Shown: positions 1 to 64,000 of the stretch, piece by piece
Position numbering within the stretch: position 1 is the stretch's first letter
Layout: the number at the start of each line of letters is the position of its first letter
NCBI RefSeq assembly: GCF_007833165.1
Contig: NZ_VOBQ01000025.1
Coordinates: forward strand, 1 to 64,000
Length of the DNA: 64,000 nucleotides
Source of the DNA: Caenimonas sedimenti
GTDB taxonomy: Bacteria; Pseudomonadota; Gammaproteobacteria; Burkholderiales; Burkholderiaceae_C
Reading direction: 5' to 3'
Notes under the pieces: generated by a model
Seen by the model: only the letters and a program-made list of their open reading frames with translations
What the model was told of the DNA's origin: nothing
The model's database searches: none
Position numbers and translations under genes: made by a program

Positions 1-473
1 ATGACCATCAGGGCCAGCCGCAGACCCCAGGTCTGCAAGAGCACAGGCCGGATATAAGTCCGCAATGAACCCGCCAAGTCAAAACTTCCAATACCCGCTT
101 GCCACACGGGAGGCGTCCATATAAGTTCTGCCGGACCGGCCCCAGGCCGTACATCGCAGCGAAGCTGGAGCGAGCCGAAGGCGGAGCGCAAGCCGCCACA
201 GCATGAGCCGGGGGCGGGTGGGGGAGGGGGCGAAGGAGGGTACGGGAGGTGGAGCGGGAAAGGCGGCGTGGTGCAAGGCAACGATGGATCCCGGGTCGAG
301 CCCGGGATGACATGACGTACAGGCATACACACGTCCCGTACTGGTTTCTGTCGGTAACCATCGCCCAGAATCCGGCCGAACCCGGTGGTAGGCTTGCGGG
401 TTGCGCGCCGCGGACCCGTCCCAGAAGGCCAGGGCCGGCGACCGCGCAACGTGCCCAACCCGGGAAGGAATCC
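1..473. other. Intergenic region upstream of the efflux operon
   Basis: I see no credible gene here. Reading frames that cross the region are arginine/alanine-rich, antisense or upstream extensions of the efflux gene, with no recognisable domain. The stretch holds a full copy of a dispersed repeat (124-312) ending in a short GGATCCCGGG-type palindrome. The remaining 160 bases before the first gene are GC-rich leader with a good ribosome binding site (GGAAGGA) just before position 474. A divergent regulator of the efflux operon, if one exists, lies left of the window. Confidence 0.6.
124..312 (+). repeat. Dispersed ~190-bp repeat, copy A
   Basis: This segment runs from AGTTCTGCCGGACCGG through a stretch about a GGGGGCGGGTGGGGGAGGG core to a terminal palindrome (GGATCCCGGG...CCCGGGATGAC). 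It matches the reverse complement of 22509-22696 almost end to end with a few substitutions, and its first ~35 bases and G-rich core recur at 22668-22840 and 24428-24603. It encodes no plausible protein. It is probably a REP/MITE-like non-coding element. The match was made by eye. Confidence 0.75.
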
Positions 474-1898
474 ATGACGACTCGTTCGCGCCTGTTCGCC
501 CTCTCGGCGGCGGCCGCCGCCACGCTCTGGCTGGCCGGTTGCGCCGCCGTCGCCCGGCCGCCCGAATCGGTGGCCGCCACGGCCCCGCCCCAGTGGTACG
601 CGCCGCTGCCGCACGGCGGCACGCTGACCGACCTGAAGCAGTGGTGGCAGCAGTTCAACGACCCCTTGCTGATCGACCTGATCGAAGCCGCGCAGACGGT
701 GAGCCCGACCGTCGCCAGCGCCGGCTCGCGCATCGCCCAGGCGCGCGCCTCGCGCGTCGCGGCGGGCGCCGCGCTGCTGCCCACGTTGGACGCCACCGCG
801 GCGGCGACGCGGGGCAACGCCCAAGCCGGCGCGCCGCTGGCGACCACCTTGCAGGGCGGCCTGCAGACCGCCTGGGAAATCGACCTGTTCGGCGGCAACC
901 GTGCGGCGGCAGACGCCGCACAGGCCCGGCTGGACAGCGAACGCGCCGGCTGGCACGCGGCGCGCGTCGCCGTCGCGGCGGAAACCGCCAACAGCTATCT
1001 CAACCTGCGCACCTGCGAGCGCCAGCTCGGCGTGGTGACCAACGACGCGCGGTCGCGTGCCGAGACCGCGCGGCTGACGGCCTTGAGCGCCGAGGCCGGC
1101 TTCACCGCGCCGGCCGTCTCGGCACTGGCCCGGGCGAGCGCCGCCGAGGCGTCGGCGCGCGTCACCCAACAGCGCGCGCAATGCGAGATCGAGATCAAGG
1201 GGCTGGTCGCGCTCAGCGGACTGCCGGAGCCGCAGCTGCGGCAGAAGCTGGACGTGGCCTGGGCGGAGCCGACCGAGTTCGCGCTGGTCGCACTGGCACC
1301 CCTGCCGGCGCAGCTGCTGGTGCAACGGCCGGACGTGTACCAGTCCGAGCGGGAGGTGGCCGCGGCCAGTGCCGACGTCGGCACGGCGCGCGCGGACCGG
1401 CTGCCGCGCCTCACGCTCTCCGGCCAGGTGGGCCGGCTGGCCCTCCGTGCTGGCGGCAGCACCAACAGCATGGAGACCTGGTCGATCGGCCCGCTGGCCA
1501 TGACCATGCCGATCTTCGACGGCGGCCGGCGCGCGGCGAATGAAGACGCCGCCACGGCCCGCTACGAGGAGGCGGTGGCGCTCTACACCGCGCGCGTCCG
1601 CCAGGCCGTGCGTGAAGTCGAGGAGGCGCTGGTGGTGCTGGAAAGCGCGCGCGACCGCAGCCAGGATGCGCGCACCGCCGTCGAAGGCTACCGCGCCTCG
1701 TTCAGCGCCAGCGAGGCGCGCTACCGCAGCGGCCTGGGCAGCCTGATCGAGATGGAAGACCAGCGCCGGGTCGCGCTCGCCGCCGAGTTGGCGCTGGTGA
1801 ACCTGCAGCGTGAGCGCATCGCCGCCTGGATCGCGCTGTACCGTGCCGTGGGCGGCGGCTGGGCGCGTCCCGAAGCCATCGCGGCGGCGCCACGCTGA
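474..1898 (+). CDS. Outer membrane factor lipoprotein of RND efflux system (NodT/OprM type)
   Basis: 474 aa. It is the outer-membrane channel of a tripartite drug/solute efflux pump, extruding substrate across the outer membrane. The N-terminus is a lipoprotein signal with lipobox LAGC (Cys23), so the trimer is predicted to be acylated like OprM. The rest shows the duplicated OEP architecture: long Ala/Arg/Glu-rich helices, a WEIDLFGG motif typical of the family around residue 135, and PxFDGGRR near the start of the second repeat. The ATG at 474 was chosen because it directly precedes the signal peptide and follows GGAAGGA; upstream in-frame codons would read through repeat DNA. It is the first gene of a three-gene operon with the adaptor and the pump. 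Confidence 0.93.
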   Translation: MTTRSRLFALSAAAAATLWLAGCAAVARPPESVAATAPPQWYAPLPHGGTLTDLKQWWQQFNDPLLIDLIEAAQTVSPTVASAGSRIAQARASRVAAGAALLPTLDATAAATRGNAQAGAPLATTLQGGLQTAWEIDLFGGNRAAADAAQARLDSERAGWHAARVAVAAETANSYLNLRTCERQLGVVTNDARSRAETARLTALSAEAGFTAPAVSALARASAAEASARVTQQRAQCEIEIKGLVALSGLPEPQLRQKLDVAWAEPTEFALVALAPLPAQLLVQRPDVYQSEREVAAASADVGTARADRLPRLTLSGQVGRLALRAGGSTNSMETWSIGPLAMTMPIFDGGRRAANEDAATARYEEAVALYTARVRQAVREVEEALVVLESARDRSQDARTAVEGYRASFSASEARYRSGLGSLIEMEDQRRVALAAELALVNLQRERIAAWIALYRAVGGGWARPEAIAAAPR

Positions 1899-1947
1899 CC
1901 CCGCGCCCGCGCGCGCCAAGCCAATGCACCCAACAAGAAGAATGAGG

Positions 1948-3150
1948 ATGAGAAACGTGACCCATGCCGCCCGCCTGTCCCTCGCCGTCCTGGCCTTGCT
2001 GCTGGCCGGTTGTGGCGACAAGGCCCCCGAGGAAAAGAAGGCCGCCACGGCCAAGCCCGCGCTCACGGTGTCGCTCACCACGCCGCAGCAAAGCATGCTG
2101 CCGGTGACGCTGGCCGCCAACGGCAACCTGGCCGCCTGGCAGGAGGCCAGCGTGGGCGCCGAGACCGCCGGCCTGCGCCTGGCCGAGGTGCTGGTGAACG
2201 TGGGCGATCGCGTGCAGCAGGGCCAGGTGCTGGCGCGCTTCGCCACCGACACGCTGCGCGCCGAAAGTGCGCAGGCCCAGGCGAGCCTGGCGGAAGCCGA
2301 AGCGAACGCCGCGGAGGCCGCCAACAACGCGGCCCGCGCGCGCACCTTGCAGACCACCGGCGCGATGAGCGCTTCGCAGATCAACCAGTACCTCACCGCC
2401 GAAAAGACGGCGCAGGCCCGCGTGGAGGCGGCGCGCGCGCTGCTGAACGCGCAGCAGGTCCGCCTGAACCAGAGCGCCGTGCGCGCGCCCGACGACGGCG
2501 TGATCTCGGCCCGCACGGCCACCGTGGGCGCCGTGGTCGGCAACGGCACCGAACTGTTCCGCCTGATCCGCAAGGGCCGGCTCGAATGGCGCGCCGAGGT
2601 CACGTCGGCGGAACTGGGCCGCATCACCACCGGCACCACGGCCATCGTCACCGCCGCCAGCGGTGCGCGCCTGGCCGGGCGCGTGCGCACGATCGGCCCC
2701 ACGGTGGATGCGCAGAACCGCACCGCGCTGGTTTACGTGGACGTCAGCCCGTTGCCCGGTGGCGCGTCCGGCAGCGCACGCGCCGGCATGTTCGCCCGCG
2801 GCGAATTCGACCTGGGCGCGCAGCCGGCCCTGACCATCCCGCAGCAATCGGTGGTGGTGCGCGAAGGCTTCAACTACGTGTTCCGCGTGAATCCGGACAA
2901 CCGGGTGAGCCAGGTGAAGATCCAGACCGGCCGCATTGCCGGCGACCGCGTCGAGGTCCAGTCCGGCCTGACAGCCGACATGCGGCTGGTGGCCAGCGGC
3001 GGCGGCTTCCTGAACGACGGCGACCTGGTGCGCGTCGTCGCGGCCGGCGCACCGGCGGCAGGCACGGTGACGCCTGCGGGGTCCGCTTCCGCGCCGGCGT
3101 CGCCCGCCGCATCGGCCGCTGCCTCGGCCCCCGCCTCCGCCCGGAAGTAG
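1948..3150 (+). CDS. RND efflux periplasmic adaptor subunit (membrane fusion protein)
   Basis: About 400 aa. It bridges the inner-membrane pump and the outer-membrane channel. It has a lipoprotein signal with LLAGC (Cys22 from this start), then the usual order: a barrel/lipoyl half, an Ala/Glu-rich helical hairpin (roughly residues 95-165), the second lipoyl half (RAPDDGVIS motif) and beta-barrel plus membrane-proximal domains. The C-terminus is a low-complexity Ala/Ser/Pro tail. Start choice is uncertain among ATGs at 1924, 1942 and 1948; 1948 has AGAAG at a reasonable distance and gives a compact signal peptide. It lies 49 bp after the outer membrane factor and 6 bp before the pump. Confidence 0.92.
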   Translation: MRNVTHAARLSLAVLALLLAGCGDKAPEEKKAATAKPALTVSLTTPQQSMLPVTLAANGNLAAWQEASVGAETAGLRLAEVLVNVGDRVQQGQVLARFATDTLRAESAQAQASLAEAEANAAEAANNAARARTLQTTGAMSASQINQYLTAEKTAQARVEAARALLNAQQVRLNQSAVRAPDDGVISARTATVGAVVGNGTELFRLIRKGRLEWRAEVTSAELGRITTGTTAIVTAASGARLAGRVRTIGPTVDAQNRTALVYVDVSPLPGGASGSARAGMFARGEFDLGAQPALTIPQQSVVVREGFNYVFRVNPDNRVSQVKIQTGRIAGDRVEVQSGLTADMRLVASGGGFLNDGDLVRVVAAGAPAAGTVTPAGSASAPASPAASAAASAPASARK

Positions 3151-3156
3151 CCCGCC

Positions 3157-6100
3157 ATGATGAACGTCTCGTCCTGGTCGATCAAGAACCCCATCCCGGC
3201 GGTGATGCTGTTCGTGCTGCTCACCTTCGGCGGCCTGATCTCCTTCAACCTGATGAAGGTGCAGAACTTCCCCGACATCGACCTGCCCACCATCAACGTG
3301 ACGGCCTCGCTGCCGGGCGCGGCGCCGGCGCAGCTGGAGACCGACGTCGCGCGCAAGCTCGAGAACTCCATCGCCACGGTCCAGGGGCTCAAGCACATCT
3401 ACACCAAGGTGCAGGACGGCGTCGTCACCATCACGGCGGAATTCCGGCTGGAGAAGCCGACGCAGGAAGCCGTGGACGACGTGCGCTCCGCGGTTGCACG
3501 CGTCCGTGCGGACCTGCCATCGGACCTGCGCGACCCCATCGTCACGAAGCTGGAGCTGGCCGGCCAGCCGGTGCTGGCCTTCACCGTCGCGTCGAAGCGC
3601 ATGGACGAGGAGGCGCTGTCCTGGTTCGTCGACAACGAGATCTCCCGCAAGCTGCTGGCGGTGCGCGGCGTCGGCGCCGTCAACCGGGTCGGCGGCGTCA
3701 GCCGCGAGATCCGGGTCGCGGTCGATCCGGCCCGCCTGCAGGCCCTGGGCGCGACCGCTGCCGACATCTCGCGCCAGCTGCGCCTGGTGCAGACCGAGAG
3801 CGCGGGCGGCCGCACCGACGTGGGCGGCGGAGAACAGCCGGTGCGCACGCTCGCCACTGTGAAGAGCGCGCGCGAGATCGGGCTGCTCGAGATCGCGATT
3901 GCCGGGGGGCGCAGCATCAAGCTGGACGACGTTGCGGTGATCAGCGACACCATCGCCGAGCCGCGCGCCGCAGCGCTGCTCAACGGCAAACCGGTGGTCG
4001 GCTTCGAGGTGGCCCGCAGCAAGGGCGAGAGCGAAGTGGCCGTGGGCGCCGCGGTCCGCAAGGCGCTGGAGGAACTGAAGGCGGCGCACCCGGACATCGA
4101 GCTCACCCAGGCCTTCGACTTCGTGACACCGGTGGAAGAGGAATACGACGGCTCGCTGCACCTGCTGTACGAAGGCGCCATCCTCGCCGTGCTGGTCGTC
4201 TGGCTGTTCCTGCGCGACTGGCGTGCCACGTTCGTCTCGGCCATCGCGCTGCCGATGTCCGTGATCCCCGCCTTCATCGGCATGTACCTGCTGGGGTTCT
4301 CGGTCAACGTGATCACGCTGCTGGCGCTGTCGCTGGTGGTGGGCATCCTGGTGGACGACGCCATCGTGGAGGTGGAGAACATCGTGCGTCACCTGCGCAT
4401 GGGCAAGACGCCCTACCAGGCGGCGATGGAGGCGGCCGACGAGATCGGGCTGGCGGTGATCGCCACCACGTTCACGCTGATCGCCGTGTTCCTGCCCACC
4501 GCGTTCATGAGCGGCGTGGCCGGCAAGTTCTTCAAGCAGTTCGGCTGGACGGCATCGCTCGCCGTCGCGGCCTCGCTCCTGGTCGCGCGCGTGCTGACGC
4601 CGATGATGGCCGCCTACATGCTCAAGCCCATCGTGGACAAGAAGCACGAGGACGCCGGCTGGATGAAGGTCTACATGCGCATGGTGAACTGGAGCATGAA
4701 GCACCGCGTGAAGACCATGGTGCTGGCGACGCTGTTCTTCTTCGGCTCTGTCGCGCTGATCCCGCTGCTGCCCACGGGCTTCATCCCGCCGGACGACAAC
4801 TCGCAGACCCAGGTGTACCTGGAACTGCCGCCCGGCTCCACGCTGGCGCAGACCCGTGCCATCGCCGAACAGGCCCGCCTGGCCCTGATGAAGGTGGAGC
4901 ACGTGAAGAGCGTGTACACCACCATCGGCGCGGGCAGCGCCGGCACCGACCCCTTCGCGCCCTCCGGCGCGGCCGAGGCGCGCAAGGCCACGCTGACGGT
5001 CCTGCTCACGGATCGTGGCGACCGGCCGCGCAAGCAGGGCATCGAGAACAAGATCCGCACGGCGCTGGAGCCGCTGCCCGGCGTGCGCAGCAAGGTCGGC
5101 CTCGGTGGTTCGGGCGAGAAATACATCCTGGTGCTCACCGGCGAGGACCCGCAGGCGCTGCAGACCGCGGCGCTCGCCGTCGAGAAGGACTTGCGCACCA
5201 TCCCCGGCCTGGGCCAGGTGGCATCCACCGCCAGCCTGATCCGCCCCGAGATCGCGGTGCGGCCCGACTTCGCACGCGCCGCCGACCTGGGCGTGACCAG
5301 TGCGGCCATCGGCGAGACCCTGCGCATCGCGACGGCCGGCGACTACGACACCAACCTGCCCAAGCTGAACCTCTCGCAGCGCCAGGTGCCCATCGTCGTG
5401 AAGCTGGACGAGGAGGCCCGCAAGGACTTGCGCGTGCTGGAGCGCCTGGCCGTCCCCGGCACCCGCGGCCCGGTGATGCTGGGCCAGGTGGCCACGCTGG
5501 AACTCACGGGCGGGCCGGCGGTGATCGACCGTTACGACCGCTCGCGCAACATCAACTTCGAGATCGAGCTGTCGGGCCTGCCGCTGGGCGACGTGGCGGC
5601 GGCGGTGCAGCAACTGCCTTCGATCAAGAACCTGCCGCCGGGCGTGAAGGTGGTGGAAGTGGGCGACGCCGAGGTGATGGGCGAACTCTTCGCCAGCTTC
5701 GGGCTGGCCATGCTCACCGGCGTCCTGTGCATCTACATCGTGCTGGTGCTGCTGTTCAAGGACTTCCTGCACCCGGTGACCATCCTGAGCGCGCTGCCGC
5801 TGTCGCTGGGCGGTGCCTTCGTGGGCCTGCTGATCGCGCAGAAGAGCTTCTCGATGCCGTCACTGATCGGCCTGATCATGCTGATGGGGATCGCGACCAA
5901 GAACTCGATCCTGCTGGTGGAATACGCGATCGTCGCGCGGCGTGACCAGGGCATGTCGCGTTTCGACGCGCTGCTGGATGCCTGCCACAAGCGCGCGCGG
6001 CCCATCGTCATGACCACCATCGCCATGGCGGCCGGCATGCTGCCCATCGCCATCGGCTTCGGCACGGCCGACCCGAGCTTCCGCTCGCCGATGTCGATCG

Positions 6101-6273
6101 CGGTGATCGGGGGGTTGGTGACGTCGACGCTGTTGTCGCTGCTGGTGGTGCCGGTGGTCTTCCTGTACCTGGACGACCTGGAGCACTTCATCCAGCGGAT
6201 GGCGGGCAAGTTGCGGCGCCAGCCCAAGGCGCCGCCGCCCGCGGTCGCGGCCGCCGCGACGCGGCCGGACTAG
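3157..6273 (+). CDS. RND efflux transporter permease (AcrB/HAE1-type)
   Basis: 1038 aa, the usual length for a proton-driven HAE-type RND pump. It begins with the family pattern of a short cytoplasmic helix followed by TM1 (SIKNPIPAVMLF), then a large periplasmic porter domain (GAAPAQLETDVARKLE), TM2-6 including the LVVGILVDDAIVEVENI segment with the proton-relay aspartates, a second porter loop and TM8-12 ending in a charged tail. The substrate cannot be read from sequence. It is translated in the same operon as the adaptor, with 6 bp between them. The two ATGs at 3157 and 3160 are equally possible starts. Confidence 0.94.
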   Translation: MMNVSSWSIKNPIPAVMLFVLLTFGGLISFNLMKVQNFPDIDLPTINVTASLPGAAPAQLETDVARKLENSIATVQGLKHIYTKVQDGVVTITAEFRLEKPTQEAVDDVRSAVARVRADLPSDLRDPIVTKLELAGQPVLAFTVASKRMDEEALSWFVDNEISRKLLAVRGVGAVNRVGGVSREIRVAVDPARLQALGATAADISRQLRLVQTESAGGRTDVGGGEQPVRTLATVKSAREIGLLEIAIAGGRSIKLDDVAVISDTIAEPRAAALLNGKPVVGFEVARSKGESEVAVGAAVRKALEELKAAHPDIELTQAFDFVTPVEEEYDGSLHLLYEGAILAVLVVWLFLRDWRATFVSAIALPMSVIPAFIGMYLLGFSVNVITLLALSLVVGILVDDAIVEVENIVRHLRMGKTPYQAAMEAADEIGLAVIATTFTLIAVFLPTAFMSGVAGKFFKQFGWTASLAVAASLLVARVLTPMMAAYMLKPIVDKKHEDAGWMKVYMRMVNWSMKHRVKTMVLATLFFFGSVALIPLLPTGFIPPDDNSQTQVYLELPPGSTLAQTRAIAEQARLALMKVEHVKSVYTTIGAGSAGTDPFAPSGAAEARKATLTVLLTDRGDRPRKQGIENKIRTALEPLPGVRSKVGLGGSGEKYILVLTGEDPQALQTAALAVEKDLRTIPGLGQVASTASLIRPEIAVRPDFARAADLGVTSAAIGETLRIATAGDYDTNLPKLNLSQRQVPIVVKLDEEARKDLRVLERLAVPGTRGPVMLGQVATLELTGGPAVIDRYDRSRNINFEIELSGLPLGDVAAAVQQLPSIKNLPPGVKVVEVGDAEVMGELFASFGLAMLTGVLCIYIVLVLLFKDFLHPVTILSALPLSLGGAFVGLLIAQKSFSMPSLIGLIMLMGIATKNSILLVEYAIVARRDQGMSRFDALLDACHKRARPIVMTTIAMAAGMLPIAIGFGTADPSFRSPMSIAVIGGLVTSTLLSLLVVPVVFLYLDDLEHFIQRMAGKLRRQPKAPPPAVAAAATRPD

Positions 6274-6283
6274 GCGCGACGGC

Positions 6284-6949
6284 TCAGGCCCGGCGGGACC
6301 GCGTGCTGTCGGCCGGCACCGTGCTGTCCGGCAGCTCGAGGGCTTCGCCGGTGCGCTTGGGCGCCGAGTGCGGCACGATGTCCGAGATGTAGACCCGGTC
6401 CTTCACGTTGGGCGTGGAGACCTGCTCCAGTTCTTCGCCCATCGTGCGATTGAGCTGCGACAGCATGTGCATGCGCTTGTTGGAGTCGCGCAGCCGCTGG
6501 CTGACCGTGCGCAGGATCGACAGCAGCATCTTGCAGCCCAGCGCCGGCGATTCCTTGGCGAGGCGGTTGAACTGCGTCTGGCTCAGCGTGGCCAGGCCCA
6601 TGTCGGTGGCGGCCGTGACCGTGGCCGAACGCGCGCCGTTGTCGAGGATGCCCTGCTCGCCGATCAGGTCGCCCTCGCCGAGCACCTTCAGCATGATCGA
6701 CTCGCCGTGGCCCGAGCCCTGGGTTTCGACGGTGGCCTCGCCCTCGAGGATGAGCGCCATGAAGCTGGCGTTCTTCTGGCCTTCGTGGAACAGCACCGCC
6801 CCGGCTTTCACCTTCTGCGGCCGCATGTGTTCGACCAGGGCCACGCCCTCGGTCTGGTTCAACATCGCGAAGAGTTCGTGCGAACGCACCAGGTAGGCCA
6901 CGTCGCGGTGGCTCCATTCGCGTTCAGCTTTGCGGAAGAAGAGGGCCAT
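6284..6949 (-). CDS. Cyclic nucleotide-binding domain protein without output domain (paralog 1)
   Basis: 221 aa. A single Crp-like cNMP-binding beta-roll occupies about residues 40-150. The phosphate-binding cassette region reads GEQGILDNGARSATVTA, which keeps the GE and RSAT signature of cyclic-nucleotide binders. A helix follows (LLSILRTVSQRLRDSNKRM), resembling the Crp dimerisation helix, but no helix-turn-helix DNA-binding domain is present; the C-terminus is a polar tail. It may act by protein-protein interaction. It is adjacent to a same-strand paralog (7002-7658) and converges on the efflux pump gene. Ligand binding is inferred from family; whether cAMP or c-di-GMP binds is unknown. 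Confidence 0.82.
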   Translation of the reverse strand: MALFFRKAEREWSHRDVAYLVRSHELFAMLNQTEGVALVEHMRPQKVKAGAVLFHEGQKNASFMALILEGEATVETQGSGHGESIMLKVLGEGDLIGEQGILDNGARSATVTAATDMGLATLSQTQFNRLAKESPALGCKMLLSILRTVSQRLRDSNKRMHMLSQLNRTMGEELEQVSTPNVKDRVYISDIVPHSAPKRTGEALELPDSTVPADSTRSRRA

Positions 6950-7001
6950 GCCCGATGTTCGCCACCCGGCGGGGCGGCGTCAATGCCGATTACCTTGCTT
7001 C

Positions 7002-7658
7002 CTAGAGCTTTTGGGGCGGCTCCGTCGGCTCCGGCGGGGGGTCGAAGAAGGAGGAAGTGAGCTCGAGCGGCTTGGCGTCCAGGAAGACCGCCTTGGGCCG
7101 CGATGAAATCTCCAGGTCGAGCTCCTTCTTCAGCTTTCGGTTGCTGTCTTCCAACACGTGCGTGCGCTGGTTGGCTTCCCACAGCCGCGTGGTCACGGTG
7201 CGCAACATCGAGATGAGGATGGTGCAGCCGAGCGCCGGCTTGGCCTTGACCAGCTTGTCGAAGCGCGCGGAGTCGATCGACGCGAGCATCAGGTCGGTGC
7301 GCGCGGTGACTGTGGCCGAGCGTGGTGTTTCGTGGATGATGCCCTGCTCGCCGACCAGGTCGCCTTCCTTCAGGATGCCCAGCTGCACGGGCGCGCCCAG
7401 GCCCTGCCCCTCGGTCTCGGCCTTGGCCTCCCCGTCGAGGATGATCGCCATGAAGTTCTGGCTCTCGTCGCTGCGGCCTTCGCGAAACAGCACCTTGCCC
7501 GCTTCCAGTCGCATCGGGTGCATGTGCTGCACGAGCACGACGGCGTCCGCTTCGCTGAGCATCCGGAAGCGCTCGTGGCGGCGCACCAGCCGGGCGACGT
7601 CGTTGATGCTCCATTCGCGCTTGAAGGTGGCGTTGATGGAGGTGAAGAGTTCAAGCAT
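7002..7658 (-). CDS. Cyclic nucleotide-binding domain protein without output domain (paralog 2)
   Basis: 218 aa, clearly homologous along its length to the neighbour at 6284-6949: the same N-terminal pattern (REWSINDVARLVRRHERF), a cNMP-binding fold with GEQGIIHETPRSATVTAR, and the same post-barrel helix (ISMLRTVTTRLWEANQRT). It too lacks a DNA-binding domain. The C-terminus is Pro-rich. Tandem duplication is the simplest origin. It lies 4 bp after the heptose-phosphate adenylyltransferase gene on the same strand, so it is probably co-transcribed with it. Confidence 0.82.
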   Translation of the reverse strand: MLELFTSINATFKREWSINDVARLVRRHERFRMLSEADAVVLVQHMHPMRLEAGKVLFREGRSDESQNFMAIILDGEAKAETEGQGLGAPVQLGILKEGDLVGEQGIIHETPRSATVTARTDLMLASIDSARFDKLVKAKPALGCTILISMLRTVTTRLWEANQRTHVLEDSNRKLKKELDLEISSRPKAVFLDAKPLELTSSFFDPPPEPTEPPQKL

Positions 7659-7661
7659 GCC

Positions 7662-8165
7662 TTACTCCTTGTCGCCCTTGTCGGCGAAACGGCGGATGCG
7701 CTGCACCAGCGCGGTCGTGGAATAGCCCTCGACGAACGGGATTGCCAGGGCGCGGCCGCCCTGCGCTTCGATGACCCGCGTTTCCTCGAGCATCCGCATA
7801 TCGTAATCCCCTCCCTTCACGTACACCTGCGGGCGCAGTTCGGCGAGCAACGCCACCGGCGTGTCTTCGTCGAACCAGGTGACAAGGTTCACGGATTCCA
7901 GCGCCGCGATGACGATGGCGCGTTCGGCCTCGCCGTTCAGCGGCCGGTCCGGCCCCTTGCCGAGCCGGCGCGCCGAGGCGTCGGTGTTCAGGGCCACCAC
8001 GAGCGAGGCGCCGAGCGCGCGCGCCTCGGCGAGGTAGGTCACGTGGCCGCGGTGCAGGACGTCGAAGACACCGTTGGTGAAAACCACCGGGCCCGGCAGC
8101 GCCGCCACGGCCGCGGCCGCCTGGTCGCGCGCGACGATCTTGGCCAGGAACGCGGGTTCGCCCAC
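7662..8165 (-). CDS. rfaE2: D-glycero-beta-D-manno-heptose 1-phosphate adenylyltransferase
   Basis: 167 aa. It transfers AMP from ATP to heptose-1-phosphate, giving ADP-heptose for the lipopolysaccharide inner core. The nucleotidyltransferase signature is intact: TNGVFDVLHRGHVTYL with the HxGH motif near residue 40, NTDASARRLGKGPDRP, and the VKGGDY segment. The protein is the stand-alone C-terminal half of the E. coli HldE fusion; the kinase half is not in this window. The start is GTG at 8165, only 7 bp downstream of the ferritin-like gene, suggesting an operon with it and with the two cNMP-binding genes. Confidence 0.93.
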   Translation of the reverse strand: MGEPAFLAKIVARDQAAAAVAALPGPVVFTNGVFDVLHRGHVTYLAEARALGASLVVALNTDASARRLGKGPDRPLNGEAERAIVIAALESVNLVTWFDEDTPVALLAELRPQVYVKGGDYDMRMLEETRVIEAQGGRALAIPFVEGYSTTALVQRIRRFADKGDKE

Positions 8166-8172
8166 GCGTGCT

Positions 8173-9042
8173 TCAGGCCGCGCCGGGCTTCGGCGCCCCG
8201 GTGCCGGGCAGGACCAGGCTGGCCTGCAGTTCCTTGCGGTAGCGATTGAGTTCCTGGACGCTCTTGAAGCTGCGGTCCATCAGCAGGCTCATGTTGTGCA
8301 GGATGCGCTCGACGACCTTCCCCTCCCAGGCCTGGTCGAAATTGATCTGCTGGTCCAGCCAGTGCTCCAGCCATTCCGGGTTGGGCAGGCGCGACTGGAT
8401 GGTGTCGCGCGGGAACAGCGCCTTGTTCACGTGCAGGTTGGTCGGGTGCAGGGCCTGCGCCGTGCGGCGCGCGCTCGCCATCAGCACGCCCACCTTGGCG
8501 AACGCCGCCTTGGCCTCGTTGCCGAAGTTGTTGATGGCGCGCTTCATGTAGCGCAGGTAGGCGCCGCCGTGCCGCGCCTCGTCCTGCGACAGGGTCGTGT
8601 AGATGTGCTTGATCACCGGCTCGCTGTGCCATTCGGCGGCGCGGCGGTACCAGTGGTTCAAGCGGATCTCGCCGCAGAAGTGCAGCATCAGCGTCTCGAG
8701 CGCGGGCGCCGGCTCGAACTCGAAGCGGACCTCGTGCAGCTCCTGTTCGGTGGGCATCAGCTCGGGACGGAAGCGGCGCAGGTACTCGATCAGCACCAGG
8801 GAGTGCTTCTGCTCCTCGAAGAACCAGATCGACATGAAGGCCGAGAAGTCGCTGTCGTTCTTGTTGTCGCGCAGGAACATCTCGGTCGCCGGCAGGGCCG
8901 ACCACTCGGTGATGGCGTTCATCTTGACCGTCTGGGCCTGTTCGTCCGACAGCAGCGTGCGGTCGAACCGGTCCCATGGGATGTCCTTGTCCATGTCCCA
9001 GCGGACGGACTCGAGCTGCTTGAACAATTCGGGATACAGCAT
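8173..9042 (-). CDS. Ferritin-like di-iron protein (acyl-ACP desaturase-related)
   Basis: 289 aa, all-helical. Two carboxylate/histidine pairs typical of a di-iron site are visible: EEQKH in the helix FFEEQKHSLVL and DEARH in LSQDEARHGGAYL, with an upstream Glu in TEWSALPATEMFL as a further ligand candidate. This spacing fits the ferritin-like superfamily that includes soluble fatty-acid desaturases and related oxygenases. The actual substrate is unknown. It is the first gene of a minus-strand set with rfaE2 and the cNMP-binding proteins, and it ends next to a light-sensing regulator. Confidence 0.75.
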   Translation of the reverse strand: MLYPELFKQLESVRWDMDKDIPWDRFDRTLLSDEQAQTVKMNAITEWSALPATEMFLRDNKNDSDFSAFMSIWFFEEQKHSLVLIEYLRRFRPELMPTEQELHEVRFEFEPAPALETLMLHFCGEIRLNHWYRRAAEWHSEPVIKHIYTTLSQDEARHGGAYLRYMKRAINNFGNEAKAAFAKVGVLMASARRTAQALHPTNLHVNKALFPRDTIQSRLPNPEWLEHWLDQQINFDQAWEGKVVERILHNMSLLMDRSFKSVQELNRYRKELQASLVLPGTGAPKPGAA

Positions 9043-9075
9043 GGGCGGGCCTTTCTGCTTCTTCTGGCCTCGATT

Positions 9076-10023
9076 TTACGGCGCCCCGGTGTCGGACGGG
9101 TGCCCGCGTCCCGCCAGGAGCCGGGGGATGTCCGCGACGGCGTGCACCGCGTCCACCCCCTGCGGCAGCCGCCGCTTCAAGGCCAGGCTGCTGCCGCCGG
9201 CCCAGAGGGCCACCGTGGCGGGCAGGCGCGACCGCAGCTCACCAAGCGCCGCCGCGGCCAGCTGCGGCCGGAAGCTGCCGGTGAAACTGAGGCCGACGAT
9301 GCCGGCTTTCGTCGAGCGCGCCGCCGTCACGATGTCGCCCAACGGCACCTGCGTGCCCAGCGACACGCAGCGGCAGCCATGCAGGCTGAGCATGGCCTCC
9401 GCCATCAGCAGGCCCAGCCCGTGGGGCTCCTGGGGAAGTGTCGCCAGCAGGACCCGCGGCGCATCGGCGGCCGGGTCGGGCAGGCGGCCGAGGGCCTGCC
9501 GCAGCACCAGGTGCACGCATTCGGTGTACACGTGTTCCTGGGCGACCGTGAGCCGGCCGGCCTGCCAGGCTTCGCCGACGGCGACATTGAGGTCGGCGAT
9601 CCGCTGCGTGACGAACGCTTCGAGGCCGCCGGCCAGCAGGTCCTGCTGCAGCATGCGGCGCAACGCCGGCCCGTCGTGGGTCTCCAGCGGCTCGCCGAAG
9701 CGCCCCAATCCCGTGGCGGACGCGGCTTGTCCTTCGCGCGGCGCCGCCTCAGCCTGCGCGAGCGCCTGGAGGGCCGCCTCGTCCAGTGCCATCAGCCGTC
9801 CCGGGCGGTGGCCGGCGTCGAGCAGGCGCTTGATCAACCGCAGGCGGAGCACCTGGTCGGCCGGGTAGGCGCGTTCGCCCACCGGCCCGCGCAGCGGCTG
9901 CGGGAAGCCATACCGGCGCTCCCAGATGCGCAGCGTGTCCTTGGACAAGCCCGTGTCGCGTTCGACAGCGGCGATCGGGACGCCAGCGGGCTCGGAAGAG
10001 GCGGAATTCAAGGCTGAGTCCAA
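9076..10023 (-). CDS. MerR-family B12-dependent photoreceptor regulator (CarH/LitR type)
   Basis: 315 aa. An N-terminal MerR winged helix-turn-helix (about residues 16-85, TLRIWERRYGFPQP) is followed by a helical B12-cap domain and a C-terminal cobalamin-binding Rossmann domain. Both AdoCbl signatures are present: W153-x9-E163-H164 (the upper-ligand motif of CarH/LitR photosensors) and E199-x-H201-x-x-G204 with the lower-axial His. Known relatives repress genes in the dark and release DNA when light breaks the Co-C bond. I chose the TTG at 10023 because the in-frame ATG at 10113 lies upstream of the probable promoter (10074-10103). It is divergent from a glutathione peroxidase. Confidence 0.88.
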   Translation of the reverse strand: MDSALNSASSEPAGVPIAAVERDTGLSKDTLRIWERRYGFPQPLRGPVGERAYPADQVLRLRLIKRLLDAGHRPGRLMALDEAALQALAQAEAAPREGQAASATGLGRFGEPLETHDGPALRRMLQQDLLAGGLEAFVTQRIADLNVAVGEAWQAGRLTVAQEHVYTECVHLVLRQALGRLPDPAADAPRVLLATLPQEPHGLGLLMAEAMLSLHGCRCVSLGTQVPLGDIVTAARSTKAGIVGLSFTGSFRPQLAAAALGELRSRLPATVALWAGGSSLALKRRLPQGVDAVHAVADIPRLLAGRGHPSDTGAP

Positions 10024-10073
10024 AAGCGCGCGGCCTGCGTATGGGTCTGGAGACCGTTGGAGAAGACTAGCAT

Positions 10074-10103
10074 GAATTATTTTGTCCTGGACAAAACTGG
10101 CAA
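10074..10103 (-). promoter_or_regulatory. Promoter of the B12-MerR gene with operator in its spacer
   Basis: Read on the minus strand: a -35-like TTGCCA (10098-10103) and a -10-like TAATTC (10074-10079) are separated by 18 bp. The spacer is filled by the perfect palindrome TTTTGTCCTGGACAAAA (10080-10096; 8-bp arms around one central base). MerR-family regulators typically bind exactly between the -35 and -10, so autoregulation is likely. On the plus strand, TGGACA (10088-10093) and CATTAT (10111-10116) at 17-bp spacing could form the glutathione peroxidase promoter, controlled by the same site. Confidence 0.6.
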
Positions 10104-10125
10104 ACTGAGCCATTATGGCGTCGAA

Positions 10126-10686
10126 ATGTCGAGATTCGCGTATTTTGTCCTGGTCACATGCTTGACCATGCTGGTCTCCGCGCCCGTGCGGGCGGCGGAG
10201 CCGGCCTGCCCGGCCATCCTGCAGCACAGCTTCGCGCGCCTGCAGGACGAGAAACCGCAGAACCTGTGCCAGTACGCCGGCCGCGTCCTCGTGGTGGTCA
10301 ACACCGCGAGCTTCTGCGGGTTCACGCCCCAATACGAGGGCCTGGAGCGCCTGCACGCGCGCCACAAGGGCGCCGGTCTGGTGGTGCTGGGCTTCCCGTC
10401 CAATGACTTCGCGCAGGAATCCAAGAGCAACAAGGAGATCGCGGACTTCTGCGAGAACACCTTCGGCGTGAAATTCCCGATGTTCGCGAAGACCGCGGTC
10501 CGCGGCGCGGATGCCAACCCCTTCTTCAAGCAGCTGGCGGAACGCAGCGGCCGCGCACCGCTCTGGAATTTCCACAAGTACCTGATCGCGCGCGACGGCA
10601 CTGTCGTCGCGAACTACGGCAGCATGACGGCGCCGGACGACACCGCGTTCGTGCGCGCGGTCGAACAGCAGCTCGCGCGGCGTTGA
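10126..10686 (+). CDS. Glutathione peroxidase-family thiol peroxidase, exported
   Basis: 186 aa. It reduces peroxides using a peroxidatic Cys. The start at 10126 gives a Sec-type signal peptide (about 22 residues ending APVRAA), so a periplasmic location is predicted. Active-site motifs: NTASFCGFTPQY (catalytic Cys), GFPSNDF in place of the usual GFPCNQF (Asp where many members have Gln), and LWNFHKYLI (Trp-Asn of the tetrad). It is transcribed divergently from the B12-MerR regulator, and the operator lies just upstream; a second exact copy of TATTTTGTCCTGG lies inside the first codons (10141-10153). Protection against photo-oxidative peroxides would fit this context. Confidence 0.88.
   Translation: MSRFAYFVLVTCLTMLVSAPVRAAEPACPAILQHSFARLQDEKPQNLCQYAGRVLVVVNTASFCGFTPQYEGLERLHARHKGAGLVVLGFPSNDFAQESKSNKEIADFCENTFGVKFPMFAKTAVRGADANPFFKQLAERSGRAPLWNFHKYLIARDGTVVANYGSMTAPDDTAFVRAVEQQLARR
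10141..10153 (+). promoter_or_regulatory. Second half-operator copy TATTTTGTCCTGG
   Basis: An exact 13-base repeat of positions 10078-10090, beginning 63 bp further on, which is six helical turns at 10.5 bp. Only one arm of the palindrome is conserved here (TTTTGTCCTGGTCAC). It overlaps codons 6-10 of the glutathione peroxidase gene. It could be a secondary site for the B12-MerR tetramer, but that is inference. Confidence 0.4.
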
Positions 10687-10967
10687 GGTCCCGGCATGCC
10701 AGTCCGCCCGCCCACGGCGCGCGTCCGCGCGCGATTCACAAAAATTTACCTCCCCGCCTGCGCGGGCCAGGGAACCCGGCGCGCTCGACGGGTGTCCCAC
10801 CGTGCAAGAGGCAGGACACACCCACGACACAGTTTTTGCTGCTGCGAAGTCTTCCAGGCTGAACCAGCCCGGATGCAATCCCGAGGCGACTCTTCTCCTC
10901 CTCCCTCCCTCCCTCCTTCGCACCGGGGCGCTTCGCAGCACTTTTCTCTTCGCGGACGGTGGCGGCC

Positions 10968-12284
10968 ATGAAGGTCGCCATCGTCGGTGCCGGCATCTCC
11001 GGCCTGGCCGCCGCGCATCGCCTGCGCGACCACGCGCAAGTCACGCTGTTCGAAGCCGCCGATTACTTCGGCGGCCACACCCACACCGTCGATCTCACCC
11101 TGCCGGACGCCACCGGCCGCCCCGTCACGCATGGCGTGGACACGGGCTTCCTGGTGTTCAACGAGCGCACCTACCCGGGCCTGATCGCGTTGTTCGATGA
11201 GCTGGGGGTGGACACCGCGCCGTCGGACATGTCGTTCTCGGTGCAGGTGCCGGGCGCGTTCCCGGAAGGCGCGCTCGAGTGGAGCGGCAGCAACCTGGCC
11301 TCCGTCTTCAGCCAGCCGCGCAACCTGCTGCGGCCCGCCTTCTGGGGCATGTTGCGCGAATTGATGCGCTTCAACCGGCTGGCCACGCGCATCGCGGATG
11401 CGGACGCCGAAGACGATCTGATGCAGCCGCTCGGTCAGTTCCTGGACGGCCAGGGCTTCTCGGCCGAATTCCGCGACTGGTACCTGCTGCCCATGATCGG
11501 CTGCATCTGGAGCTGCCCCACCGACCAGATGCTGCGCTTTCCGGTGAGCACGCTGATCCGCTTCTGCCACAACCACGGCCTGTTGCAGGTGCTGGGGCGG
11601 CCGCGCTGGTGGACGGTCACGGGCGGTGCGCGCCACTACGTGCATCGCATCGTCGAGGAACTGCCCGACAAGCGCCTGGACACGCCGGTGCTTTCCGTGC
11701 GGCGCCGCGAGGCCGGCGTTGAAATCCGGACGGCCGGCGGCCGCGAGGAGTTCGACCACGTCATCCTGGCCACGCATGCGGACCAGTCGCTCGCGCTGCT
11801 GAAAGACGCCGACACGCGCGAAAGCGAATGCCTGCACGCCATCCGCTACCAGTCGAACCTGGCCGTGCTGCACACCGACACGCGGGTGCTGCCGCAGCGC
11901 AAGCGCGCCTGGGCCGCCTGGAACTACGAGCACGCAGCGGGCGACGGATCCAGCCGCGTGTGCCTGCACTATCTCTTGAACCGGCTGCAGCCGCTGCCCT
12001 GGCAGCGCCCGGTCATCGTCTCGCTGAATCCGGCACGCGCGATCGAGCGTAAGTACGTGATGGGCGAATACGAGTACGCGCACCCGGTCTTCGACGAAGC
12101 CGCGATCCGCGCGCAAGACCTGCTGCCTTCGATCCAGGGCAAGCGGCGCACCTGGTTCTGCGGCGCCTGGACGGGCTACGGCTTCCACGAGGACGGCCTG
12201 CAATCCGGTTACGCCGCGGCGCGCTCGCTGCTCTTGAGCAGCACGCTCGAGCGCGAGAATGCCTCGCTGGAGTTCCGCGCGTGA
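10968..12284 (+). CDS. FAD-dependent amine oxidase-like oxidoreductase
   Basis: 438 aa. The N-terminus is a Rossmann FAD-binding motif (VAIVGAGISGLAAAHRL) followed by the second dinucleotide helix; the middle has SFSVQVPG and a C-terminal FAD segment (FCGAWTGYGFHEDGLQSGY). This flavoprotein regularly precedes DUF1365 and a cyclopropane-synthase-like methyltransferase in light- or singlet-oxygen-induced operons, where it is linked to unusual fatty acids. The ATG at 10968 begins right at the FAD motif; a GTG nine bases earlier is possible. First gene of an eight-gene operon; the next gene starts within its stop codon. Confidence 0.88.
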   Translation: MKVAIVGAGISGLAAAHRLRDHAQVTLFEAADYFGGHTHTVDLTLPDATGRPVTHGVDTGFLVFNERTYPGLIALFDELGVDTAPSDMSFSVQVPGAFPEGALEWSGSNLASVFSQPRNLLRPAFWGMLRELMRFNRLATRIADADAEDDLMQPLGQFLDGQGFSAEFRDWYLLPMIGCIWSCPTDQMLRFPVSTLIRFCHNHGLLQVLGRPRWWTVTGGARHYVHRIVEELPDKRLDTPVLSVRRREAGVEIRTAGGREEFDHVILATHADQSLALLKDADTRESECLHAIRYQSNLAVLHTDTRVLPQRKRAWAAWNYEHAAGDGSSRVCLHYLLNRLQPLPWQRPVIVSLNPARAIERKYVMGEYEYAHPVFDEAAIRAQDLLPSIQGKRRTWFCGAWTGYGFHEDGLQSGYAAARSLLLSSTLERENASLEFRA

Positions 12285-13030
12285 TCGGCCCGCAGGTCGG
12301 CACTGGCGAAGTCCGCCACACGCGGCTGCGGCCCGCGCGCAATGCCTTCGCCTACCCGACCTTCTTCCTGTTGCTGCCGATGCGGCAGATGCGCACCGGA
12401 GGCAGCGGCGCGCTCGCCCGCAACCGCCCGGCCCTCCTGAGCTTCCACGACCGCGACCACGGCGACGGGCGACCCGACGCCTTGGCCTGGCTGGACGACA
12501 CCTTGCGCGGGGCCGGCATCAGCGACGCCGACGGCGAAGCCTGGCTCCATTGCTATCCGCGCGTGCTCGGGCACACGTTCAAGCCGGTGAGCTTCTGGTA
12601 TTGCCATCGCGGCGACGGGTCGCTGCGCGCCATCGTGGTCGAAGTGAACAACACCTTCGGGGAGCGCCACTGCTACCTGCTCGACGCGCCGGCCTGGGGC
12701 CGTGAACTCGAAGCGCGCAAGGTCTTCCACGTGTCCCCGTTCTGCGAGGTGCGCGGGCACTACCGCTTTCGCTTCCTGCTGGCCCCCGACCGCGCCCGCA
12801 CGGTGGCCCGCATCGACTACGACGACGGCGCCGGCGCGCTGTTGCAGACCAGCGTGAGCGGCACGCTGGCGCCGGCCACGGCCGCCGCGCTGCGTGCAGC
12901 GCTGTGGCGCCATCCCTTGCTGACGCTGGGCGTGGTCGCGCGCATCCATTGGCAGGCGCTGAAGCTGTGGGTCAAGCGGGTGCAGTTCATCCGCAAGCCC
13001 AGCCCGCCCCAGGCATTCTTGACAAGGTGA
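12281..13030 (+). CDS. DUF1365 family protein
   Basis: 249 aa. It is recognised by the family pattern: an N-terminal TRLRPARNAFAYPTFF, then HCYPRVLGHTFKPVSFWYCH, a central EVNNTFGERHCYLL and FHVSPFCEVRGHYRF. The biochemical role is not established; the family is almost always found beside the flavin oxidoreductase and a cyclopropane fatty acid synthase, so a role in modifying membrane acyl chains is likely. The start is GTG at 12281, overlapping the upstream TGA, which implies translational coupling. Confidence 0.88.
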   Translation: MIGPQVGTGEVRHTRLRPARNAFAYPTFFLLLPMRQMRTGGSGALARNRPALLSFHDRDHGDGRPDALAWLDDTLRGAGISDADGEAWLHCYPRVLGHTFKPVSFWYCHRGDGSLRAIVVEVNNTFGERHCYLLDAPAWGRELEARKVFHVSPFCEVRGHYRFRFLLAPDRARTVARIDYDDGAGALLQTSVSGTLAPATAAALRAALWRHPLLTLGVVARIHWQALKLWVKRVQFIRKPSPPQAFLTR

Positions 13031-13037
13031 CGACGGC

Positions 13038-14234
13038 ATGACCACGACAACCGCCGGCGGGCTGGGGTGGAAGGCGCGCGCGCCCGCCACCGCCCACGCC
13101 GCCCTGAAGCTGCTGGAGCAGCTGCGCCACGGCTGCCTGTTCGTGGAATTCCCGGACGGCCAGGCGGCGCGCTTCGGCCACGGCGAGCCGCACGCCAGTC
13201 TGCACCTGGCCAACTGGAAGCCCTTCACGCAGGCGCTGGCGAGCGGCGACATCGGCTTCGCGGAGAGCTACGTCGCCGGCGACTGGACCACGCCGGACCT
13301 GCCCGGGCTGCTGGCGCTGCTGGTGCGCAACCGGCAGGCCCTCGAAGACGTGGTGTACGGCACGTGGTGGGGCCGGCTCGCCTACCGCCTGAAGCACCTG
13401 GTGCAGCGCAACAGCCGCGCCGGCAGCCGCAAGAACATCCACGCGCACTACGACCTCGGCAACGCGTTCTACCGGCTGTGGCTCGACGAGACGATGAACT
13501 ATTCGTCGGCCCTTTTCGAGGGCGATGCCGGCCGGACGATGGTGCAGGCCCAGCACGCGAAGGTGCGCCGGGCGCTGCAGGCGGCACAAGTCCGGCCCGG
13601 CGCGCGGGTGCTGGAAATCGGCTGCGGCTGGGGCGCGCTCGCCGAGATGGCGGCGGTGGAGTTCGGCGCCGACGTGACCGGCGTCACGCTTTCCACCGAG
13701 CAACTCGCCTTCGCGCGCGAGCGCGTCCCGGCGGCGGACCTGCGGCTGCAGGACTACCGCGACATCGGCGACGCTCCCTTCGACGCCATCTGCTCGATCG
13801 AGATGGTGGAGGCGGTGGGCCGGGAATACTGGCCCCAGTACTTCGCGACCGTGGCGCGCCTGCTCAAGCCGGGCGGCCGCGCTTGCGTGCAGAGCATCGT
13901 GATCGACGATGCGCTGTGGCCGCGCTACGTGCGCTCCACCGACTTCATCCAGCAGTACATCTTCCCGGGTGGCTGCCTGCCCTGCCCCGCCGAGTTCCGG
14001 CGGGCGGCCGCGGCGGCTGGCCTGACGGTGGTGGACGAATTCGCGTTCGGCCTCGACTACGCCGCCACGCTCGCGCATTGGCGCGAACGCTTCCTGGCGC
14101 AACGCGGCGCGGTGCTGGCCCTGGGCTTCGACGAAAGGTTCATCCGGCTATGGGAGTTCTACCTGGCGTATTGCGAGGCGGCCTTCCGCCAGCGCGACGT
14201 CGACGTGGTGCAGTACACGCTGCAGCGCGCTTGA
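13038..14234 (+). CDS. Cyclopropane-fatty-acid-synthase-family SAM methyltransferase
   Basis: 398 aa, close to the family length. It uses SAM to methylate or cyclopropanate unsaturated acyl chains of membrane phospholipids. It has an N-terminal acyl/lipid-binding segment (GDIGFAESYVAGDW), then NIHAHYDLGNAFYRLWLDE, the SAM site LEIGCGWGALAE (around residue 195), GVTLSTEQ, and the acidic ICSIEMVEAVGREYW region that in CFA synthases holds the active-site residues. Whether it makes cyclopropane, methyl or furan-precursor fatty acids cannot be told from sequence. It is in the overlapping operon with DUF1365 upstream and the chalcone-isomerase-like gene downstream. Confidence 0.9.
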   Translation: MTTTTAGGLGWKARAPATAHAALKLLEQLRHGCLFVEFPDGQAARFGHGEPHASLHLANWKPFTQALASGDIGFAESYVAGDWTTPDLPGLLALLVRNRQALEDVVYGTWWGRLAYRLKHLVQRNSRAGSRKNIHAHYDLGNAFYRLWLDETMNYSSALFEGDAGRTMVQAQHAKVRRALQAAQVRPGARVLEIGCGWGALAEMAAVEFGADVTGVTLSTEQLAFARERVPAADLRLQDYRDIGDAPFDAICSIEMVEAVGREYWPQYFATVARLLKPGGRACVQSIVIDDALWPRYVRSTDFIQQYIFPGGCLPCPAEFRRAAAAAGLTVVDEFAFGLDYAATLAHWRERFLAQRGAVLALGFDERFIRLWEFYLAYCEAAFRQRDVDVVQYTLQRA

Positions 14235-14779
14235 GCGCCGCGCTGGCGCGCCGCAGCGCGCGCGGCCTGCTTGCCGCGTGCCTGCTGGCGGGCGCCGCCG
14301 CCGCCTCGGCCAACGACCTGTTCGCCCTGGAGCCGGGCCTGCGCCCGGCCGGCACGGGCCGGCTCACCTGGTTCGGCTTCCAGGCCTACGACGCGCGCCT
14401 TTGGGTGGGGAGCGGTTTCAGCCAGGCCGCCTTCGAGCGGTCGCCGTTCGCGCTGGAGCTCGCCTACCTGCGCGCCTTCACGGGCCCGGACATCGCGCGC
14501 CGCTCGCTCGACGAGATGCGGCGCGCCGGCCCCATCGCGCCCGAAGACGCGCAGCGCTGGCAGGCCGCGCTGCAGCAGCTGCTGCCGGACGTGCAGCCCG
14601 GCGACCGCATCCTGGGGCTGCACCGCCCGGGGCGCGGCGCGGCTTTCGCCATCAACGGGACTTGGGCCGGGGAGATCCTGGACGCGCGCTTCGCCCGCCT
14701 TTTCTTCGGCATCTGGCTCGCGCCCACCACCTCCGAACCGAAGCTGCGGCAAGCGCTGCTGGCCGGCACGCCCCCATGA
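14231..14779 (+). CDS. Chalcone isomerase-like periplasmic protein
   Basis: 182 aa. It starts at TTG 14231, overlapping the stop of the previous gene (TTGA), and begins with a signal peptide (hydrophobic LLAACLLAGAAAASA, cleavage expected before NDLF). The mature part carries the chalcone-isomerase-like pattern: LTWFGFQAYDARLWV, FALELAYLRAFTG, and a C-terminal FFGIWLAP. Bacterial members are not flavonoid enzymes; a fatty-acid or lipid-binding role is suspected from fold and from this conserved operon position. The TTG start is inferred from coupling and from the signal peptide. Confidence 0.8.
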   Translation: MSAALARRSARGLLAACLLAGAAAASANDLFALEPGLRPAGTGRLTWFGFQAYDARLWVGSGFSQAAFERSPFALELAYLRAFTGPDIARRSLDEMRRAGPIAPEDAQRWQAALQQLLPDVQPGDRILGLHRPGRGAAFAINGTWAGEILDARFARLFFGIWLAPTTSEPKLRQALLAGTPP

Positions 14780-16038
14780 CCGGCGCGGCGGCGCGCTTCA
14801 CCACGGCCGATGGCTGGCGCTACGGGCTGCTGGGCCTGCCGCTGGCGTTCGTGGCGCTGCCGCTGTACGTGCTGTTGCCGAACCACTATGCCCGCGCATT
14901 CGGCGTGCCGCTCGCGGCGTTGGGCGTGGTGTTGCTCGTGGCACGCCTGTTCGACGCGTTTCTCGATCCCTGGCTCGGCCGCGTCGCGGATCGCCTGTTC
15001 GCGCGCACGCCCGCGGCAGTCCTGCGCTTCGGGTGGGTGGCAGCGGCATTCCTGGCGCTCGGATTCGCGCTGCTGTTCTTTCCGCCGGTGCGCGGCACGA
15101 CAGCGTTGCTGGCCTGGGCGGCCTTCGCGCTGGCCTGGACCTACCTGGCGTACAGCGCGCTCAGCATCGCGCACCAGTCCTGGGGCGCCATGCTGGGGGG
15201 CGACGCGGCACAGCGCAGCCGGGTGGTGGCCTGGCGCGAAGGCTGCGGGCTGGCCGGCGTGCTGCTGGCCTCGCTGCTGCCGCTGCTGGCGGGGCTCGCC
15301 GCCTCGGCCGCCGCGCTGGGCGTGCTGCTCGCGCTCGCCTGCTGGGCGTGGCAATCGGGGCCGCGGCCACGCACCGCAGCCGGCGCGAGCGGCGCCGATT
15401 GGCGCACGCCGTTCGCGCGCGCGCCGTTCCGGCGGTTGCTCGCCGTGTTCGTGCTGAACGGCATCGCCAGCGCGGTTCCTGCCACGCTGGTGCTGTTCTT
15501 CGTGCAGGACCGGCTGCAGGCTCCCGCCGCCATGGAACCGCTGTTCCTGGGCAGCTACTTTCTCAGCGCCGCCATCGCCATCCCGCTCTGGGTGGCCGCG
15601 GTGCCGCGCTTCGGGCTGGCACGTGCCTGGCTGGCCGGGATCCTGCTGGCGATCGCCGCCTTCGCCGGTGCCAGCCAGCTGGGGGCCGGGGACACCTGGG
15701 CGTTTCTCGCCATCTGCATCGCCGCAGGGGCCGCGCTCGGCACCGACCTGGCGCTGCCGGGCGCCTTGCTCGCCGGTGTCATCGCGGCGGCAGGTGACGG
15801 CGGCCGCGCCGAAGGCGCCTACTTCGGCTGGTGGAACTTCGCGACGAAATTGAACCTCGCATTGGCGGCCGGCCTGGCCCTGCCGCTGCTCGCGCTGGCG
15901 GGCTACACGCCGGGCAGCCGCGACCCGGAAGCCCTGGACGCCTTGACGCTGGCCTATTGCGTGCTGCCCTGCGTTCTGAAGCTCGCGGCCGCGGCGCTCC
16001 TCTACCTGCTCTTGATCCACAAGGAGACCGCCGAATGA
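14776..16038 (+). CDS. MFS transporter (GPH/MelB-like)
   Basis: 420 aa with about 11-12 hydrophobic helices. After TM1, the GVVLLVARLFDAFLDPWLGRVADR loop matches the sugar/cation symporter (GPH) branch of MFS, which has a conserved Asp-rich TM2-TM3 connection. The ligand is unknown; transporters of this type recur in light-regulated lipid operons and may move lipids or a precursor. ATG at 14776 overlaps the preceding stop, and its own TGA overlaps the next start, so it is tightly coupled. Confidence 0.82.
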   Translation: MTGAAARFTTADGWRYGLLGLPLAFVALPLYVLLPNHYARAFGVPLAALGVVLLVARLFDAFLDPWLGRVADRLFARTPAAVLRFGWVAAAFLALGFALLFFPPVRGTTALLAWAAFALAWTYLAYSALSIAHQSWGAMLGGDAAQRSRVVAWREGCGLAGVLLASLLPLLAGLAASAAALGVLLALACWAWQSGPRPRTAAGASGADWRTPFARAPFRRLLAVFVLNGIASAVPATLVLFFVQDRLQAPAAMEPLFLGSYFLSAAIAIPLWVAAVPRFGLARAWLAGILLAIAAFAGASQLGAGDTWAFLAICIAAGAALGTDLALPGALLAGVIAAAGDGGRAEGAYFGWWNFATKLNLALAAGLALPLLALAGYTPGSRDPEALDALTLAYCVLPCVLKLAAAALLYLLLIHKETAE

Positions 16039-16562
16039 AACGACGGATGCTGCTGGGCGCGGGTGCGCTGCTGCTGGCAGGCTGCGCCGCGCCCGAAGTG
16101 TCGGACTACGCCGCCGAACAACCCGCGCTGGACCTGCGTGCCTACTTCAACGGCCGCGTGGACGGCTGGGGCATCTTCACCGACCGCAGCGGGCGCGTCG
16201 TCAAACGCTTCACCGTCGTCATGGACTGCACGTGGCAGGGCGACCAAGGCGTGCTCGACGAGGACTTCACCTATTCCGACGGGACCAGGCAGCGCCGCGT
16301 CTGGCGCGTGCGCAAGCTGCCGGACGGCCGCTACACCGGCCAGGCCGACGACGTGGTCGGCGAAGCCGTGGGCCAGGCGCGCGGCAACGCCCTGCGCTGG
16401 AACTACACGCTGGCGCTGCCGGTGGACGGCCGCACCTGGCACGTGCAGATGGACGACTGGATGTACCTCATGAGCGATCGCGTCCTGCTCAATCGCACGG
16501 CCATGAGCAAGTTTGGCATTCACCTGGGTGAGGTGACCTTGTCGTTCACCCGGCGGCCCTGA
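16035..16562 (+). CDS. DUF3833 family lipoprotein
   Basis: 175 aa. It has a lipoprotein signal with LLAGC at Cys17, then the DUF3833 pattern: FNGRVDGWGIFTDRSGRVVKRFTV, FTYSDGTRQRRVW, WNYTLALPVDGRTWHVQMDDWMY (split here as short pieces) and the NRTAMSKFGI segment. Function unknown; the family co-occurs with CFA-type methyltransferases and may bind lipid at the inner face of the outer membrane. It begins and ends in overlapping codons with its neighbours. Confidence 0.85.
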   Translation: MKRRMLLGAGALLLAGCAAPEVSDYAAEQPALDLRAYFNGRVDGWGIFTDRSGRVVKRFTVVMDCTWQGDQGVLDEDFTYSDGTRQRRVWRVRKLPDGRYTGQADDVVGEAVGQARGNALRWNYTLALPVDGRTWHVQMDDWMYLMSDRVLLNRTAMSKFGIHLGEVTLSFTRRP

Positions 16563-17344
16563 TGGCAGCCTGGATCGCGCCGCTCAACGCGCCCATCACC
16601 AGCTGGCGCGGCCGGCGGGTGTGGGTGGTCGGCGCCTCCAGCGGCATCGGTCGGGCCACGGCCGCCTTGCTGCACCAGCGCGGCGCCTCGGTGGTGCTCT
16701 CCGCGCGCAGCGGGGAGGCGCTGCGGGAGTTCACCGCGCAACACCCTGGGGCCGTGGCCTTGCCGCTCGACGTCTGCGATGCCGCGCAGGTGCGCGCGGG
16801 GGTGGAGACCCTGCTTCAGTCCGGGCCGGTCGACCTGGTGTTCTACTGCGCGGGAACCTACCAGCCGCAACGCGCGACCGCCTTCGACCTGGCGCAGATG
16901 CGCAAGCACATGGAAGTGAACTACCACGGCGCCCTGCACGTCCTCGACGCGATGCTGCCCGCGCTGCTGGCGCGCGGCGGCCACCTGAGCCTGGCGGCCA
17001 GCGTGGCGGGCTACCGCGCGCTGCCGAATGCGCTGGCGTACGGGCCCACCAAGGCCGCGTTGATCCAACTGGCCGAGACGCTGCACATGGACTTGCGCGA
17101 CGAAGGGGTCGGCGTGAGCGTGGTCAACCCGGGCTTCGTCGAAACGCCGCTCACCGCGCAGAACGAGTTCCGGATGCCGGGACTGATGACGGCCGGCCAA
17201 GCCGCCGCGCACATCGTGCGCGGCTGGGAACGCGGCCGTTTCGAGATCCATTTCCCGCGCCGGTTCACGCTGGGCCTCAAGCTGCTGCGGCAGTTGCCGT
17301 TCCGCCTGTACTCCGGGCTGGTGCGACGGGGGACCGGTCTGTGA
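16562..17344 (+). CDS. Short-chain dehydrogenase/reductase
   Basis: 260 aa. Classical SDR: the cofactor site VVGASSGIGRATA near residue 25 follows a short N-terminal extension, then the NNAG-equivalent YCAGTYQP, catalytic Ser in SLAASVAGYRALP and YGPTKAAL (Tyr-x-x-x-Lys). NAD(P)-dependent oxidation/reduction of a lipid-like substrate is the likely reaction. It overlaps the lipoprotein stop (TGATG) and is followed by the SnoaL-like gene in the same manner. Confidence 0.87.
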   Translation: MAAWIAPLNAPITSWRGRRVWVVGASSGIGRATAALLHQRGASVVLSARSGEALREFTAQHPGAVALPLDVCDAAQVRAGVETLLQSGPVDLVFYCAGTYQPQRATAFDLAQMRKHMEVNYHGALHVLDAMLPALLARGGHLSLAASVAGYRALPNALAYGPTKAALIQLAETLHMDLRDEGVGVSVVNPGFVETPLTAQNEFRMPGLMTAGQAAAHIVRGWERGRFEIHFPRRFTLGLKLLRQLPFRLYSGLVRRGTGL

Positions 17345-17784
17345 ACCGCGACGAAACCGCAGCCGCGGTGGAACGCGTCGTGGCGCTGTTCGAGGCACTG
17401 CAGCCGGCCGACGTCCTGCGCCTCGGGGATTTCTACATGGACGACGCGCGGTTCAAGGACCCGTTCAATGACGTGGCCGGCCTGCCCGCCGTCCAGCGCG
17501 TGTTCGCGCACATGTTCGAGACCCTGCATGCGCCCCGTTTCGATGTGACGGAGTGCATCCTCGATGCCGGCCAATGCTTCCTGGTGTGGGACTTCAGCTT
17601 CCGCTTCCGCTCGTTTCGCCCCCGGCAGACGTTCGTGGTGCGCGGCGGCTCGCAACTGCGTTTCGCCGCCGATGGGCGCATCACGCTGCACCGCGACTGG
17701 TGGGATGCAGCGGAAGAGGTGTACGAGAAGCTGCCCGTGCTCGGGGCGCTGATGCGCCTGCTGAAGCGCCGCGCGGCGAGCTGA
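17341..17784 (+). CDS. SnoaL-like / NTF2-fold protein
   Basis: 147 aa, starting at GTG 17341 over the upstream stop. The small alpha+beta-barrel pattern (FYMDDARFKDPFNDVAGLP, then DFSFRFR and ITLHRDWWDAAEEVYEKLP) is typical of SnoaL-like or nuclear-transport-factor-2-fold proteins that close these flavin/DUF1365/CFA operons. A ligand-binding or isomerase activity is possible. Last gene of the lipid operon. Confidence 0.8.
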   Translation: MNRDETAAAVERVVALFEALQPADVLRLGDFYMDDARFKDPFNDVAGLPAVQRVFAHMFETLHAPRFDVTECILDAGQCFLVWDFSFRFRSFRPRQTFVVRGGSQLRFAADGRITLHRDWWDAAEEVYEKLPVLGALMRLLKRRAAS

Positions 17785-18480
17785 AGCGTCGGAGGGCGGC
17801 CCACGGCCGCTGAGCCAACCGCTGACGCTCACTGTCCAGCCATCCCGACGCGGCCGCGACCCCATCCGCGCGAAGGTGCAGCATGGGCTACTTCCTCGCG
17901 TTCCTGCTCGCGGTGATGGCGTTCTCGCATTCGTCGATGGACGGGCTGCGGGCGCCGGCGGTGACCGTGGTCCAGGCGCCGGCAGCGGCCCCGCCGCCCG
18001 CGACCAAGGCACCCGCGCCCGCTCCTGCCGTCGCGAAGCAGACGCCTTCGGCCGAAGAAATCCTGGCCGCGCGGCAACTGGTCGTGCCAGTCCAGGGCAT
18101 TCCCCGTTCGCGCCTGAAGGACACGTTCGACGAAGGACGCGGCAAGGGTCGGGCGCACCGGGCCATCGACATCATGGCGCCGTGGGGGACGCCCGTGCTT
18201 GCCGCCGACGATGGCCAGGTCACCAAGATCTCGAGCAACCGCGGCGGGGGGCTTTCCGTCTACCAGACGGATGCCAGCGGGCGCTTTCTCTACTACTACG
18301 CGCACCTCGCGGGCTACGCCGAGGGCCTGCATGACGGGCAACTGGTCCGCCGCGGCGAGGTCATCGGCTACGTGGGCGCCACCGGCAACGCACCGGACCA
18401 CGCGCCCCACCTGCACTTCGCGGTCCAGTACGTGGAGAGCGGAAGCCGTTGGGCGAAACTCTGGGGCCGTGGCGAAGCGG

Positions 18481-21872
<3,392 letters not shown>

Positions 21873-21883
21873 GTCAGAAGCTC

Positions 21884-22444
21884 TTGGCCCTCAAGTCCAC
21901 CATCTTCAAGGCGCAGCTCGCGGTCGCCGACATCGACCACGCCTACTACGCCGACCACGCGCTCACGCTCGCGCGCCATCCCAGCGAAACCGACGAACGC
22001 ATGATGGTGCGGCTGGCGGCGTTGGCGCTGCATGCGCATGAACTCGACACGGTGTGCAATGGGGATGGCACGCTGGCCTTTGGCGCCGGCTTGTCCGACC
22101 CGGAGGATCCCGATGTGTCGTTGCGCGACTTCACGGGGCAGACGCGGCGCTGGATCGAAGTGGGGCAGCCGGATGACAGCGCGATCAGCAAGGCGTGCCG
22201 CAAGGCGGACCAGGTGGCGGTGTATTGCTTCCACCATGCGGCCGAGGTGTGGTGGCGCGGGATCGAGAACAAGCTGACGCGCCTGCACAACCTGCAGGTG
22301 TGGCGCATTCCGACCATTCCTTCGCAGGAGATTGCGCTGCTGGCGCAACGCAGCATGCAGTTGCAGGCGACGGTGCAGGAGGGGCAGTTGATGCTGGCGG
22401 ATGCGACGCGGCATATCAATCTGGAGCCGGTGCGGTGGAAGTGA
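21884..22444 (+). CDS. yaeQ: YaeQ family protein
   Basis: 186 aa. The sequence begins MALKSTIFKAQLAVADIDHAY from a TTG start at 21884 and follows the YaeQ pattern through VRLAALALHA, LSDPEDPDV and DQVAVYCF. The fold is PD-(D/E)xK nuclease-like; E. coli YaeQ was once proposed to compensate for RfaH loss, but the function remains unclear. It lies 11 bp after purB and is probably co-transcribed with it. It is the last conserved gene before the accessory island. Confidence 0.88.
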   Translation: MALKSTIFKAQLAVADIDHAYYADHALTLARHPSETDERMMVRLAALALHAHELDTVCNGDGTLAFGAGLSDPEDPDVSLRDFTGQTRRWIEVGQPDDSAISKACRKADQVAVYCFHHAAEVWWRGIENKLTRLHNLQVWRIPTIPSQEIALLAQRSMQLQATVQEGQLMLADATRHINLEPVRWK

Positions 22445-22448
22445 TTTT

Positions 22449-22495
22449 GGCTGTCATCCCAGCGAAGGCTGGGATCCAGGGGGTAGAGGCCGTCA
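22449..22495 (+). repeat. Outer inverted repeat, left
   Basis: A ~45-base segment whose core is the hairpin ATCCCAGC-GAAG-GCTGGGAT. Its reverse complement recurs at 24684-24731 with only a few mismatches, including the non-palindromic tail (GGGGTAGAGGCCGTCA against the complement of TGACAGCCCTCTATCCCC). It therefore forms the outer inverted repeat of the island between yaeQ and the DUF2007 gene. Confidence 0.7.
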
Positions 22496-22508
22496 CCCCC
22501 CACATCCA

Positions 22509-22696
22509 GTCATCCCGGGCTTGACCCGGGATCCATCCCCGCGTGGCACCTCGCGACCTTTCCCGCTCTACCGCGCGTAGCCTCCTTCGCCCCCTCCCCC
22601 ACCCACCCCCGGCTCATACTGTGGCGGCTTGCGCTACGCCTCCGGCTCGCTCCAGCTTCGCTGCGATGTTCGGCCTGGGACCGGTCCGACAGAACT
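22509..22696 (-). repeat. Dispersed ~190-bp repeat, copy B (inverted relative to copy A)
   Basis: The reverse complement of this segment aligns with 124-312 end to end, starting AGTTCTGTCGGACCGG, running through the GGGGGTGGGTGGGGGAGGG core and finishing with GGATCCCGGGTCAAGCCCGG. Substitutions are scattered and no reading frame is conserved, which argues for a non-coding element. Confidence 0.75.
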
Positions 22697-22840
22697 CACT
22701 GCGCGATCTGCTGATCGCTCCGTTCAGACAACTGCCGGAAGCATGATGACGATGCGCGCTACGCGCGCTCCGGCCCCAGACCGAACATCGCAGCCGCCCA
22801 GAAATCGCCGGGGGCGAGTGGAAGATGGGCCAAGGAGGGT
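22668..22840 (+). repeat. Inner inverted repeat, left (partner of 24428-24603)
   Basis: From GATGTTCGGCCTGGG through ACTGCCGGAAGCATGATGACG to CGCCGGGGGCGAGTGG, this ~173-bp segment is nearly identical to the reverse complement of 24428-24603. The first ~30 bases are shared with copy B, so two element types abut here. The two arms bracket the cassette genes in inverted orientation. Confidence 0.75.
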
Positions 22841-22861
22841 CCAAGCGCGTGGGCTTGCCGG

Positions 22862-22881
22862 CCTCAACTCCTCTGTTAGGT
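22862..22881. other. attC half-site at the downstream end of the HEPN cassette
   Basis: GCCTCAACTCCTCTGTTAGG matches an attC end: core GTTAGGT (22875-22881) four bases after TCAACTC, the spacing of the L'-R' boxes in integron recombination sites. The other half is not visible because repeat DNA begins within ~20 bp. It is probably an attC truncated by the repeat; polarity is ambiguous because attC ends are imperfectly palindromic. Confidence 0.5.
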
Positions 22882-22939
22882 CAAGGTGTCCATCAAAGTG
22901 AGGCAAGCTCCGCGTCCGTGTCCACTCGCTTGTGACAGC

Positions 22940-23476
22940 TCACGGCTCCGCCAACACCTTGTCCGTTGCGACCACCAAGGCCTTGAGGAATCGTATCGCC
23001 TTGTCTAGGTCTTCACGCTTTACCAAGTGGGGCGCAGGTGAACCTCCATTCATTGCCTTCGCTCGATGCACGGCGTCCCCGCGCTTGGAGATGAAGTCAT
23101 CCAGCGTTTTCCGAGCGCTCGCGGGTTCGTAGTTCAGCCACTTCCATCCAGCGGTGACATCGACTTCCAAGTAGTCGGTGAAGAGTCGCTTGGTCTTTTC
23201 CGCTGTCGGATTGTGAAACCGCTTGAGTTCCTCCTCAAGCTTGCCAGATACGAACTTTCCAACAGGACTCCCCTCTAGGACCCGCAGACGCGCCTGAACG
23301 GCCTCCAGTACCCGGTCTTCGACATAGGTCTCCCAAGCGGTGAGGGCCATGACCAGGCCTGCGCGCTTCAAGACTTCCGCGTTCTCTGGCGAGCACTTGT
23401 GCACACTGTCAAAGTGAGCCAGGAGCGTTGAGGCGTCCTCAATGGACTTTTCGAAGGCGGCTGAGGCGCGTGACAT
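22940..23476 (-). CDS. HEPN-domain protein (integron cassette 1)
   Basis: 178 aa. It resembles RiboL-PSP/MAE-type HEPN proteins: an N-terminal helical segment with LVMALTAWETYVEDR (a conserved Trp-Glu helix), a variable middle, and KRGDAVHRA near residues 131-139 carrying the HEPN RNase signature R132-x4-H137. Such domains are metal-independent RNases in toxin-antitoxin, abortive-infection and RNA-processing systems. It starts 19 bases after the cassette core (CTTTAAT at 23490-23496) with CAGGAA as ribosome binding site. Base composition is visibly less GC-rich than flanking genes. No obvious antitoxin of MNT type accompanies it. Confidence 0.7.
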   Translation of the reverse strand: MSRASAAFEKSIEDASTLLAHFDSVHKCSPENAEVLKRAGLVMALTAWETYVEDRVLEAVQARLRVLEGSPVGKFVSGKLEEELKRFHNPTAEKTKRLFTDYLEVDVTAGWKWLNYEPASARKTLDDFISKRGDAVHRAKAMNGGSPAPHLVKREDLDKAIRFLKALVVATDKVLAEP

Positions 23477-23489
23477 AGGTTCCTGTGAG

Positions 23490-23603
23490 CTTTAATGCTG
23501 GAGTTGACCGGCGCGAAGTGGCATTGCGCCGCGAGACGTATGCTCCCGCGCACGGCTCGCGGCGCAATGCCGTTTCGTGTCCGCGTCGAACGACCTGTTA
23601 GAG
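23490..23603 (-). other. attC recombination site between the two cassettes
   Basis: On the minus strand this 114-bp site has all the parts of an integron attC: R'' CTCTAAC, L''-like GTTCGACGC, a long imperfect hairpin with perfect 16-bp arms (GGCATTGCGCCGCGAG at 23520-23535 and its complement at 23556-23571), L' GGTCAACTC and R' ATTAAAG. The R' has A where the consensus GTTRRRY has G. The stop codon TAA of the upstream cassette gene lies inside R'', a common cassette arrangement. Confidence 0.82.
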
Positions 23604-24245
23604 GGCATAGCTCTCCTGATACACCGACTGAAAGGCGCGCCAGAACTGCAACATCTCTGGAAAGTACACATCGAGGTTCAACGTGGACATATATCGGCGG
23701 TTGCGAAGAGCCTCGTCCAAATTGGCGATCTCCAGATGCGGCAGGATAGCTTCGTCTTCTGCCTTCACCGGAAGCGACATCCGCATTTCAAAATGGTCTG
23801 TGTTGAAATTGAATTCTGCACTTGAAGGATCAGTTTTGATCTGATTCCTAAACTTCCTGATATGAAACACGTAGGAGGCGTTCATCTTGAGAAAGTCAAA
23901 GATCGGCTGCTTCATCTTGTCGTAGTCTCCGGCGAGAAGTCGCTTCAAGAACGGCACGAGATCACGAGCGGTTTGCGTCCCGCTCGAGGCGGTAGACGCG
24001 GCGATCCGCCCGAGATACGCGTCGAGCAACTCACGGCTCGGAAAGAGCAGTTCACGAATTGCGGCAAGCAGATTCACGTCGTTTCCAAAGCCTTTGAGGA
24101 GGAGCGCCGTGTGCTCATCAAGCGTCGATTCAAACGGCTTGCGTAGCGCGGCTGCCGAGAACTGGTACTGCGCAATTGAGCGTTCGATGCTGCGCATGCG
24201 GAGCGCAAACTTGTCGTGAAACTGCTCCGGACGCCCCAACTTCAT
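23598..24245 (-). CDS. Hypothetical helical protein (integron cassette 2)
   Basis: 215 aa; I do not recognise the family with confidence. It is predicted mostly helical in the first 150 residues (SIERSIAQYQFSAAALRK, NVDLLAAIRELLFPSRELL-type pattern) and then has a short beta-rich part (EFNFNTDHFEMRMSLP). The segment HIRKFRNQIKTDPSS resembles a HEPN motif with the final His replaced, so a degenerate HEPN-like fold is possible. The start ATG follows the cassette core GTTAGAGGGC by a few bases, GAGGG serving as ribosome binding site. Lower GC than its surroundings. Its stop overlaps the attC. Confidence 0.6.
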   Translation of the reverse strand: MKLGRPEQFHDKFALRMRSIERSIAQYQFSAAALRKPFESTLDEHTALLLKGFGNDVNLLAAIRELLFPSRELLDAYLGRIAASTASSGTQTARDLVPFLKRLLAGDYDKMKQPIFDFLKMNASYVFHIRKFRNQIKTDPSSAEFNFNTDHFEMRMSLPVKAEDEAILPHLEIANLDEALRNRRYMSTLNLDVYFPEMLQFWRAFQSVYQESYAL

Positions 24246-24427
24246 GACTGCCCTCTAACGTAATGCAGACGGCGAGAAAAATGGCCATCCATGGACACAA
24301 CCAGCCATTCATGGACTTTGTGACTAGATATGGCGTCCACATCTAGCCATTTCTCAAGTGTCTGCATCTGGCCATTTTGCAGCGGCCCGTCGCTCGTCGC
24401 GACAACTTTTCGAATGACGCAACCTCA
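24246..24427. other. Leader side of cassette array with core site and inverted repeats
   Basis: No gene seen. CTCTAAC at 24253-24259 is the complement of a GTTAGAG core site and marks the upstream boundary of cassette 2. The following ~110 bp are AT-richer and contain paired inverted words (GTCTGCAT with ATGCAGAC; TGGCCATTTT with AAAATGGCCA), so a stem about 100 bp across is possible. It does not match the usual L' box, so it may be a diverged attC or an attI-like site. No integrase gene or Pc promoter was recognised. Confidence 0.45.
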
Positions 24428-24603
24428 CCTCCTTCGCCCCCTCCCCCACCCGCCCCCGGCGATTTCTCGGGCGGCTGCGATGTTCGGTCTGGGGCCGGAG
24501 CGCGCGTAGCGCGCATCGTCATCATGCTTCCGGCAGTTGTCTGAACGGAGCGATCAGCAGATCGCGCGTGAGTTCTGCCGGACCGGCCCAGGCCGAACAT
24601 CGG
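24428..24603 (-). repeat. Inner inverted repeat, right (partner of 22668-22840)
   Basis: A ~176-bp segment nearly identical, in reverse complement, to 22668-22840 and sharing its AGTTCTGCCGGACCGGCC end with copies A and B. It contains the internal palindrome GCGCGTAGCGCGC. Together with its partner it encloses the two cassette genes. Confidence 0.75.
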
Positions 24604-24622
24604 GGAAAGGAAGTCCGGGAGC

Positions 24623-24731
24623 TCTGGATCCCCGCCTTCGCGGGGATGACGGCCTTTGACCCCACGGCCTTGCCCTCAGCAGGAATGACAGCCCTCTATC
24701 CCCTGGATCCCAGCCTTCGCTGGGATGACAG
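24623..24731 (+). repeat. Short GGATCC-palindrome repeats and right outer inverted repeat
   Basis: Two hairpins, CTGGATCCCCGCCTTCGCGG (24623-24650) and CTGGATCCCAGCCTTCGCTG (24702-24731), flank a degenerate third copy. This short palindrome family is widespread in proteobacterial intergenic DNA. The segment 24684-24731 is the inverted partner of 22449-22495. No gene is present between 24604 and 24737. Confidence 0.7.
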
Positions 24732-24737
24732 ACGGAG

Positions 24738-25037
24738 TCAAGGCATCGGCAACCCACACTTCCAGCACGACTCAAACCCACCCTCCACCAACTCTCCACA
24801 CGCACACTGCCAGCGCCGCTGCGGCACATTCTTCAAATCATCCAGCAACGCCCGGGCCCGCGCCTCCTGCTCGTCATGCCGCAGCCAGATCTCCGGCAGG
24901 CACTGGTCGGGCGGTAACTCCCCCGCCGCACCCGACAGAAACTGCCGCTGCACCGACGCATCGATGCCGGCCTCCTGCAAGGTGTCGACCCAGAGCGCCG
25001 CGATCGCGAGATTGGGCGCCTGGGTCAGGCGGCGCAT
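24738..25037 (-). CDS. DUF2007 protein with C-terminal zinc ribbon
   Basis: 99 aa. The N-terminal ~65 residues follow the DUF2007 pattern (APNLAIAALWVDTLQEAGIDASVQ, EIWLRHDEQEARARALL), a small ferredoxin-like signal-transduction-related fold. The C-terminus carries a probable zinc ribbon: CACGELVEGGFESCWKCGLP with a Cys-x-Cys and a Cys-x-x-Cys pair. Function unknown. The start ATG overlaps the stop of the DUF3717/DUF1289 gene, so the two are translationally coupled. Confidence 0.8.
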   Translation of the reverse strand: MRRLTQAPNLAIAALWVDTLQEAGIDASVQRQFLSGAAGELPPDQCLPEIWLRHDEQEARARALLDDLKNVPQRRWQCACGELVEGGFESCWKCGLPMP

Positions 25038-25498
25038 CAGGTCGACCCCTCGCTGGTGCCGCCGTTGCCGTCCCCGCCCGCCCGCTCCGCGTAGCGGTTG
25101 AACCGCCAGGCGTCGCCTTCCAGCGTGATGCGACGCCAGACATGGCGCTTCTCGGCCGGACTCATCTCGGTCCAGTGCTGGACCTCTTCGAAGCTGCGGC
25201 CGCAGCCCTTGCACTCCGGGTCGCCCTGGCTGGTGGAGCAGATGGCGATGCACGGCGTGTCGGGCTGGGTGTCGTACCAGGCTTTCCACGCGGCGTAGGC
25301 AGCCGGCGGGAAGCCCTTCTCTTCCGCCTCGTCTTCGCGATAGAAGACCATCAGCGCATACACCTCGGCGAGCGCGCGCAGCTCCGGCGCCAGCGTCACG
25401 CCGTCGGGCGAGGGCTTGCGTTCCCGCCAGAAATTGATGGCGGCTTCGATGTCGGTGATGTGGATTCCGGCCACGGGGCGGGGGATGCTTTCAGCCAT
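25037..25498 (-). CDS. DUF3717-DUF1289 fusion protein
   Basis: 153 aa. The first 60 residues match DUF3717 (ITDIEAAINFWRERKPS, LRALAEVYALMVFYR). The second half is a DUF1289 domain with its cysteine cluster (CIAICSTSQGDPECKGCGRS) followed by EVQHWTEMSPAEKRHVWRRI. The cysteines could bind a metal. Function unknown; the family is common in Burkholderiales. Probably forms a two-gene operon with the DUF2007 gene. Confidence 0.83.
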   Translation of the reverse strand: MAESIPRPVAGIHITDIEAAINFWRERKPSPDGVTLAPELRALAEVYALMVFYREDEAEEKGFPPAAYAAWKAWYDTQPDTPCIAICSTSQGDPECKGCGRSFEEVQHWTEMSPAEKRHVWRRITLEGDAWRFNRYAERAGGDGNGGTSEGST

Positions 25499-25569
25499 GC
25501 GCTTGGCGGGGGGAGGGGCATGATATACGTGGTTTCCACTGGCAGGCTGGCGGCGGCTGTGGTCTAATC

Positions 25570-25730
25570 CACTCGCGAAGGGGAGTAGCTCCCTGATTGC
25601 GGCCTGCCGTCAATACGAAGCCTTTTGGCTTCCGGCTCGCCGGGCACCGGTCCATCAGCGGCCAGTGCCGAGCAAGACCTTCGAGACGGGCCCGGCGTGG
25701 GCTCGGATCGAAGCGCCGGCCTCCTCGCCA
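25570..25730 (+). ncRNA. yybP-ykoY manganese riboswitch
   Basis: The leader before the TerC gene has the hallmark AAGGGGAGTAGC followed by a GCCGTCAATAC-like junction, a strong hairpin (GAAGCCTTTTGGCTTC), a second stem with CCGGGCACCGG and the 3' GACCTTCGAGACGGGCCC segment. This order fits the Mn2+-sensing yybP-ykoY element, which often precedes TerC/Alx-type exporters. Boundaries are approximate; the ribosome binding site GGAG lies at about 25780, so control of translation is more likely than a visible terminator switch. Confidence 0.82.
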
Positions 25731-25789
25731 CCCCCGCTTTGTTCTGCCTGCGCCCGGGTCTTGCCACGACTTGAACCCGGAGCTTTCGC

Positions 25790-26497
25790 ATGGAATTCCT
25801 CTCTTCCGCCTGGTGGTCCGCCCTGCTGGCCATCATCCTCATCGACCTGGTGCTGGCCGGCGACAACGCCATCGTCATCGCGCTGGCCGCGCGCAACCTG
25901 CCGCCGCCGCTGCGCAAGAAGGCAGTGCTCTGGGGCACCGTGGGCGCCATCGCCGTGCGGTCCGTCATGACGCTGGGCGTGGTTTGGCTGCTGAAGATCC
26001 CCGGGCTGATGCTGGTCGGCGGCCTTGGCCTGCTGTGGGTCGCGTACAAGCTGCTGGCCGATGAAGGCGGCAACGACGACCATGGCCCGGCCGCCACGAC
26101 CTTCTGGGGCGCAATGAAGACCATCGTGGTCGCGGACGCGCTGATGGGCGTGGACAACGTCCTGGCCGTCGCGGGCGCCTCGCATGGCGCCATGGACCTG
26201 GTGATCCTCGGCCTGCTGATCAGCGTGCCCATCGTCGTGTTCGGCAGCAACGTCGTGCTGAAACTGGTGGACCGCTTCCCCCTCATCATCCAGGCCGGCG
26301 CGGCCGTGCTCGCTTTCACTGCAGCCAAAATGATCATCGGAGAACCCCTGCTGGACGCGGTGTTCGATCCGCCCCAGACTGTGCACACGCTGGCGCGCTG
26401 GGGCACTTACGCGGCTTGCGTGGCTGGCGTGCTGGCCGCGGGCTGGTGGGCCGGGCGGATGCGCGCCGCACGGCCGGCGCCCGAAGCCGCCCCCTGA
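25790..26497 (+). CDS. TerC-family membrane protein (YjbE/Alx type), probable Mn2+ exporter
   Basis: 235 aa, seven predicted helices. The two signature motifs with acidic residues that define the TerC family are present: LIDLVLAGDNAIVIALA in TM1 and VADALMGVDNVLAVAGAS in the middle. With a manganese riboswitch directly upstream, Mn2+ efflux is the best guess; members such as Alx and MeeF/MeeY are known Mn2+ exporters. A C-terminal cytoplasmic tail is Pro/Ala-rich. A paralog lies at 55150-55854. Confidence 0.9.
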   Translation: MEFLSSAWWSALLAIILIDLVLAGDNAIVIALAARNLPPPLRKKAVLWGTVGAIAVRSVMTLGVVWLLKIPGLMLVGGLGLLWVAYKLLADEGGNDDHGPAATTFWGAMKTIVVADALMGVDNVLAVAGASHGAMDLVILGLLISVPIVVFGSNVVLKLVDRFPLIIQAGAAVLAFTAAKMIIGEPLLDAVFDPPQTVHTLARWGTYAACVAGVLAAGWWAGRMRAARPAPEAAP

Positions 26498-26511
26498 GCG
26501 CAGGAGAACGC

Positions 26512-26916
26512 ATGCAGAAGGTCATCGTGTATCTGGACGATCCCGCCTACGCCCGGCAGCTGCTGCCGGCCGCCGACGGGGCCGGCACGCACTGGGTGCT
26601 GGTGGCCTGCGCGCCGCGCATGACCCATCGCATCAGCAAATGGGTCAGCCACTCGGCGCGCGAGAACTGGCGCTCCAGATGGGCCGACAAGCTGTTCGAC
26701 CAGATCGTGCCGGGCCTGCGGGCGCGCGGCGACGACGTCACGCCCGTGCTCGCGCGCGGGCCGCTGCCGGATCTCACGCGCGACCTGATGGCCGAGCACG
26801 GCACGTCGCGCGTGCTCGACGTGCGCCGGCCCAAGCAGGAAACGCCCCCCGGGCCCGGCCTGCTGCCCCCGGGCGCGTTCATGGGCCTCGCGGCCCTCGT
26901 CTTCGCGCTGGACTGA
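26512..26916 (+). CDS. Hypothetical protein with C-terminal hydrophobic segment
   Basis: 134 aa. Not assigned to a named family. The N-terminus (KVIVYLDDPAYARQLL) and a middle VTPVLARGPLPDLTRDLM suggest an alpha/beta fold reminiscent of universal-stress or nucleotide-binding proteins, but no ATP motif is seen. The C-terminal ~20 residues (GAFMGLAALVFALD) are hydrophobic. AGGAG lies 8 bp before the ATG. It follows the TerC gene by 14 bp and is probably in the same Mn-responsive transcript. Confidence 0.65.
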   Translation: MQKVIVYLDDPAYARQLLPAADGAGTHWVLVACAPRMTHRISKWVSHSARENWRSRWADKLFDQIVPGLRARGDDVTPVLARGPLPDLTRDLMAEHGTSRVLDVRRPKQETPPGPGLLPPGAFMGLAALVFALD

Positions 26917-26969
26917 TCCCCTCCGGCCGCGGCCGCCCCGGCGGCAGGCCGGTGCTATCCTTCCCGCCC

Positions 26970-27326
26970 ATGCTGAAGCTGCTTGCCAAATGGCTGCTCA
27001 GCGCCTCGGCGCTGCTGTTCGTTGCCTACCTGTACAGCGGGGTGCAGGTGCCCAACTTCACCTCGGCGTTGCTGGCAGCCTTTGTCATCGGCCTGCTCAA
27101 CATCGTGGTGCGGCCCATCCTGGTGGTGCTCACGCTGCCGGTGACGATGCTGACGCTCGGGCTCTTCCTGTTCGTCATCAACGCCCTGGTGTTCTGGCTG
27201 GCCTCTTGGCTGCTCGACGCCTTCCAGGTGCGCGGTTTCGTTGGCGCGCTCGTGGGCTCGCTGCTCTACACGCTGATCGGCATCGTCATCGAGTCAGCGC
27301 TCGACCGCCTGTTCGCGAAGAAGTAG
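26970..27326 (+). CDS. Phage holin family 4 / YvlD-type small membrane protein
   Basis: 118 aa with four hydrophobic helices. The sequence LLAAFVIGLLNIVVRPILVV followed by LPVTMLTLGLFLFVINALVFW is the family pattern (DUF360/YvlD). The exact role is unknown; Gram-positive YvlD confers envelope-stress phenotypes. A -10-like TGCTATCCT lies about 10 bp upstream of the ATG. Its last 33 bp overlap the convergent M48 protease gene. Confidence 0.85.
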   Translation: MLKLLAKWLLSASALLFVAYLYSGVQVPNFTSALLAAFVIGLLNIVVRPILVVLTLPVTMLTLGLFLFVINALVFWLASWLLDAFQVRGFVGALVGSLLYTLIGIVIESALDRLFAKK

Positions 27327-28790
27327 CTCCACCTGCCGGGTGCGGGTGTCGATGATCGACGCTTCGATGTGGTCGCCGCCAGCCGTGCCCTTGCGCACCA
27401 TGTCCTGGGCGGCCTTGAAGCGGTCGAGCGCGGCCTGGTAGTCCAGGTGCGCCACCTGCGCCTCGGCTTCGGCGCGCACGGCGCGCAGCGGCTGCCCACG
27501 CGCCGCATACGCCGCCGCCAGCGCCTGCCAGGCGGCCGCATCGCGCGGCTGGGTGCTCACCCAGGTCTGCAGGCGGTCCACCGAATCCGCCGCCTTGCCC
27601 GTGAGCTGGCGCGCCTGCGCGGCCAGCAGGAGTTCGGGGCGCCGTGATGGCTCGGCGTCGAGCAGGCTGAGCGCACGCGCGCCGTCGCGCTGCGCCACCG
27701 CCACTTCGGCTTCGAGCAGGCGGGCGAGGCGTTGCGCGGGCGCGTCCTGGGCGACCAGCGCGTGCAGCCGCGTAAGCAGGCGGCTCGCCGCGGGCGCGTC
27801 ACGCAGCTTCGAGGCCGCCAGCGCCGCCGCGTACAGGGCGCCGGCCTGGCGCGGCCGCGGCTGCGCGGCCAGCCCGGGCGAGTCGCCCTCGGCCATCAAG
27901 GCGCGCAGGCCATCGACGCCGGGGTTGGAAAGAACGCGCGCGCGCCCGGCGGCCATGGCGTGCTCGAAGGTGGGCGCCACCGGCGCGCGGCCCGCCAGTT
28001 GCTGGCGCGACTGCATTTCGGCGGCGCGCTCGGTGTTCATGGGGTGTGTGCGCAAGTACGGGAACGTCCCGGTGTCGTTCAACCGGGCCGCCTGCTGCAG
28101 CTTCTCGAACATGGTGACGAAGCCCTGTGGCTCGAACCCCGCCTGCGTGAGGATCCCCAGGCCGATGCGGTCGGCCTCGCGTTCCATGTCGCGCGAGAAG
28201 TTCAGCTGCGACTGCTGCGCCAGTGCCTGGCTGCCCGCGATCACGGCCTGGCCCGCCTGGGCGTTCTTGCTGGCGGCCAGCGCGCCCAGGATCATCGCCG
28301 CCATCACCAGCGGCGACGCGCGGTTCTGCTGCGTCACCAGCCGCGAGATGTGGCGCTGCGTCACGTGGCTGAGCTCGTGCGCCAGCACCGAGGCCAGCTC
28401 GTCGCGGTTGGCCGTGATGGCTACCAGGCCCAGGTGCAGCCCGAGCCACCCGCCCGGCAGGGCGAAGGCGTTGATGGTGCGGTCCTTGCCGAGCAGCACC
28501 GTCCAGGCGAAGCGCTCGCCGAGTTCGGGGGTGACGTCACCGCGGGCGCGCCCGGCCGCCAGCAGCGTCTGCCAGAGGCCTTGCACGTATTCCACGAGCA
28601 CCGGGTCATCGATGTAATCGGGGTCGCGGTACAGCTCGCGCGCGATGCTCTCGCCCAGCTTGCGCTCGGCGCCGCTCGACATGTCGCTGCCGTCGCCCAG
28701 CGTGGGCAACTGGGCGGTGGCGGGCGCACCCAGGACGCAGAGCAGTCCGGCGAGCAGGGCGGCGCGCGAAGCGCGCAGTGGGTGGTTCAA
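27294..28790 (-). CDS. M48-family metalloprotease with TPR domain (BepA-like)
   Basis: 498 aa. A signal peptide (cleavage near ATAQ) is followed by an M48 zinc protease domain with HELSH (in LASVLAHELSHVTQRH) around residue 140 and the third ligand in EREADRIG. The C-terminal half is a helical TPR-like repeat array. E. coli BepA has the same layout and assists or degrades outer-membrane proteins such as LptD during assembly. The start overlaps the stop of the upstream TfpZ-like gene by 4 bp, so the two are coupled. Confidence 0.9.
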   Translation of the reverse strand: MNHPLRASRAALLAGLLCVLGAPATAQLPTLGDGSDMSSGAERKLGESIARELYRDPDYIDDPVLVEYVQGLWQTLLAAGRARGDVTPELGERFAWTVLLGKDRTINAFALPGGWLGLHLGLVAITANRDELASVLAHELSHVTQRHISRLVTQQNRASPLVMAAMILGALAASKNAQAGQAVIAGSQALAQQSQLNFSRDMEREADRIGLGILTQAGFEPQGFVTMFEKLQQAARLNDTGTFPYLRTHPMNTERAAEMQSRQQLAGRAPVAPTFEHAMAAGRARVLSNPGVDGLRALMAEGDSPGLAAQPRPRQAGALYAAALAASKLRDAPAASRLLTRLHALVAQDAPAQRLARLLEAEVAVAQRDGARALSLLDAEPSRRPELLLAAQARQLTGKAADSVDRLQTWVSTQPRDAAAWQALAAAYAARGQPLRAVRAEAEAQVAHLDYQAALDRFKAAQDMVRKGTAGGDHIEASIIDTRTRQVELLLREQAVER

Positions 28791-29587
28791 AACGAGTCCA
28801 GGGGCACGAAACCGATGATCTCGGCCGTGCCGGCGTCGAGCAGGACGGTCCAGGCGGTGGCCTTGCGCGCAATCATAGGCAGGTAGACCGCTGAGGCAGC
28901 GTTCCGGTTCCCGCGTTGCAGCACGGCATCGACTTCCGCCGCCTGCGCCGGGAAGCGCGTCTTGAGCGTGCTCACCGGCTTGGCGGCTTGCAGGATCGCG
29001 GGCTTGGCCGCCTCATAGGTCTGCCACAGGTCGGGGCGGGCCGCCAGCGCGATGCCCTGCAGCGCGACCATGGTGGCGTCCATTTTTTCCTTTTCGTTAC
29101 GAAATGGCCGCACGGCCAGCGGCGTCGGGCCGCCCAGCGGCATGGCCTCGATGCCGGCCGGCACCTGGTCCAGCAGATCGACCGGGATGTCGACCGCGTG
29201 CACGACACGGAAGCGTTCGATCTCGAACACCAGGTGCACCGGGCGGGCCAGATGGACCGTCCACAGGCCGTAGCCCAGGCCGGCCAGCTGCAGCAGGCCG
29301 ACCACGGCCAGGTCACGGCGCAGGTGCGGCCAGCCTTTGGCGCGGTTGAAGATCGCGAACGTGATGAGCGGCCCCAGGATCACATCGACGGCCACGACCA
29401 GCAGGAACAGCTCGCGCCCGCCGGAGACCTCGCGGTACGGGTATGGGTACCAGAGCGCGAAGACCAGCAGGGCCGCCACCGCGGCCACGCCCAGGCTGAT
29501 GCCGAAGTGGATCCCGGCGGCGCGCCCGCGCGCGCGCCAGTCGAAGCGCGACGTATGATGGTTCAAGGCAACACTCGGTTCTTCCAT
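28787..29587 (-). CDS. TfpX/TfpZ-family type IV pilin accessory protein
   Basis: Up to 266 aa. It has an N-terminal helix, then [21 protein letters not shown] and [21 protein letters not shown], the recognisable TfpX/TfpZ signature, with four membrane segments in all and a ~130-residue soluble C-terminal part. In Pseudomonas these proteins are needed for surface expression of particular pilins. The annotated ATG at 29587 overlaps the divergent moaC start by two bases; a TTG at 29566 is an alternative that removes the overlap. The PglL-like ligase on the far side of moaC is its likely partner. Confidence 0.83.
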
Positions 29588-30095
29588 GAGCGGTTTGACT
29601 CACTTCGATGCACAGGGCCAGGCGCACATGGTCGATGTGGCCGGCAAGGCCGCCACCCATCGCGTCGCGGTGGCGGGCGGGCGAATCGAGATGCTAGCCG
29701 CAACGCTGGCTGTGATCCAGGGTGGCACGGCGAAGAAAGGCGACGTACTGGGCATCGCCCGCATCGCCGGCATCCAGGCGGCCAAGAAGACTTCGGACCT
29801 GATCCCCTTGTGCCACCCCCTGGCGCTGACGCGGGTGGCACTCGATTTCGCGGTGCATCCGCAGAACGGCGGCCGGCCGGCGCACGTCGCCTGCACGGCC
29901 ACTGTCGAAACCATCGGCGCGACCGGCGTGGAAATGGAAGCGCTGACCGCCGTGCAGATCGCGCTGCTCACCATCTACGACATGTGCAAGGCCATCGACC
30001 GCGGCATGACCATCACGGACGTCAAGCTGCTGGAGAAGCACGGCGGCAAGTCGGGCAGCTACCGCAATCCATTACGCGACGCCCAGTCCGAATAA
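29586..30095 (+). CDS. moaC: Cyclic pyranopterin monophosphate synthase
   Basis: 169 aa. With MoaA it forms cyclic pyranopterin monophosphate from GTP, the first intermediate of molybdenum cofactor. Family motifs: [44 protein letters not shown] (active-site region) and [20 protein letters not shown], then [11 protein letters not shown] (catalytic Lys). Oddly, it sits on the opposite strand between two pilin-glycosylation genes and overlaps both: two bases at its start and 37 bp at its end. Confidence 0.95.
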
Positions 30096-31675
30096 GCCTG
30101 GGGAAACGCGGCGCGGTAGCGCGCCAGGTGCAGCACGGCGCGGTCGTCCTCTCCCAGCATCGTCGCGCTCTCGATCGCCTTCTCGGCGATCTTGGGTTCG
30201 GGCGAGTAGTGCAGGACCGCCTCGGCGGTGTCCAGCGTCCACTGCGCGTTGTCGCGCGACAGCTGCGCGATGGTCAGCAGCGCGAACCGCGCCTGCTGGC
30301 TGAAGAGCCTCGATCGCGCGACGTGGTCCGCGGTGTCGTCGCGCCAGGGCGCCAGGCGCTCCTCCGCCGGCAGGTAGATCTGGCTCACGCGGCGGTAGTC
30401 CCAGAGGGCGTAGAGCAGGACCACGGCCGCGGCGGCGACGGCGCCGCGTGCCCAGGTCCGAGCCGGCGGGGCGGCTTCCGGCTGGCGGCCGGGCCAGAGC
30501 AGGCCGATGCACAGGCCGGCCGCGAGCTGGAAAGGGCCGTACCAGAGCGGATATTCGAGCAGGCTGTGGATGCCGATCAGGGCCAGCACCGCCCAGGCCA
30601 GCTGGCGCGCCGGATCCGCCTCGCGCCAGGGCGCGGCGCGCCACACGGCGACGCCCAGGGCCACCAGCGCGAGCAGCAAGGCGGGCAAGCCGAGTTCCAC
30701 CGCCACGTGCAGCGGCAGGCTGTGCGCGTTGTCGAGGATGTCGCAGAAGCGCGCGCCCGCGTAGAGATTCACGAAATGGGCGTGATCGAGTTCGCCCCAG
30801 CCCCAACCCAGCCACGGCCGCTGCGCGACCAGTTCGCTGACGTTGGACCAGAGGACGCTGCGGCTGCTGCAGCTGGCGATTTCCGCCGTCCGCTCCCACA
30901 GGCGCGCGCGCAGCGGGCCGCCCGCCTGCACCAGGAGCAGCGGCAGCAGCAAGGCCGCCGCGGTGTAGCTGGCCAACGCCACGACCCCGGCGCGCACCGC
31001 CTTCAGGCGCGCGGGGCCCGGCCACAGCACGCCCAGCGCCGCCAGCAGCGCCAGCTGCAGCAGGCCGGTGCGCGAGGTCGTGGCCGCGTTGCCCACCGCG
31101 AGCAAGACGATGGCTGCCCACGCGAACCAGCGGCCCCGCCCCTCGCGCAGGAACCACCAGGCGGCCGCCGTGCCGATCACGGTGAGCGACGCGAACTGGT
31201 TGCGCTGGCGCAGGTTGGCATACGCCTCGCCGGCCGGCGACAGGCTGACCCAGGGCGCCAGCAGGGCGTCGGCGCCGAAGTACTGCAGCAGGGCGACCGC
31301 CGTGCTCGCGAACGCCGCGGCCAGCCAGGCGCCGGCGATCCAGTGCACGCGCCCGGCACGCGCCCATTCCACGGCCACGCCAGCCGCCAGCACCATCAGC
31401 AGCAAGCCGCCGGCCAAGGCGACCGTGTCGAGCGTCACCCCGGAACGCAGCACCGCCCATGCGGCGAACAGCGCCAGCCCGGCCCGCCAGGGGAACGCGA
31501 CCGCCGCGCCGGCGAAGCGCCAGCGCAGCACGAGGACGCAGGCGAAGGTGACCAGCCATGGCTCGACCGCCGGCGACGGGCCGGGCGCGAAGGGATTCAG
31601 CCAGGGCAGGACCAGCAGCGCGCCGGCCGCAAGCGTGCGCACGGGTCCGGGCCAGGGCCGGCTCGGTTCATTCAT
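30059..31675 (-). CDS. PglL/Wzy-type O-oligosaccharyltransferase or ligase
   Basis: 538 aa with about 12 membrane helices. The PglL/Wzy_C features are a large periplasmic loop after [14 protein letters not shown] (with the conserved His) near residue 290 and [18 protein letters not shown] in the later part. PglL enzymes transfer a lipid-linked glycan to Ser/Thr of pilin; related enzymes ligate or polymerise O-antigen. The nearby TfpZ-like gene favours pilin glycosylation. ATG at 31675 chosen as the first Met before the first helix. The first gene of the surface-glycan cluster is divergent from it. Confidence 0.82.
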
Positions 31676-31817
31676 GGGCGGATCAGCGGGCAGGCCGCGC
31701 GCGGTGGCAGGGCGCAGGCCCAGCACGAAGCACAATACGGGCGGGGAACGTGCGGCGCATGCGGCAAGCGTAACCCAAACCCGCAGGCCACCATCCCCAG
31801 CCCAGGAGCCCCGTCGA

Positions 31818-32756
31818 ATGCGCGTCGCCGTCGTGATGTCCACCTACCAGGGCGAGCGCTACGTCGACGAGCAGGTGGCCTCCATCCTGGCGCAGCTGCC
31901 GCCAGACGGCTGGCTGATCGTGCGCGACGACGGCTCGCGCGACGGCACGGTGGCGCGCGTCGAGGCGCTCGCCGCCGCCGACCCGCGCATCCGGCTGCTG
32001 CGCGGCGAGAACCTCGGCTTCGCCCGCAGCTTCTTCGCGCTGCTCGCGAGCGTGCCGCCCGAGGCCGAGCTGGCGATGCTGGCCGACCAGGACGACGTGT
32101 GGCTGCCGGACAAGATCGAGCGCGCGGCGCGCGCCCTGCAGGGCCGCGCTGGGCCCACGCTCTATTTCTCGCGCCTGTGGCTGGTGGACGAATCGCTGCG
32201 CCGCTTCGGGGTCACGCTGGGCTGGCCGCGCGGCCCCTCCTTCGAGAACGCCCTGGCCGAGAACATCGTGACGGGCTGCACCATCGCGCTCAACCCGGCG
32301 GCCGTGCAACTGGTGCTGCGGCTGGGCGATGCGAGCCGCATCCACTTCCACGACTGGTGGATCTACCTGGTGGTGTCCGCGTTCGGCACCGTGGTGGCCG
32401 ACCCCGAGCCGTCGGTCAACTACCGGCAGCATGGCGGCAACGTGGTGGGCCGCGGCTCCGGCTGGCGCCGCTACCTCGTGAACCTGCAATTCATCCGCCG
32501 CAGCAGCTGGGTGCATATCATGTACAACCAGCTTGAGAATTTCCGCGCCGCCCATGGCGCGAACCTTTCGCCCGCCCAGCGCACACTGATGGACCGTTAC
32601 TTCGACCCCCGCAACGCCGCCTCCGTGCTGCGGCTGCTGCTGGTGCCGCGACGGCACCGCCAATTGCTGGCCGACGAGTTCCTGCTGCGCGGGCTCGTGC
32701 TGTGGGACGTGCTGAGCGGCCGCGGGCTGCTGCCCAAGGAAAAGAGAGCCCCATGA
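31818..32756 (+). CDS. Family 2 glycosyltransferase (rhamnosyltransferase-like)
   Basis: 312 aa. GT-A fold: RVAVVMSTYQGERYVDEQVASIL at the N-terminus, the RDDGSRDGT nucleotide-binding loop, and LADQDDVWLPDKIERA as the DxD-type metal site. HFHDWWIYLVVSAFG is the acceptor-side Trp motif seen in GT2 enzymes of O-antigen synthesis. Likely adds one sugar to a lipid-linked surface glycan on the cytoplasmic side. It begins a plus-strand operon; the next ATG overlaps its stop. Confidence 0.88.
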   Translation: MRVAVVMSTYQGERYVDEQVASILAQLPPDGWLIVRDDGSRDGTVARVEALAAADPRIRLLRGENLGFARSFFALLASVPPEAELAMLADQDDVWLPDKIERAARALQGRAGPTLYFSRLWLVDESLRRFGVTLGWPRGPSFENALAENIVTGCTIALNPAAVQLVLRLGDASRIHFHDWWIYLVVSAFGTVVADPEPSVNYRQHGGNVVGRGSGWRRYLVNLQFIRRSSWVHIMYNQLENFRAAHGANLSPAQRTLMDRYFDPRNAASVLRLLLVPRRHRQLLADEFLLRGLVLWDVLSGRGLLPKEKRAP

Positions 32757-33877
32757 CCCAGCGCCCGCCGATCTACGTCACGCGGCCCCACATGCCGCCC
32801 CTCGAGGACTTCGTGCCCTACCTGGAGCAGATCTGGGAAAGCCGCATCCTCACGAACGGCGGCCACTTCCACCAGGCGCTGGAGAAGGCGCTGTCCGAGC
32901 ACCTGGGCGTGCCGCACCTGTCCCTGTTCACCAACGCGACCATCGGCCTCGTGACGGCGCTGCAGGCACTGCGCATCAACGGCGAGGTGATCACCACGCC
33001 CTACTCCTTCGTCGCCACCGCGCACTCGCTGCTGTGGAACGGGGTGAAGCCCGTTTTCGTGGACGTCGACGAGCGCTCGTTCAATATCGACCCGGCGAAG
33101 ATCGAGGCGGCGATCACGCCGCAGACCACCGCCATCCTCGCGGTGCACGTCTACGGCCGGCCCTGCGAGGTCGAGGCGATCGAGCGCATCGCCGACAACT
33201 ACAACCTGAAGGTGATCTACGACGCGGCGCATGCGTTCGGCGTGCGCCACAAGGGCGCCAGCGTGCTGCGCCACGGCGACCTGTCGGTGCTGAGCTTCCA
33301 CGCGACCAAGGTCTTCAACACTTTCGAGGGCGGCGCGATCATCGCGCCCGACGCCAAGACCAAGCACCGCATCGACCACCTGAAGAACTTCGGGTTCGTG
33401 GATGAAACCATCGTGGTGGCCGCCGGCATCAACGGCAAGATGAGCGAGATCTGCGCCGCCTTCGGCCTGCTGCAACTGAAGGGCGTGGACGAGGCGCTGG
33501 CGCGGCGCGCGGCGATCGCGGCCCGCTACCGGGAACTGCTGGCCGACGTGCCGGGCATCGCCTGCGCCGAAGCCTGGCCCGATGCCACGCAGAACGACGC
33601 GTATTTCCCGATCCTGGTGGGCCCCGCCTACGGCATCGCGCGCGATGCGCTGTACGCGAAGCTGCGCGCGGAGGGCATCTTCACCCGGCGCTACTTCTAC
33701 CCGCTGATCAGCGACTTCCCGATGTACCGGGGCCTGCCCTCCGCCGCGCGCGCCAACCTGCCGGTGGCCGCGCGCGTGGCCGACCAGGTGCTGTGCCTGC
33801 CGATCTACCCCGACCTGACGCTCGAACAGGTGGAGCGCATCGCCGCCCTGGTGCGCGGCCAGCAGCGCACGCCATGA
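32753..33877 (+). CDS. DegT/DnrJ/EryC1-family sugar aminotransferase
   Basis: 374 aa. PLP-dependent transaminase acting on a nucleotide-linked keto-sugar. The family pattern includes NGGHFHQALEKALSEHLGV, TTPYSFVATAHSLLW, DAAHAFGVRHKG (PLP-Asp) and SFHATKVFNTFEGG, where the Lys forms the internal aldimine. The amino sugar is probably incorporated into the surface glycan built by this cluster. Overlaps both neighbours by 4 bp. Confidence 0.92.
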   Translation: MTQRPPIYVTRPHMPPLEDFVPYLEQIWESRILTNGGHFHQALEKALSEHLGVPHLSLFTNATIGLVTALQALRINGEVITTPYSFVATAHSLLWNGVKPVFVDVDERSFNIDPAKIEAAITPQTTAILAVHVYGRPCEVEAIERIADNYNLKVIYDAAHAFGVRHKGASVLRHGDLSVLSFHATKVFNTFEGGAIIAPDAKTKHRIDHLKNFGFVDETIVVAAGINGKMSEICAAFGLLQLKGVDEALARRAAIAARYRELLADVPGIACAEAWPDATQNDAYFPILVGPAYGIARDALYAKLRAEGIFTRRYFYPLISDFPMYRGLPSAARANLPVAARVADQVLCLPIYPDLTLEQVERIAALVRGQQRTP

Positions 33878-34572
33878 AGCTCGCGCTGATGCAGCCGTAC
33901 TTCTTTCCGTACCTGGGCTACTTCAGCCTCCTCGCCGCCGTGGACCGCTTCGTCTTCTACGACGAGGTGCAGTGGATCAAGAACGGCTGGGTCAACCGCA
34001 ACCGGGTCCTGGTGGGCGGCGCGACGAGCTACCTGACGGTGCCCGTGCGTGATGCGGGGCCGTCCCGGACGATCGCCGAGGTGGAAGTGGCGAAGGATGC
34101 CGGCTGGCGCCGCAAGATGTTCGAGATGGTTCGCCACGCCTACCGGAAGGCGCCGTACTTCGCCCCCGTGCACGACCTGCTGCAGCAAGCGGTGCCGGAG
34201 GCGCAGCCCCATGTGTCCGCGATGGCCAAGGCCAGTGTCCGCCTGGTCGCCGGCTACCTGGCGCTGCCGGTGGAGCTGGTGGACGATCCGGGCCGCCAGG
34301 GCGAGCCCGGGTTGATCGGGCCGGAGCGCGTGCTCGGCGTGTGCCGTGACGAAAAGGCGACCGCGTACTGGAACCTTCCGGGCGGCAAGGCCTTGTACGA
34401 CGCGGAGCGTTTCCAAGCGGCCGGTGTCGCGCTGCGCTTCGTCGAGCCGGTGCTCGAGCCGTACCCGCAGTTCGCGGCCGCGTTCGTGCCGGGCCTTTCC
34501 ATGCTGGACGTCCTCATGCACAACTCGCCGCAGGAGGCCCGCAGGATGGCAGAGGCGGGGGTGCCGGCCTGA
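33874..34572 (+). CDS. WbqC family protein
   Basis: 232 aa. The start KLALMQPYFFPYLGYFSLLAA and the DRFVFYDEVQWIKNGWVNRN segment are characteristic of WbqC-like proteins from O-antigen clusters, with YLTVPVRD and a distal LHVSAM-like part. Enzymatic role uncertain; the family is suspected to act in amino-sugar modification because it accompanies DegT aminotransferases, as here. ATG overlaps the preceding stop. Confidence 0.9.
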   Translation: MKLALMQPYFFPYLGYFSLLAAVDRFVFYDEVQWIKNGWVNRNRVLVGGATSYLTVPVRDAGPSRTIAEVEVAKDAGWRRKMFEMVRHAYRKAPYFAPVHDLLQQAVPEAQPHVSAMAKASVRLVAGYLALPVELVDDPGRQGEPGLIGPERVLGVCRDEKATAYWNLPGGKALYDAERFQAAGVALRFVEPVLEPYPQFAAAFVPGLSMLDVLMHNSPQEARRMAEAGVPA

Positions 34573-35564
34573 TGGCCAGCGCCGTCCCGGAGGATGCGAT
34601 CGGCGGCTACCTGCCGCTGGAACTGGGTGTCGGCGGCCCGGACCATCTTCCAGCCGGCGGACGCCGCTTCCAGTCCGGCCGCGGCGCGTTCCTCGCCCTG
34701 CTGCAGGCCGTGCGGCCCGCCGCCGTGTGGCTGCCGCACTACCTGTGCGACAGCATGGCGCAGCCCCTGGCGCAGGCCGGCCTCACGACCCGGCGTTACG
34801 GCCTCGATCCGGAGTTCCTGCCCGACGCGCCGCAGCGCCTGGCGCCGGACGAATTGCTCCTGCACGTGAACTACTTCGGGCTGCTCGGCGCGGTGCAGCA
34901 GCGGCTGCTGGAGAGATACGACCCCACCCAGCTCGTCTTCGACAATTCGCAGGCCTGGTTCGCGCCCACCAGGAGCGTGCTCGCCACGATCTACTCGCCG
35001 CGCAAGTTTCTCGGCCTGCCGGATGGGGGCATCCTCATCGCACCGCAAGTCGCCTTGCCGGAATTCGAGCGGGATGCCGGTTCTCTCGCGCGCTGCACCC
35101 ATTTGCTGAAGCGCCACGCGGCAGGGGCCGAAAGCGGCTACGCCGACTTCGGGGCCGCCGAGGCGAGCCTCGACGGGCTCCCGCCCCTCGCGATGTCTGC
35201 CCTCACCGAACGCCTGCTGGAGGCGGCCGACGGCCGCCGGGTGCGAGAGCGGCGCCGTGAGAACTTTGCCTTGCTGGCCCAGGCGTTCGACAGCGTCAAC
35301 GCGCTGCGCTGGTCCCTCACGGCCGACGACGTTCCACTTTGCTACCCGCTGCTGGCGGCGCGCGCGGGCGTTCGCGACGCGCTGCGGGCCCAGCGCATCT
35401 ACACACCGTGCTACTGGCCCGAATTGCTCGATGGACGGCCCCTTCCCGCGCGCGAGATGGCGCTGGCGCAACGCCTCGTGGCGCTGCCCCTGGACCAGCG
35501 CTATGACGCCGCTACACTGTCCAGGCGCCTGCTGCCCGTGCTGCGGCCGCTGCTCGCCCCTTGA
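34572..35564 (+). CDS. PLP fold-type I aminotransferase-like protein
   Basis: 330 aa. Weaker match to DegT-type enzymes: RRFQSGRGAFLALLQA, LPHYLCDSMAQPL, LLHVNYFGLLG, LVFDNSQAWFA (an Asp-x-Ser-Gln equivalent of the PLP Asp) and IYSPRKFLGLPDGG with a candidate PLP Lys. Such shortened relatives occur in polysaccharide loci. It may be a second transaminase or a PLP-less homologue. It shares one base with the WbqC stop codon. Confidence 0.7.
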   Translation: MASAVPEDAIGGYLPLELGVGGPDHLPAGGRRFQSGRGAFLALLQAVRPAAVWLPHYLCDSMAQPLAQAGLTTRRYGLDPEFLPDAPQRLAPDELLLHVNYFGLLGAVQQRLLERYDPTQLVFDNSQAWFAPTRSVLATIYSPRKFLGLPDGGILIAPQVALPEFERDAGSLARCTHLLKRHAAGAESGYADFGAAEASLDGLPPLAMSALTERLLEAADGRRVRERRRENFALLAQAFDSVNALRWSLTADDVPLCYPLLAARAGVRDALRAQRIYTPCYWPELLDGRPLPAREMALAQRLVALPLDQRYDAATLSRRLLPVLRPLLAP

Positions 35565-35579
35565 GCCCTGGATCAAGCC

Positions 35580-36113
35580 ATGCAAAGCCCCCCCATCACC
35601 GTCCGCGAGCTGGAGCGGGCCGACCTGCCGCTGCTGAATCGCTGGCGCAACGATCCCGGGCAGATCGCGAACCTGGGCGCCGGTTTCCGCTTCGTGTCGC
35701 TCGAAGCGGAAAGCCGCTGGTTCGACGGTTACCAGGGTGCGCGCGCGAACAACGTGCGCCTGGCGGTCTGCGCGCCGGACGGCGCCATGATCGGTGTCGT
35801 GTACCTGCTGGACATCCACTGGGTCCATCGGGAAGCCGAGTTCGCCATCTGGATCGCCGAGCCCGCGTGGCGCGGGCGCTCGTGCGGCGCGCAGGCCACG
35901 CGGCTGGCCATCGCCCATGCCTTCGATGACCTCAACCTGCAGCGCCTGCGCCTCGCGGTCCTGCCGCACAACGAGGCGGCGCTGCGGCTGTACCGGCGCG
36001 TGGGTTTCCGCCAGGAGGGCCTGAGCCGCAAGGCGGCCTACAAGCAGGGCCAATGGCACGACGTCGTGCAGATGGGCCTCTTGCGCGACGAGTATGTCCC
36101 CGAAGCCGCCTGA
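35580..36113 (+). CDS. GNAT N-acetyltransferase (RimJ/RimL-like)
   Basis: 177 aa. The GNAT core is visible: AEFAIWIAEPAWRGRSCGAQA (acetyl-CoA pyrophosphate loop, variant of Q/RxxGxG/A) and LQRLRLAVLPHNEAALRLYRRVGF with the conserved asparagine. Beside a sugar aminotransferase it most likely N-acetylates the amino sugar. The last 20 bp overlap the flippase gene. Confidence 0.85.
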   Translation: MQSPPITVRELERADLPLLNRWRNDPGQIANLGAGFRFVSLEAESRWFDGYQGARANNVRLAVCAPDGAMIGVVYLLDIHWVHREAEFAIWIAEPAWRGRSCGAQATRLAIAHAFDDLNLQRLRLAVLPHNEAALRLYRRVGFRQEGLSRKAAYKQGQWHDVVQMGLLRDEYVPEAA

Positions 36114-37638
36114 CTCCCGCGGCGCCACTTTCAAGCTCAACGTCGCCGCCAACTATGCGAGCCAGGCCTATGCGGGCCTGATCGGCCTGGTGATGGTGCC
36201 GGTGTACCTCCGGCTGATGTCCGGCGAAGCGTACGGGCTGGTCGGCTTCTTCGCCTTGCTCCAGGCCTGGGCGCAACTGCTCGATCTCGGCCTGTCGGCC
36301 ACGGTGGCGCGCGAAGCCGCCCGCCATGCGGGAGGCGCGGGAGACAGCCACGGGTTCCGCTGCCTGCTGCGGGTTTTCGAATGGATGTTCTGGTTCACCG
36401 GCGCGCTGCTGGCCGTCCTTTTTGCGCTGGGCGCCGAGGCGGTCGCGAATTCCTGGCTGAACGTGCGCGCCTTGCCGGCGCAGGATGTGCGGGCCGCCCT
36501 GCAGGCCATGGGGCTCGCGGTGGCGCTGCGCTGGATCGCAGGGCTGTACCGCGGCGTCATCATGGGGATGGAGCGCCAGGTCTGGCTGAACGTCTTCAAC
36601 GCCGCGGTGGTCAGCCTGCGTTTCGTGGGCGTGCTGCCGGTCCTGTGGTGGATGGACGCCTCGGTGATCGGCTTCTTCGTGTTCCAGGCCGTGGTCTCCG
36701 TGGCCGAACTCGCGGTCCTGACCATCACGGCCCTGCGGCTTGCGCCGGCTGACAGGAGCCGGCCCGTGCGGCCCGACTGGCCAGTCCTGGGGCCGGCCCT
36801 GCGATTCTCGGCCGGCATCGCTTTCGCCACCATCGTCTGGGTGGTCGTGACCCAGGCCGACAAGCTGGTGCTGTCGGCAACCATGCCGCTCGCGGAATAC
36901 GGCTACTTCACGGCCGCCGTGACCGCGGCATCGGCGGCGAGCCTGCTGAGCGCCGCGGTCTCGCAGGCGATCCTGCCGCGGCTCACGCAGCTCGCCGCAT
37001 CCGGGCAGGAAGGCGAGATCACCGCGTTGTACCGGCGCACCACGCGCCTCGTGATGGTGTTCGGCATGCCCCCCGCCCTGGGCCTGGTGTTCCTGGCGGA
37101 GCCGGTGTTGTGGGCCTGGACCGGGGACCGGTCCTTCGCCAGGGACTACGCGGCGGTACTCGCGCTCTACGCGGCGGGCAACGGCTTTCTCACGTTGACG
37201 GTCTTTCCCTACTATCTGCAATACGCGCGCGGCGACCTCCGCCTGCATGTGTGGGGCAACGCCTTGTTCGCCGCCGTCCTGGTTCCGGCGATCCTGTACG
37301 CCGCCACCGTGCACGGTGCCATGGGCACGGCGTGGGTCTGGGCCGGGGCGAACGCCGCGTTCTTCCTGCTCTGGACGCCGATCGTGCATCGCCGCTTCGC
37401 GCCCGGCGTGCACGAAGCATGGCTCGTGCAGGACATCCTGCGGCCGATCGCATTGCCCCTCGCGATGGGCGCCGCGGCGGCATGGGCGATCCCGCCGGAC
37501 GCCGGGCGCATGGCCGCGGCCACCGCCGTCGCACTGGCCTGCAGCCTCATGTGCGGCGCCGCGGGGGCCGTGTCCGGCATGGGGCGGCGGCTGGAAAGTC
37601 CTCCTCTTTACAGCCAGGACGAGGGTCGGCTACCCTAA
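36094..37638 (+). CDS. Oligosaccharide flippase (Wzx-type, MOP superfamily)
   Basis: 514 aa with 12-14 hydrophobic segments. It begins FKLNVAANYASQAYAGLIGLVMVPVYLRLM, the usual Wzx opening with a Ser/Ala-rich first helix, followed by LGLSATVAREAARHAG. It is predicted to flip undecaprenyl-linked glycan to the periplasmic face, where the PglL/Wzy-type enzyme at 30059-31675 would use it. Overlaps the acetyltransferase gene by 20 bp. Confidence 0.88.
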   Translation: MSPKPPDSRGATFKLNVAANYASQAYAGLIGLVMVPVYLRLMSGEAYGLVGFFALLQAWAQLLDLGLSATVAREAARHAGGAGDSHGFRCLLRVFEWMFWFTGALLAVLFALGAEAVANSWLNVRALPAQDVRAALQAMGLAVALRWIAGLYRGVIMGMERQVWLNVFNAAVVSLRFVGVLPVLWWMDASVIGFFVFQAVVSVAELAVLTITALRLAPADRSRPVRPDWPVLGPALRFSAGIAFATIVWVVVTQADKLVLSATMPLAEYGYFTAAVTAASAASLLSAAVSQAILPRLTQLAASGQEGEITALYRRTTRLVMVFGMPPALGLVFLAEPVLWAWTGDRSFARDYAAVLALYAAGNGFLTLTVFPYYLQYARGDLRLHVWGNALFAAVLVPAILYAATVHGAMGTAWVWAGANAAFFLLWTPIVHRRFAPGVHEAWLVQDILRPIALPLAMGAAAAWAIPPDAGRMAAATAVALACSLMCGAAGAVSGMGRRLESPPLYSQDEGRLP

Positions 37639-37644
37639 GCCTCA

Positions 37645-38439
37645 ATGAATGCTCCAACCGGACCGGCCGGCTTTGCCGCGGCCATGCAGGACAAGGGCTG
37701 GTGGGTCGCGCGCGATGCGATTGCACCGGGTGTGCTCGATGCGGTGTGCGAGCAATTGGCCCCCGCGCTCGCCCGCCGCGACCGCATCCGGGCCCGCAAC
37801 GGTGTCGAGGGGAGCAACGACGGCACCTTGCATCACCTGCTCGGCGATGGTCCCGAGTTCATCGATCTCCTGCGCACGCTCGAGCACTTCTCGGCCGAGC
37901 TCGACTGGTTCTTCGAGGGCAAGTACATCCTGAATTCCTACGGCGGGGTGATCAACGAGAAGGACACGGCGGCGTACGTCCACCAGGTGCACCGCGACAT
38001 CCGCTTCTCGAGCACCGCGCGCCGCTTCATGCTGAATCTGCTGGTGATGCTGGATGATTTCACGCCGGAGAACGGCGCGACCTGGATCCTGAGCGGTTCA
38101 CAGGGGCGCGCGCAGAAGCCGGAGCAGGCCGAGTTCCTGGCCGGCGCCGAACGCGCGACCGGCACCCGGGGCTCCATCCTTTTCTTCGACTCCCGGATCT
38201 GGCATGCCGCCGGGCACAACACCACGGCGGCACCGCGCCGTGCGCTGACCATCACGCTCACGAGCCCCTTTTTCAAGCAGCAGCTCGACTACCCCAGGTT
38301 GCTGGGCGACGACCACGAGGCTTTGCGCGAGCCGTTCCTGCGCCAACTGGTGGGCTACAACGCCCGGGTGCCGGCTTCCCTCGACGATTATTATGTGCCG
38401 GTCGCCCGACGGCACTACCAGCGGGGACAGGACGACTGA
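37645..38439 (+). CDS. Phytanoyl-CoA dioxygenase-family Fe(II)/2OG oxygenase
   Basis: 264 aa. Jelly-roll non-heme iron oxygenase: the HxD pair in VHQVHRDIRFS and the distal His in DSRIWHAAGHNTT, with the 2-oxoglutarate-binding Arg in PRRALTITLT. Hydroxylates a small or lipid substrate; within a glycan cluster it could modify a sugar or acyl group. It lies 6 bp after the flippase and 1 bp before the methyltransferase. Confidence 0.83.
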   Translation: MNAPTGPAGFAAAMQDKGWWVARDAIAPGVLDAVCEQLAPALARRDRIRARNGVEGSNDGTLHHLLGDGPEFIDLLRTLEHFSAELDWFFEGKYILNSYGGVINEKDTAAYVHQVHRDIRFSSTARRFMLNLLVMLDDFTPENGATWILSGSQGRAQKPEQAEFLAGAERATGTRGSILFFDSRIWHAAGHNTTAAPRRALTITLTSPFFKQQLDYPRLLGDDHEALREPFLRQLVGYNARVPASLDDYYVPVARRHYQRGQDD

Positions 38440-38440
38440 C

Positions 38441-39175
38441 ATGGAACGTGACTACGACACCGAGGCGCGCGACCACCCGGAGCACCGCTACGCGTACGAT
38501 TTCGACTACCGGATGCACCGCTACATGATGCGGGCCTTCGGGCCGTTGGCGATGGATGGCCCGGCACTGGAACTGGGTTGCTACCACGGGCACTTCACGC
38601 GGCTGCTGTGCGAGCGCTTCACCGACGTCGATGTCGTGGAGGCCTCCGCCGAATGCATCACGCAGGCGCGCGAGGCCACGCAGGGCCGGGCGCAATTCAC
38701 GCACGCCCGCTTCGAGGAATTCACCCCGTCGCGGGCCTACGCCAACATCTTCCTGATCCACACGCTGGAGCACCTGGACGAGCGGGCCGCCATGCTGGCG
38801 CGGATCGGCGGCTGGCTGGCCCCCGGCGGCCGCCTGTTCGTGGCGACGCCCAACGCGCATGCGGGGTCGCGCCAGATCGCCGTGAAGATGGGGCTGATCA
38901 CGCACGCAGCCGCCGTGACGCCGGCGGAACTCGCCCATGGCCATCGCGTGACCTATTCGCTCGACACCCTGCACGCGGACATCCGCGCGGCCGGCCTGCG
39001 CAGCGTGTGGCATGGGGGCCTCTTCTTCAAGGGGCTGGCGAATTTCCAGATCGATGCCGCGCTGAAGGCCGGCGTCATCTCCGACGCCTATCTCGACGGC
39101 TGCTACGAGCTGGGCCACACCTACCCGGACCTCTGCTCCAGCATCTACCACGTGTGCGCGCGGCCGGCGGCCTAG
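38441..39175 (+). CDS. Class I SAM-dependent methyltransferase
   Basis: 244 aa. SAM-binding motif ALELGCYHGHFTRLL, acidic loop DVVEASAECI, and the post-motif IFLIHTLEHLDERAAMLARIGGWLAPGGRLFVATPN. Methylates an unknown substrate, perhaps the glycan. Last gene of the plus-strand run; its last 4 bp overlap the convergent glycosyltransferase. Confidence 0.85.
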   Translation: MERDYDTEARDHPEHRYAYDFDYRMHRYMMRAFGPLAMDGPALELGCYHGHFTRLLCERFTDVDVVEASAECITQAREATQGRAQFTHARFEEFTPSRAYANIFLIHTLEHLDERAAMLARIGGWLAPGGRLFVATPNAHAGSRQIAVKMGLITHAAAVTPAELAHGHRVTYSLDTLHADIRAAGLRSVWHGGLFFKGLANFQIDAALKAGVISDAYLDGCYELGHTYPDLCSSIYHVCARPAA

Positions 39176-40128
39176 ACGCGGGCGTGCACCGCCAGCCGCT
39201 CCGGCAGCCCGGCGGCGCGCCAGGCGTAGCGCTGGATGGCTGCCGCGCCAAGCCGCGCCAGGACCGGGCCCGCGCGGGCCATCAGTACGGCCTTTGAACA
39301 ACCAGCCGCCTGCGCCAGTTCCTGGTCCAGTGCCGGGTTCGGGCCAGCCTTGCCCTGCACACGCGCGACCAGCACCTCGGCGAAGAAGTGCGTGGCGGCC
39401 TCCCTGCGCAAGGGCGCGTCGAGGTGCGCCCCCGCTTCCCGCAATGCGGCCCAAAGAAGTTGCTGCACGAACTCGTAGCGAGTTCGCACCGTGGAGGTCG
39501 GCGTGCCGACGCGGTAGACCGCCAGCGCACGGTCGATGAAACCGAGCGGGCCGAGCCGCGCGAAGGCCAGGTGGATCGCATAGTCGATCACCGGTGGCGG
39601 CGGCGCCGTGAAGACTTCCCGGTGAGCGGCGCGGTACATCATCGAGCTGTGCATGAGGTAGTTGCCCCGGGCGGCCACGTAGCCGAGCGGCATCCGGGCG
39701 GGGTGCGCATTCGTGAAGGGCCCGAGCAGGCGGCCGGCGGCGTCGAGGGCCACCGCGTTGGTGTAGACCGCCGGGCAGTCTGCATGCGCCAGAAGGAAGT
39801 CGACCTGGGCGCGCAGCTTGCCGGGCAGCCATGCATCGTCACCGTCGAGATGCGCGATGAAGTCGCCCGTGGCGCGTCGCACCAGGTCCTGGTAGTTCTC
39901 GGTGCCACCGATGTTGCCGGTCCGCAGGACGGGCAGGAAGCGCCCCGGAAATCGATCGGCCAACGCCGCCACGATTTCCCGGGTCCCATCCGAGGAGCCG
40001 TCGTCGCCGACGAGCACCTCGACGCCGGCATCGTCCTGCGCGAGGACGCTGAGCACGGAGTCGGCGATGAAGGGAGCCTGGTTGTAGGTCGCGATGCAGA
40101 CGCTGACGCGGGGCCGCGCCAGTTTCAT
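39172..40128 (-). CDS. Family 2 glycosyltransferase
   Basis: 318 aa. GT-A motifs: VSVCIATYNQAPFIADSVLS, VGDDGSSDGTREIV and AHLDGDDAWLPGKL (DxD site), then LMHSSMMYRAAHREVF. Transfers a sugar in surface-glycan assembly. Its start overlaps the stop of the upstream methyltransferase gene (40125), so it belongs to the minus-strand operon that runs from 44080 down. Confidence 0.88.
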   Translation of the reverse strand: MKLARPRVSVCIATYNQAPFIADSVLSVLAQDDAGVEVLVGDDGSSDGTREIVAALADRFPGRFLPVLRTGNIGGTENYQDLVRRATGDFIAHLDGDDAWLPGKLRAQVDFLLAHADCPAVYTNAVALDAAGRLLGPFTNAHPARMPLGYVAARGNYLMHSSMMYRAAHREVFTAPPPPVIDYAIHLAFARLGPLGFIDRALAVYRVGTPTSTVRTRYEFVQQLLWAALREAGAHLDAPLRREAATHFFAEVLVARVQGKAGPNPALDQELAQAAGCSKAVLMARAGPVLARLGAAAIQRYAWRAAGLPERLAVHARV

Positions 40129-40922
40129 CGCGCCTCCGGTTTGCGAAAGAGGATGAACGGTTCGCGCGCGTTGACACCGTACCGTGCGGGGTCGACTCCC
40201 GGCAGCACCTGCTCGTGGGCTGCGGTGTGGTCGACCAGCCCCACGGCCGCGAAGCGGCGGAAGATGTCACGCCCGTACAGGCGGACGTGATCCTCCTGGC
40301 CGTAGGCCTGCAGCCGGGCCTCGGGTGCGCGGATGCCGGGGTCCTCGAAGGTGGATTCGAGCATGGGCGAGTAGGGTGTCTGCAGGATGGCGTAGCCGCC
40401 GGGCTTCAGGACCCGCGCCAGCTCGCGCAATGCGGCGGCATCGTCGCCCACGTGCTCCATGACGTGATTGACGATGGCGAGGTCGAAGCTGGCCTCTAGA
40501 TACGGGATCTGCTGCAGGTCGATGCGCTCGATCTCCGCGGAGGAAGGCGCGATGTCACCGCGAACATAGCGCGCCGGCTGCCTTTCGGCGATGAGGCGCG
40601 CGAGGTGCGGCTCCGGCGCCATGTGCAGGATGTGCCAATGGGCGAGCCGTTCCAGGAAGCCCGCGGCGCGAAGGTAGAGCACCAGGTGGCGCTCGCGATC
40701 GTGCGAAAGGCAGTGCGGGCAGCTGAAATGCGCGATGTCGCTGCCGACCACCTCGAGCGCCTGCATGAGACCGGGCAGCCGGAAGGGCCGCAGGCCGCTC
40801 GACATGTAAGGCAGGAACCGGGCGAGGCGCTTGCCGCACACCACGCATTCGCGCGCGCCCGGCCAACCCAGCAGAGCACGCCCCAAGCCGCCGACGGCTT
40901 TGCGCAGCAGCTTCATGCCCAT
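40125..40922 (-). CDS. SAM-dependent methyltransferase with N-terminal zinc-finger-like cysteines
   Basis: 265 aa. An N-terminal Cys-x-x-Cys (CVVCGK) and a second (CPHCLSHDRER) flank ~45 residues and could bind zinc, as in some sugar methyltransferases. The SAM fold follows: HILHMAPEPHLARLI (variant motif I), YVRGDI, DLAIVNHVMEHVGDDAAALRELARVLKPGG. Predicted to methylate a glycan. Two ATGs (40922, 40916) are possible starts. Confidence 0.82.
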   Translation of the reverse strand: MGMKLLRKAVGGLGRALLGWPGARECVVCGKRLARFLPYMSSGLRPFRLPGLMQALEVVGSDIAHFSCPHCLSHDRERHLVLYLRAAGFLERLAHWHILHMAPEPHLARLIAERQPARYVRGDIAPSSAEIERIDLQQIPYLEASFDLAIVNHVMEHVGDDAAALRELARVLKPGGYAILQTPYSPMLESTFEDPGIRAPEARLQAYGQEDHVRLYGRDIFRRFAAVGLVDHTAAHEQVLPGVDPARYGVNAREPFILFRKPEAR

Positions 40923-40947
40923 CCCGCCACGGCCAGGGCCAGGGCCT

Positions 40948-42129
40948 TCATATCGCGCGCTCCCACGGAAGACCCGAACGGCCCCGCATGTTGGAGCAGT
41001 CCATCTTGAAGTTGTCGGAGGTCACCTCGGCGATGGAACCGACCGGCTCGAAGTTCAGGGCCCGCCAGTACTTGTAGTACACCATGCCATCGTCGGCGAC
41101 CAACACCTTCATGTCGGCGCCGCTGTAGTTGCGCATGGCGCCCGCCCCGAACGGAACGGTCTCCGCGCCCGGCGGGAAGAAGCGCGGGCAGGCCTGCTCC
41201 AGCTTGCGGAAGACCGCGTCGAACGTGGCCGGCGCCGGCGGCGCCGTCTTGCGCTCGGCCGGGTAACGCAGGGGGCACAGCCAGAATCCGAGTTGCGCCA
41301 CCCGCTCCGGCTTGGCCTTGGCCAGGTCGCCGTAGGCTTCCATGGCGAGGCGGCGCGAGAGCATCAGGCGGCACGGCTGGCTGCGGTCGAGCGCAAGCCG
41401 GTGTGAATTCAGCCGGAGGTCGATGACGTCCTGCAGTTCCGCATTGGGGACGTTGCCGCTCGCCATGTGCATGGGTTGGGACGGCACCAGGAGGTAGAGC
41501 GGGCGGGTGCCGGCGAACAGGGCATGCGCGCGCCGGGCCTCGATGGACCGGGCGGTGTCCGCGATCATGCTCGAGATGTTGATCCAGTGCGATTGCGGAT
41601 GGAACAACGGGTACACGAGCGAATAGGAGATGCTGGTGATCGTCACGAAGGTGGCGGGCGCCGCCCGGACGTCGGCGGGTATCGCGACGTCGAAGTAGGG
41701 CGCTTCTTGCCAATGGGTGAGGCTCCAGCTGCGCCAGGGGTTGGTGGCGTACAGCACGACAAAGACCTGCAGCCCCAGCATCAGGCCGATCGCGGCGCCC
41801 CGGATGGCTTTGGTGCCGGGAAGCGCCCACGCGAGCGCGATGCACAAGGGGCCGGCGATGAGCAGGTAGGGGATGAAATAGCGGCCGTTCCCGCTGGTGA
41901 GCAACCAGGGGACGAAAGCCAGGGCAACCAGCGCGAGCAGCGTGCGCGTGGGCCGGTTCAGCGGCGGGCGCCGTCGCAGGCTGAGCAGCAGCATCGCGGC
42001 GAGCCCGATCGCGAAGGCGAACCGCAGGTCAGGTGCCATGATCTCCACGTAGACGTGGCCGTTCGGTGCCGCCATTGCGATCGGACGCATGACGGCCTCG
42101 AACCACGTGTCCGGCATGAAACGGATCAT
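40948..42129 (-). CDS. C-terminal half of a split GT-C-type membrane glycosyltransferase-like protein
   Basis: 393 aa if started at ATG 42129. It opens IRFMPDTWFEAVMRP, followed by DLRFAFAIGLAAMLLLSLRRR and further hydrophobic helices, then a soluble ~210-residue C-terminus. In related single-gene proteins a segment like this continues directly from the NPFFPFLDASF loop that ends the upstream gene. The ATG overlaps the upstream stop (ATGA), so the pair could be coupled. It is either a genuine two-gene version or the product of a single-base frameshift near 42126. Confidence 0.65.
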   Translation of the reverse strand: MIRFMPDTWFEAVMRPIAMAAPNGHVYVEIMAPDLRFAFAIGLAAMLLLSLRRRPPLNRPTRTLLALVALAFVPWLLTSGNGRYFIPYLLIAGPLCIALAWALPGTKAIRGAAIGLMLGLQVFVVLYATNPWRSWSLTHWQEAPYFDVAIPADVRAAPATFVTITSISYSLVYPLFHPQSHWINISSMIADTARSIEARRAHALFAGTRPLYLLVPSQPMHMASGNVPNAELQDVIDLRLNSHRLALDRSQPCRLMLSRRLAMEAYGDLAKAKPERVAQLGFWLCPLRYPAERKTAPPAPATFDAVFRKLEQACPRFFPPGAETVPFGAGAMRNYSGADMKVLVADDGMVYYKYWRALNFEPVGSIAEVTSDNFKMDCSNMRGRSGLPWERAI

Positions 42130-42923
42130 GGTTGCCAGCCCAGCATCGCGCGAACCGGCTCGAACGAAGCGTCGAGGAAGGGGAAGAACGGGTTGCCGAA
42201 GTGACGCCAGAGCAGCCAACCCCAATAGCCGTAGCTGAGAACGAAGCCGACGCCGATGGCCAGGCAGCCGGCCACGAGGCGCTCCGCGCGGACCCGGGCG
42301 GTGCCCGGCGCCACGGCCCACAGGAAAGCCAGCAGCAGGACCAGGGGACCATTGCTCAGTTTGCAGGCGACTGCCAGCCCGCCGAGCAGGCCGGCGACCA
42401 TCACCCTGGTGCGCGAGGGTGCGGCCTCCCCCATGGACAGCACGACGGCCCACAGCACCGGGACGGACGCCAGCAGGTCATTGGCGGTCGAATCGAAGAA
42501 GGTCAGGACCAGCCCGGAAACGAAGGCCAGGACCACCGCCGCCGCGCGCAGGCCCACGCCCCACCAGCCCCCTTCGGAAATGCAAAGCCGCGCCAGCAAC
42601 CAGAGCGGCGGAACCGCCGCGACGTGGAGCGTGGCCAGCGCCAGCCCGGCACCGACGCCCGAGGCGTTGCCGGCGGCGAGCGCGTACACCGGCCAGTACA
42701 GATAGGGAAACTGGTAGGTCTGGTAGGACGCGGGCAGGACGTCCAGGTCGAAGCGGTTCTGCGCCGCCGTCCAGCCCAGGTAGATGTGGTGGTTGAGCGC
42801 GTCCCAGCTGAGTCCCATCTCGCCGCGCAGCAGGACAATCGCGCAGAACGCGGCCCAGGCCGCGAGGGTGATGGCGGCTGCTTCAGCGATGTCCGCGTGG
42901 CGCCCACGCGCAACGGTGCTCAT
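42126..42923 (-). CDS. N-terminal half of a split GT-C-type membrane glycosyltransferase-like protein
   Basis: 265 aa, about seven hydrophobic segments. It has a first periplasmic loop with GLSWDALNHHIYLGW (acidic residue after TM1, as in GT-C enzymes), FPYLYWPVYALAAG and a terminal YWGWLLWRHFGNPFFPFLDASF. It stops abruptly after 15 further residues. GT-C enzymes use polyprenyl-phosphate sugars. Together with the next gene it would make a protein of ~650 residues, the expected size. Confidence 0.65.
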   Translation of the reverse strand: MSTVARGRHADIAEAAAITLAAWAAFCAIVLLRGEMGLSWDALNHHIYLGWTAAQNRFDLDVLPASYQTYQFPYLYWPVYALAAGNASGVGAGLALATLHVAAVPPLWLLARLCISEGGWWGVGLRAAAVVLAFVSGLVLTFFDSTANDLLASVPVLWAVVLSMGEAAPSRTRVMVAGLLGGLAVACKLSNGPLVLLLAFLWAVAPGTARVRAERLVAGCLAIGVGFVLSYGYWGWLLWRHFGNPFFPFLDASFEPVRAMLGWQP

Positions 42924-44080
42924 GGTGCGAGGCCGCGTGACGTCCACATGGCACGCAGGGCGCCGGCAAACAGGGAGCCCGCCGCGGCCTGCATCCCGAC
43001 GACCATCAGGGTCACGGCGGGAATCGCCCAGCGCATGTGCTCGCGCGGATCCAGCCGGCCGAAGCCCGTGCCGCGCCATTCGAAGACCAGGGCCAGCGAA
43101 CTCGCGAAGCCGGCCGCCACGAGCAGGAGACCGAGGATCAGGCCCAGTTCGATGCTCACGAAGCCGCGCGAACGGTCCAGCCAGCGCGGCGTCGGAACAA
43201 CCCTGGCGAGGACGCCCATCCACTTGGTGAGGAACGCCAGTTGGACCAGTTGCATGCCGAGGATCGTGGCCCCGGCCATATAGAGCATCGAATGGATGTC
43301 GAGCCCGAGAACGCTGGTCTGGATGGGTCCGGCCAGCAGCGCCAGGAAACCCGTGAGACCGACCGCCAGCAGGAACAGGCCGGGGTAGAGGAACAGCCAG
43401 CGCGGGCAGAACAGCATCAGGAAGCGCAGGTGCCGCCAACCGTCGCGCCAGGTCCGCAGGTGGGGCGGGCGGCCGCGCTCGTCGGGACGAAGCGTCGTCG
43501 GGACCTCCTCGATCCGAAGATCGACCAGGGCGGCTTTCGCCACCATCTCGCTGGCGAATTCCATGCCGGGAGTGACCAGCGAGAGGCGCTGGATCGCGTC
43601 GCGCCGGAAGCCGCGCAGGCCGCAATGGAAATCACCGATCGGCACGCGGAAGAACAGCCTGCCGATGAAGCTCAGGACGGGGTTGCCCAGGTACCGGTGG
43701 AGGAAGGGCATGGCACCTTCCTCGATGCCGCCGCGGAAGCGGTTTCCCATCACCAGGTCGGCGCCGGCCCGCAGGCGTTCGACGAAAGCATCCAGCCGGG
43801 AGAAATCGTAGCTGCAGTCGGCGTCGCCCATGATCACGTAGGTTCCCCGGGCGCCTTCGATGCCGGCCATCAGGGCGGCGCCGTAGCCGCGCTGCGGCGC
43901 GTGGACGACGCGGGCGCCGGCAGCCTCCGCCAGCGCCTGCGATCCGTCCGTCGAGCCGTTGTCGGACACCAGGACCTCGCCATCGATGGCCGCCCGCTCC
44001 AGGTAGGCGCGGGCCGACCGGACGCAGTCCTGGACGGTTTTGGCCTCGTTGAGGCAGGGCATCAGGATGGTGAGTTCCAC
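42920..44080 (-). CDS. Polyprenyl-phosphate glycosyltransferase (DPM1/GtrB-like)
   Basis: 386 aa. The N-terminal GT2 domain has LTILMPCLNEAKTVQDCV, VSDNGSTDGSQALAE, YVIMGDADCSYDFSRLDAFV (DxD) and GNRFRGGIEEGAMPFLHRYLGN, the pattern of enzymes that load a sugar onto polyprenyl phosphate. The C-terminal ~150 residues have four membrane helices, as in GtrB/Pgf-type proteins. It could supply the lipid-linked sugar used by the GT-C pair downstream, with which it overlaps by 4 bp. Confidence 0.9.
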   Translation of the reverse strand: MELTILMPCLNEAKTVQDCVRSARAYLERAAIDGEVLVSDNGSTDGSQALAEAAGARVVHAPQRGYGAALMAGIEGARGTYVIMGDADCSYDFSRLDAFVERLRAGADLVMGNRFRGGIEEGAMPFLHRYLGNPVLSFIGRLFFRVPIGDFHCGLRGFRRDAIQRLSLVTPGMEFASEMVAKAALVDLRIEEVPTTLRPDERGRPPHLRTWRDGWRHLRFLMLFCPRWLFLYPGLFLLAVGLTGFLALLAGPIQTSVLGLDIHSMLYMAGATILGMQLVQLAFLTKWMGVLARVVPTPRWLDRSRGFVSIELGLILGLLLVAAGFASSLALVFEWRGTGFGRLDPREHMRWAIPAVTLMVVGMQAAAGSLFAGALRAMWTSRGLAP

Positions 44081-44119
44081 GGGAGGAGTTTAGGCGCAAC
44101 GGCCGAGTCGGCATTCCAC

Positions 44120-44147
44120 AAAAAAAGGGGCCCGAAGGCCCCTTTTT
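44120..44147. terminator. Bidirectional intrinsic terminator between pilin and glycan genes
   Basis: A GGGGCC-CGAA-GGCCCC hairpin flanked by seven A and five T. It ends pilin transcription 22 bp after the pilin stop and isolates the glycan operon that starts at 44080. Confidence 0.92.
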
Positions 44148-44168
44148 GGCAAGGCGTCGAGGCGCCTA

Positions 44169-44645
44169 TCAGCCACCGCGGCAGGAGCCGGGCAGGAACT
44201 TGGCGGGCATCGTGCCGGGGCCGCAGATCCACTTGTAGACCGGGGAGCCCATGTGGTTGGCCGTCGCCGGGTTCTTGACGGTGGTGGCGTCGTGGTACGG
44301 CGTCAGCGTGACGGTCATGTCGTCGATGGCGCTGTCGTTGAAGCCCGTGGCCGTGACGGTGATGATGCCCGCGCCGTCGGTGTTCACGCTCTTGACGTAC
44401 TTGCTCGCCTGGGTGGTCTGCTCGCAGCCCCAGCCGCCGGCGGAGATCGACGTGACGGAACCGGACTGGAACACTTCGGTGATGGTCGTGCGGCAAGCCG
44501 ACGCGGCCAGCACCACTTCGGACATCTTGGCCCGCTTGGTGTAGTCCTGGTACGCAGGCAGGGCCACGGCGGCCAGAATACCGATGATCGCAACGACGAT
44601 CATCAGTTCGATGAGGGTAAAGCCCTTTTGCAGTTGACGCTTCAT
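44169..44645 (-). CDS. Type IV pilin major subunit (PilA-like)
   Basis: 158 aa. Short positively charged leader MKRQLQKG, prepilin peptidase site G|FTLIE, and the hydrophobic assembly helix [20 protein letters not shown] (Glu5 present). The globular part has cysteines that can form two disulfides, including a C-terminal loop closed by GSCRGG. Preceded by GGAGG and a sigma-54 promoter. Located directly after the pilus-ATPase gene on the same strand, so it is probably the subunit served by that motor, or one of several pilins. Confidence 0.93.
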
Positions 44646-44682
44646 GGAACCTCCAGTGTGTGTTGAAGAAGCGATCGAATAT

Positions 44683-44698
44683 TGCAAACCGTGTGCCA
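44683..44698 (-). promoter_or_regulatory. Sigma-54 promoter of the pilin gene
   Basis: On the minus strand TGGCACACGGTTTGCA matches the -24/-12 consensus TGGCAC-N5-TTGC exactly. It lies 38 bp upstream of the pilin ATG, allowing a ~25-base leader. PilA genes in Pseudomonas and many betaproteobacteria are RpoN/PilR-dependent, so the match is expected. The activator site further upstream was not identified. Confidence 0.85.
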
Positions 44699-44793
44699 GG
44701 GCCAAAATGTGAACTTGTTGACACACTGGCCCCGGTTCAAGCCCGGCAGGCTGACACCGTTTGGCGAACCCGCTGACAAAAATTGTCGGCGGG

Positions 44794-47202
44794 CTACTTG
44801 ATGCAGACCGAGCGGACCTGCTTCAGGTCGGTCAGGCCGGCCATGACCTTTTCCATGCCGTCCATCTTCAGGGTGCGCATGCCCCCCGCGATGGCGGACA
44901 CGAACAGGTCGGCCACGCGGGCGCGCTCCTGAATGAGCTTCTTGGTCGGGTCGTCGCCGATCAGCAGCTCGTGCAGGCCGACCCGGCCCTTGTAGCCGGT
45001 CTTGTTGCACTTGTCGCAGCCGACCGACTTGTAGAACTTCAGCCGGCCGTTCTCGCCGTACATCTGGACCCAGCCTTCGTACAGCTTCTTGGCCTCGCCG
45101 GCGTAGTCGGCCTTCCAGGCCGGCGTGTGGCGCAGGTCTTCGACGTATTCGGCGATGAAGGTCTTGATCTCCTCCTGCTCCGGCAGGTAGACCTCCTTGC
45201 AGTCGCACAGGCGTTTGGCCAGCCGCTGCGCCAGGATGCCCAGCAGGGCGTCGGCGAAGTTGAACGGGTCCATGCCCATGTCGAGCAGACGCGTGATGGA
45301 CTCCGGCGCCGAGTTCGTGTGCAGCGTCGAGAACACCAGGTGGCCCGTGAGCGAGGCTTCGACGCCCATCGACACGGTTTCCTTGTCGCGCGATTCGCCG
45401 ACCATGATGATGTCCGGGTCGGCCCGCAGGAAGGCCCGCATGACCAGGGCGAAGTCAATGCCCGCTTTCTTGTTCACCTGCACCTGGCGCAGGCCACGCT
45501 GGGTGATTTCCACCGGGTCTTCGGCCGTCCAGATCTTGGTGTCCGGCGTGTTCAGGAACTTCAGCACCGAGTGCAGCGTGGTCGTCTTGCCGGAGCCCGT
45601 GGGACCGCAGACGTAGAATAGGCCGTAGGGCTTGGTGACGGTCTTCTCGAGGCGTTCCTTGTTGTGGGGCGACAGGCCCAGCTTGTCCATGGGGATGGGC
45701 TCGCCGGCGGCCAGGATACGCATCACGACGTCTTCGACGCCGCCGGCGGAGGGGATGGTCGCCACCCGCAGTTCGATGTCGAGCGGGCCGTATTTCTTGA
45801 ACTTGATCTTGCCGTCCTGCGGCTTGCGCTTCTCGGAGATGTCGAGGTCGCACATGATCTTCAGGCGCGTGGTCAATGCGGACCGGAAGTGGGCCGGCAC
45901 TTCGACGTAAGGCATGAGGCCGCCGTCGATGCGGAACCGGATGCCGGTCTTGGCCTTGCCGGGCAGCGGCTCGATGTGGATGTCCGACGCGCGCATGTTG
46001 TACGCGTCGATGATGATCTTGTTGACGAACTTCACCAGTTCGTTGTCGGCGGCGGCGGACTCGAGGTTGCCGGAATCGTCGGCCGGGCCGTCGTCCTCGC
46101 TCAGTTCGGCCAGCATCGACTCGACCGACTGGCCGCTGTCGCCGGGGGCGCCGTACAGCTGCGCGACCGTCTCCTCGAACTCGGTCTGCGTCGTCACCTT
46201 GTACAGGAAGCGGCTGTTGCGCGAGAACACCTGCGGGACGATCTTGGAGTTGCGCACCGCCTCCGGGTCCAGGCACATCACGATCAGGCCTTCGATGCCT
46301 TCCTCGAGCGGGATCCAGCCCTGCTCCTGGATGAAATCGCGCTTGAGCGCGCCCTGGAGCGTCTCGACCCGGATGCGGCCGGGGTTGAACGCTTCGTAGG
46401 GGACACCGAAGAACTTGGACAGCGACGGGCCGATCTGCGCGGGGCGGATCGAGTAGTCCGCCATCAGCACGTGCTCGACGGGCTTGGCATCCTCGCGGGC
46501 CTTCTGCACGGCCTTGGCCAGTTCGTCGTACGTCATCACGCCATCGGCGATCAGCCCGTCGTACTTGGTGGCCTTGCGGCGCGCGCCGTCACTGGCCTTC
46601 TCCACCCGCTGGCGGATGGCGGTGGCGAGCGTCTTGGTCAGCTGCGCCGCGCCCTCCATCTCGAGTTCGCCGAACGGCTGGTCGCTCTTGTTGTTGATGA
46701 CCTGGATGACCCCGTGCAGCACGTCGCCGTCGAGGATCGGCACCACCAGCATCTGCTTGGTGCGGTAGCCGGAGCGCTTGTCGACTTCCTTCAGGAAGGC
46801 GAGCTGCGGGTGGATGCGCTTCAACGCGTCGTCGTCGTAGACGTCGGCGATGTTCACCACCTGCTTGGCCATCGCGACGTAGCCCGCGATGCTCTGCGGG
46901 CTGATCGGCAGCTTCAGGTCGCGGCTGGTGTTCAGCCCGGTCTTGACCTTGGAGACGATGGAGGTGCGGTCCTCGCTGACCGCGTACAGCGTGAGACGGT
47001 CCGCGTTGAACAGCTTGCAGATGTCCGCGCTCACCTCGAGCATGATCTGGTCGACGTTCTCGGTCTCGTGGATCCGCGTCGTCACCTGCGTCAGCTGGCG
47101 GAAGAACAGGGCCTCGAACGAGATGCCGCGCTTGTCCGGCGGCAGCTGCTGCGAATCGATGAAGGCCTGTTCGGTGTCTTTCGTCTTCAGTACTGCATTC
47201 AT
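44794..47202 (-). CDS. GAF-domain type IV pilus / type II secretion ATPase (PilB/GspE family)
   Basis: 802 aa, ~230 longer than PilB because of an N-terminal GAF domain (about residues 40-200). That domain ends with [18 protein letters not shown], which resembles the NKFDE motif of cyclic-nucleotide-binding GAFs. Then come a GspE-N domain (about 215-345) and the hexameric ATPase: Asp box, GPTGSGKT at 533-540 (Walker A), [15 protein letters not shown] (Walker B, 595-603), THTLHTN-like [11 protein letters not shown] (His box) and the zinc-binding Cys clusters (CDC and CDKC). Drives pilus extension. It overlaps the phosphodiesterase gene by 4 bp and is the last gene of the signalling operon; the pilin follows 148 bp on. 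Confidence 0.93.
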
Positions 47203-47990
47203 AGCTCGAACTCCTGCCCTGCGCGCAACCAGCGGATGTCATGGACCACGTTCGGACCGAACGGCTGCGTCTGGTCGAACTTCTGGATCTCCGTCATGAT
47301 CAGCTCGGTTTCCGCGGGCTTGGTGTGGGTGATGAAGATCGGGAAGCGCTTGCTCTTGTCGATGCAGTCCAGCTCCTCGGCCAGGGCGTTCGGAGACAGG
47401 TGCAGGCTGCGCTTGGCAAGTTCCTTCTCGCGGTTGGAAAAAGCGGTTTCGATCACCAGCGCGGCGACGTTCATCTGGTTGATGCGGCGCCAGAAAGCCG
47501 GGTTGCGCTCGGTGTCGCCGGTGAACACCCAGCAGCCCCCGCCGGCGGTGACGGCATAGCCGCAGGCCGGCACGGTGTGCACGGCCGGCAGGACCTCGAT
47601 GTGCTTGCCGTTCAGGTGCAGCGTCTGGCCGACCTGGATCTCGTGGAACGTGATGAAGGGCGCCTGCGGTGTCGGGATGCGGCTGAAGTCCGGCCAGATC
47701 ACGTTGTTGAACACGTGCTGCTTGAGTGCCTGCAACGTGCCGGGCAGGGCGGAGATCTTGATCGGGGCGGTGAGCGTGGAGGCGATCGCGTCGACCATTA
47801 ACGGAAGCGCGGCGACGTGATCCAGGTGGGAGTGGGTGAGCAGGACATGCTTGATGCCCTTCATCTCTTCGAGGGTGAGATCGCCCACGCCGGTGCCCGC
47901 GTCGACCAGAAGGTCGCCGTCGATCAGAAAGGACGTGGTCTTGCAGTCCTTTGCGATCGCACCGGAGCAGCCCAGCACGCGCACCCTCAT
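47199..47990 (-). CDS. Metallo-beta-lactamase-fold 3',5'-cyclic-nucleotide phosphodiesterase-like protein
   Basis: 263 aa. Metal-binding motif HSHLDHV around residue 54, with further ligands in VHTVPACG, FTGDTERN and the final HTKP. The H-x-H-L-D-H string followed by a hydrophobic helix matches the class II cyclic-nucleotide phosphodiesterase signature (yeast Pde1 group) more than generic hydrolases. Between an adenylate cyclase and a pilus ATPase it is well placed to hydrolyse cAMP. Substrate is inferred; RNase Z-like or glyoxalase-like activity is the alternative. Confidence 0.75.
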   Translation of the reverse strand: MRVRVLGCSGAIAKDCKTTSFLIDGDLLVDAGTGVGDLTLEEMKGIKHVLLTHSHLDHVAALPLMVDAIASTLTAPIKISALPGTLQALKQHVFNNVIWPDFSRIPTPQAPFITFHEIQVGQTLHLNGKHIEVLPAVHTVPACGYAVTAGGGCWVFTGDTERNPAFWRRINQMNVAALVIETAFSNREKELAKRSLHLSPNALAEELDCIDKSKRFPIFITHTKPAETELIMTEIQKFDQTQPFGPNVVHDIRWLRAGQEFEL

Positions 47991-48004
47991 TCAACGCCCC
48001 TCAG

Positions 48005-50254
48005 TCACTTGGTCTCGAAATTGGTGGCGCCGTCCCACGCGGGATCGAACGGCAGCAACCTCATCGAGGCTACACGTTCGGAGTACACCTCGTAAAGGTA
48101 TTTTTTTGCATTCATGCGCTGGAGATTGAGCATGTGCAAGTCGCACTGGTCCCAGTCCTGGGCGCGGTACGACTTCAGGAAGGCGGCCCAGGTCTTGAGC
48201 TCCTCCACGGTGCCTTTTTCGACGCGGTCGGAGGGCGCGACGGGCCAGAAGATCGCCACGGCCTGCTCCTTGCCCTTCACCCGCACGCGATCCAGCTCCT
48301 GCCAGGCGAAGTCCGGGGCGGCCCGGCGGCAGCTTTCGCTGACCACGATGTCCACCCCGTACGCCTTGGAGAGGCCTTCCAGCCGGGAGCCCAGGTTCAC
48401 CGAATCGCCGATCACGGTGTAGCTGCGGCGGATGTGCGAACCCATGTCACCGACGCACATCATTCCCGTGTTCAACCCGATGCCGACGCCGATCTCGGGT
48501 ATACCCTGAGCGCGATGCTCCTCGTTGATCTTGCGCACCGCATTGGCCATTTCCATCGCCGACTTGACGGCCAGCTGCGCGTGGTTCGGCGTGTCCACCG
48601 GCGCCCCCCAGAACGCCATCACGCAGTCGCCCATGTATTTGTCGATGGTGCCCCGGTTGGACCGGATCAGGTCGGTCAGCCGGCTGAACACGGAATTCAG
48701 CAATTCCTGCAGCTTGGTCGGCTCCATCCGCTCCGACATCTTCGTGAAGCCGCGCATGTCGCAGAACATCACGGTCAGCTCCTTGTTGCTGGCCGCCATG
48801 CTGTAGTTCTCGGGCGCCTTCACCATCTCGTCCACCAGTTCGGGCGGGACGTAGGTGCCGAACAGGTTGGCCAGTTCGCGCTTGCTGCGGCTCTCGACGA
48901 AGTAGCCATAGCTCATGTTGAGCGCGAAGGCGGTGATCGCCATGATGAGGGCGGATGCGAGCGGCATCACCAGGCCCTGGGTCTGGAACAGGTAGAAGTT
49001 CTGCACCACGAGCAGGATGACCATCAGCACGCTGACCGCGACGGCCCGGGTGGCCGAGAGGATGGGGAGGGCGAAAGCGAGCAGCAGGCCCGCGAACAGC
49101 AGCACGACCACCTCGTAGCCCATGGCGTAATCGGGCTTCACGAACAGCTTGTCGTCGAGCAGCCCCGAGATGACATTGGCGTGGACCTCCACCCCGGGAT
49201 AGGTTTCCCCGACGGGCGTCACGCGCAGGTCGAGCAGGCCGGGCGCCGTGGTGCCCAGCAGGATGATCTTGCCCTTCAGGCTGCCCTCGGGCAGGCGTTT
49301 CGCGAGGACGTCGGCGGCCGAGATGTACCGGAATGACTGCCCCCCGACCCCACCCGGGCCACGATAGGGGACGAGCGCCGCCACCCGGCTGTCCACCGGG
49401 ACGGCCAGCGACTTGTCGCCCTGGCGCAGGATGATGCTCTCGAGCCCGGTGTAGCCGCGCCCGATGAAGCGGTCCCTGGGGAAGCCAGGCTGCACCTGCG
49501 GCTGCCCCGCGAGCATGCGGAACATCGACAGCGAGAGCGATTCGTAATAGTTGCCCTTGTATTCCGCCACCAGGGGAATCGAGCGGACCACGCCGTCGCC
49601 GTCGGTGATGGAGTTGAAGTACCCGGCGACCGGCGCCGCCTTCGCGACCTGCTCGATGTTGGAGCCGAACCCGTTCCAGCTGGTGAACGCGATGGGGCGG
49701 CCCTGCATGGCCTCCCTGGTCATGACCGGGGCCGGGAGCATGCCGTTCGTGCGGCCCTCGCGGTCGCTGGTGAAGTAGTAGCCCATGACCACCGGCCGCT
49801 GCTCCAGCGAGCGGGCGAACATGCTGTCGTAGTCGAGCGTGCCGCGCAGCTGCGCGAGCCGCTCGGTGAACGCGGGAGCATCCTTCAGCTCCCCCTTCGA
49901 CAGTTCATCCAGCCGCGCCAGGCCGGAACTCTGGTCGGGCTCGGCGAACACCACGTCGAAGCCCAGCAGCGCGGCCTTCTGCCGGTTGAAGACCTCGTCG
50001 ACCAGCCCGGCCAGGCGGTTGCGCCCCCAGGGCCAGCGCCCGACCTCGGCCAGGCTCTTCTCGTCGATGTCGATCACGACGATGCGTTCGTCCAGCGTCT
50101 TGGGCATCGTCGCCCGCAGCCGCGCGTCGTAGATGATGTCGTCCAGCCGCTGCAGCACCCCGATCGGCAGTACGCCGGTGGCGTGCAGCAGCGCGAAGAC
50201 CAGCGGAATCAGCGTGATGCCGATGCGGGGCCAGTGTTTGATCAGCAAGCCCAT
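48005..50254 (-). CDS. CHASE2-domain class III adenylate cyclase
   Basis: 749 aa. An N-terminal helix leads to an extracytoplasmic CHASE2 sensor (about 40-370, with IDIDEKSLAEVGRWPWGRNR), three membrane helices (about 380-450) and a cytosolic class III cyclase (490-680). Metal aspartates D499 (FCDMRGFT) and D543 (KYMGD), adenine-selecting K539 and D617, and transition-state N620/R624 are all present, so the domain should make cAMP rather than cGMP. C-terminal ~70 residues are helical. It shares the sensor type with the kinase at the head of the operon and is followed 14 bp later by the phosphodiesterase. Confidence 0.93.
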   Translation of the reverse strand: MGLLIKHWPRIGITLIPLVFALLHATGVLPIGVLQRLDDIIYDARLRATMPKTLDERIVVIDIDEKSLAEVGRWPWGRNRLAGLVDEVFNRQKAALLGFDVVFAEPDQSSGLARLDELSKGELKDAPAFTERLAQLRGTLDYDSMFARSLEQRPVVMGYYFTSDREGRTNGMLPAPVMTREAMQGRPIAFTSWNGFGSNIEQVAKAAPVAGYFNSITDGDGVVRSIPLVAEYKGNYYESLSLSMFRMLAGQPQVQPGFPRDRFIGRGYTGLESIILRQGDKSLAVPVDSRVAALVPYRGPGGVGGQSFRYISAADVLAKRLPEGSLKGKIILLGTTAPGLLDLRVTPVGETYPGVEVHANVISGLLDDKLFVKPDYAMGYEVVVLLFAGLLLAFALPILSATRAVAVSVLMVILLVVQNFYLFQTQGLVMPLASALIMAITAFALNMSYGYFVESRSKRELANLFGTYVPPELVDEMVKAPENYSMAASNKELTVMFCDMRGFTKMSERMEPTKLQELLNSVFSRLTDLIRSNRGTIDKYMGDCVMAFWGAPVDTPNHAQLAVKSAMEMANAVRKINEEHRAQGIPEIGVGIGLNTGMMCVGDMGSHIRRSYTVIGDSVNLGSRLEGLSKAYGVDIVVSESCRRAAPDFAWQELDRVRVKGKEQAVAIFWPVAPSDRVEKGTVEELKTWAAFLKSYRAQDWDQCDLHMLNLQRMNAKKYLYEVYSERVASMRLLPFDPAWDGATNFETK

Positions 50255-50302
50255 GGGCCCGGTTTCTCGGCGTGCGGGCGGACAGCGCGTGCGCGGCGGC
50301 CG

Positions 50303-51007
50303 TCAGGCCGCTTGCACGAATTGCATCTGGGTGCCCGCGAGCTCCAGCATGTCGCCGTTCTTCAGGGTCACCGGCTCGGGGCCGATGGCGGCGCCGTTCA
50401 GGGTGGGCTTGTTCGCGCCCTCGACGTGCGCGACCACGAAGCCGTTCGACCGCTTGGTGATGGCCGCCACGGCGACGCCGGGCTTGCCGATCGTCGTGAC
50501 CACCTTCACCAGGGGCACCTCGCGGCCGGCCGCGGCGCCGGACAGCACCTTGATGCTGGCGTTGAGCGCGGCCGCGACCTCGGCGGGCGCGGCGCCGGCG
50601 ACGGCACTGGCGCCGGCCGTCGCGGGTTGGGGCGCGCCGCCGGCGGGCGCCGCCGGTTTGGGGATCGGAGGCACGGAGCCGGCCTTCATGATCATCGTCT
50701 TCTCGAACGTGACGCCGGGCGCCTCGTTGATGAACTTGATCTTGTACTTGCCGATCTCGACAGTGTCGTTATTCTGCAACAACTGCTTCTTCACAGCCTT
50801 GCCGTTGACGTACGTGCCGTTCGTGCTGTTGAGGTCTTCGAGGTAAACCTCGTTGCCGGTGAGTTGCAGCACGGCGTGCTCGCCGCTGACCGCGAGGTTG
50901 TCGATCACGATGTCGTTGTACGGCCGGCGACCCAGTGTCGTCCGGTCTTTTGTCAACTGCACTTCCTTGATGACTACACCGTCGATCGAGACGATCATTT
51001 TCGGCAT
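50303..51007 (-). CDS. Double FHA-domain protein
   Basis: 234 aa, cytoplasmic. The first FHA domain (about 20-95) has the phosphothreonine-binding residues: GRR in TTLGRRPYNDIVID, SGEHA and NSTNGTYVNG. A Pro/Ala linker with FEKTMIM (Thr104) follows. The second FHA domain (150-230) is degenerate: GKPGVAV replaces GR, and only the terminal KPTLNG loop is clear. It is probably the phospho-reader for the kinase two genes upstream; both proteins share the KTx(V/I)M motif. Separated by 48-49 bp from its neighbours. Confidence 0.88.
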   Translation of the reverse strand: MPKMIVSIDGVVIKEVQLTKDRTTLGRRPYNDIVIDNLAVSGEHAVLQLTGNEVYLEDLNSTNGTYVNGKAVKKQLLQNNDTVEIGKYKIKFINEAPGVTFEKTMIMKAGSVPPIPKPAAPAGGAPQPATAGASAVAGAAPAEVAAALNASIKVLSGAAAGREVPLVKVVTTIGKPGVAVAAITKRSNGFVVAHVEGANKPTLNGAAIGPEPVTLKNGDMLELAGTQMQFVQAA

Positions 51008-51056
51008 GGCCCACTCCTGTCTGATGAATTCAACACGGCTCTTCTAATACCAAAGA

Positions 51057-51842
51057 CTATTGTCCCAGCAATCGCGAAATCAGGCCCCGTTTTTTGGAGC
51101 CCGTCGATGCCAATGCAAGCAGGACGGAGATGTTGTCGCGCCCGCCGTTGGCGTTCGCGGCATCGATCAAATGCGCCACCTTCTGGTCGAGAGTCTCCTC
51201 GACCAGCATCAACTTCTCGATGGCGTCGTCTTCCAGCATGTCCGACAACCCGTCGGAACACATCATGTAGAGATCGCCCGGTTCGACCTTGTGTTCGTTG
51301 ACCTCGAGCAGCACCGCATCCTCGACGCCGAGGGCGCGCGTCACCAGGTTCTTGTTGGTGGAGGTCGCGGCCTGCGCCGCGGTGATGAGCCCGGCGTCCA
51401 TCTGCTCCTGCAGCAACGAGTGGTCCTTGGTGACCCGCTCCAGCTTGCCCGCGCGCAGGCGGTAGCAGCGCGAATCCCCGATGTGCCCCAGCATCACCCG
51501 GCCGTCCTGGAACACGCCGAGCACCAGGGTCGTGCCCATGCCGCTGTATTGCGGGTTCGAGTTCGCGGCATTGAAGATCGAGCGGTTCGCGTTGTCGACG
51601 CAGATCTCCATGGCGCGGCGCACCTCGCGGCCGTTCGCGTGCCGGCCGGCCTGCGCCAGCCAGCGTCCCAGCTCGGACTTGATGAAGGTGGTGGCCATGC
51701 CGCTGGCGATCTCGCCGGCGTTGTAGCCCCCCATGCCGTCGGCCAGGATGCCGAGCCGCGTGGGCTCATCGAACGTCACCGAATCCTCGTTGTTCTCGCG
51801 CGCCAGACCCGGATCGGTGCGAATGCAAAACTCGTAGTTCAT
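51057..51842 (-). CDS. PP2C-family Ser/Thr phosphatase
   Basis: 261 aa, cytosolic. All metal-binding motifs are intact: ENNEDS, LADGMGGYNAGE, GHIGDSRCYRL, MCSDGLSD and GGRDNIS. Belongs to the PphA/Stp/PrpC-type stand-alone phosphatases that counter Hanks-type kinases. It begins 10 bp after the kinase stop, so it is very likely expressed with it and reverses its phosphorylations. I used the ATG at 51842, which begins the conserved N-terminal strand (NYEFCIRTDPG). Confidence 0.93.
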   Translation of the reverse strand: MNYEFCIRTDPGLARENNEDSVTFDEPTRLGILADGMGGYNAGEIASGMATTFIKSELGRWLAQAGRHANGREVRRAMEICVDNANRSIFNAANSNPQYSGMGTTLVLGVFQDGRVMLGHIGDSRCYRLRAGKLERVTKDHSLLQEQMDAGLITAAQAATSTNKNLVTRALGVEDAVLLEVNEHKVEPGDLYMMCSDGLSDMLEDDAIEKLMLVEETLDQKVAHLIDAANANGGRDNISVLLALASTGSKKRGLISRLLGQ

Positions 51843-51852
51843 GGTTGCCGGA

Positions 51853-54800
51853 TCAAGGCTCCTGGTCGGTCTTTCCGCCGCCGGCACCGGGCGCACCGGG
51901 CGCCGCGGGCTTTGTCATCACGGAGGTCTTGTCGAACTGGGGACCTTGACCGGCCCCCCCTTGTTTCTGGGCCGCATCATAGCCGGGCGCGGCCGAGGCA
52001 GGCTGGGTGGCCGCGAATGCGGGACCGCTGCCGGGGCCGGAAGGCACCGTCGCCGCGAAGCCCGGGGCGTTGCCAGCGGGTACCGTGGCGGCGAACTGCG
52101 CGTTGCCCGCGGGCACCGTGGCCGCGAAGCCGCGCGCGGCCGAGGCCGGCTGCGTGGCTTCGAAATTCACGCCCGCGCCGGCCGCCGGCGCGGCCCCGGG
52201 CGCCATGACGAGGGTCTTCTCCGCCTGCGCGGCGGCCGCGCCGGGCGGCGGCCGCTGGAAGGCCGCGGTCTTCTCGGCGGCGCCCGTTGCCGCGGCGACG
52301 GCGGACACCGCCGGTGCGGGGCGCGCCGCCTGGGGAGCCGCAGCCGGCGCGGCTGCGCGCATCGGCGCGGTGGCACCGCCCGTCATGTCGTTGATCACCT
52401 GCTTCAGCGCGGCCGCGAACGTGTCGCCGTCCTGGTAGCGGGCCTCGGACTTCTTGGCGAGCGAGAAGGCGACGATCTCCGCCAGCTGCGGCGACACGTC
52501 CTTGCGGATCAGGCGGATGTCGGGCGCCTCCTCGTTGGCGATCTTGTACATCAGCTCCGCCATCGAATCGCCGCGGAACGGCAGCACGCCCGTGAGCATC
52601 TGGAACAGCATCACGCCCAGCGAATAGAGGTCCGAGCGGCCATCGACCTTCTTGCCCGCGATCTGCTCGGGCGACATGAAGCTGGGCGTGCCCAGCACCA
52701 GGCCCGTCTTGGTCTTGCTGGAGTCGGTGATGCGCGCGATGCCGAAGTCGGTGACCTTCACCACGTCGCTTTCCGGCTCGTACATGATGTTGGCCGGCTT
52801 GATGTCGCGGTGCACGACGTTCTGCCGGTGCGCATAGGCGAGCGCCTCGGCGACGCGGGCGACGATCGAGAGCACCCGCGGGATCGGCAGCAGGTGGCCG
52901 TCCTTGCACTGGTCGACCAGGTCCTTGCCCTTCAGGAATTCCATGGCGATGTAGGCCAGCTCGTGTTCCTCGCCCGCGTCGAAGATGGTCACGATGTTCT
53001 GGTGCTGCAGCCGGCCCGCCGTCTCGGCCTCGCGGAAGAAGCGTTCGCGCGCGTCGTTCAGCTCCTCGCCTTCGAACTCGTTCGACAGGGCCATGGTCTT
53101 GATGGCCACGACACGGCCGATCTTCGGGTCCTTGCCCAGGTAGACCACGCCCATCGCGCCCTTGCCGAGCTCCTTCTCGACCTGGTAGCGGCCCAGCATC
53201 GGCTTCTCGACGCCGCCGCCATCGAGCAGCATGGTGCCGCCCGGATGGCCGCCGCCGCCGCCGAGGATGACCGTCTCGGAGAGGTTCTTCGCGCGATTGA
53301 GCTTGGCTTCGAGGTCCTTGTACTTCGGGTTGAAGGCGGCCATGTGCTCGTACACGGCCTGCGCCTTGTTGAACTGCCGCTTGCGCTCGAAGTCCAGCGC
53401 GAGGTTGTAGAGGTTGCCCATCACCTCGTCGCCCATGGGCACGCGGCGGAAGCGGTCGAAGGCCTGGTCGAGCCGGCCCTGGCCCTGCTCCGCCAGGCCC
53501 ATCATGCGGTTCGTCTCGGCGGATTCCGCGTCCGACTTCAGCTTGCCGGCCTCGGTGACCAGGAAGCGCTTGGTCGTGAGCGCGAGGTGCCCGATCACGA
53601 GCAGCATCGCCGGGTAGACCAGTGGCAACCAGGTCGACGCGCCGGCCAGCAAGCCGTATTCGGCCCCCAGCAGCACGATGAAGAGTGCGGCGGTGATGGC
53701 GCCGGACATGCCGGCGGACAGCCGCGGCAGCAGCCCGATCAGGTAGCCCGCCACCAGCAGGAACGCGCCGAGCGCCGCCCAGCGGCCCCAGCCGGGCTGG
53801 ACCAGGAAGTGCTCGCCGAGGATGCTGGAAGTGATGTGCGCGATCATCTCCACCGGTGTCAGCGCCGCATAGCCGGGGGCAGGGAACTGCACACCGACGC
53901 CGGCCGCGGTGGGACCGATGATCACGATCTTGTTGGCGTACTTCGCGGCCGGGATCTTTCCGGAGAGCACGTCGTAGAAGGAATCCACCGCGAAGGCCGG
54001 CTTGGCGCCCGTGCCCTTGTAGAACTGCGGCAGCATGCGGGCGGATTCATCGGTCTTCACGCGCAGCTTGCCGATCTGCACCGACTCGCCCGTGTTCAGC
54101 CGGATGTCCTTGGGCGAAAGATTCAGGCTCTGGGCCGCCGCCATCAGGGCCATCGAGGGAACGGCCTTGCCGTAATAGTTGACCAGCATCGGCTCGGTGC
54201 GGACCGCGCCGTCGACGTCGTTGAGCTGGTTCAGGTGCCCGATGCCGGCGGCGGCGTTGCCGATCGAGTCGATCGGCTGCGTCGTCGACACGGCCAGCAC
54301 CGAAAAACCGTTGTTCTCGTCGATCGCGCTTTTCAGGGCAAAGGCCGGCAGGGGCTTGTCGGCCTTGCCCTGCGGTTCGCCCAGCACGAAATAGGAGGGC
54401 ACCAGCACGTTGCCCGCCTTGGTCATGCTGGCGGCGAGCTTGCCGTCGGTGTCGAGGGCCTGTTCGGCCTCGGCGATGAGCTTGGACACGGGATCCTGCG
54501 GCGCGGGCGCCGGAGCCGCGGCCGCCGGCGCGGCGGGGTCCAGCGCCGAAGGGGCCGCCGCGGGCGCGGCGGGAGCGCCCAGGCCCAGCGTTTCCTTGAT
54601 CTTGCGGATGTAGACCAGGCCGCGGTCGGTCTGGGGCTCGAAGAAGAACGCGTTGTAGACGACCGTTTTCGCCTTCGCGGCGGCGAGCATGTCGATCATC
54701 TGCGCATGGACGTCGCGGGACCAGGGCCAGCGCCCGATGTTGGCGATGCTCTGGTCGTCGATGGCGATGATGGCGATGCGGTCGGAGGGCTGGCGGTTGC

Positions 54801-54954
54801 CGCTGGTGGCGGCGAAGTCGTAGTAGCGGCGCTCGAGGGTGCCGATGAAGTCGGTGCCGAGGTTGAGGATGACGACGGCCAGCACCACCAGGACGCCCAC
54901 GAACCAGTCGCTGCGCCAGAACTTCCCGCGCTTAGCGGATGATGATGTGCTCAC
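51853..54954 (-). CDS. CHASE2-domain Hanks-type Ser/Thr protein kinase
   Basis: 1033 aa from GTG 54954 (ATG 55008 would add 18 poorly fitting residues). Membrane helix (17-32), CHASE2 sensor (about 40-385, with IDDQSIANIGRWPWSR), three helices (393-460), a TPR-like helical segment (485-550) and a kinase domain (590-850): GKGAMG loop, K619, HRD (D717), DFG (D737), APE-equivalent SPEQ. The 170-residue tail is Ala/Pro-rich and carries repeated threonine motifs: FAAT/FEAT followed by V/Q-P five times, plus EKTLVM (T914) and FDKTSVM (T1010). First gene of the signalling-pilus operon. Confidence 0.94.
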   Translation of the reverse strand: MSTSSSAKRGKFWRSDWFVGVLVVLAVVILNLGTDFIGTLERRYYDFAATSGNRQPSDRIAIIAIDDQSIANIGRWPWSRDVHAQMIDMLAAAKAKTVVYNAFFFEPQTDRGLVYIRKIKETLGLGAPAAPAAAPSALDPAAPAAAAPAPAPQDPVSKLIAEAEQALDTDGKLAASMTKAGNVLVPSYFVLGEPQGKADKPLPAFALKSAIDENNGFSVLAVSTTQPIDSIGNAAAGIGHLNQLNDVDGAVRTEPMLVNYYGKAVPSMALMAAAQSLNLSPKDIRLNTGESVQIGKLRVKTDESARMLPQFYKGTGAKPAFAVDSFYDVLSGKIPAAKYANKIVIIGPTAAGVGVQFPAPGYAALTPVEMIAHITSSILGEHFLVQPGWGRWAALGAFLLVAGYLIGLLPRLSAGMSGAITAALFIVLLGAEYGLLAGASTWLPLVYPAMLLVIGHLALTTKRFLVTEAGKLKSDAESAETNRMMGLAEQGQGRLDQAFDRFRRVPMGDEVMGNLYNLALDFERKRQFNKAQAVYEHMAAFNPKYKDLEAKLNRAKNLSETVILGGGGGHPGGTMLLDGGGVEKPMLGRYQVEKELGKGAMGVVYLGKDPKIGRVVAIKTMALSNEFEGEELNDARERFFREAETAGRLQHQNIVTIFDAGEEHELAYIAMEFLKGKDLVDQCKDGHLLPIPRVLSIVARVAEALAYAHRQNVVHRDIKPANIMYEPESDVVKVTDFGIARITDSSKTKTGLVLGTPSFMSPEQIAGKKVDGRSDLYSLGVMLFQMLTGVLPFRGDSMAELMYKIANEEAPDIRLIRKDVSPQLAEIVAFSLAKKSEARYQDGDTFAAALKQVINDMTGGATAPMRAAAPAAAPQAARPAPAVSAVAAATGAAEKTAAFQRPPPGAAAAQAEKTLVMAPGAAPAAGAGVNFEATQPASAARGFAATVPAGNAQFAATVPAGNAPGFAATVPSGPGSGPAFAATQPASAAPGYDAAQKQGGAGQGPQFDKTSVMTKPAAPGAPGAGGGKTDQEP

Positions 54955-55149
54955 TTGCCCGCCCCTTGTCCGAACCGCCAGACACTGTGGAAACCCACAG
55001 CCAACCACTCCCGCAACGCCGCCAACAGGGCGCAGGGCTCCTGCTGGCGACGTTATCAGACGGCACAGTCACGGGCAAGAGACTTTGTCACCTTCCGACT
55101 ACGGATTGTTGCAAATCCACCCGGCACGCTCGCGGCGGCCGGGCGGCGC
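54955..55149. other. Intergenic region upstream of the kinase operon
   Basis: 195 bp without a gene. On the minus strand AAGGGGCGGG lies about 10 bp before the GTG start. TTGCCC and GATAAC, 15 bp apart, could be a weak promoter; nothing stronger was found. The TerC gene ends just right of it. Confidence 0.35.
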
Positions 55150-55854
55150 TCAGGCTGCGGCTTCCGGCTTCTTGCGCGCCTGCAACAGCTTGCCGAGCGC
55201 GAGCACCAGCAGCGCGCCGCCGGCGGCCATGGCGTATTCCCAGGTCTTGCTGGCGGGCAGCCAGTCCTTCAGGCCCGGGTCGGTGTAGATCATCTGCCCC
55301 GCGATCCATCCGAGCAGCATCGCGCCCAGCGTGATGATGATGGGGAAGCGGTCCATCAGCTTCAGCACGATCTGGCTGCCGGCCACGATGATGGGGATGC
55401 TCACCAGCAGGCCGAAGATCACCAGGGGCAACTGGTGGGCCTGGCCCGCGCCTTGCGCGGCGCCGGCGATGGCCAGCACGTTGTCGACGCTCATCACCAG
55501 GTCGGCCACGATGACGGTCTTCACCGCGCCCCAGAGCTTGTCGTTGGCGCTGATGTTCGAGTGGTCGTCGTCATCGTGCGGCATCAGCAGCTTGACCCCG
55601 ATCCAGACCAGCAGCACGCCGCCGACCAGCTTGAGGTAGGGGATCGCCAGCAGCGCGAGCGCGAAGGCGATCAGGACCACCCGCAGGATGATCGCGCCCA
55701 TGGTGCCGTAGATGATGCCGAGCTTGCGCTGCTTGGGCGGCAGGCCGCGGCAGGCCAACGCGATCACCACCGCGTTGTCCCCGCCCAGCAGGATGTCGAT
55801 CAGGATGATCTGGCCCACTGCGACCCAGAAAGCGGTGGTCATGAACTCTGCCAT
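55150..55854 (-). CDS. TerC-family membrane protein (paralog 2)
   Basis: 234 aa, seven predicted helices. TerC motifs: IILIDILLGGDNAVVIALA and VADLVMSVDNVLAIAGAAQ. An acidic His-rich loop, HDDDDHSN, sits between TM3 and TM4 and may bind metal. Unlike the copy at 25790, no yybP-ykoY riboswitch precedes it; it lies 95 bp after the sucD terminator region. Metal (Mn2+) export or co-translational metalation of exported proteins is suggested by family. Confidence 0.88.
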   Translation of the reverse strand: MAEFMTTAFWVAVGQIILIDILLGGDNAVVIALACRGLPPKQRKLGIIYGTMGAIILRVVLIAFALALLAIPYLKLVGGVLLVWIGVKLLMPHDDDDHSNISANDKLWGAVKTVIVADLVMSVDNVLAIAGAAQGAGQAHQLPLVIFGLLVSIPIIVAGSQIVLKLMDRFPIIITLGAMLLGWIAGQMIYTDPGLKDWLPASKTWEYAMAAGGALLVLALGKLLQARKKPEAAA

Positions 55855-55879
55855 GCGGTGCCTCGTTGTTCTTGCGTGG

Positions 55880-55919
55880 AAAAAGCGAAAGCCGATTGTC
55901 CTTCAGGACAACCGGCTTC
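55880..55919 (-). terminator. Intrinsic terminator after sucCD
   Basis: On the minus strand the stem AAGCCGGTTGTCC-TGAA-GG with its complement (55889-55918; one mismatch) is followed by TTCGCTTTTT. It lies about 32 bp after the sucD stop and separates sucCD from the TerC gene. Confidence 0.85.
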
Positions 55920-55950
55920 GTGTTGTGGCTAACTCGTATCGTGCTGCCGC

Positions 55951-56844
55951 TTACAGCAATGCCTTCAGCAGCTTGGCCATTTCCGACGGGTTGCGGGTGA
56001 CCTTGAAGCCGCACTCTTCCATGATGGCCAGCTTGGCGTCGGCCGTGTCGGCGCCGCCGGAGATCAGCGCGCCGGCGTGGCCCATGCGCTTGCCGGGGGG
56101 CGCCGTCACGCCGGCGATGAAGCCGACGATCGGCTTCTTCATGTGGTCCTTGCACCAGCGGGCGGCTTCCGCCTCGTCCGGGCCGCCGATCTCGCCGATC
56201 ATGATGACGGCATCGGTCTCGGGGTCGTCGTTGAACGCCTTCATCACGTCGATGTGCTTCAGGCCGTTGATCGGGTCACCGCCGATGCCGACCGCGCTGG
56301 ACTGGCCGAGGCCGATCTCGGTGAGCTGGGCCACGGCTTCATAGGTGAGCGTGCCGGATCGCGACACCACGCCGATGCGGCCCTTGCGGTGGATGTGGCC
56401 GGGCATGATGCCGATCTTGATCTCGTCGGGCGTGATCAGGCCGGGGCAGTTGGGGCCCAGCAGCAGCGTCTTCTTGCCGCCGGCGGCTTCCTTGGCCTTC
56501 ATCTTGTTGCGCACTTCGAGCATGTCGCGCACCGGGATGCCTTCGGTGATGCAGATCGCGAGGTCGAGGTCGGCCTCGACCGCTTCCCAGATCGCGGCGG
56601 CGGCGCCGGCGGGCGGCACGTAGATCACCGAAACGTTGGCGCCGGTTTCCTTCTTGGCGTCCTTGACCGAAGCATAGATCGGGATGTCGAAGATCTTCTC
56701 GCCGGCCTTCTTGGGGTTCACGCCGGCCACGAAGCAGTTCTTGCCGTTGGCGTATTCCTGGCACTTCTCGGTGTGGAACTGGCCGGTCTTGCCGGTGATG
56801 CCCTGGGTGATGACGCGCGTGTCTTTGTTGATGTAGATGGACAT
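55951..56844 (-). CDS. sucD: Succinyl-CoA synthetase (ADP-forming) alpha subunit
   Basis: 297 aa. TCA-cycle enzyme subunit that binds CoA and carries the phosphohistidine. [19 protein letters not shown] at the N-terminus is the CoA-binding region, [10 protein letters not shown] follows, and [14 protein letters not shown] contains the phosphorylated His. Full length compared with E. coli SucD. Co-transcribed with sucC, whose stop is 9 bp upstream of its start. Confidence 0.97.
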
Positions 56845-56853
56845 GTGTGTTCC

Positions 56854-58023
<1,170 letters not shown>

Positions 58024-58195
58024 GAGCTTGGTCTCTCGAGATCGGGATTCGGGGGCGCTGGCGAACGCTGGCGAAAAGACGCGTGTCGACCGCGGCAGCA
58101 GGGGATGCAGCCTTCGACTGTATCATGGTGCAACGCACCAACTTTCCGCCTGCCTTACAGTGGGGGACGCACGTTTCAATCACGGGAAAAGAAGG
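58024..58195. promoter_or_regulatory. Divergent sucC / argC intergenic region
   Basis: 172 bp containing the promoters for both directions. The clearest element is the inverted repeat TGGTGCAACGCACCA (58126-58140), 6-bp arms around three bases, overlapping a -10-like GATACA for the sucC direction (complement of TGTATC at 58120-58125). GAAGG directly precedes the argC ATG as ribosome binding site. No -35 hexamer is convincing. Confidence 0.4.
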
Positions 58196-59116
58196 ATGGC
58201 CAAGGTCTTCATCGATGGCGAAGCCGGCACCACCGGGCTGCAGATCCGGGAGCGCCTGGCCGGGATGCCGCAGGTCGAACTCGTGAGCATCGCGCCGGAG
58301 CGGCGCAAGGATCCGGCCGCCAAGCGCGAGCTCATGGCCGGCGTGGACCTCGTGATCTTCTGCCTGCATGACGACGCGGCCCGCGAATCGGCGGCCATGG
58401 TCGACGACATCGCGAAGGCGGGCGGCAAGGCGCCGCGCATCATCGACGCCTCGACGGCCCACCGGGTTGCCGAGGGCTGGGTGTTCGGCTTCGCCGAGCT
58501 CGCCCCCGGCCAGCGCGAAGCCATCGCGCGGGCGCCGCGCGTCAGCAACCCCGGCTGCTATGCGACCGGCGCGATCGCCCTGATCCGGCCGCTCGTCGAC
58601 GCCGGCCTGCTGCCCGCGGACACGCCGCTCGCCCTCCCGTCCGTGAGCGGTTTCAGCGGCGGCGGCCGCGGCATGATCGAAGCCTACGAAGCGGGCACGG
58701 CGCCGGCCTACGAGGTCTATGCGCTGGGGCTGAAGCACAAGCACCTGCCGGAGATCATGAAGTACACCGGGCTCACGCGCCGGCCGATCTTCATCCCCGC
58801 CGTCGGCAACTTCCGCCAGGGCATGCTGGTGCAGCTGCCGCTGCACCTGGACACCCTGCCGGGCCAGCCAGCCCCGGCCGACCTGCAGGCTGCGCTGGCC
58901 AAGCACTATGCAGGCAGCGAGTGGGTGAGCGTGGAGCCGCCGACGGACGACGGCAAGCTCGAGCCGCAGGCCTTGAACGACAGCAACAAGATGGAACTGC
59001 GCGTCTACAGCAACATGGACTATCACCACGCCGTGCTGGTCGCGCGGCTGGACAACCTGGGCAAGGGCGCGAGCGGCGCCGCGGTGCAGAACCTCAAGCT
59101 GATGCTGGGGCTCTGA
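58196..59116 (+). CDS. argC: N-acetyl-gamma-glutamyl-phosphate reductase, short type
   Basis: 306 aa. Third step of arginine synthesis, NADPH-dependent reduction of N-acetylglutamyl phosphate. [19 protein letters not shown] is the cofactor site; [11 protein letters not shown] contains the catalytic Cys; the distal part has HKHLPEI. The lack of ~40 N-terminal-domain residues compared with E. coli ArgC marks the type 2 subfamily common in Burkholderiales. A good GAAGG ribosome binding site precedes the ATG. Confidence 0.94.
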
Positions 59117-59138
59117 GCCGCTGCCGAGCCGTCCACAC

Positions 59139-59795
59139 ATGCAACCTGCCGTTCCCGGTCCGTCCGCGCTGCGCACGTCTCCTGCCGCCGACACGCTGCT
59201 CCTCCTCGGCTTCTTCGTCTCCGGCGCCAGCGCGCTCATCTACCAGGTCGGCTGGCAGCGCGCGCTGTACGGGTACATCGGCGTCGACATCGACTCCATC
59301 ACCATCATCGTGTCGGTCTTCATGCTGGGCATCGGGGTCGGCGGGATGCTGGGCGGCTGGCTGGCGGACACCTTCCCGCGCCAGCGGCTGCGGCTGTACG
59401 CGCTGATCGAACTTTCGATCGGCGCCTATGGGCTCGCGAGCCTGGCCTTCCTGCCCTGGCTGGTGGACACGCTGGCGCCCGCGTCCAGCGGCGCCGGCGC
59501 GAGCGTCGCCGCCTGCTTCGTGTTCCTGCTCGCGCCGACCATCCTCATGGGCATGACGCTGCCGCTGCTGACGATGGCGTTCGACGAGCGCCGCGCCAAC
59601 ATCGGCGTTTCGGTCGGCACGCTCTACTTCATCAACACGCTGGGCGCGGCGACCGGGGCCGGGCTGGTGCCGTTCTATCTGTTCCCGATGTGGGAACTGC
59701 CGCAAGTCGTCACGGCGGCGGCCGTCGGCAATTTCATGGTCATCGCATGCACCCTGCTCGCCGCCCGGCTGGTGCGCGCCGGAACGGGCCCATGA
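59139..59795 (+). CDS. Membrane protein, N-terminal transmembrane half of a spermidine synthase-like unit
   Basis: 218 aa with six hydrophobic helices. LLLGFFVSGASALIYQVGWQRAL and MLGIGVGGMLGGWLADTFPRQRLRL match the membrane part of the large fused spermidine-synthase-like proteins (LIYEVVWQR motif). The next gene carries the second set of helices and the enzyme domain and overlaps its stop (ATGA). A two-gene version of what is often one ~800-residue protein. Confidence 0.78.
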   Translation: MQPAVPGPSALRTSPAADTLLLLGFFVSGASALIYQVGWQRALYGYIGVDIDSITIIVSVFMLGIGVGGMLGGWLADTFPRQRLRLYALIELSIGAYGLASLAFLPWLVDTLAPASSGAGASVAACFVFLLAPTILMGMTLPLLTMAFDERRANIGVSVGTLYFINTLGAATGAGLVPFYLFPMWELPQVVTAAAVGNFMVIACTLLAARLVRAGTGP

Positions 59796-61327
59796 ACCAT
59801 CCGGCGCTGCTTTCCTTTGCCTGCGGCTTCGCCAGCCTCAGCCTCGAGATCCTGTGGGTGCGCCTCTACGGCTTCACCAAGTCATCCACTCCCGTCGCCT
59901 TCGGCTTCGTGCTCGCGGCCTACCTGCTGGGAATCGCGCTCGGCGCGTCTCTGGGGGCGCGGGCCTGCCGCCGTGCCACCACCGACGCCCAGTTGTGGCG
60001 CTGGAGCCTCGCCGCGCTGCTGGTTTCGGCGGCGCTGTCGCCGCTCCTGCCGGCCCTGTTCGGCGCGCTCACCTCCGCGCACGTGCAGAACCCGCTCGTC
60101 GACATCTTCGTGATCGGCCTGGCGTCCGCCATCCTGTCCTTCGTGTTTCCGATCGCGCACCACCTGGGCACGCGGCATTTCGCCGATCGCCAGGGCCAGC
60201 GATTCGCGCTGGTCTACACAGCCAACGTTTCGGGCGCGGCACTCGGTCCGCTGGTCACTGGGTACGTGCTGCTGGACACCCTGAGCGTCCAGCAGTGCTT
60301 CCTGCTCCTGGGCGCCGCGCAAGCCGCCGCCGCGGCCGCGCTGGCGCTGGCCGTGCGCCAGCAACGGGCCGTGCTGGTGGGCGTGGCGGCCCTGCTGGCG
60401 GGCTCCATGGCCATCGCCGCCCAGTCGCTGGAGCCCCACCGGCTGGTGCGCAGCCTCACCCCCAAACAGCCCGTGCCCAAGACGGTGGTCGAGAACCGGC
60501 ACGGCATCGTCACGATCTTTCCCGGCGAGCTGGGGGACGACGTGGTCTACGGTGGCAACGTCTACGACGGGCGGACCAACCTGGACCCGCAGCGCAATAC
60601 CAACGGCCTCGAAAGGCCGCTGCTGATGGCCGCCCTGCACCCGGAACCGAAGCGGGTCCTGATGGTCGGCCTGTCCATCGGGACCTGGCTGGCCATCGTG
60701 CGCGAGTTTCCCGGCGTCGAGACGATCGACGTCGTCGAGATCAACCCGGGCTACGTCCAGGCCGCGCAGGCGTATCCGGCGCAAGCCGCCGCCATGCGCG
60801 ACCCGCGCGTGAATGTCGTCATCGACGACGCGCGGCGCTGGCTGCGCCACCGGCCCGAGCGCAAGTACGACATGGTGATCATGAACACGACGCTGCACTG
60901 GCGGTCGAACGCGTCGCTGCTGCTGTCGTCCGAGTTCCTGCGGCTGATCCGGTCGCACATGGCGCCGGGTGCCGTGCTCACCTTCAACGCGACCAGTTCC
61001 GGCGATGCCTTCCTGACCGCTGCGCGCGTGTTTCCGCACGCCTACCGGTACCGCAACTTCGTCTATGCCGCGGATTTCGATTTCCGCCCGCGCAAGGATG
61101 CGCCACGCACGCGCGAGGTCTATGCCAACCTCCGGCTGGACGGCCAGCCGTTCTTCACGCCGGGGTCTGCCGCGATCGACGTCTTCATGCGCATCCCGTT
61201 CCTGACGGTGGACCTGGCGCAGAACGCGGCCGGCCGCCGCTTCGAGGAAGTGACCGACTACAACATGATCACGGAGTTCAAGTACGGCCGCAAGCTGTAC
61301 TTCTGGCCCGACCTGTTCTCCTTCTGA
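59792..61327 (+). CDS. Membrane-anchored spermidine synthase-like protein
   Basis: 511 aa. Six or seven N-terminal helices begin again with SFACGFASLSLEILWVRLYGF, a second copy of the same membrane motif as in the upstream gene. From residue ~240 there is an aminopropyltransferase/methyltransferase Rossmann domain: VLMVGLSIGTWLAIVREFP, IDVVEINPGYVQAA and DPRVNVVIDDARRWLRHRPE, with YDMVIMNTTLHWRSN in place of the polyamine-binding DxxDP region. Loss of those acidic residues makes true spermidine synthesis unlikely; substrate unknown. Confidence 0.8.
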   Translation: MNHPALLSFACGFASLSLEILWVRLYGFTKSSTPVAFGFVLAAYLLGIALGASLGARACRRATTDAQLWRWSLAALLVSAALSPLLPALFGALTSAHVQNPLVDIFVIGLASAILSFVFPIAHHLGTRHFADRQGQRFALVYTANVSGAALGPLVTGYVLLDTLSVQQCFLLLGAAQAAAAAALALAVRQQRAVLVGVAALLAGSMAIAAQSLEPHRLVRSLTPKQPVPKTVVENRHGIVTIFPGELGDDVVYGGNVYDGRTNLDPQRNTNGLERPLLMAALHPEPKRVLMVGLSIGTWLAIVREFPGVETIDVVEINPGYVQAAQAYPAQAAAMRDPRVNVVIDDARRWLRHRPERKYDMVIMNTTLHWRSNASLLLSSEFLRLIRSHMAPGAVLTFNATSSGDAFLTAARVFPHAYRYRNFVYAADFDFRPRKDAPRTREVYANLRLDGQPFFTPGSAAIDVFMRIPFLTVDLAQNAAGRRFEEVTDYNMITEFKYGRKLYFWPDLFSF

Positions 61328-61348
61328 GGGCCGGGCGCCCGCTGCGTC

Positions 61349-62929
61349 ATGACGGCTCTTCACCGCGTCCTGCTTGCCATCTGGCTGGGCCTGCTTCTCC
61401 TGCCGAACCTCACCGTCGCATCGCTCGCCAACACCTGGCACGCGCCGGAATGGCAGCTGGCCGCCGTCGGATGCTGGATGGCCGCCCTGCTATGGACGGC
61501 ACTGCCGCGCCGCCTGTTCCTGGTCGTGACGTTCCCGCTCCTCTGGGCTGGCATCGCGGTCGTGGCGGCGGATGCGCTGCGTGGGGCCAACGTGCTCGAA
61601 TTGGTGGCCGTCTGGTACACCTTCCGGGCCGGCGAGGTCCAGGCGGCGCTGGCCCCGTACCGGCTCGCGCTCGCCGCCACCGGGCTCGCGCTGTGCGCGC
61701 TCATCGCGTTGCTGTGGCGCCGCCCGCCGGGGCCCGGACCACGCCGCAAGCAGCTTGCCGCGGTGCTGGTGACAGGCGCGGTGCTGGCCGTCGCGCTGCC
61801 TGCGCACAGCTGGCGCGAGGCCTGGCCGGCCGCGCTGGCGGGCGCGGTGCTGGAAGGCCAGGCCGGGGACAGTGGCATCGCCCTGCCGGATGCTCCTGAT
61901 TTCCGTGCCAGTCCGAGGCCACGAACCGCCTCCTGGGAAGCTCGGCGCGAGCAGCCGCCCGCGGCGGCGGAAACCTACATCCTCGTCATCGGCGAAAGCG
62001 TGCGAAGTGATCGCATCCCCGGATGCGGCGGCCTGCCGCTGGTGACCGCGCCGCCGGCGGGCGCCTTGCTGTTCTGCGACATGCTGGCCGGCTCCAGCAG
62101 CACGCACACGTCGGTGCCATTGCTGGTGTCGCGCGCCCTGCCCGGCAGCCGGGATCGCGTGCCGCGCGATGCGACGCTGCTGAAGGCTTTCGAGGAGGTG
62201 GGATTCGAAACCTTCTGGCTGGCTGTGCAGGAGCGTGCGATCGCCTGGCCCGACGCTCGCAACCAGGTCTACGATCCCGCGCCGAAACTGGATCGCGCCG
62301 CCCTGCTGCCCCTGCTGGATGCCGCCTTGGCGCGGCCCGAGCCGCGCAAGCTGATCGTCCTGCACGCGTACAACGCGCATGCGCCCTACCGCGATCGGTA
62401 CGTGGGACCACAAGCGCCCTTTCCGGTCGCCGGGCCCGCCCACTCCGGCGAAGCACTCTGGAACGACTACGACAATGCCATCGACGAATCGATGCGCTTC
62501 CTGCGGGAGGTCGCGCAGCGGCTGCAGGCGCAGCCTGGCGAGGCCTTTCTCTTCTACACCCCGGACCATGGCGAAAACCTGTTCGACGACGCCCGGGGGT
62601 TGCAGCACCACGCGCTGCGGGTCCCGACGCTTTGGGACACGATCGTTCCGGGAATCGCCTGGGCCAACGCCGGCTGGCGTGCCGCGCATGGGGCCAAGTG
62701 GAAGACGCTGGCGGACAACCAGCGCGCGCCGGTGATGCACATGGACGTGGCGCCCACGCTGCTGGGCGCGGCCGGCATCCGCTACGAGGAGCCGCGCCGG
62801 CTCCCGGTGGATCTCACGGCCCGCGCCGTGCCGCCGCGGACGCGCTTCACGCAGGTCCGGGCGGGCCACACGATGCGCTTCGAGACCTTGCAGGCACAGG
62901 CCCGCGCGGCGGCCAGGCCGTCACCCTAG
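61349..62929 (+). CDS. Phosphoethanolamine transferase-like (PetA/EptA family) sulfatase-fold protein
   Basis: 526 aa. Four or five N-terminal helices are followed by a periplasmic sulfatase-fold domain: YILVIGESVRSDRI (metal Glu), the nucleophile region GSSSTHTSVPLL, HAYNAHAPYRDRY and YTPDHGENLFDD (metal Asp-His). Known relatives add phosphoethanolamine to lipid A or other glycans. The position normally occupied by the nucleophilic Thr (GTST..SVP) appears to be Ser here. Its last 4 bp overlap recX, which converges on it. Confidence 0.8.
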   Translation: MTALHRVLLAIWLGLLLLPNLTVASLANTWHAPEWQLAAVGCWMAALLWTALPRRLFLVVTFPLLWAGIAVVAADALRGANVLELVAVWYTFRAGEVQAALAPYRLALAATGLALCALIALLWRRPPGPGPRRKQLAAVLVTGAVLAVALPAHSWREAWPAALAGAVLEGQAGDSGIALPDAPDFRASPRPRTASWEARREQPPAAAETYILVIGESVRSDRIPGCGGLPLVTAPPAGALLFCDMLAGSSSTHTSVPLLVSRALPGSRDRVPRDATLLKAFEEVGFETFWLAVQERAIAWPDARNQVYDPAPKLDRAALLPLLDAALARPEPRKLIVLHAYNAHAPYRDRYVGPQAPFPVAGPAHSGEALWNDYDNAIDESMRFLREVAQRLQAQPGEAFLFYTPDHGENLFDDARGLQHHALRVPTLWDTIVPGIAWANAGWRAAHGAKWKTLADNQRAPVMHMDVAPTLLGAAGIRYEEPRRLPVDLTARAVPPRTRFTQVRAGHTMRFETLQAQARAAARPSP

Positions 62930-63378
62930 CCGGATTCGTCCGGCTCGCTGAGCGCCCGGCGGATCGCCTCCCCGCCGAAGCCACGCGCCGCGAGGAAGCG
63001 GGCCTGCCTGCCGCGTTCGGCGGCATTGGCCGGCACCACCCCGAACTTCCTGCGCCAGACCTCACGCGCGCGCTCCACTTCCGAAAGCTTCAGGGCGGCG
63101 ACGGCCTCGGCCACCCTGGCCGCATCGACCCCCTTGGCCTGCAGCTCGTGGCGGATGCGCCCGGCGCCCAGCTTGCCCGCGCGCCGGTGCACCAGGGAAT
63201 CGACCACCCGCTGCTCGTCGAGGAAGCCCTTGGCGAGCAGTTCGTCCAGCGCCTGCTTCAGCTGGCCCGGCTCGGTTTCGTGCTGCGCCAGCTTACGCTC
63301 GAGTTCGCTGCGCGAATACTCGCGGACGGCCAGCAGCTTCAGCGCGCGGCCCTTGAGCGACAGCTGGCCGAACGCCAT
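62926..63378 (-). CDS. recX: Regulatory protein RecX
   Basis: 150 aa, three-helix repeats. [20 protein letters not shown], then [19 protein letters not shown] and [16 protein letters not shown] are the family pattern. Inhibits RecA filament growth. It begins 2 bp after the recA stop, the usual recA-recX operon. Confidence 0.94.
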
Positions 63379-63380
63379 GC

Positions 63381-64000
<620 letters not shown>

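Follow-up and report, generated by a model that had tools for sequence, protein, structure and literature searches.

We lean towards the reading that, in an operon spread across the order Burkholderiales, two receptors govern an accessory type IV pilus ATPase by way of cAMP and a phospho-switch. The operon was analysed in a window of 64,000 nucleotides from Caenimonas sedimenti. Two inner-membrane CHASE2 receptors would read an extracytoplasmic cue; the surface sensing put forward in the first-pass annotation is speculative. One would drive a class III adenylate cyclase; its cAMP would be cleared by the neighbouring metallo-phosphodiesterase (PDE) and read by the GAF domain carried by the ATPase itself (GAF-PilB), so that the motor would be set directly and not only via a transcription factor. 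Fuller versions of the operon would have further cAMP readers: a cNMP-binding/rhodanese protein and, perhaps, an HD-GYP c-di-GMP hydrolase through its GAF domain. The other receptor would drive a Hanks kinase that phosphorylates itself at SETVILGG and an FHA adaptor at a FEKTMVLR-type motif. The phosphorylated adaptor would close on its own linker or dock on the kinase, GarA/OdhI-style, and would be reset by a PP2C phosphatase. It would presumably hand its state to the pilus machine; we infer both this target and the direction of the effect. The narrower proposal, that cAMP from the CHASE2 cyclase of the same operon gates the accessory pilus extension ATPase via its GAF domain, with the kinase, FHA protein and PP2C as a second gate, is offered tentatively, as a real but doubtful possibility.

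All genes lie on the - strand, in the order kinase (51853..54954), PP2C (51057..51842), FHA protein (50303..51007), cyclase (48005..50254), PDE (47199..47990), GAF-PilB (44794..47202) and pilin (44169..44645). The gaps between the first six are 10, 49, 48, 14 and -4 bp, the GAF-PilB start overlapping the PDE stop (ATGA). Coordinates and Pfam agree here with the first-pass annotation, which had described six same-strand genes with these gaps and a pilin gene 148 bp further on. The six genes are probably co-transcribed. The pilin does stand beside the operon as had been noted, 148 bp downstream of GAF-PilB, but it has its own sigma-54-type (-24/-12) site, TGGCACACGGTTTGCA (44683..44698, - strand), which has no other exact match in the window (chance expectation 0.04). 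Scans for sigma-70-type promoters and terminators gave nothing above chance. A defence system was also considered; this reading was dropped because the PADLOC matches are generic (kinase, phosphatase, cyclase and ATPase domains).

GAF-PilB is present in 124 of the 300 genomes and 55 of the 135 genera sampled across the order. The 132 PilB loci collected comprise 80 named loci (L031-L110), which are the best 80 of at least 589 and are therefore biased to close relatives, and 52 order loci (L175-L226), one per genus, hand-picked from the 124 matches. Presence calls come from tblastn with two sets of queries and may have missed genes that have diverged strongly; small fragments in other genomes may also be absent from the matches listed. 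Counts refer to 99 fully covered loci (33 of the 132, with too little upstream DNA, are left out); a quick tree was built from 97 rows (two further loci dropped). All five partners adjoin GAF-PilB in 53 of the 99 loci, and one common gene order is found in 98. The five-partner set recurs in 22 of 44 covered loci when each genus contributes one, and in 31 of the 55 covered named loci, so the association is not due to chance. The conserved co-occurrence on which the first-pass annotation had made its circuit depend is thus found in related genomes. None of the five partners is beside GAF-PilB in L191, L219 and L220, nor in 6 of 8 distant loci outside the order.

The cyclase scores over cut-off for Pfam CHASE2 (187 bits) and Guanylate_cyc (93 bits). 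D499, K539, D543, T613, N620 and R624, which we take to be the two metal Asp, the substrate Lys/Thr, the Asn and the Arg, are invariant in 83/83 sequences; it is a class III adenylate cyclase with its catalytic residues kept, for which activity and ATP preference are predicted. The PDE, of metallo-beta-lactamase fold and class II type, reaches 52.1 bits with PDEase_II (PF02112; cut-off 23.7), and its HxHxDH motif is invariant in 99/99 sequences. Its substrate is putative, because Lactamase_B_2 scores slightly higher (59 bits), NF041851 gives 31 bits of the 400 needed, RNase Z and other hydrolases are also resembled (below their cut-offs), and the gene is retained without the cyclase in 16 of the 99 loci. 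Cyclase and PDE show joint changes. Fuller operons add a GAF-HD-GYP protein and, between PDE and PilB, the cNMP-binding/rhodanese protein, which has no recognised DNA-binding domain. The Arg of its cNMP-binding domain is kept in 26/26, and all 26 loci with this gene also have the cyclase; joint change of the two is not significant on the tree (median p 0.25). The genome of the window has no orthologue-like match to it (best 33.6 bits).

GAF-PilB is over cut-off for T2SSE (370 bits) and GAF (45 bits). Its GAF domain (residues 51-196; 46615..47052, - strand) has its nearest sequence relatives in an adenylyl cyclase from a cyanobacterium and in cyclic-nucleotide PDEs: the best solved match is 1YKD (E 8e-28), followed by PDE GAFs, also in a profile search, and 19 of the 24 sequences matched are cyclic-nucleotide cyclase or PDE GAFs. 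Three further GAFs from this genome, taken as controls, have their closest matches outside this type, one of them having cAMP-binding Lcd1 as its second match (4e-8). The ranking by fold comparison alone is not specific. An NKFDE motif is typical of cyclic-nucleotide-binding GAFs; it is only partly there: N170 and F177 do not vary, the position following N170 is usually Asn, with Lys or Arg next in frequency, and the D/E pair is not conserved. The domain is predicted to bind a ligand, and cAMP may act on the pilus motor itself. The cAMP arm meeting the motor, as first proposed, thus gains sequence support from the GAF type, but the GAF residues are equally conserved where no cyclase or PDE is linked. 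Joint decay of linked cyclase and GAF was rejected: the GAF/ATPase divergence ratio does not differ (median 1.82 where the cyclase is present, against 2.00 and 2.09 where it is missing; p 0.20 and 0.18). The GAF may therefore read another ligand, or cAMP made by other cyclases.

That the GAF senses something other than linked cAMP (another nucleotide, or redox), while cyclase and PDE act elsewhere, for instance on CRP-type regulators, and share the operon simply for co-expression, is unlikely but keeps some weight. GAF domains bind diverse ligands, and the genome has other cNMP-binding genes; the equal conservation of the domain and the PDE genes retained without a cyclase point the same way. 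Against it stand the cyclic-nucleotide type of the PilB GAF, which the control GAFs do not share, and the position of the cNMP-binding/rhodanese protein in fuller operons.

The kinase (GTG start; 1033 aa) is over cut-off for CHASE2 (169 bits, residues 24-402) and Pkinase (182 bits, 590-840); a TPR-like region is read from the sequence between them. K619, D717 and D736 are invariant in 72/72, and PknA/PknB are the nearest solved kinases. The conserved Thr motif is SETVILGG (residues 559-566; 53257..53280, - strand), directly N-terminal to the kinase domain; 57 of 61 kinases carry an ETV[IM]LG-like motif. The Thr-rich C-tail was rejected as the core phospho-acceptor: most kinases outside the relatives of Ramlibacter, Rhodoferax and Polaromonas have a short tail or none, L095, L175 and L205 being exceptions that have a motif. 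PP2C (PP2C_2, 52 bits, over cut-off) belongs to the Stp1/IreP family (NF033484, 242.8 bits; cut-off 230), with D35, D123, D197 and D236 invariant.

The FHA protein consists of FHA1 (Pfam FHA, 90 bits, over cut-off), a linker modelled as disordered (97-146, pLDDT <50) and a second beta domain, which alone gives 18.3 bits (cut-off 20.7) and is at most a degenerate FHA. G26, R27, S41, H44 and N63, presumably the pThr-binding residues, are present in 103/103. GarA and OdhI are nearest by sequence and by fold; the protein is below the cut-offs of the NCBIfam OdhI and FhaB models. The GarA/OdhI-type switch has an N-terminal ETTS-type motif; this is missing here, and the near-invariant FEKTMIMK (residues 101-108; 50684..50707, - strand) sits C-terminal of FHA1. 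The protein probably works like GarA but is not filed as GarA. Where a kinase is present locally, 62 of 64 FHA proteins have the linker Thr motif (exceptions: L057, L218), versus 13 of 22 where none is. All nine losses are within the named close-relative set and so represent few independent events. Conserved Thr motifs in both proteins, which resemble each other, strengthen the phosphorylation arm of the first-pass annotation; kinase and FHA protein are both predicted to be phosphorylated.

Partner presence is uneven (99 loci: PP2C 90, FHA 90, PDE 75, kinase 64, cyclase 60), which would fit a working unit of PP2C, FHA and GAF-PilB with the CHASE2 receptors, cyclase and PDE as loosely attached accessories. 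This is improbable, given the common gene order, the PDE-PilB overlap of ATGA type seen in 26 of 100 loci, the Thr motif lost from 9 of the 22 loci that lack a kinase, and the joint changes of cyclase with PDE and with the kinase. On the PilB tree, kinase and cyclase tend towards joint change: among 15 independent pairs, averaged over 200 pairings, the cyclase follows the direction of the kinase in 10.1 and takes the opposite one in 0.0 (median p 0.002). For kinase and FHA, this tree shows no significant joint change (median p 0.06). Placing two CHASE2 receptors in one circuit is favoured by their joint change, although 35 of the 99 loci lack a local kinase and 39 a local cyclase. Retention of the kinase elsewhere was mostly rejected: only G171 of the 16 kinase-less genomes tested shows a nearly complete CHASE2-kinase match at another site (65% identity, with one TGA in frame). 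G181 matches in part, at 51% from residue 378 on, and so does G217, at 58% within the kinase domain.

The two-receptor operon acts, in the preferred reading, on an accessory paralogue. GAF-PilB gives 462.9 bits over the whole protein with PilB TIGR02538, below the curated cut-off of 675.65; the canonical PilB elsewhere in the genome (C3) gives 818.5. The pilus motor of the first-pass annotation is therefore not the main PilB. Walker A, Walker B and His residues are intact in 131/131 sequences, by which it is predicted to work like a PilB. MshEN is only at threshold (23.7 bits, cut-off 23.1; an Azospira protein, 35 bits). That GAF-PilB powers a secretion or DNA-uptake pseudopilus, the circuit then controlling secretion or competence, has little probability: GspE scores nearly as well (430 versus 463 bits), and the genome has, besides its canonical PilB, what looks like a gsp cluster, but PilB is the best family, a type IV pilin (PilA-like; Pfam Pilin, 59 bits, over cut-off, and N_methyl) follows in the window, and a pilin-like signal, which by itself cannot separate pilins from pseudopilins, lies within 3.5 kb downstream in 52 of 97 loci, a limited share that also counts against the preferred reading.

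No description of a two-receptor pilus-ATPase circuit, and no described case of a pilus motor directly controlled by a cyclic mononucleotide, was found in the literature searched; if the narrower proposal is true, this motor would be under such control. One widespread cluster that unites adenylate cyclase, PDE and a pilus ATPase bearing a GAF of cyclic-nucleotide type makes a fast post-translational cAMP route testable, and testable in free-living bacteria. The locus also offers a bacterial Hanks kinase/PP2C/FHA set whose target process is suggested by neighbouring genes.

In Pseudomonas aeruginosa surface sensing, Pil-Chp/CyaB/Vfr couples an adenylate cyclase to type IV pili by means of a chemosensory array together with a transcription factor of the CRP type. 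The tie between cyclase and pili is shared; here, unlike there, two CHASE2 receptors occur, the pilus ATPase itself bears a GAF of cyclic-nucleotide type, and Pfam detects no chemosensory gene among the six genes and the pilin. GarA/OdhI with PknB is a phospho-switch of a small FHA protein. A small FHA protein, a Thr motif adjoining the FHA and a PknB-like kinase are common to both; here the motif follows the FHA and reads FEKTMIMK, a second beta domain is present, and the link to 2-oxoglutarate metabolism is not seen. MshE carries its messenger-binding domain, MshEN, N-terminal to a PilB-type ATPase; this position is shared by GAF-PilB, whose added GAF is of cyclic mononucleotide type. The excerpted text of PMC7690835 cites direct messenger control of a pilus motor for c-di-GMP (Vibrio cholerae Msh pilus). 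The same excerpts describe cAMP as acting on pili through transcription factors; piliation and motility of Synechocystis are under cAMP control by Cya1/Sycrp1/Sycrp2, a likeness in messenger and process but by a transcriptional route (PMC7690835). Leptospira Lcd1 (GAF-GGDEF; PDB 5w10) has cAMP on its GAF setting the attached enzyme, with c-di-GMP synthesis as output instead of a pilus ATPase, according to the excerpt of PMC6416229. The Sinorhizobium meliloti CHASE2 cyclases CyaD1/CyaD2/CyaK likewise read an external cue, but their output is the CRP-family Clr (PMC13001267, in excerpt). The Sulfolobus Arn network also places kinases, a phosphatase and an FHA protein on a type IV pilus-like machine; it is archaeal, regulates archaellum expression and has no cAMP arm in the excerpts of PMC5300886. 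The FHA domain of ArnA is among the PDB listings matched by the FHA protein.

Six minus-strand genes make up the predicted operon. In transcription order, they encode a Ser/Thr kinase with a CHASE2 domain (54954-51853), a phosphatase of the PP2C type (51842-51057), a protein with an FHA domain (51007-50303), a class III cyclase that likewise bears CHASE2 (50254-48005), a phosphodiesterase of the metallo-beta-lactamase fold (PDE, 47990-47199) and GAF-PilB (47202-44794), a type IV pilus-type ATPase with a GAF domain. A pilin gene (44645-44169, minus strand) is found 148 bp past GAF-PilB. All these names are supported by Pfam and NCBIfam, and the intergenic gaps listed for the six genes in the first-pass annotation match the gene coordinates exactly. 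The genome is a 5.9 Mb draft of 51 contigs. The nearest named relatives of its GAF-PilB are mostly Ramlibacter records (best 80 of 589 matches). The pilin may be transcribed separately from the predicted operon, since a sigma-54-type site (44698-44683), the sole exact match in the window where 0.04 are expected, lies upstream of it. A pilin-like signal was found within 3.5 kb after PilB in 52/97 loci.

The six-gene predicted operon is real and widespread. Among the matches listed, GAF-PilB orthologues (at least 58% identity over most of the protein) are found in 30/150 family genomes, including a copy that ends at a contig end (G055) and a match that starts only at residue 207 (G031); fragments are found in three others (G006, G040, G083), and G097, the only additional member of the genus that this sample includes, has no match of comparable strength. 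A profile built on the N-terminal part that carries the GAF matches 124/300 genomes and 55/135 genera of Burkholderiales (E 1e-30 or better). Across the class, it matches 14/369 genomes: two are members of the order and 12 are weak matches (97-204 bits). Carriers by record name include Ramlibacter, Rhodoferax, Polaromonas, Curvibacter, Hylemonella, Azospira and Propionivibrio, and many records are metagenome bins (both among the best 80 of 589).

Neighbourhoods were surveyed at 132 loci (the best 80 of 589 named loci and 52 order loci, one per genus), 99 of which have enough upstream DNA (55 named, 44 order). The five partners are found beside GAF-PilB as follows (named, order): kinase, 38/55, 26/44; PP2C, 53/55, 37/44; FHA, 54/55, 36/44; cyclase, 34/55, 26/44; PDE, 37/55, 38/44. 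All five are present at 53/99 loci (31/55 named, 22/44 order) and the detected genes follow a common order at 98/99, so that the survey across the order bears out the grouping. Local absence of the kinase (35/99) or cyclase (39/99) counts against a simple picture: reduced loci carry PP2C, FHA and PilB alone (e.g. L061, L062, L075), and three have none of the five partners (L191, L219, L220). The exception in gene order, L222, groups a kinase (41%), a PilB-like protein (40%) and a PP2C (35%) in a differing arrangement, perhaps a parallel kinase-pilus ATPase system. PDE and PilB genes show an ATGA-type overlap in 26/100 loci; in two loci, L181 and L197, they lie about 3 kb apart, with other DNA in between. 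Outside the order, six of eight distant GAF-PilB relatives lack any partner. Near the other two, at L230 and L233, a CHASE2 cyclase is encoded, so that the link may be older; L230 also has PDE and HD-GYP matches.

Kinase and cyclase tend to be present or absent together (both present in 32 and both absent in 15 of 55 named loci; 22 and 14 of 44 order loci). Co-change was tested on a quickly built PilB tree (97 rows), using independent pairs on supported branches and 200 random pairings. The kinase differs in 15 pairs; averaged over the pairings, the cyclase changes with it in 10.1 of these and against it in 0.0 (a few pairings contain a single opposite case), and p has a median of 0.002 and a range of 0.0002-0.04. 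Cyclase and PDE (same 5.8/16, opposite 0, p 0.03) and PP2C and FHA (same 6/7, opposite 0, p 0.03) also change together. On the same tree, kinase versus FHA gave p 0.06 and cyclase versus the cNMP-binding gene p 0.25.

GAF-PilB is an extra paralogue and not the main PilB of the genome. It is an accessory motor because it scores 463 bits with the NCBIfam PilB model (cut-off 676) and other PilB/GspE-class ATPases are encoded elsewhere, including the canonical PilB (818 bits) on contig C3, away from the cluster. This gene is followed by pilC-, pilD- and coaE-like genes (names based solely on gene order and the starts of the proteins). In all, the genome encodes six ATPases that reach E 1e-60 or better with the model. 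Each of the 24 genomes tested, among them G097, which is without GAF-PilB, encodes at least one further ATPase of the PilB/GspE class; in 11/24, an ATPase besides GAF-PilB exceeds the cut-off.

The kinase is PknA/PknB-like and its K, HRD and DFG residues are kept in 72/72 sequences. By both sequence and fold, the nearest relatives of the FHA domain are GarA and OdhI, the first fold match being the PknB-GarA complex; the pThr-binding residues of the domain are kept in 103/103. Directly after this domain, the motif FEKTMIMK lies within a linker (97-146) predicted to be disordered (pLDDT <50; model mean 72.6). Its K-T-M is invariant across 12 aligned sequences and Thr104 is Thr in 89/103 of the wider alignment. 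The motif is found in 62/64 proteins with a local kinase versus 13/22 without (Fisher p 4e-5, a test that ignores relatedness); all nine losses in kinase-less loci belong to the named set. ETV[IM]LG-like Thr motifs precede the catalytic domain in 57/61 kinases. In both motifs, position Thr+3 is hydrophobic, a feature favourable in a ligand of FHA domains. The kinase would autophosphorylate, and the FHA switch would close intramolecularly or dock on the kinase. The kinase C-tail (51854-52400) carries FAATVP/FEATQP repeats and EKTLVM and FDKTSVM copies, which look like extra Thr acceptor sites; EKT-type copies are found mainly in Ramlibacter, Rhodoferax and Polaromonas relatives and also at L095, L175 and L205. 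A near full-length CHASE2-kinase relative with one in-frame TGA lies outside the operon in another genome (G171:C1:3169847-3171988).

Catalytic residues of the cyclase are kept in 83/83 sequences, including a Lys/Thr pair that we take to specify ATP, and the PDE HxHxDH in 99/99. The best solved relative of the PilB GAF is 1YKD, a structure of the GAF tandem from an adenylyl cyclase of cyanobacteria (E 8e-28 with a single sequence, 4e-31 with a profile), presumably CyaB2 with bound cAMP. Next come a GAF from an HD-GYP protein (7e-10) and then those of PDE2, PDE10, PDE6 and PDE5; weaker matches are GAFs of a histidine kinase (3e-5) and PtsP (7e-4). Cyclic-nucleotide cyclase or PDE entries make up 19/24 sequences matched, a count biased by the numerous PDE GAFs in PDB, which do not bias the 1YKD score. 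Three of the 16 other GAF matches in the genome served as controls: one matched solely a diguanylate cyclase, one PtsP first and cAMP-binding Lcd1 second (4e-8), and one no solved structure. By fold alone, the ranking of the PilB GAF is unspecific, HD-GYP, histidine kinase, PtsP and PDE GAFs being intermixed (model pLDDT 78.9). The A-G of IAG and D-x2-[S/T]-G-Y-R-T are nearly invariant; some of the PDE2A GAF-B residues aligned to them are presumably nucleotide contacts. Since these residues are equally invariant in loci without cyclase, and cyclase-bearing and cyclase-less loci show no difference in how far the GAF has diverged compared with the ATPase (p 0.20, 0.18), the ligand need not derive from the linked cyclase. 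Just outside the window, behind a 1135-aa gene, Pfam identifies another class III cyclase with a CHASE2 domain (613 aa; G000:C14:76552-77412, L123 14490-16331), a possible further cAMP source. An additional CHASE2 match is found at G000:C11:153688-154506, and an adjoining pair of cNMP-binding (CRP/FNR-like) matches at 6551-7547 (minus strand) of the window.

The circuit first proposed, in which a CHASE2 kinase and cyclase meet on a pilus motor, is plausible. It is now better founded on two points, the GAF type and the Thr motifs, but its surface-sensing part is free conjecture and the motor is an accessory one. No paper recognised as describing this gene set was found in the open-licence PMC literature, and an earlier description may exist in subscription papers, which are outside this scope. 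Three PilB paralogues are mentioned in the Ramlibacter tataouinensis genome paper (PMC3164672), whose main text, by term counts, contains no word that starts with cyclase, chase or fha. Cyanobacteria are among the organisms with listed CHASE2 kinases (PMC2176072). Their pili are affected by cAMP through Cya1 and Sycrp regulators, direct motor control being cited for c-di-GMP (PMC7690835).

Fuller operons include two more genes, both absent from the window's locus. In Azospira, Propionivibrio and others, a gene of about 360 aa sits between PDE and PilB (10/55 named, 8/44 order loci). Its product has a cNMP-binding domain followed by a rhodanese domain (70 and 55 bits at L105), with one Arg, taken to be the phosphate-binding one, kept in 26/26 sequences; no orthologue-like match was found elsewhere in the window's genome. 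The cyclase is present at 26/26 loci with this gene. A GAF-HD-GYP protein is encoded after PilB at 10/46 named and 31/43 order loci with enough downstream DNA; HD and HHExxDGxGY residues are kept in 57/57 and the final Pro in 56/57. Its GAF (L097 12321-13919) is closest to those of cGMP-specific PDE5 (E 1e-20), which suggests that c-di-GMP breakdown takes a cyclic mononucleotide input through this domain.
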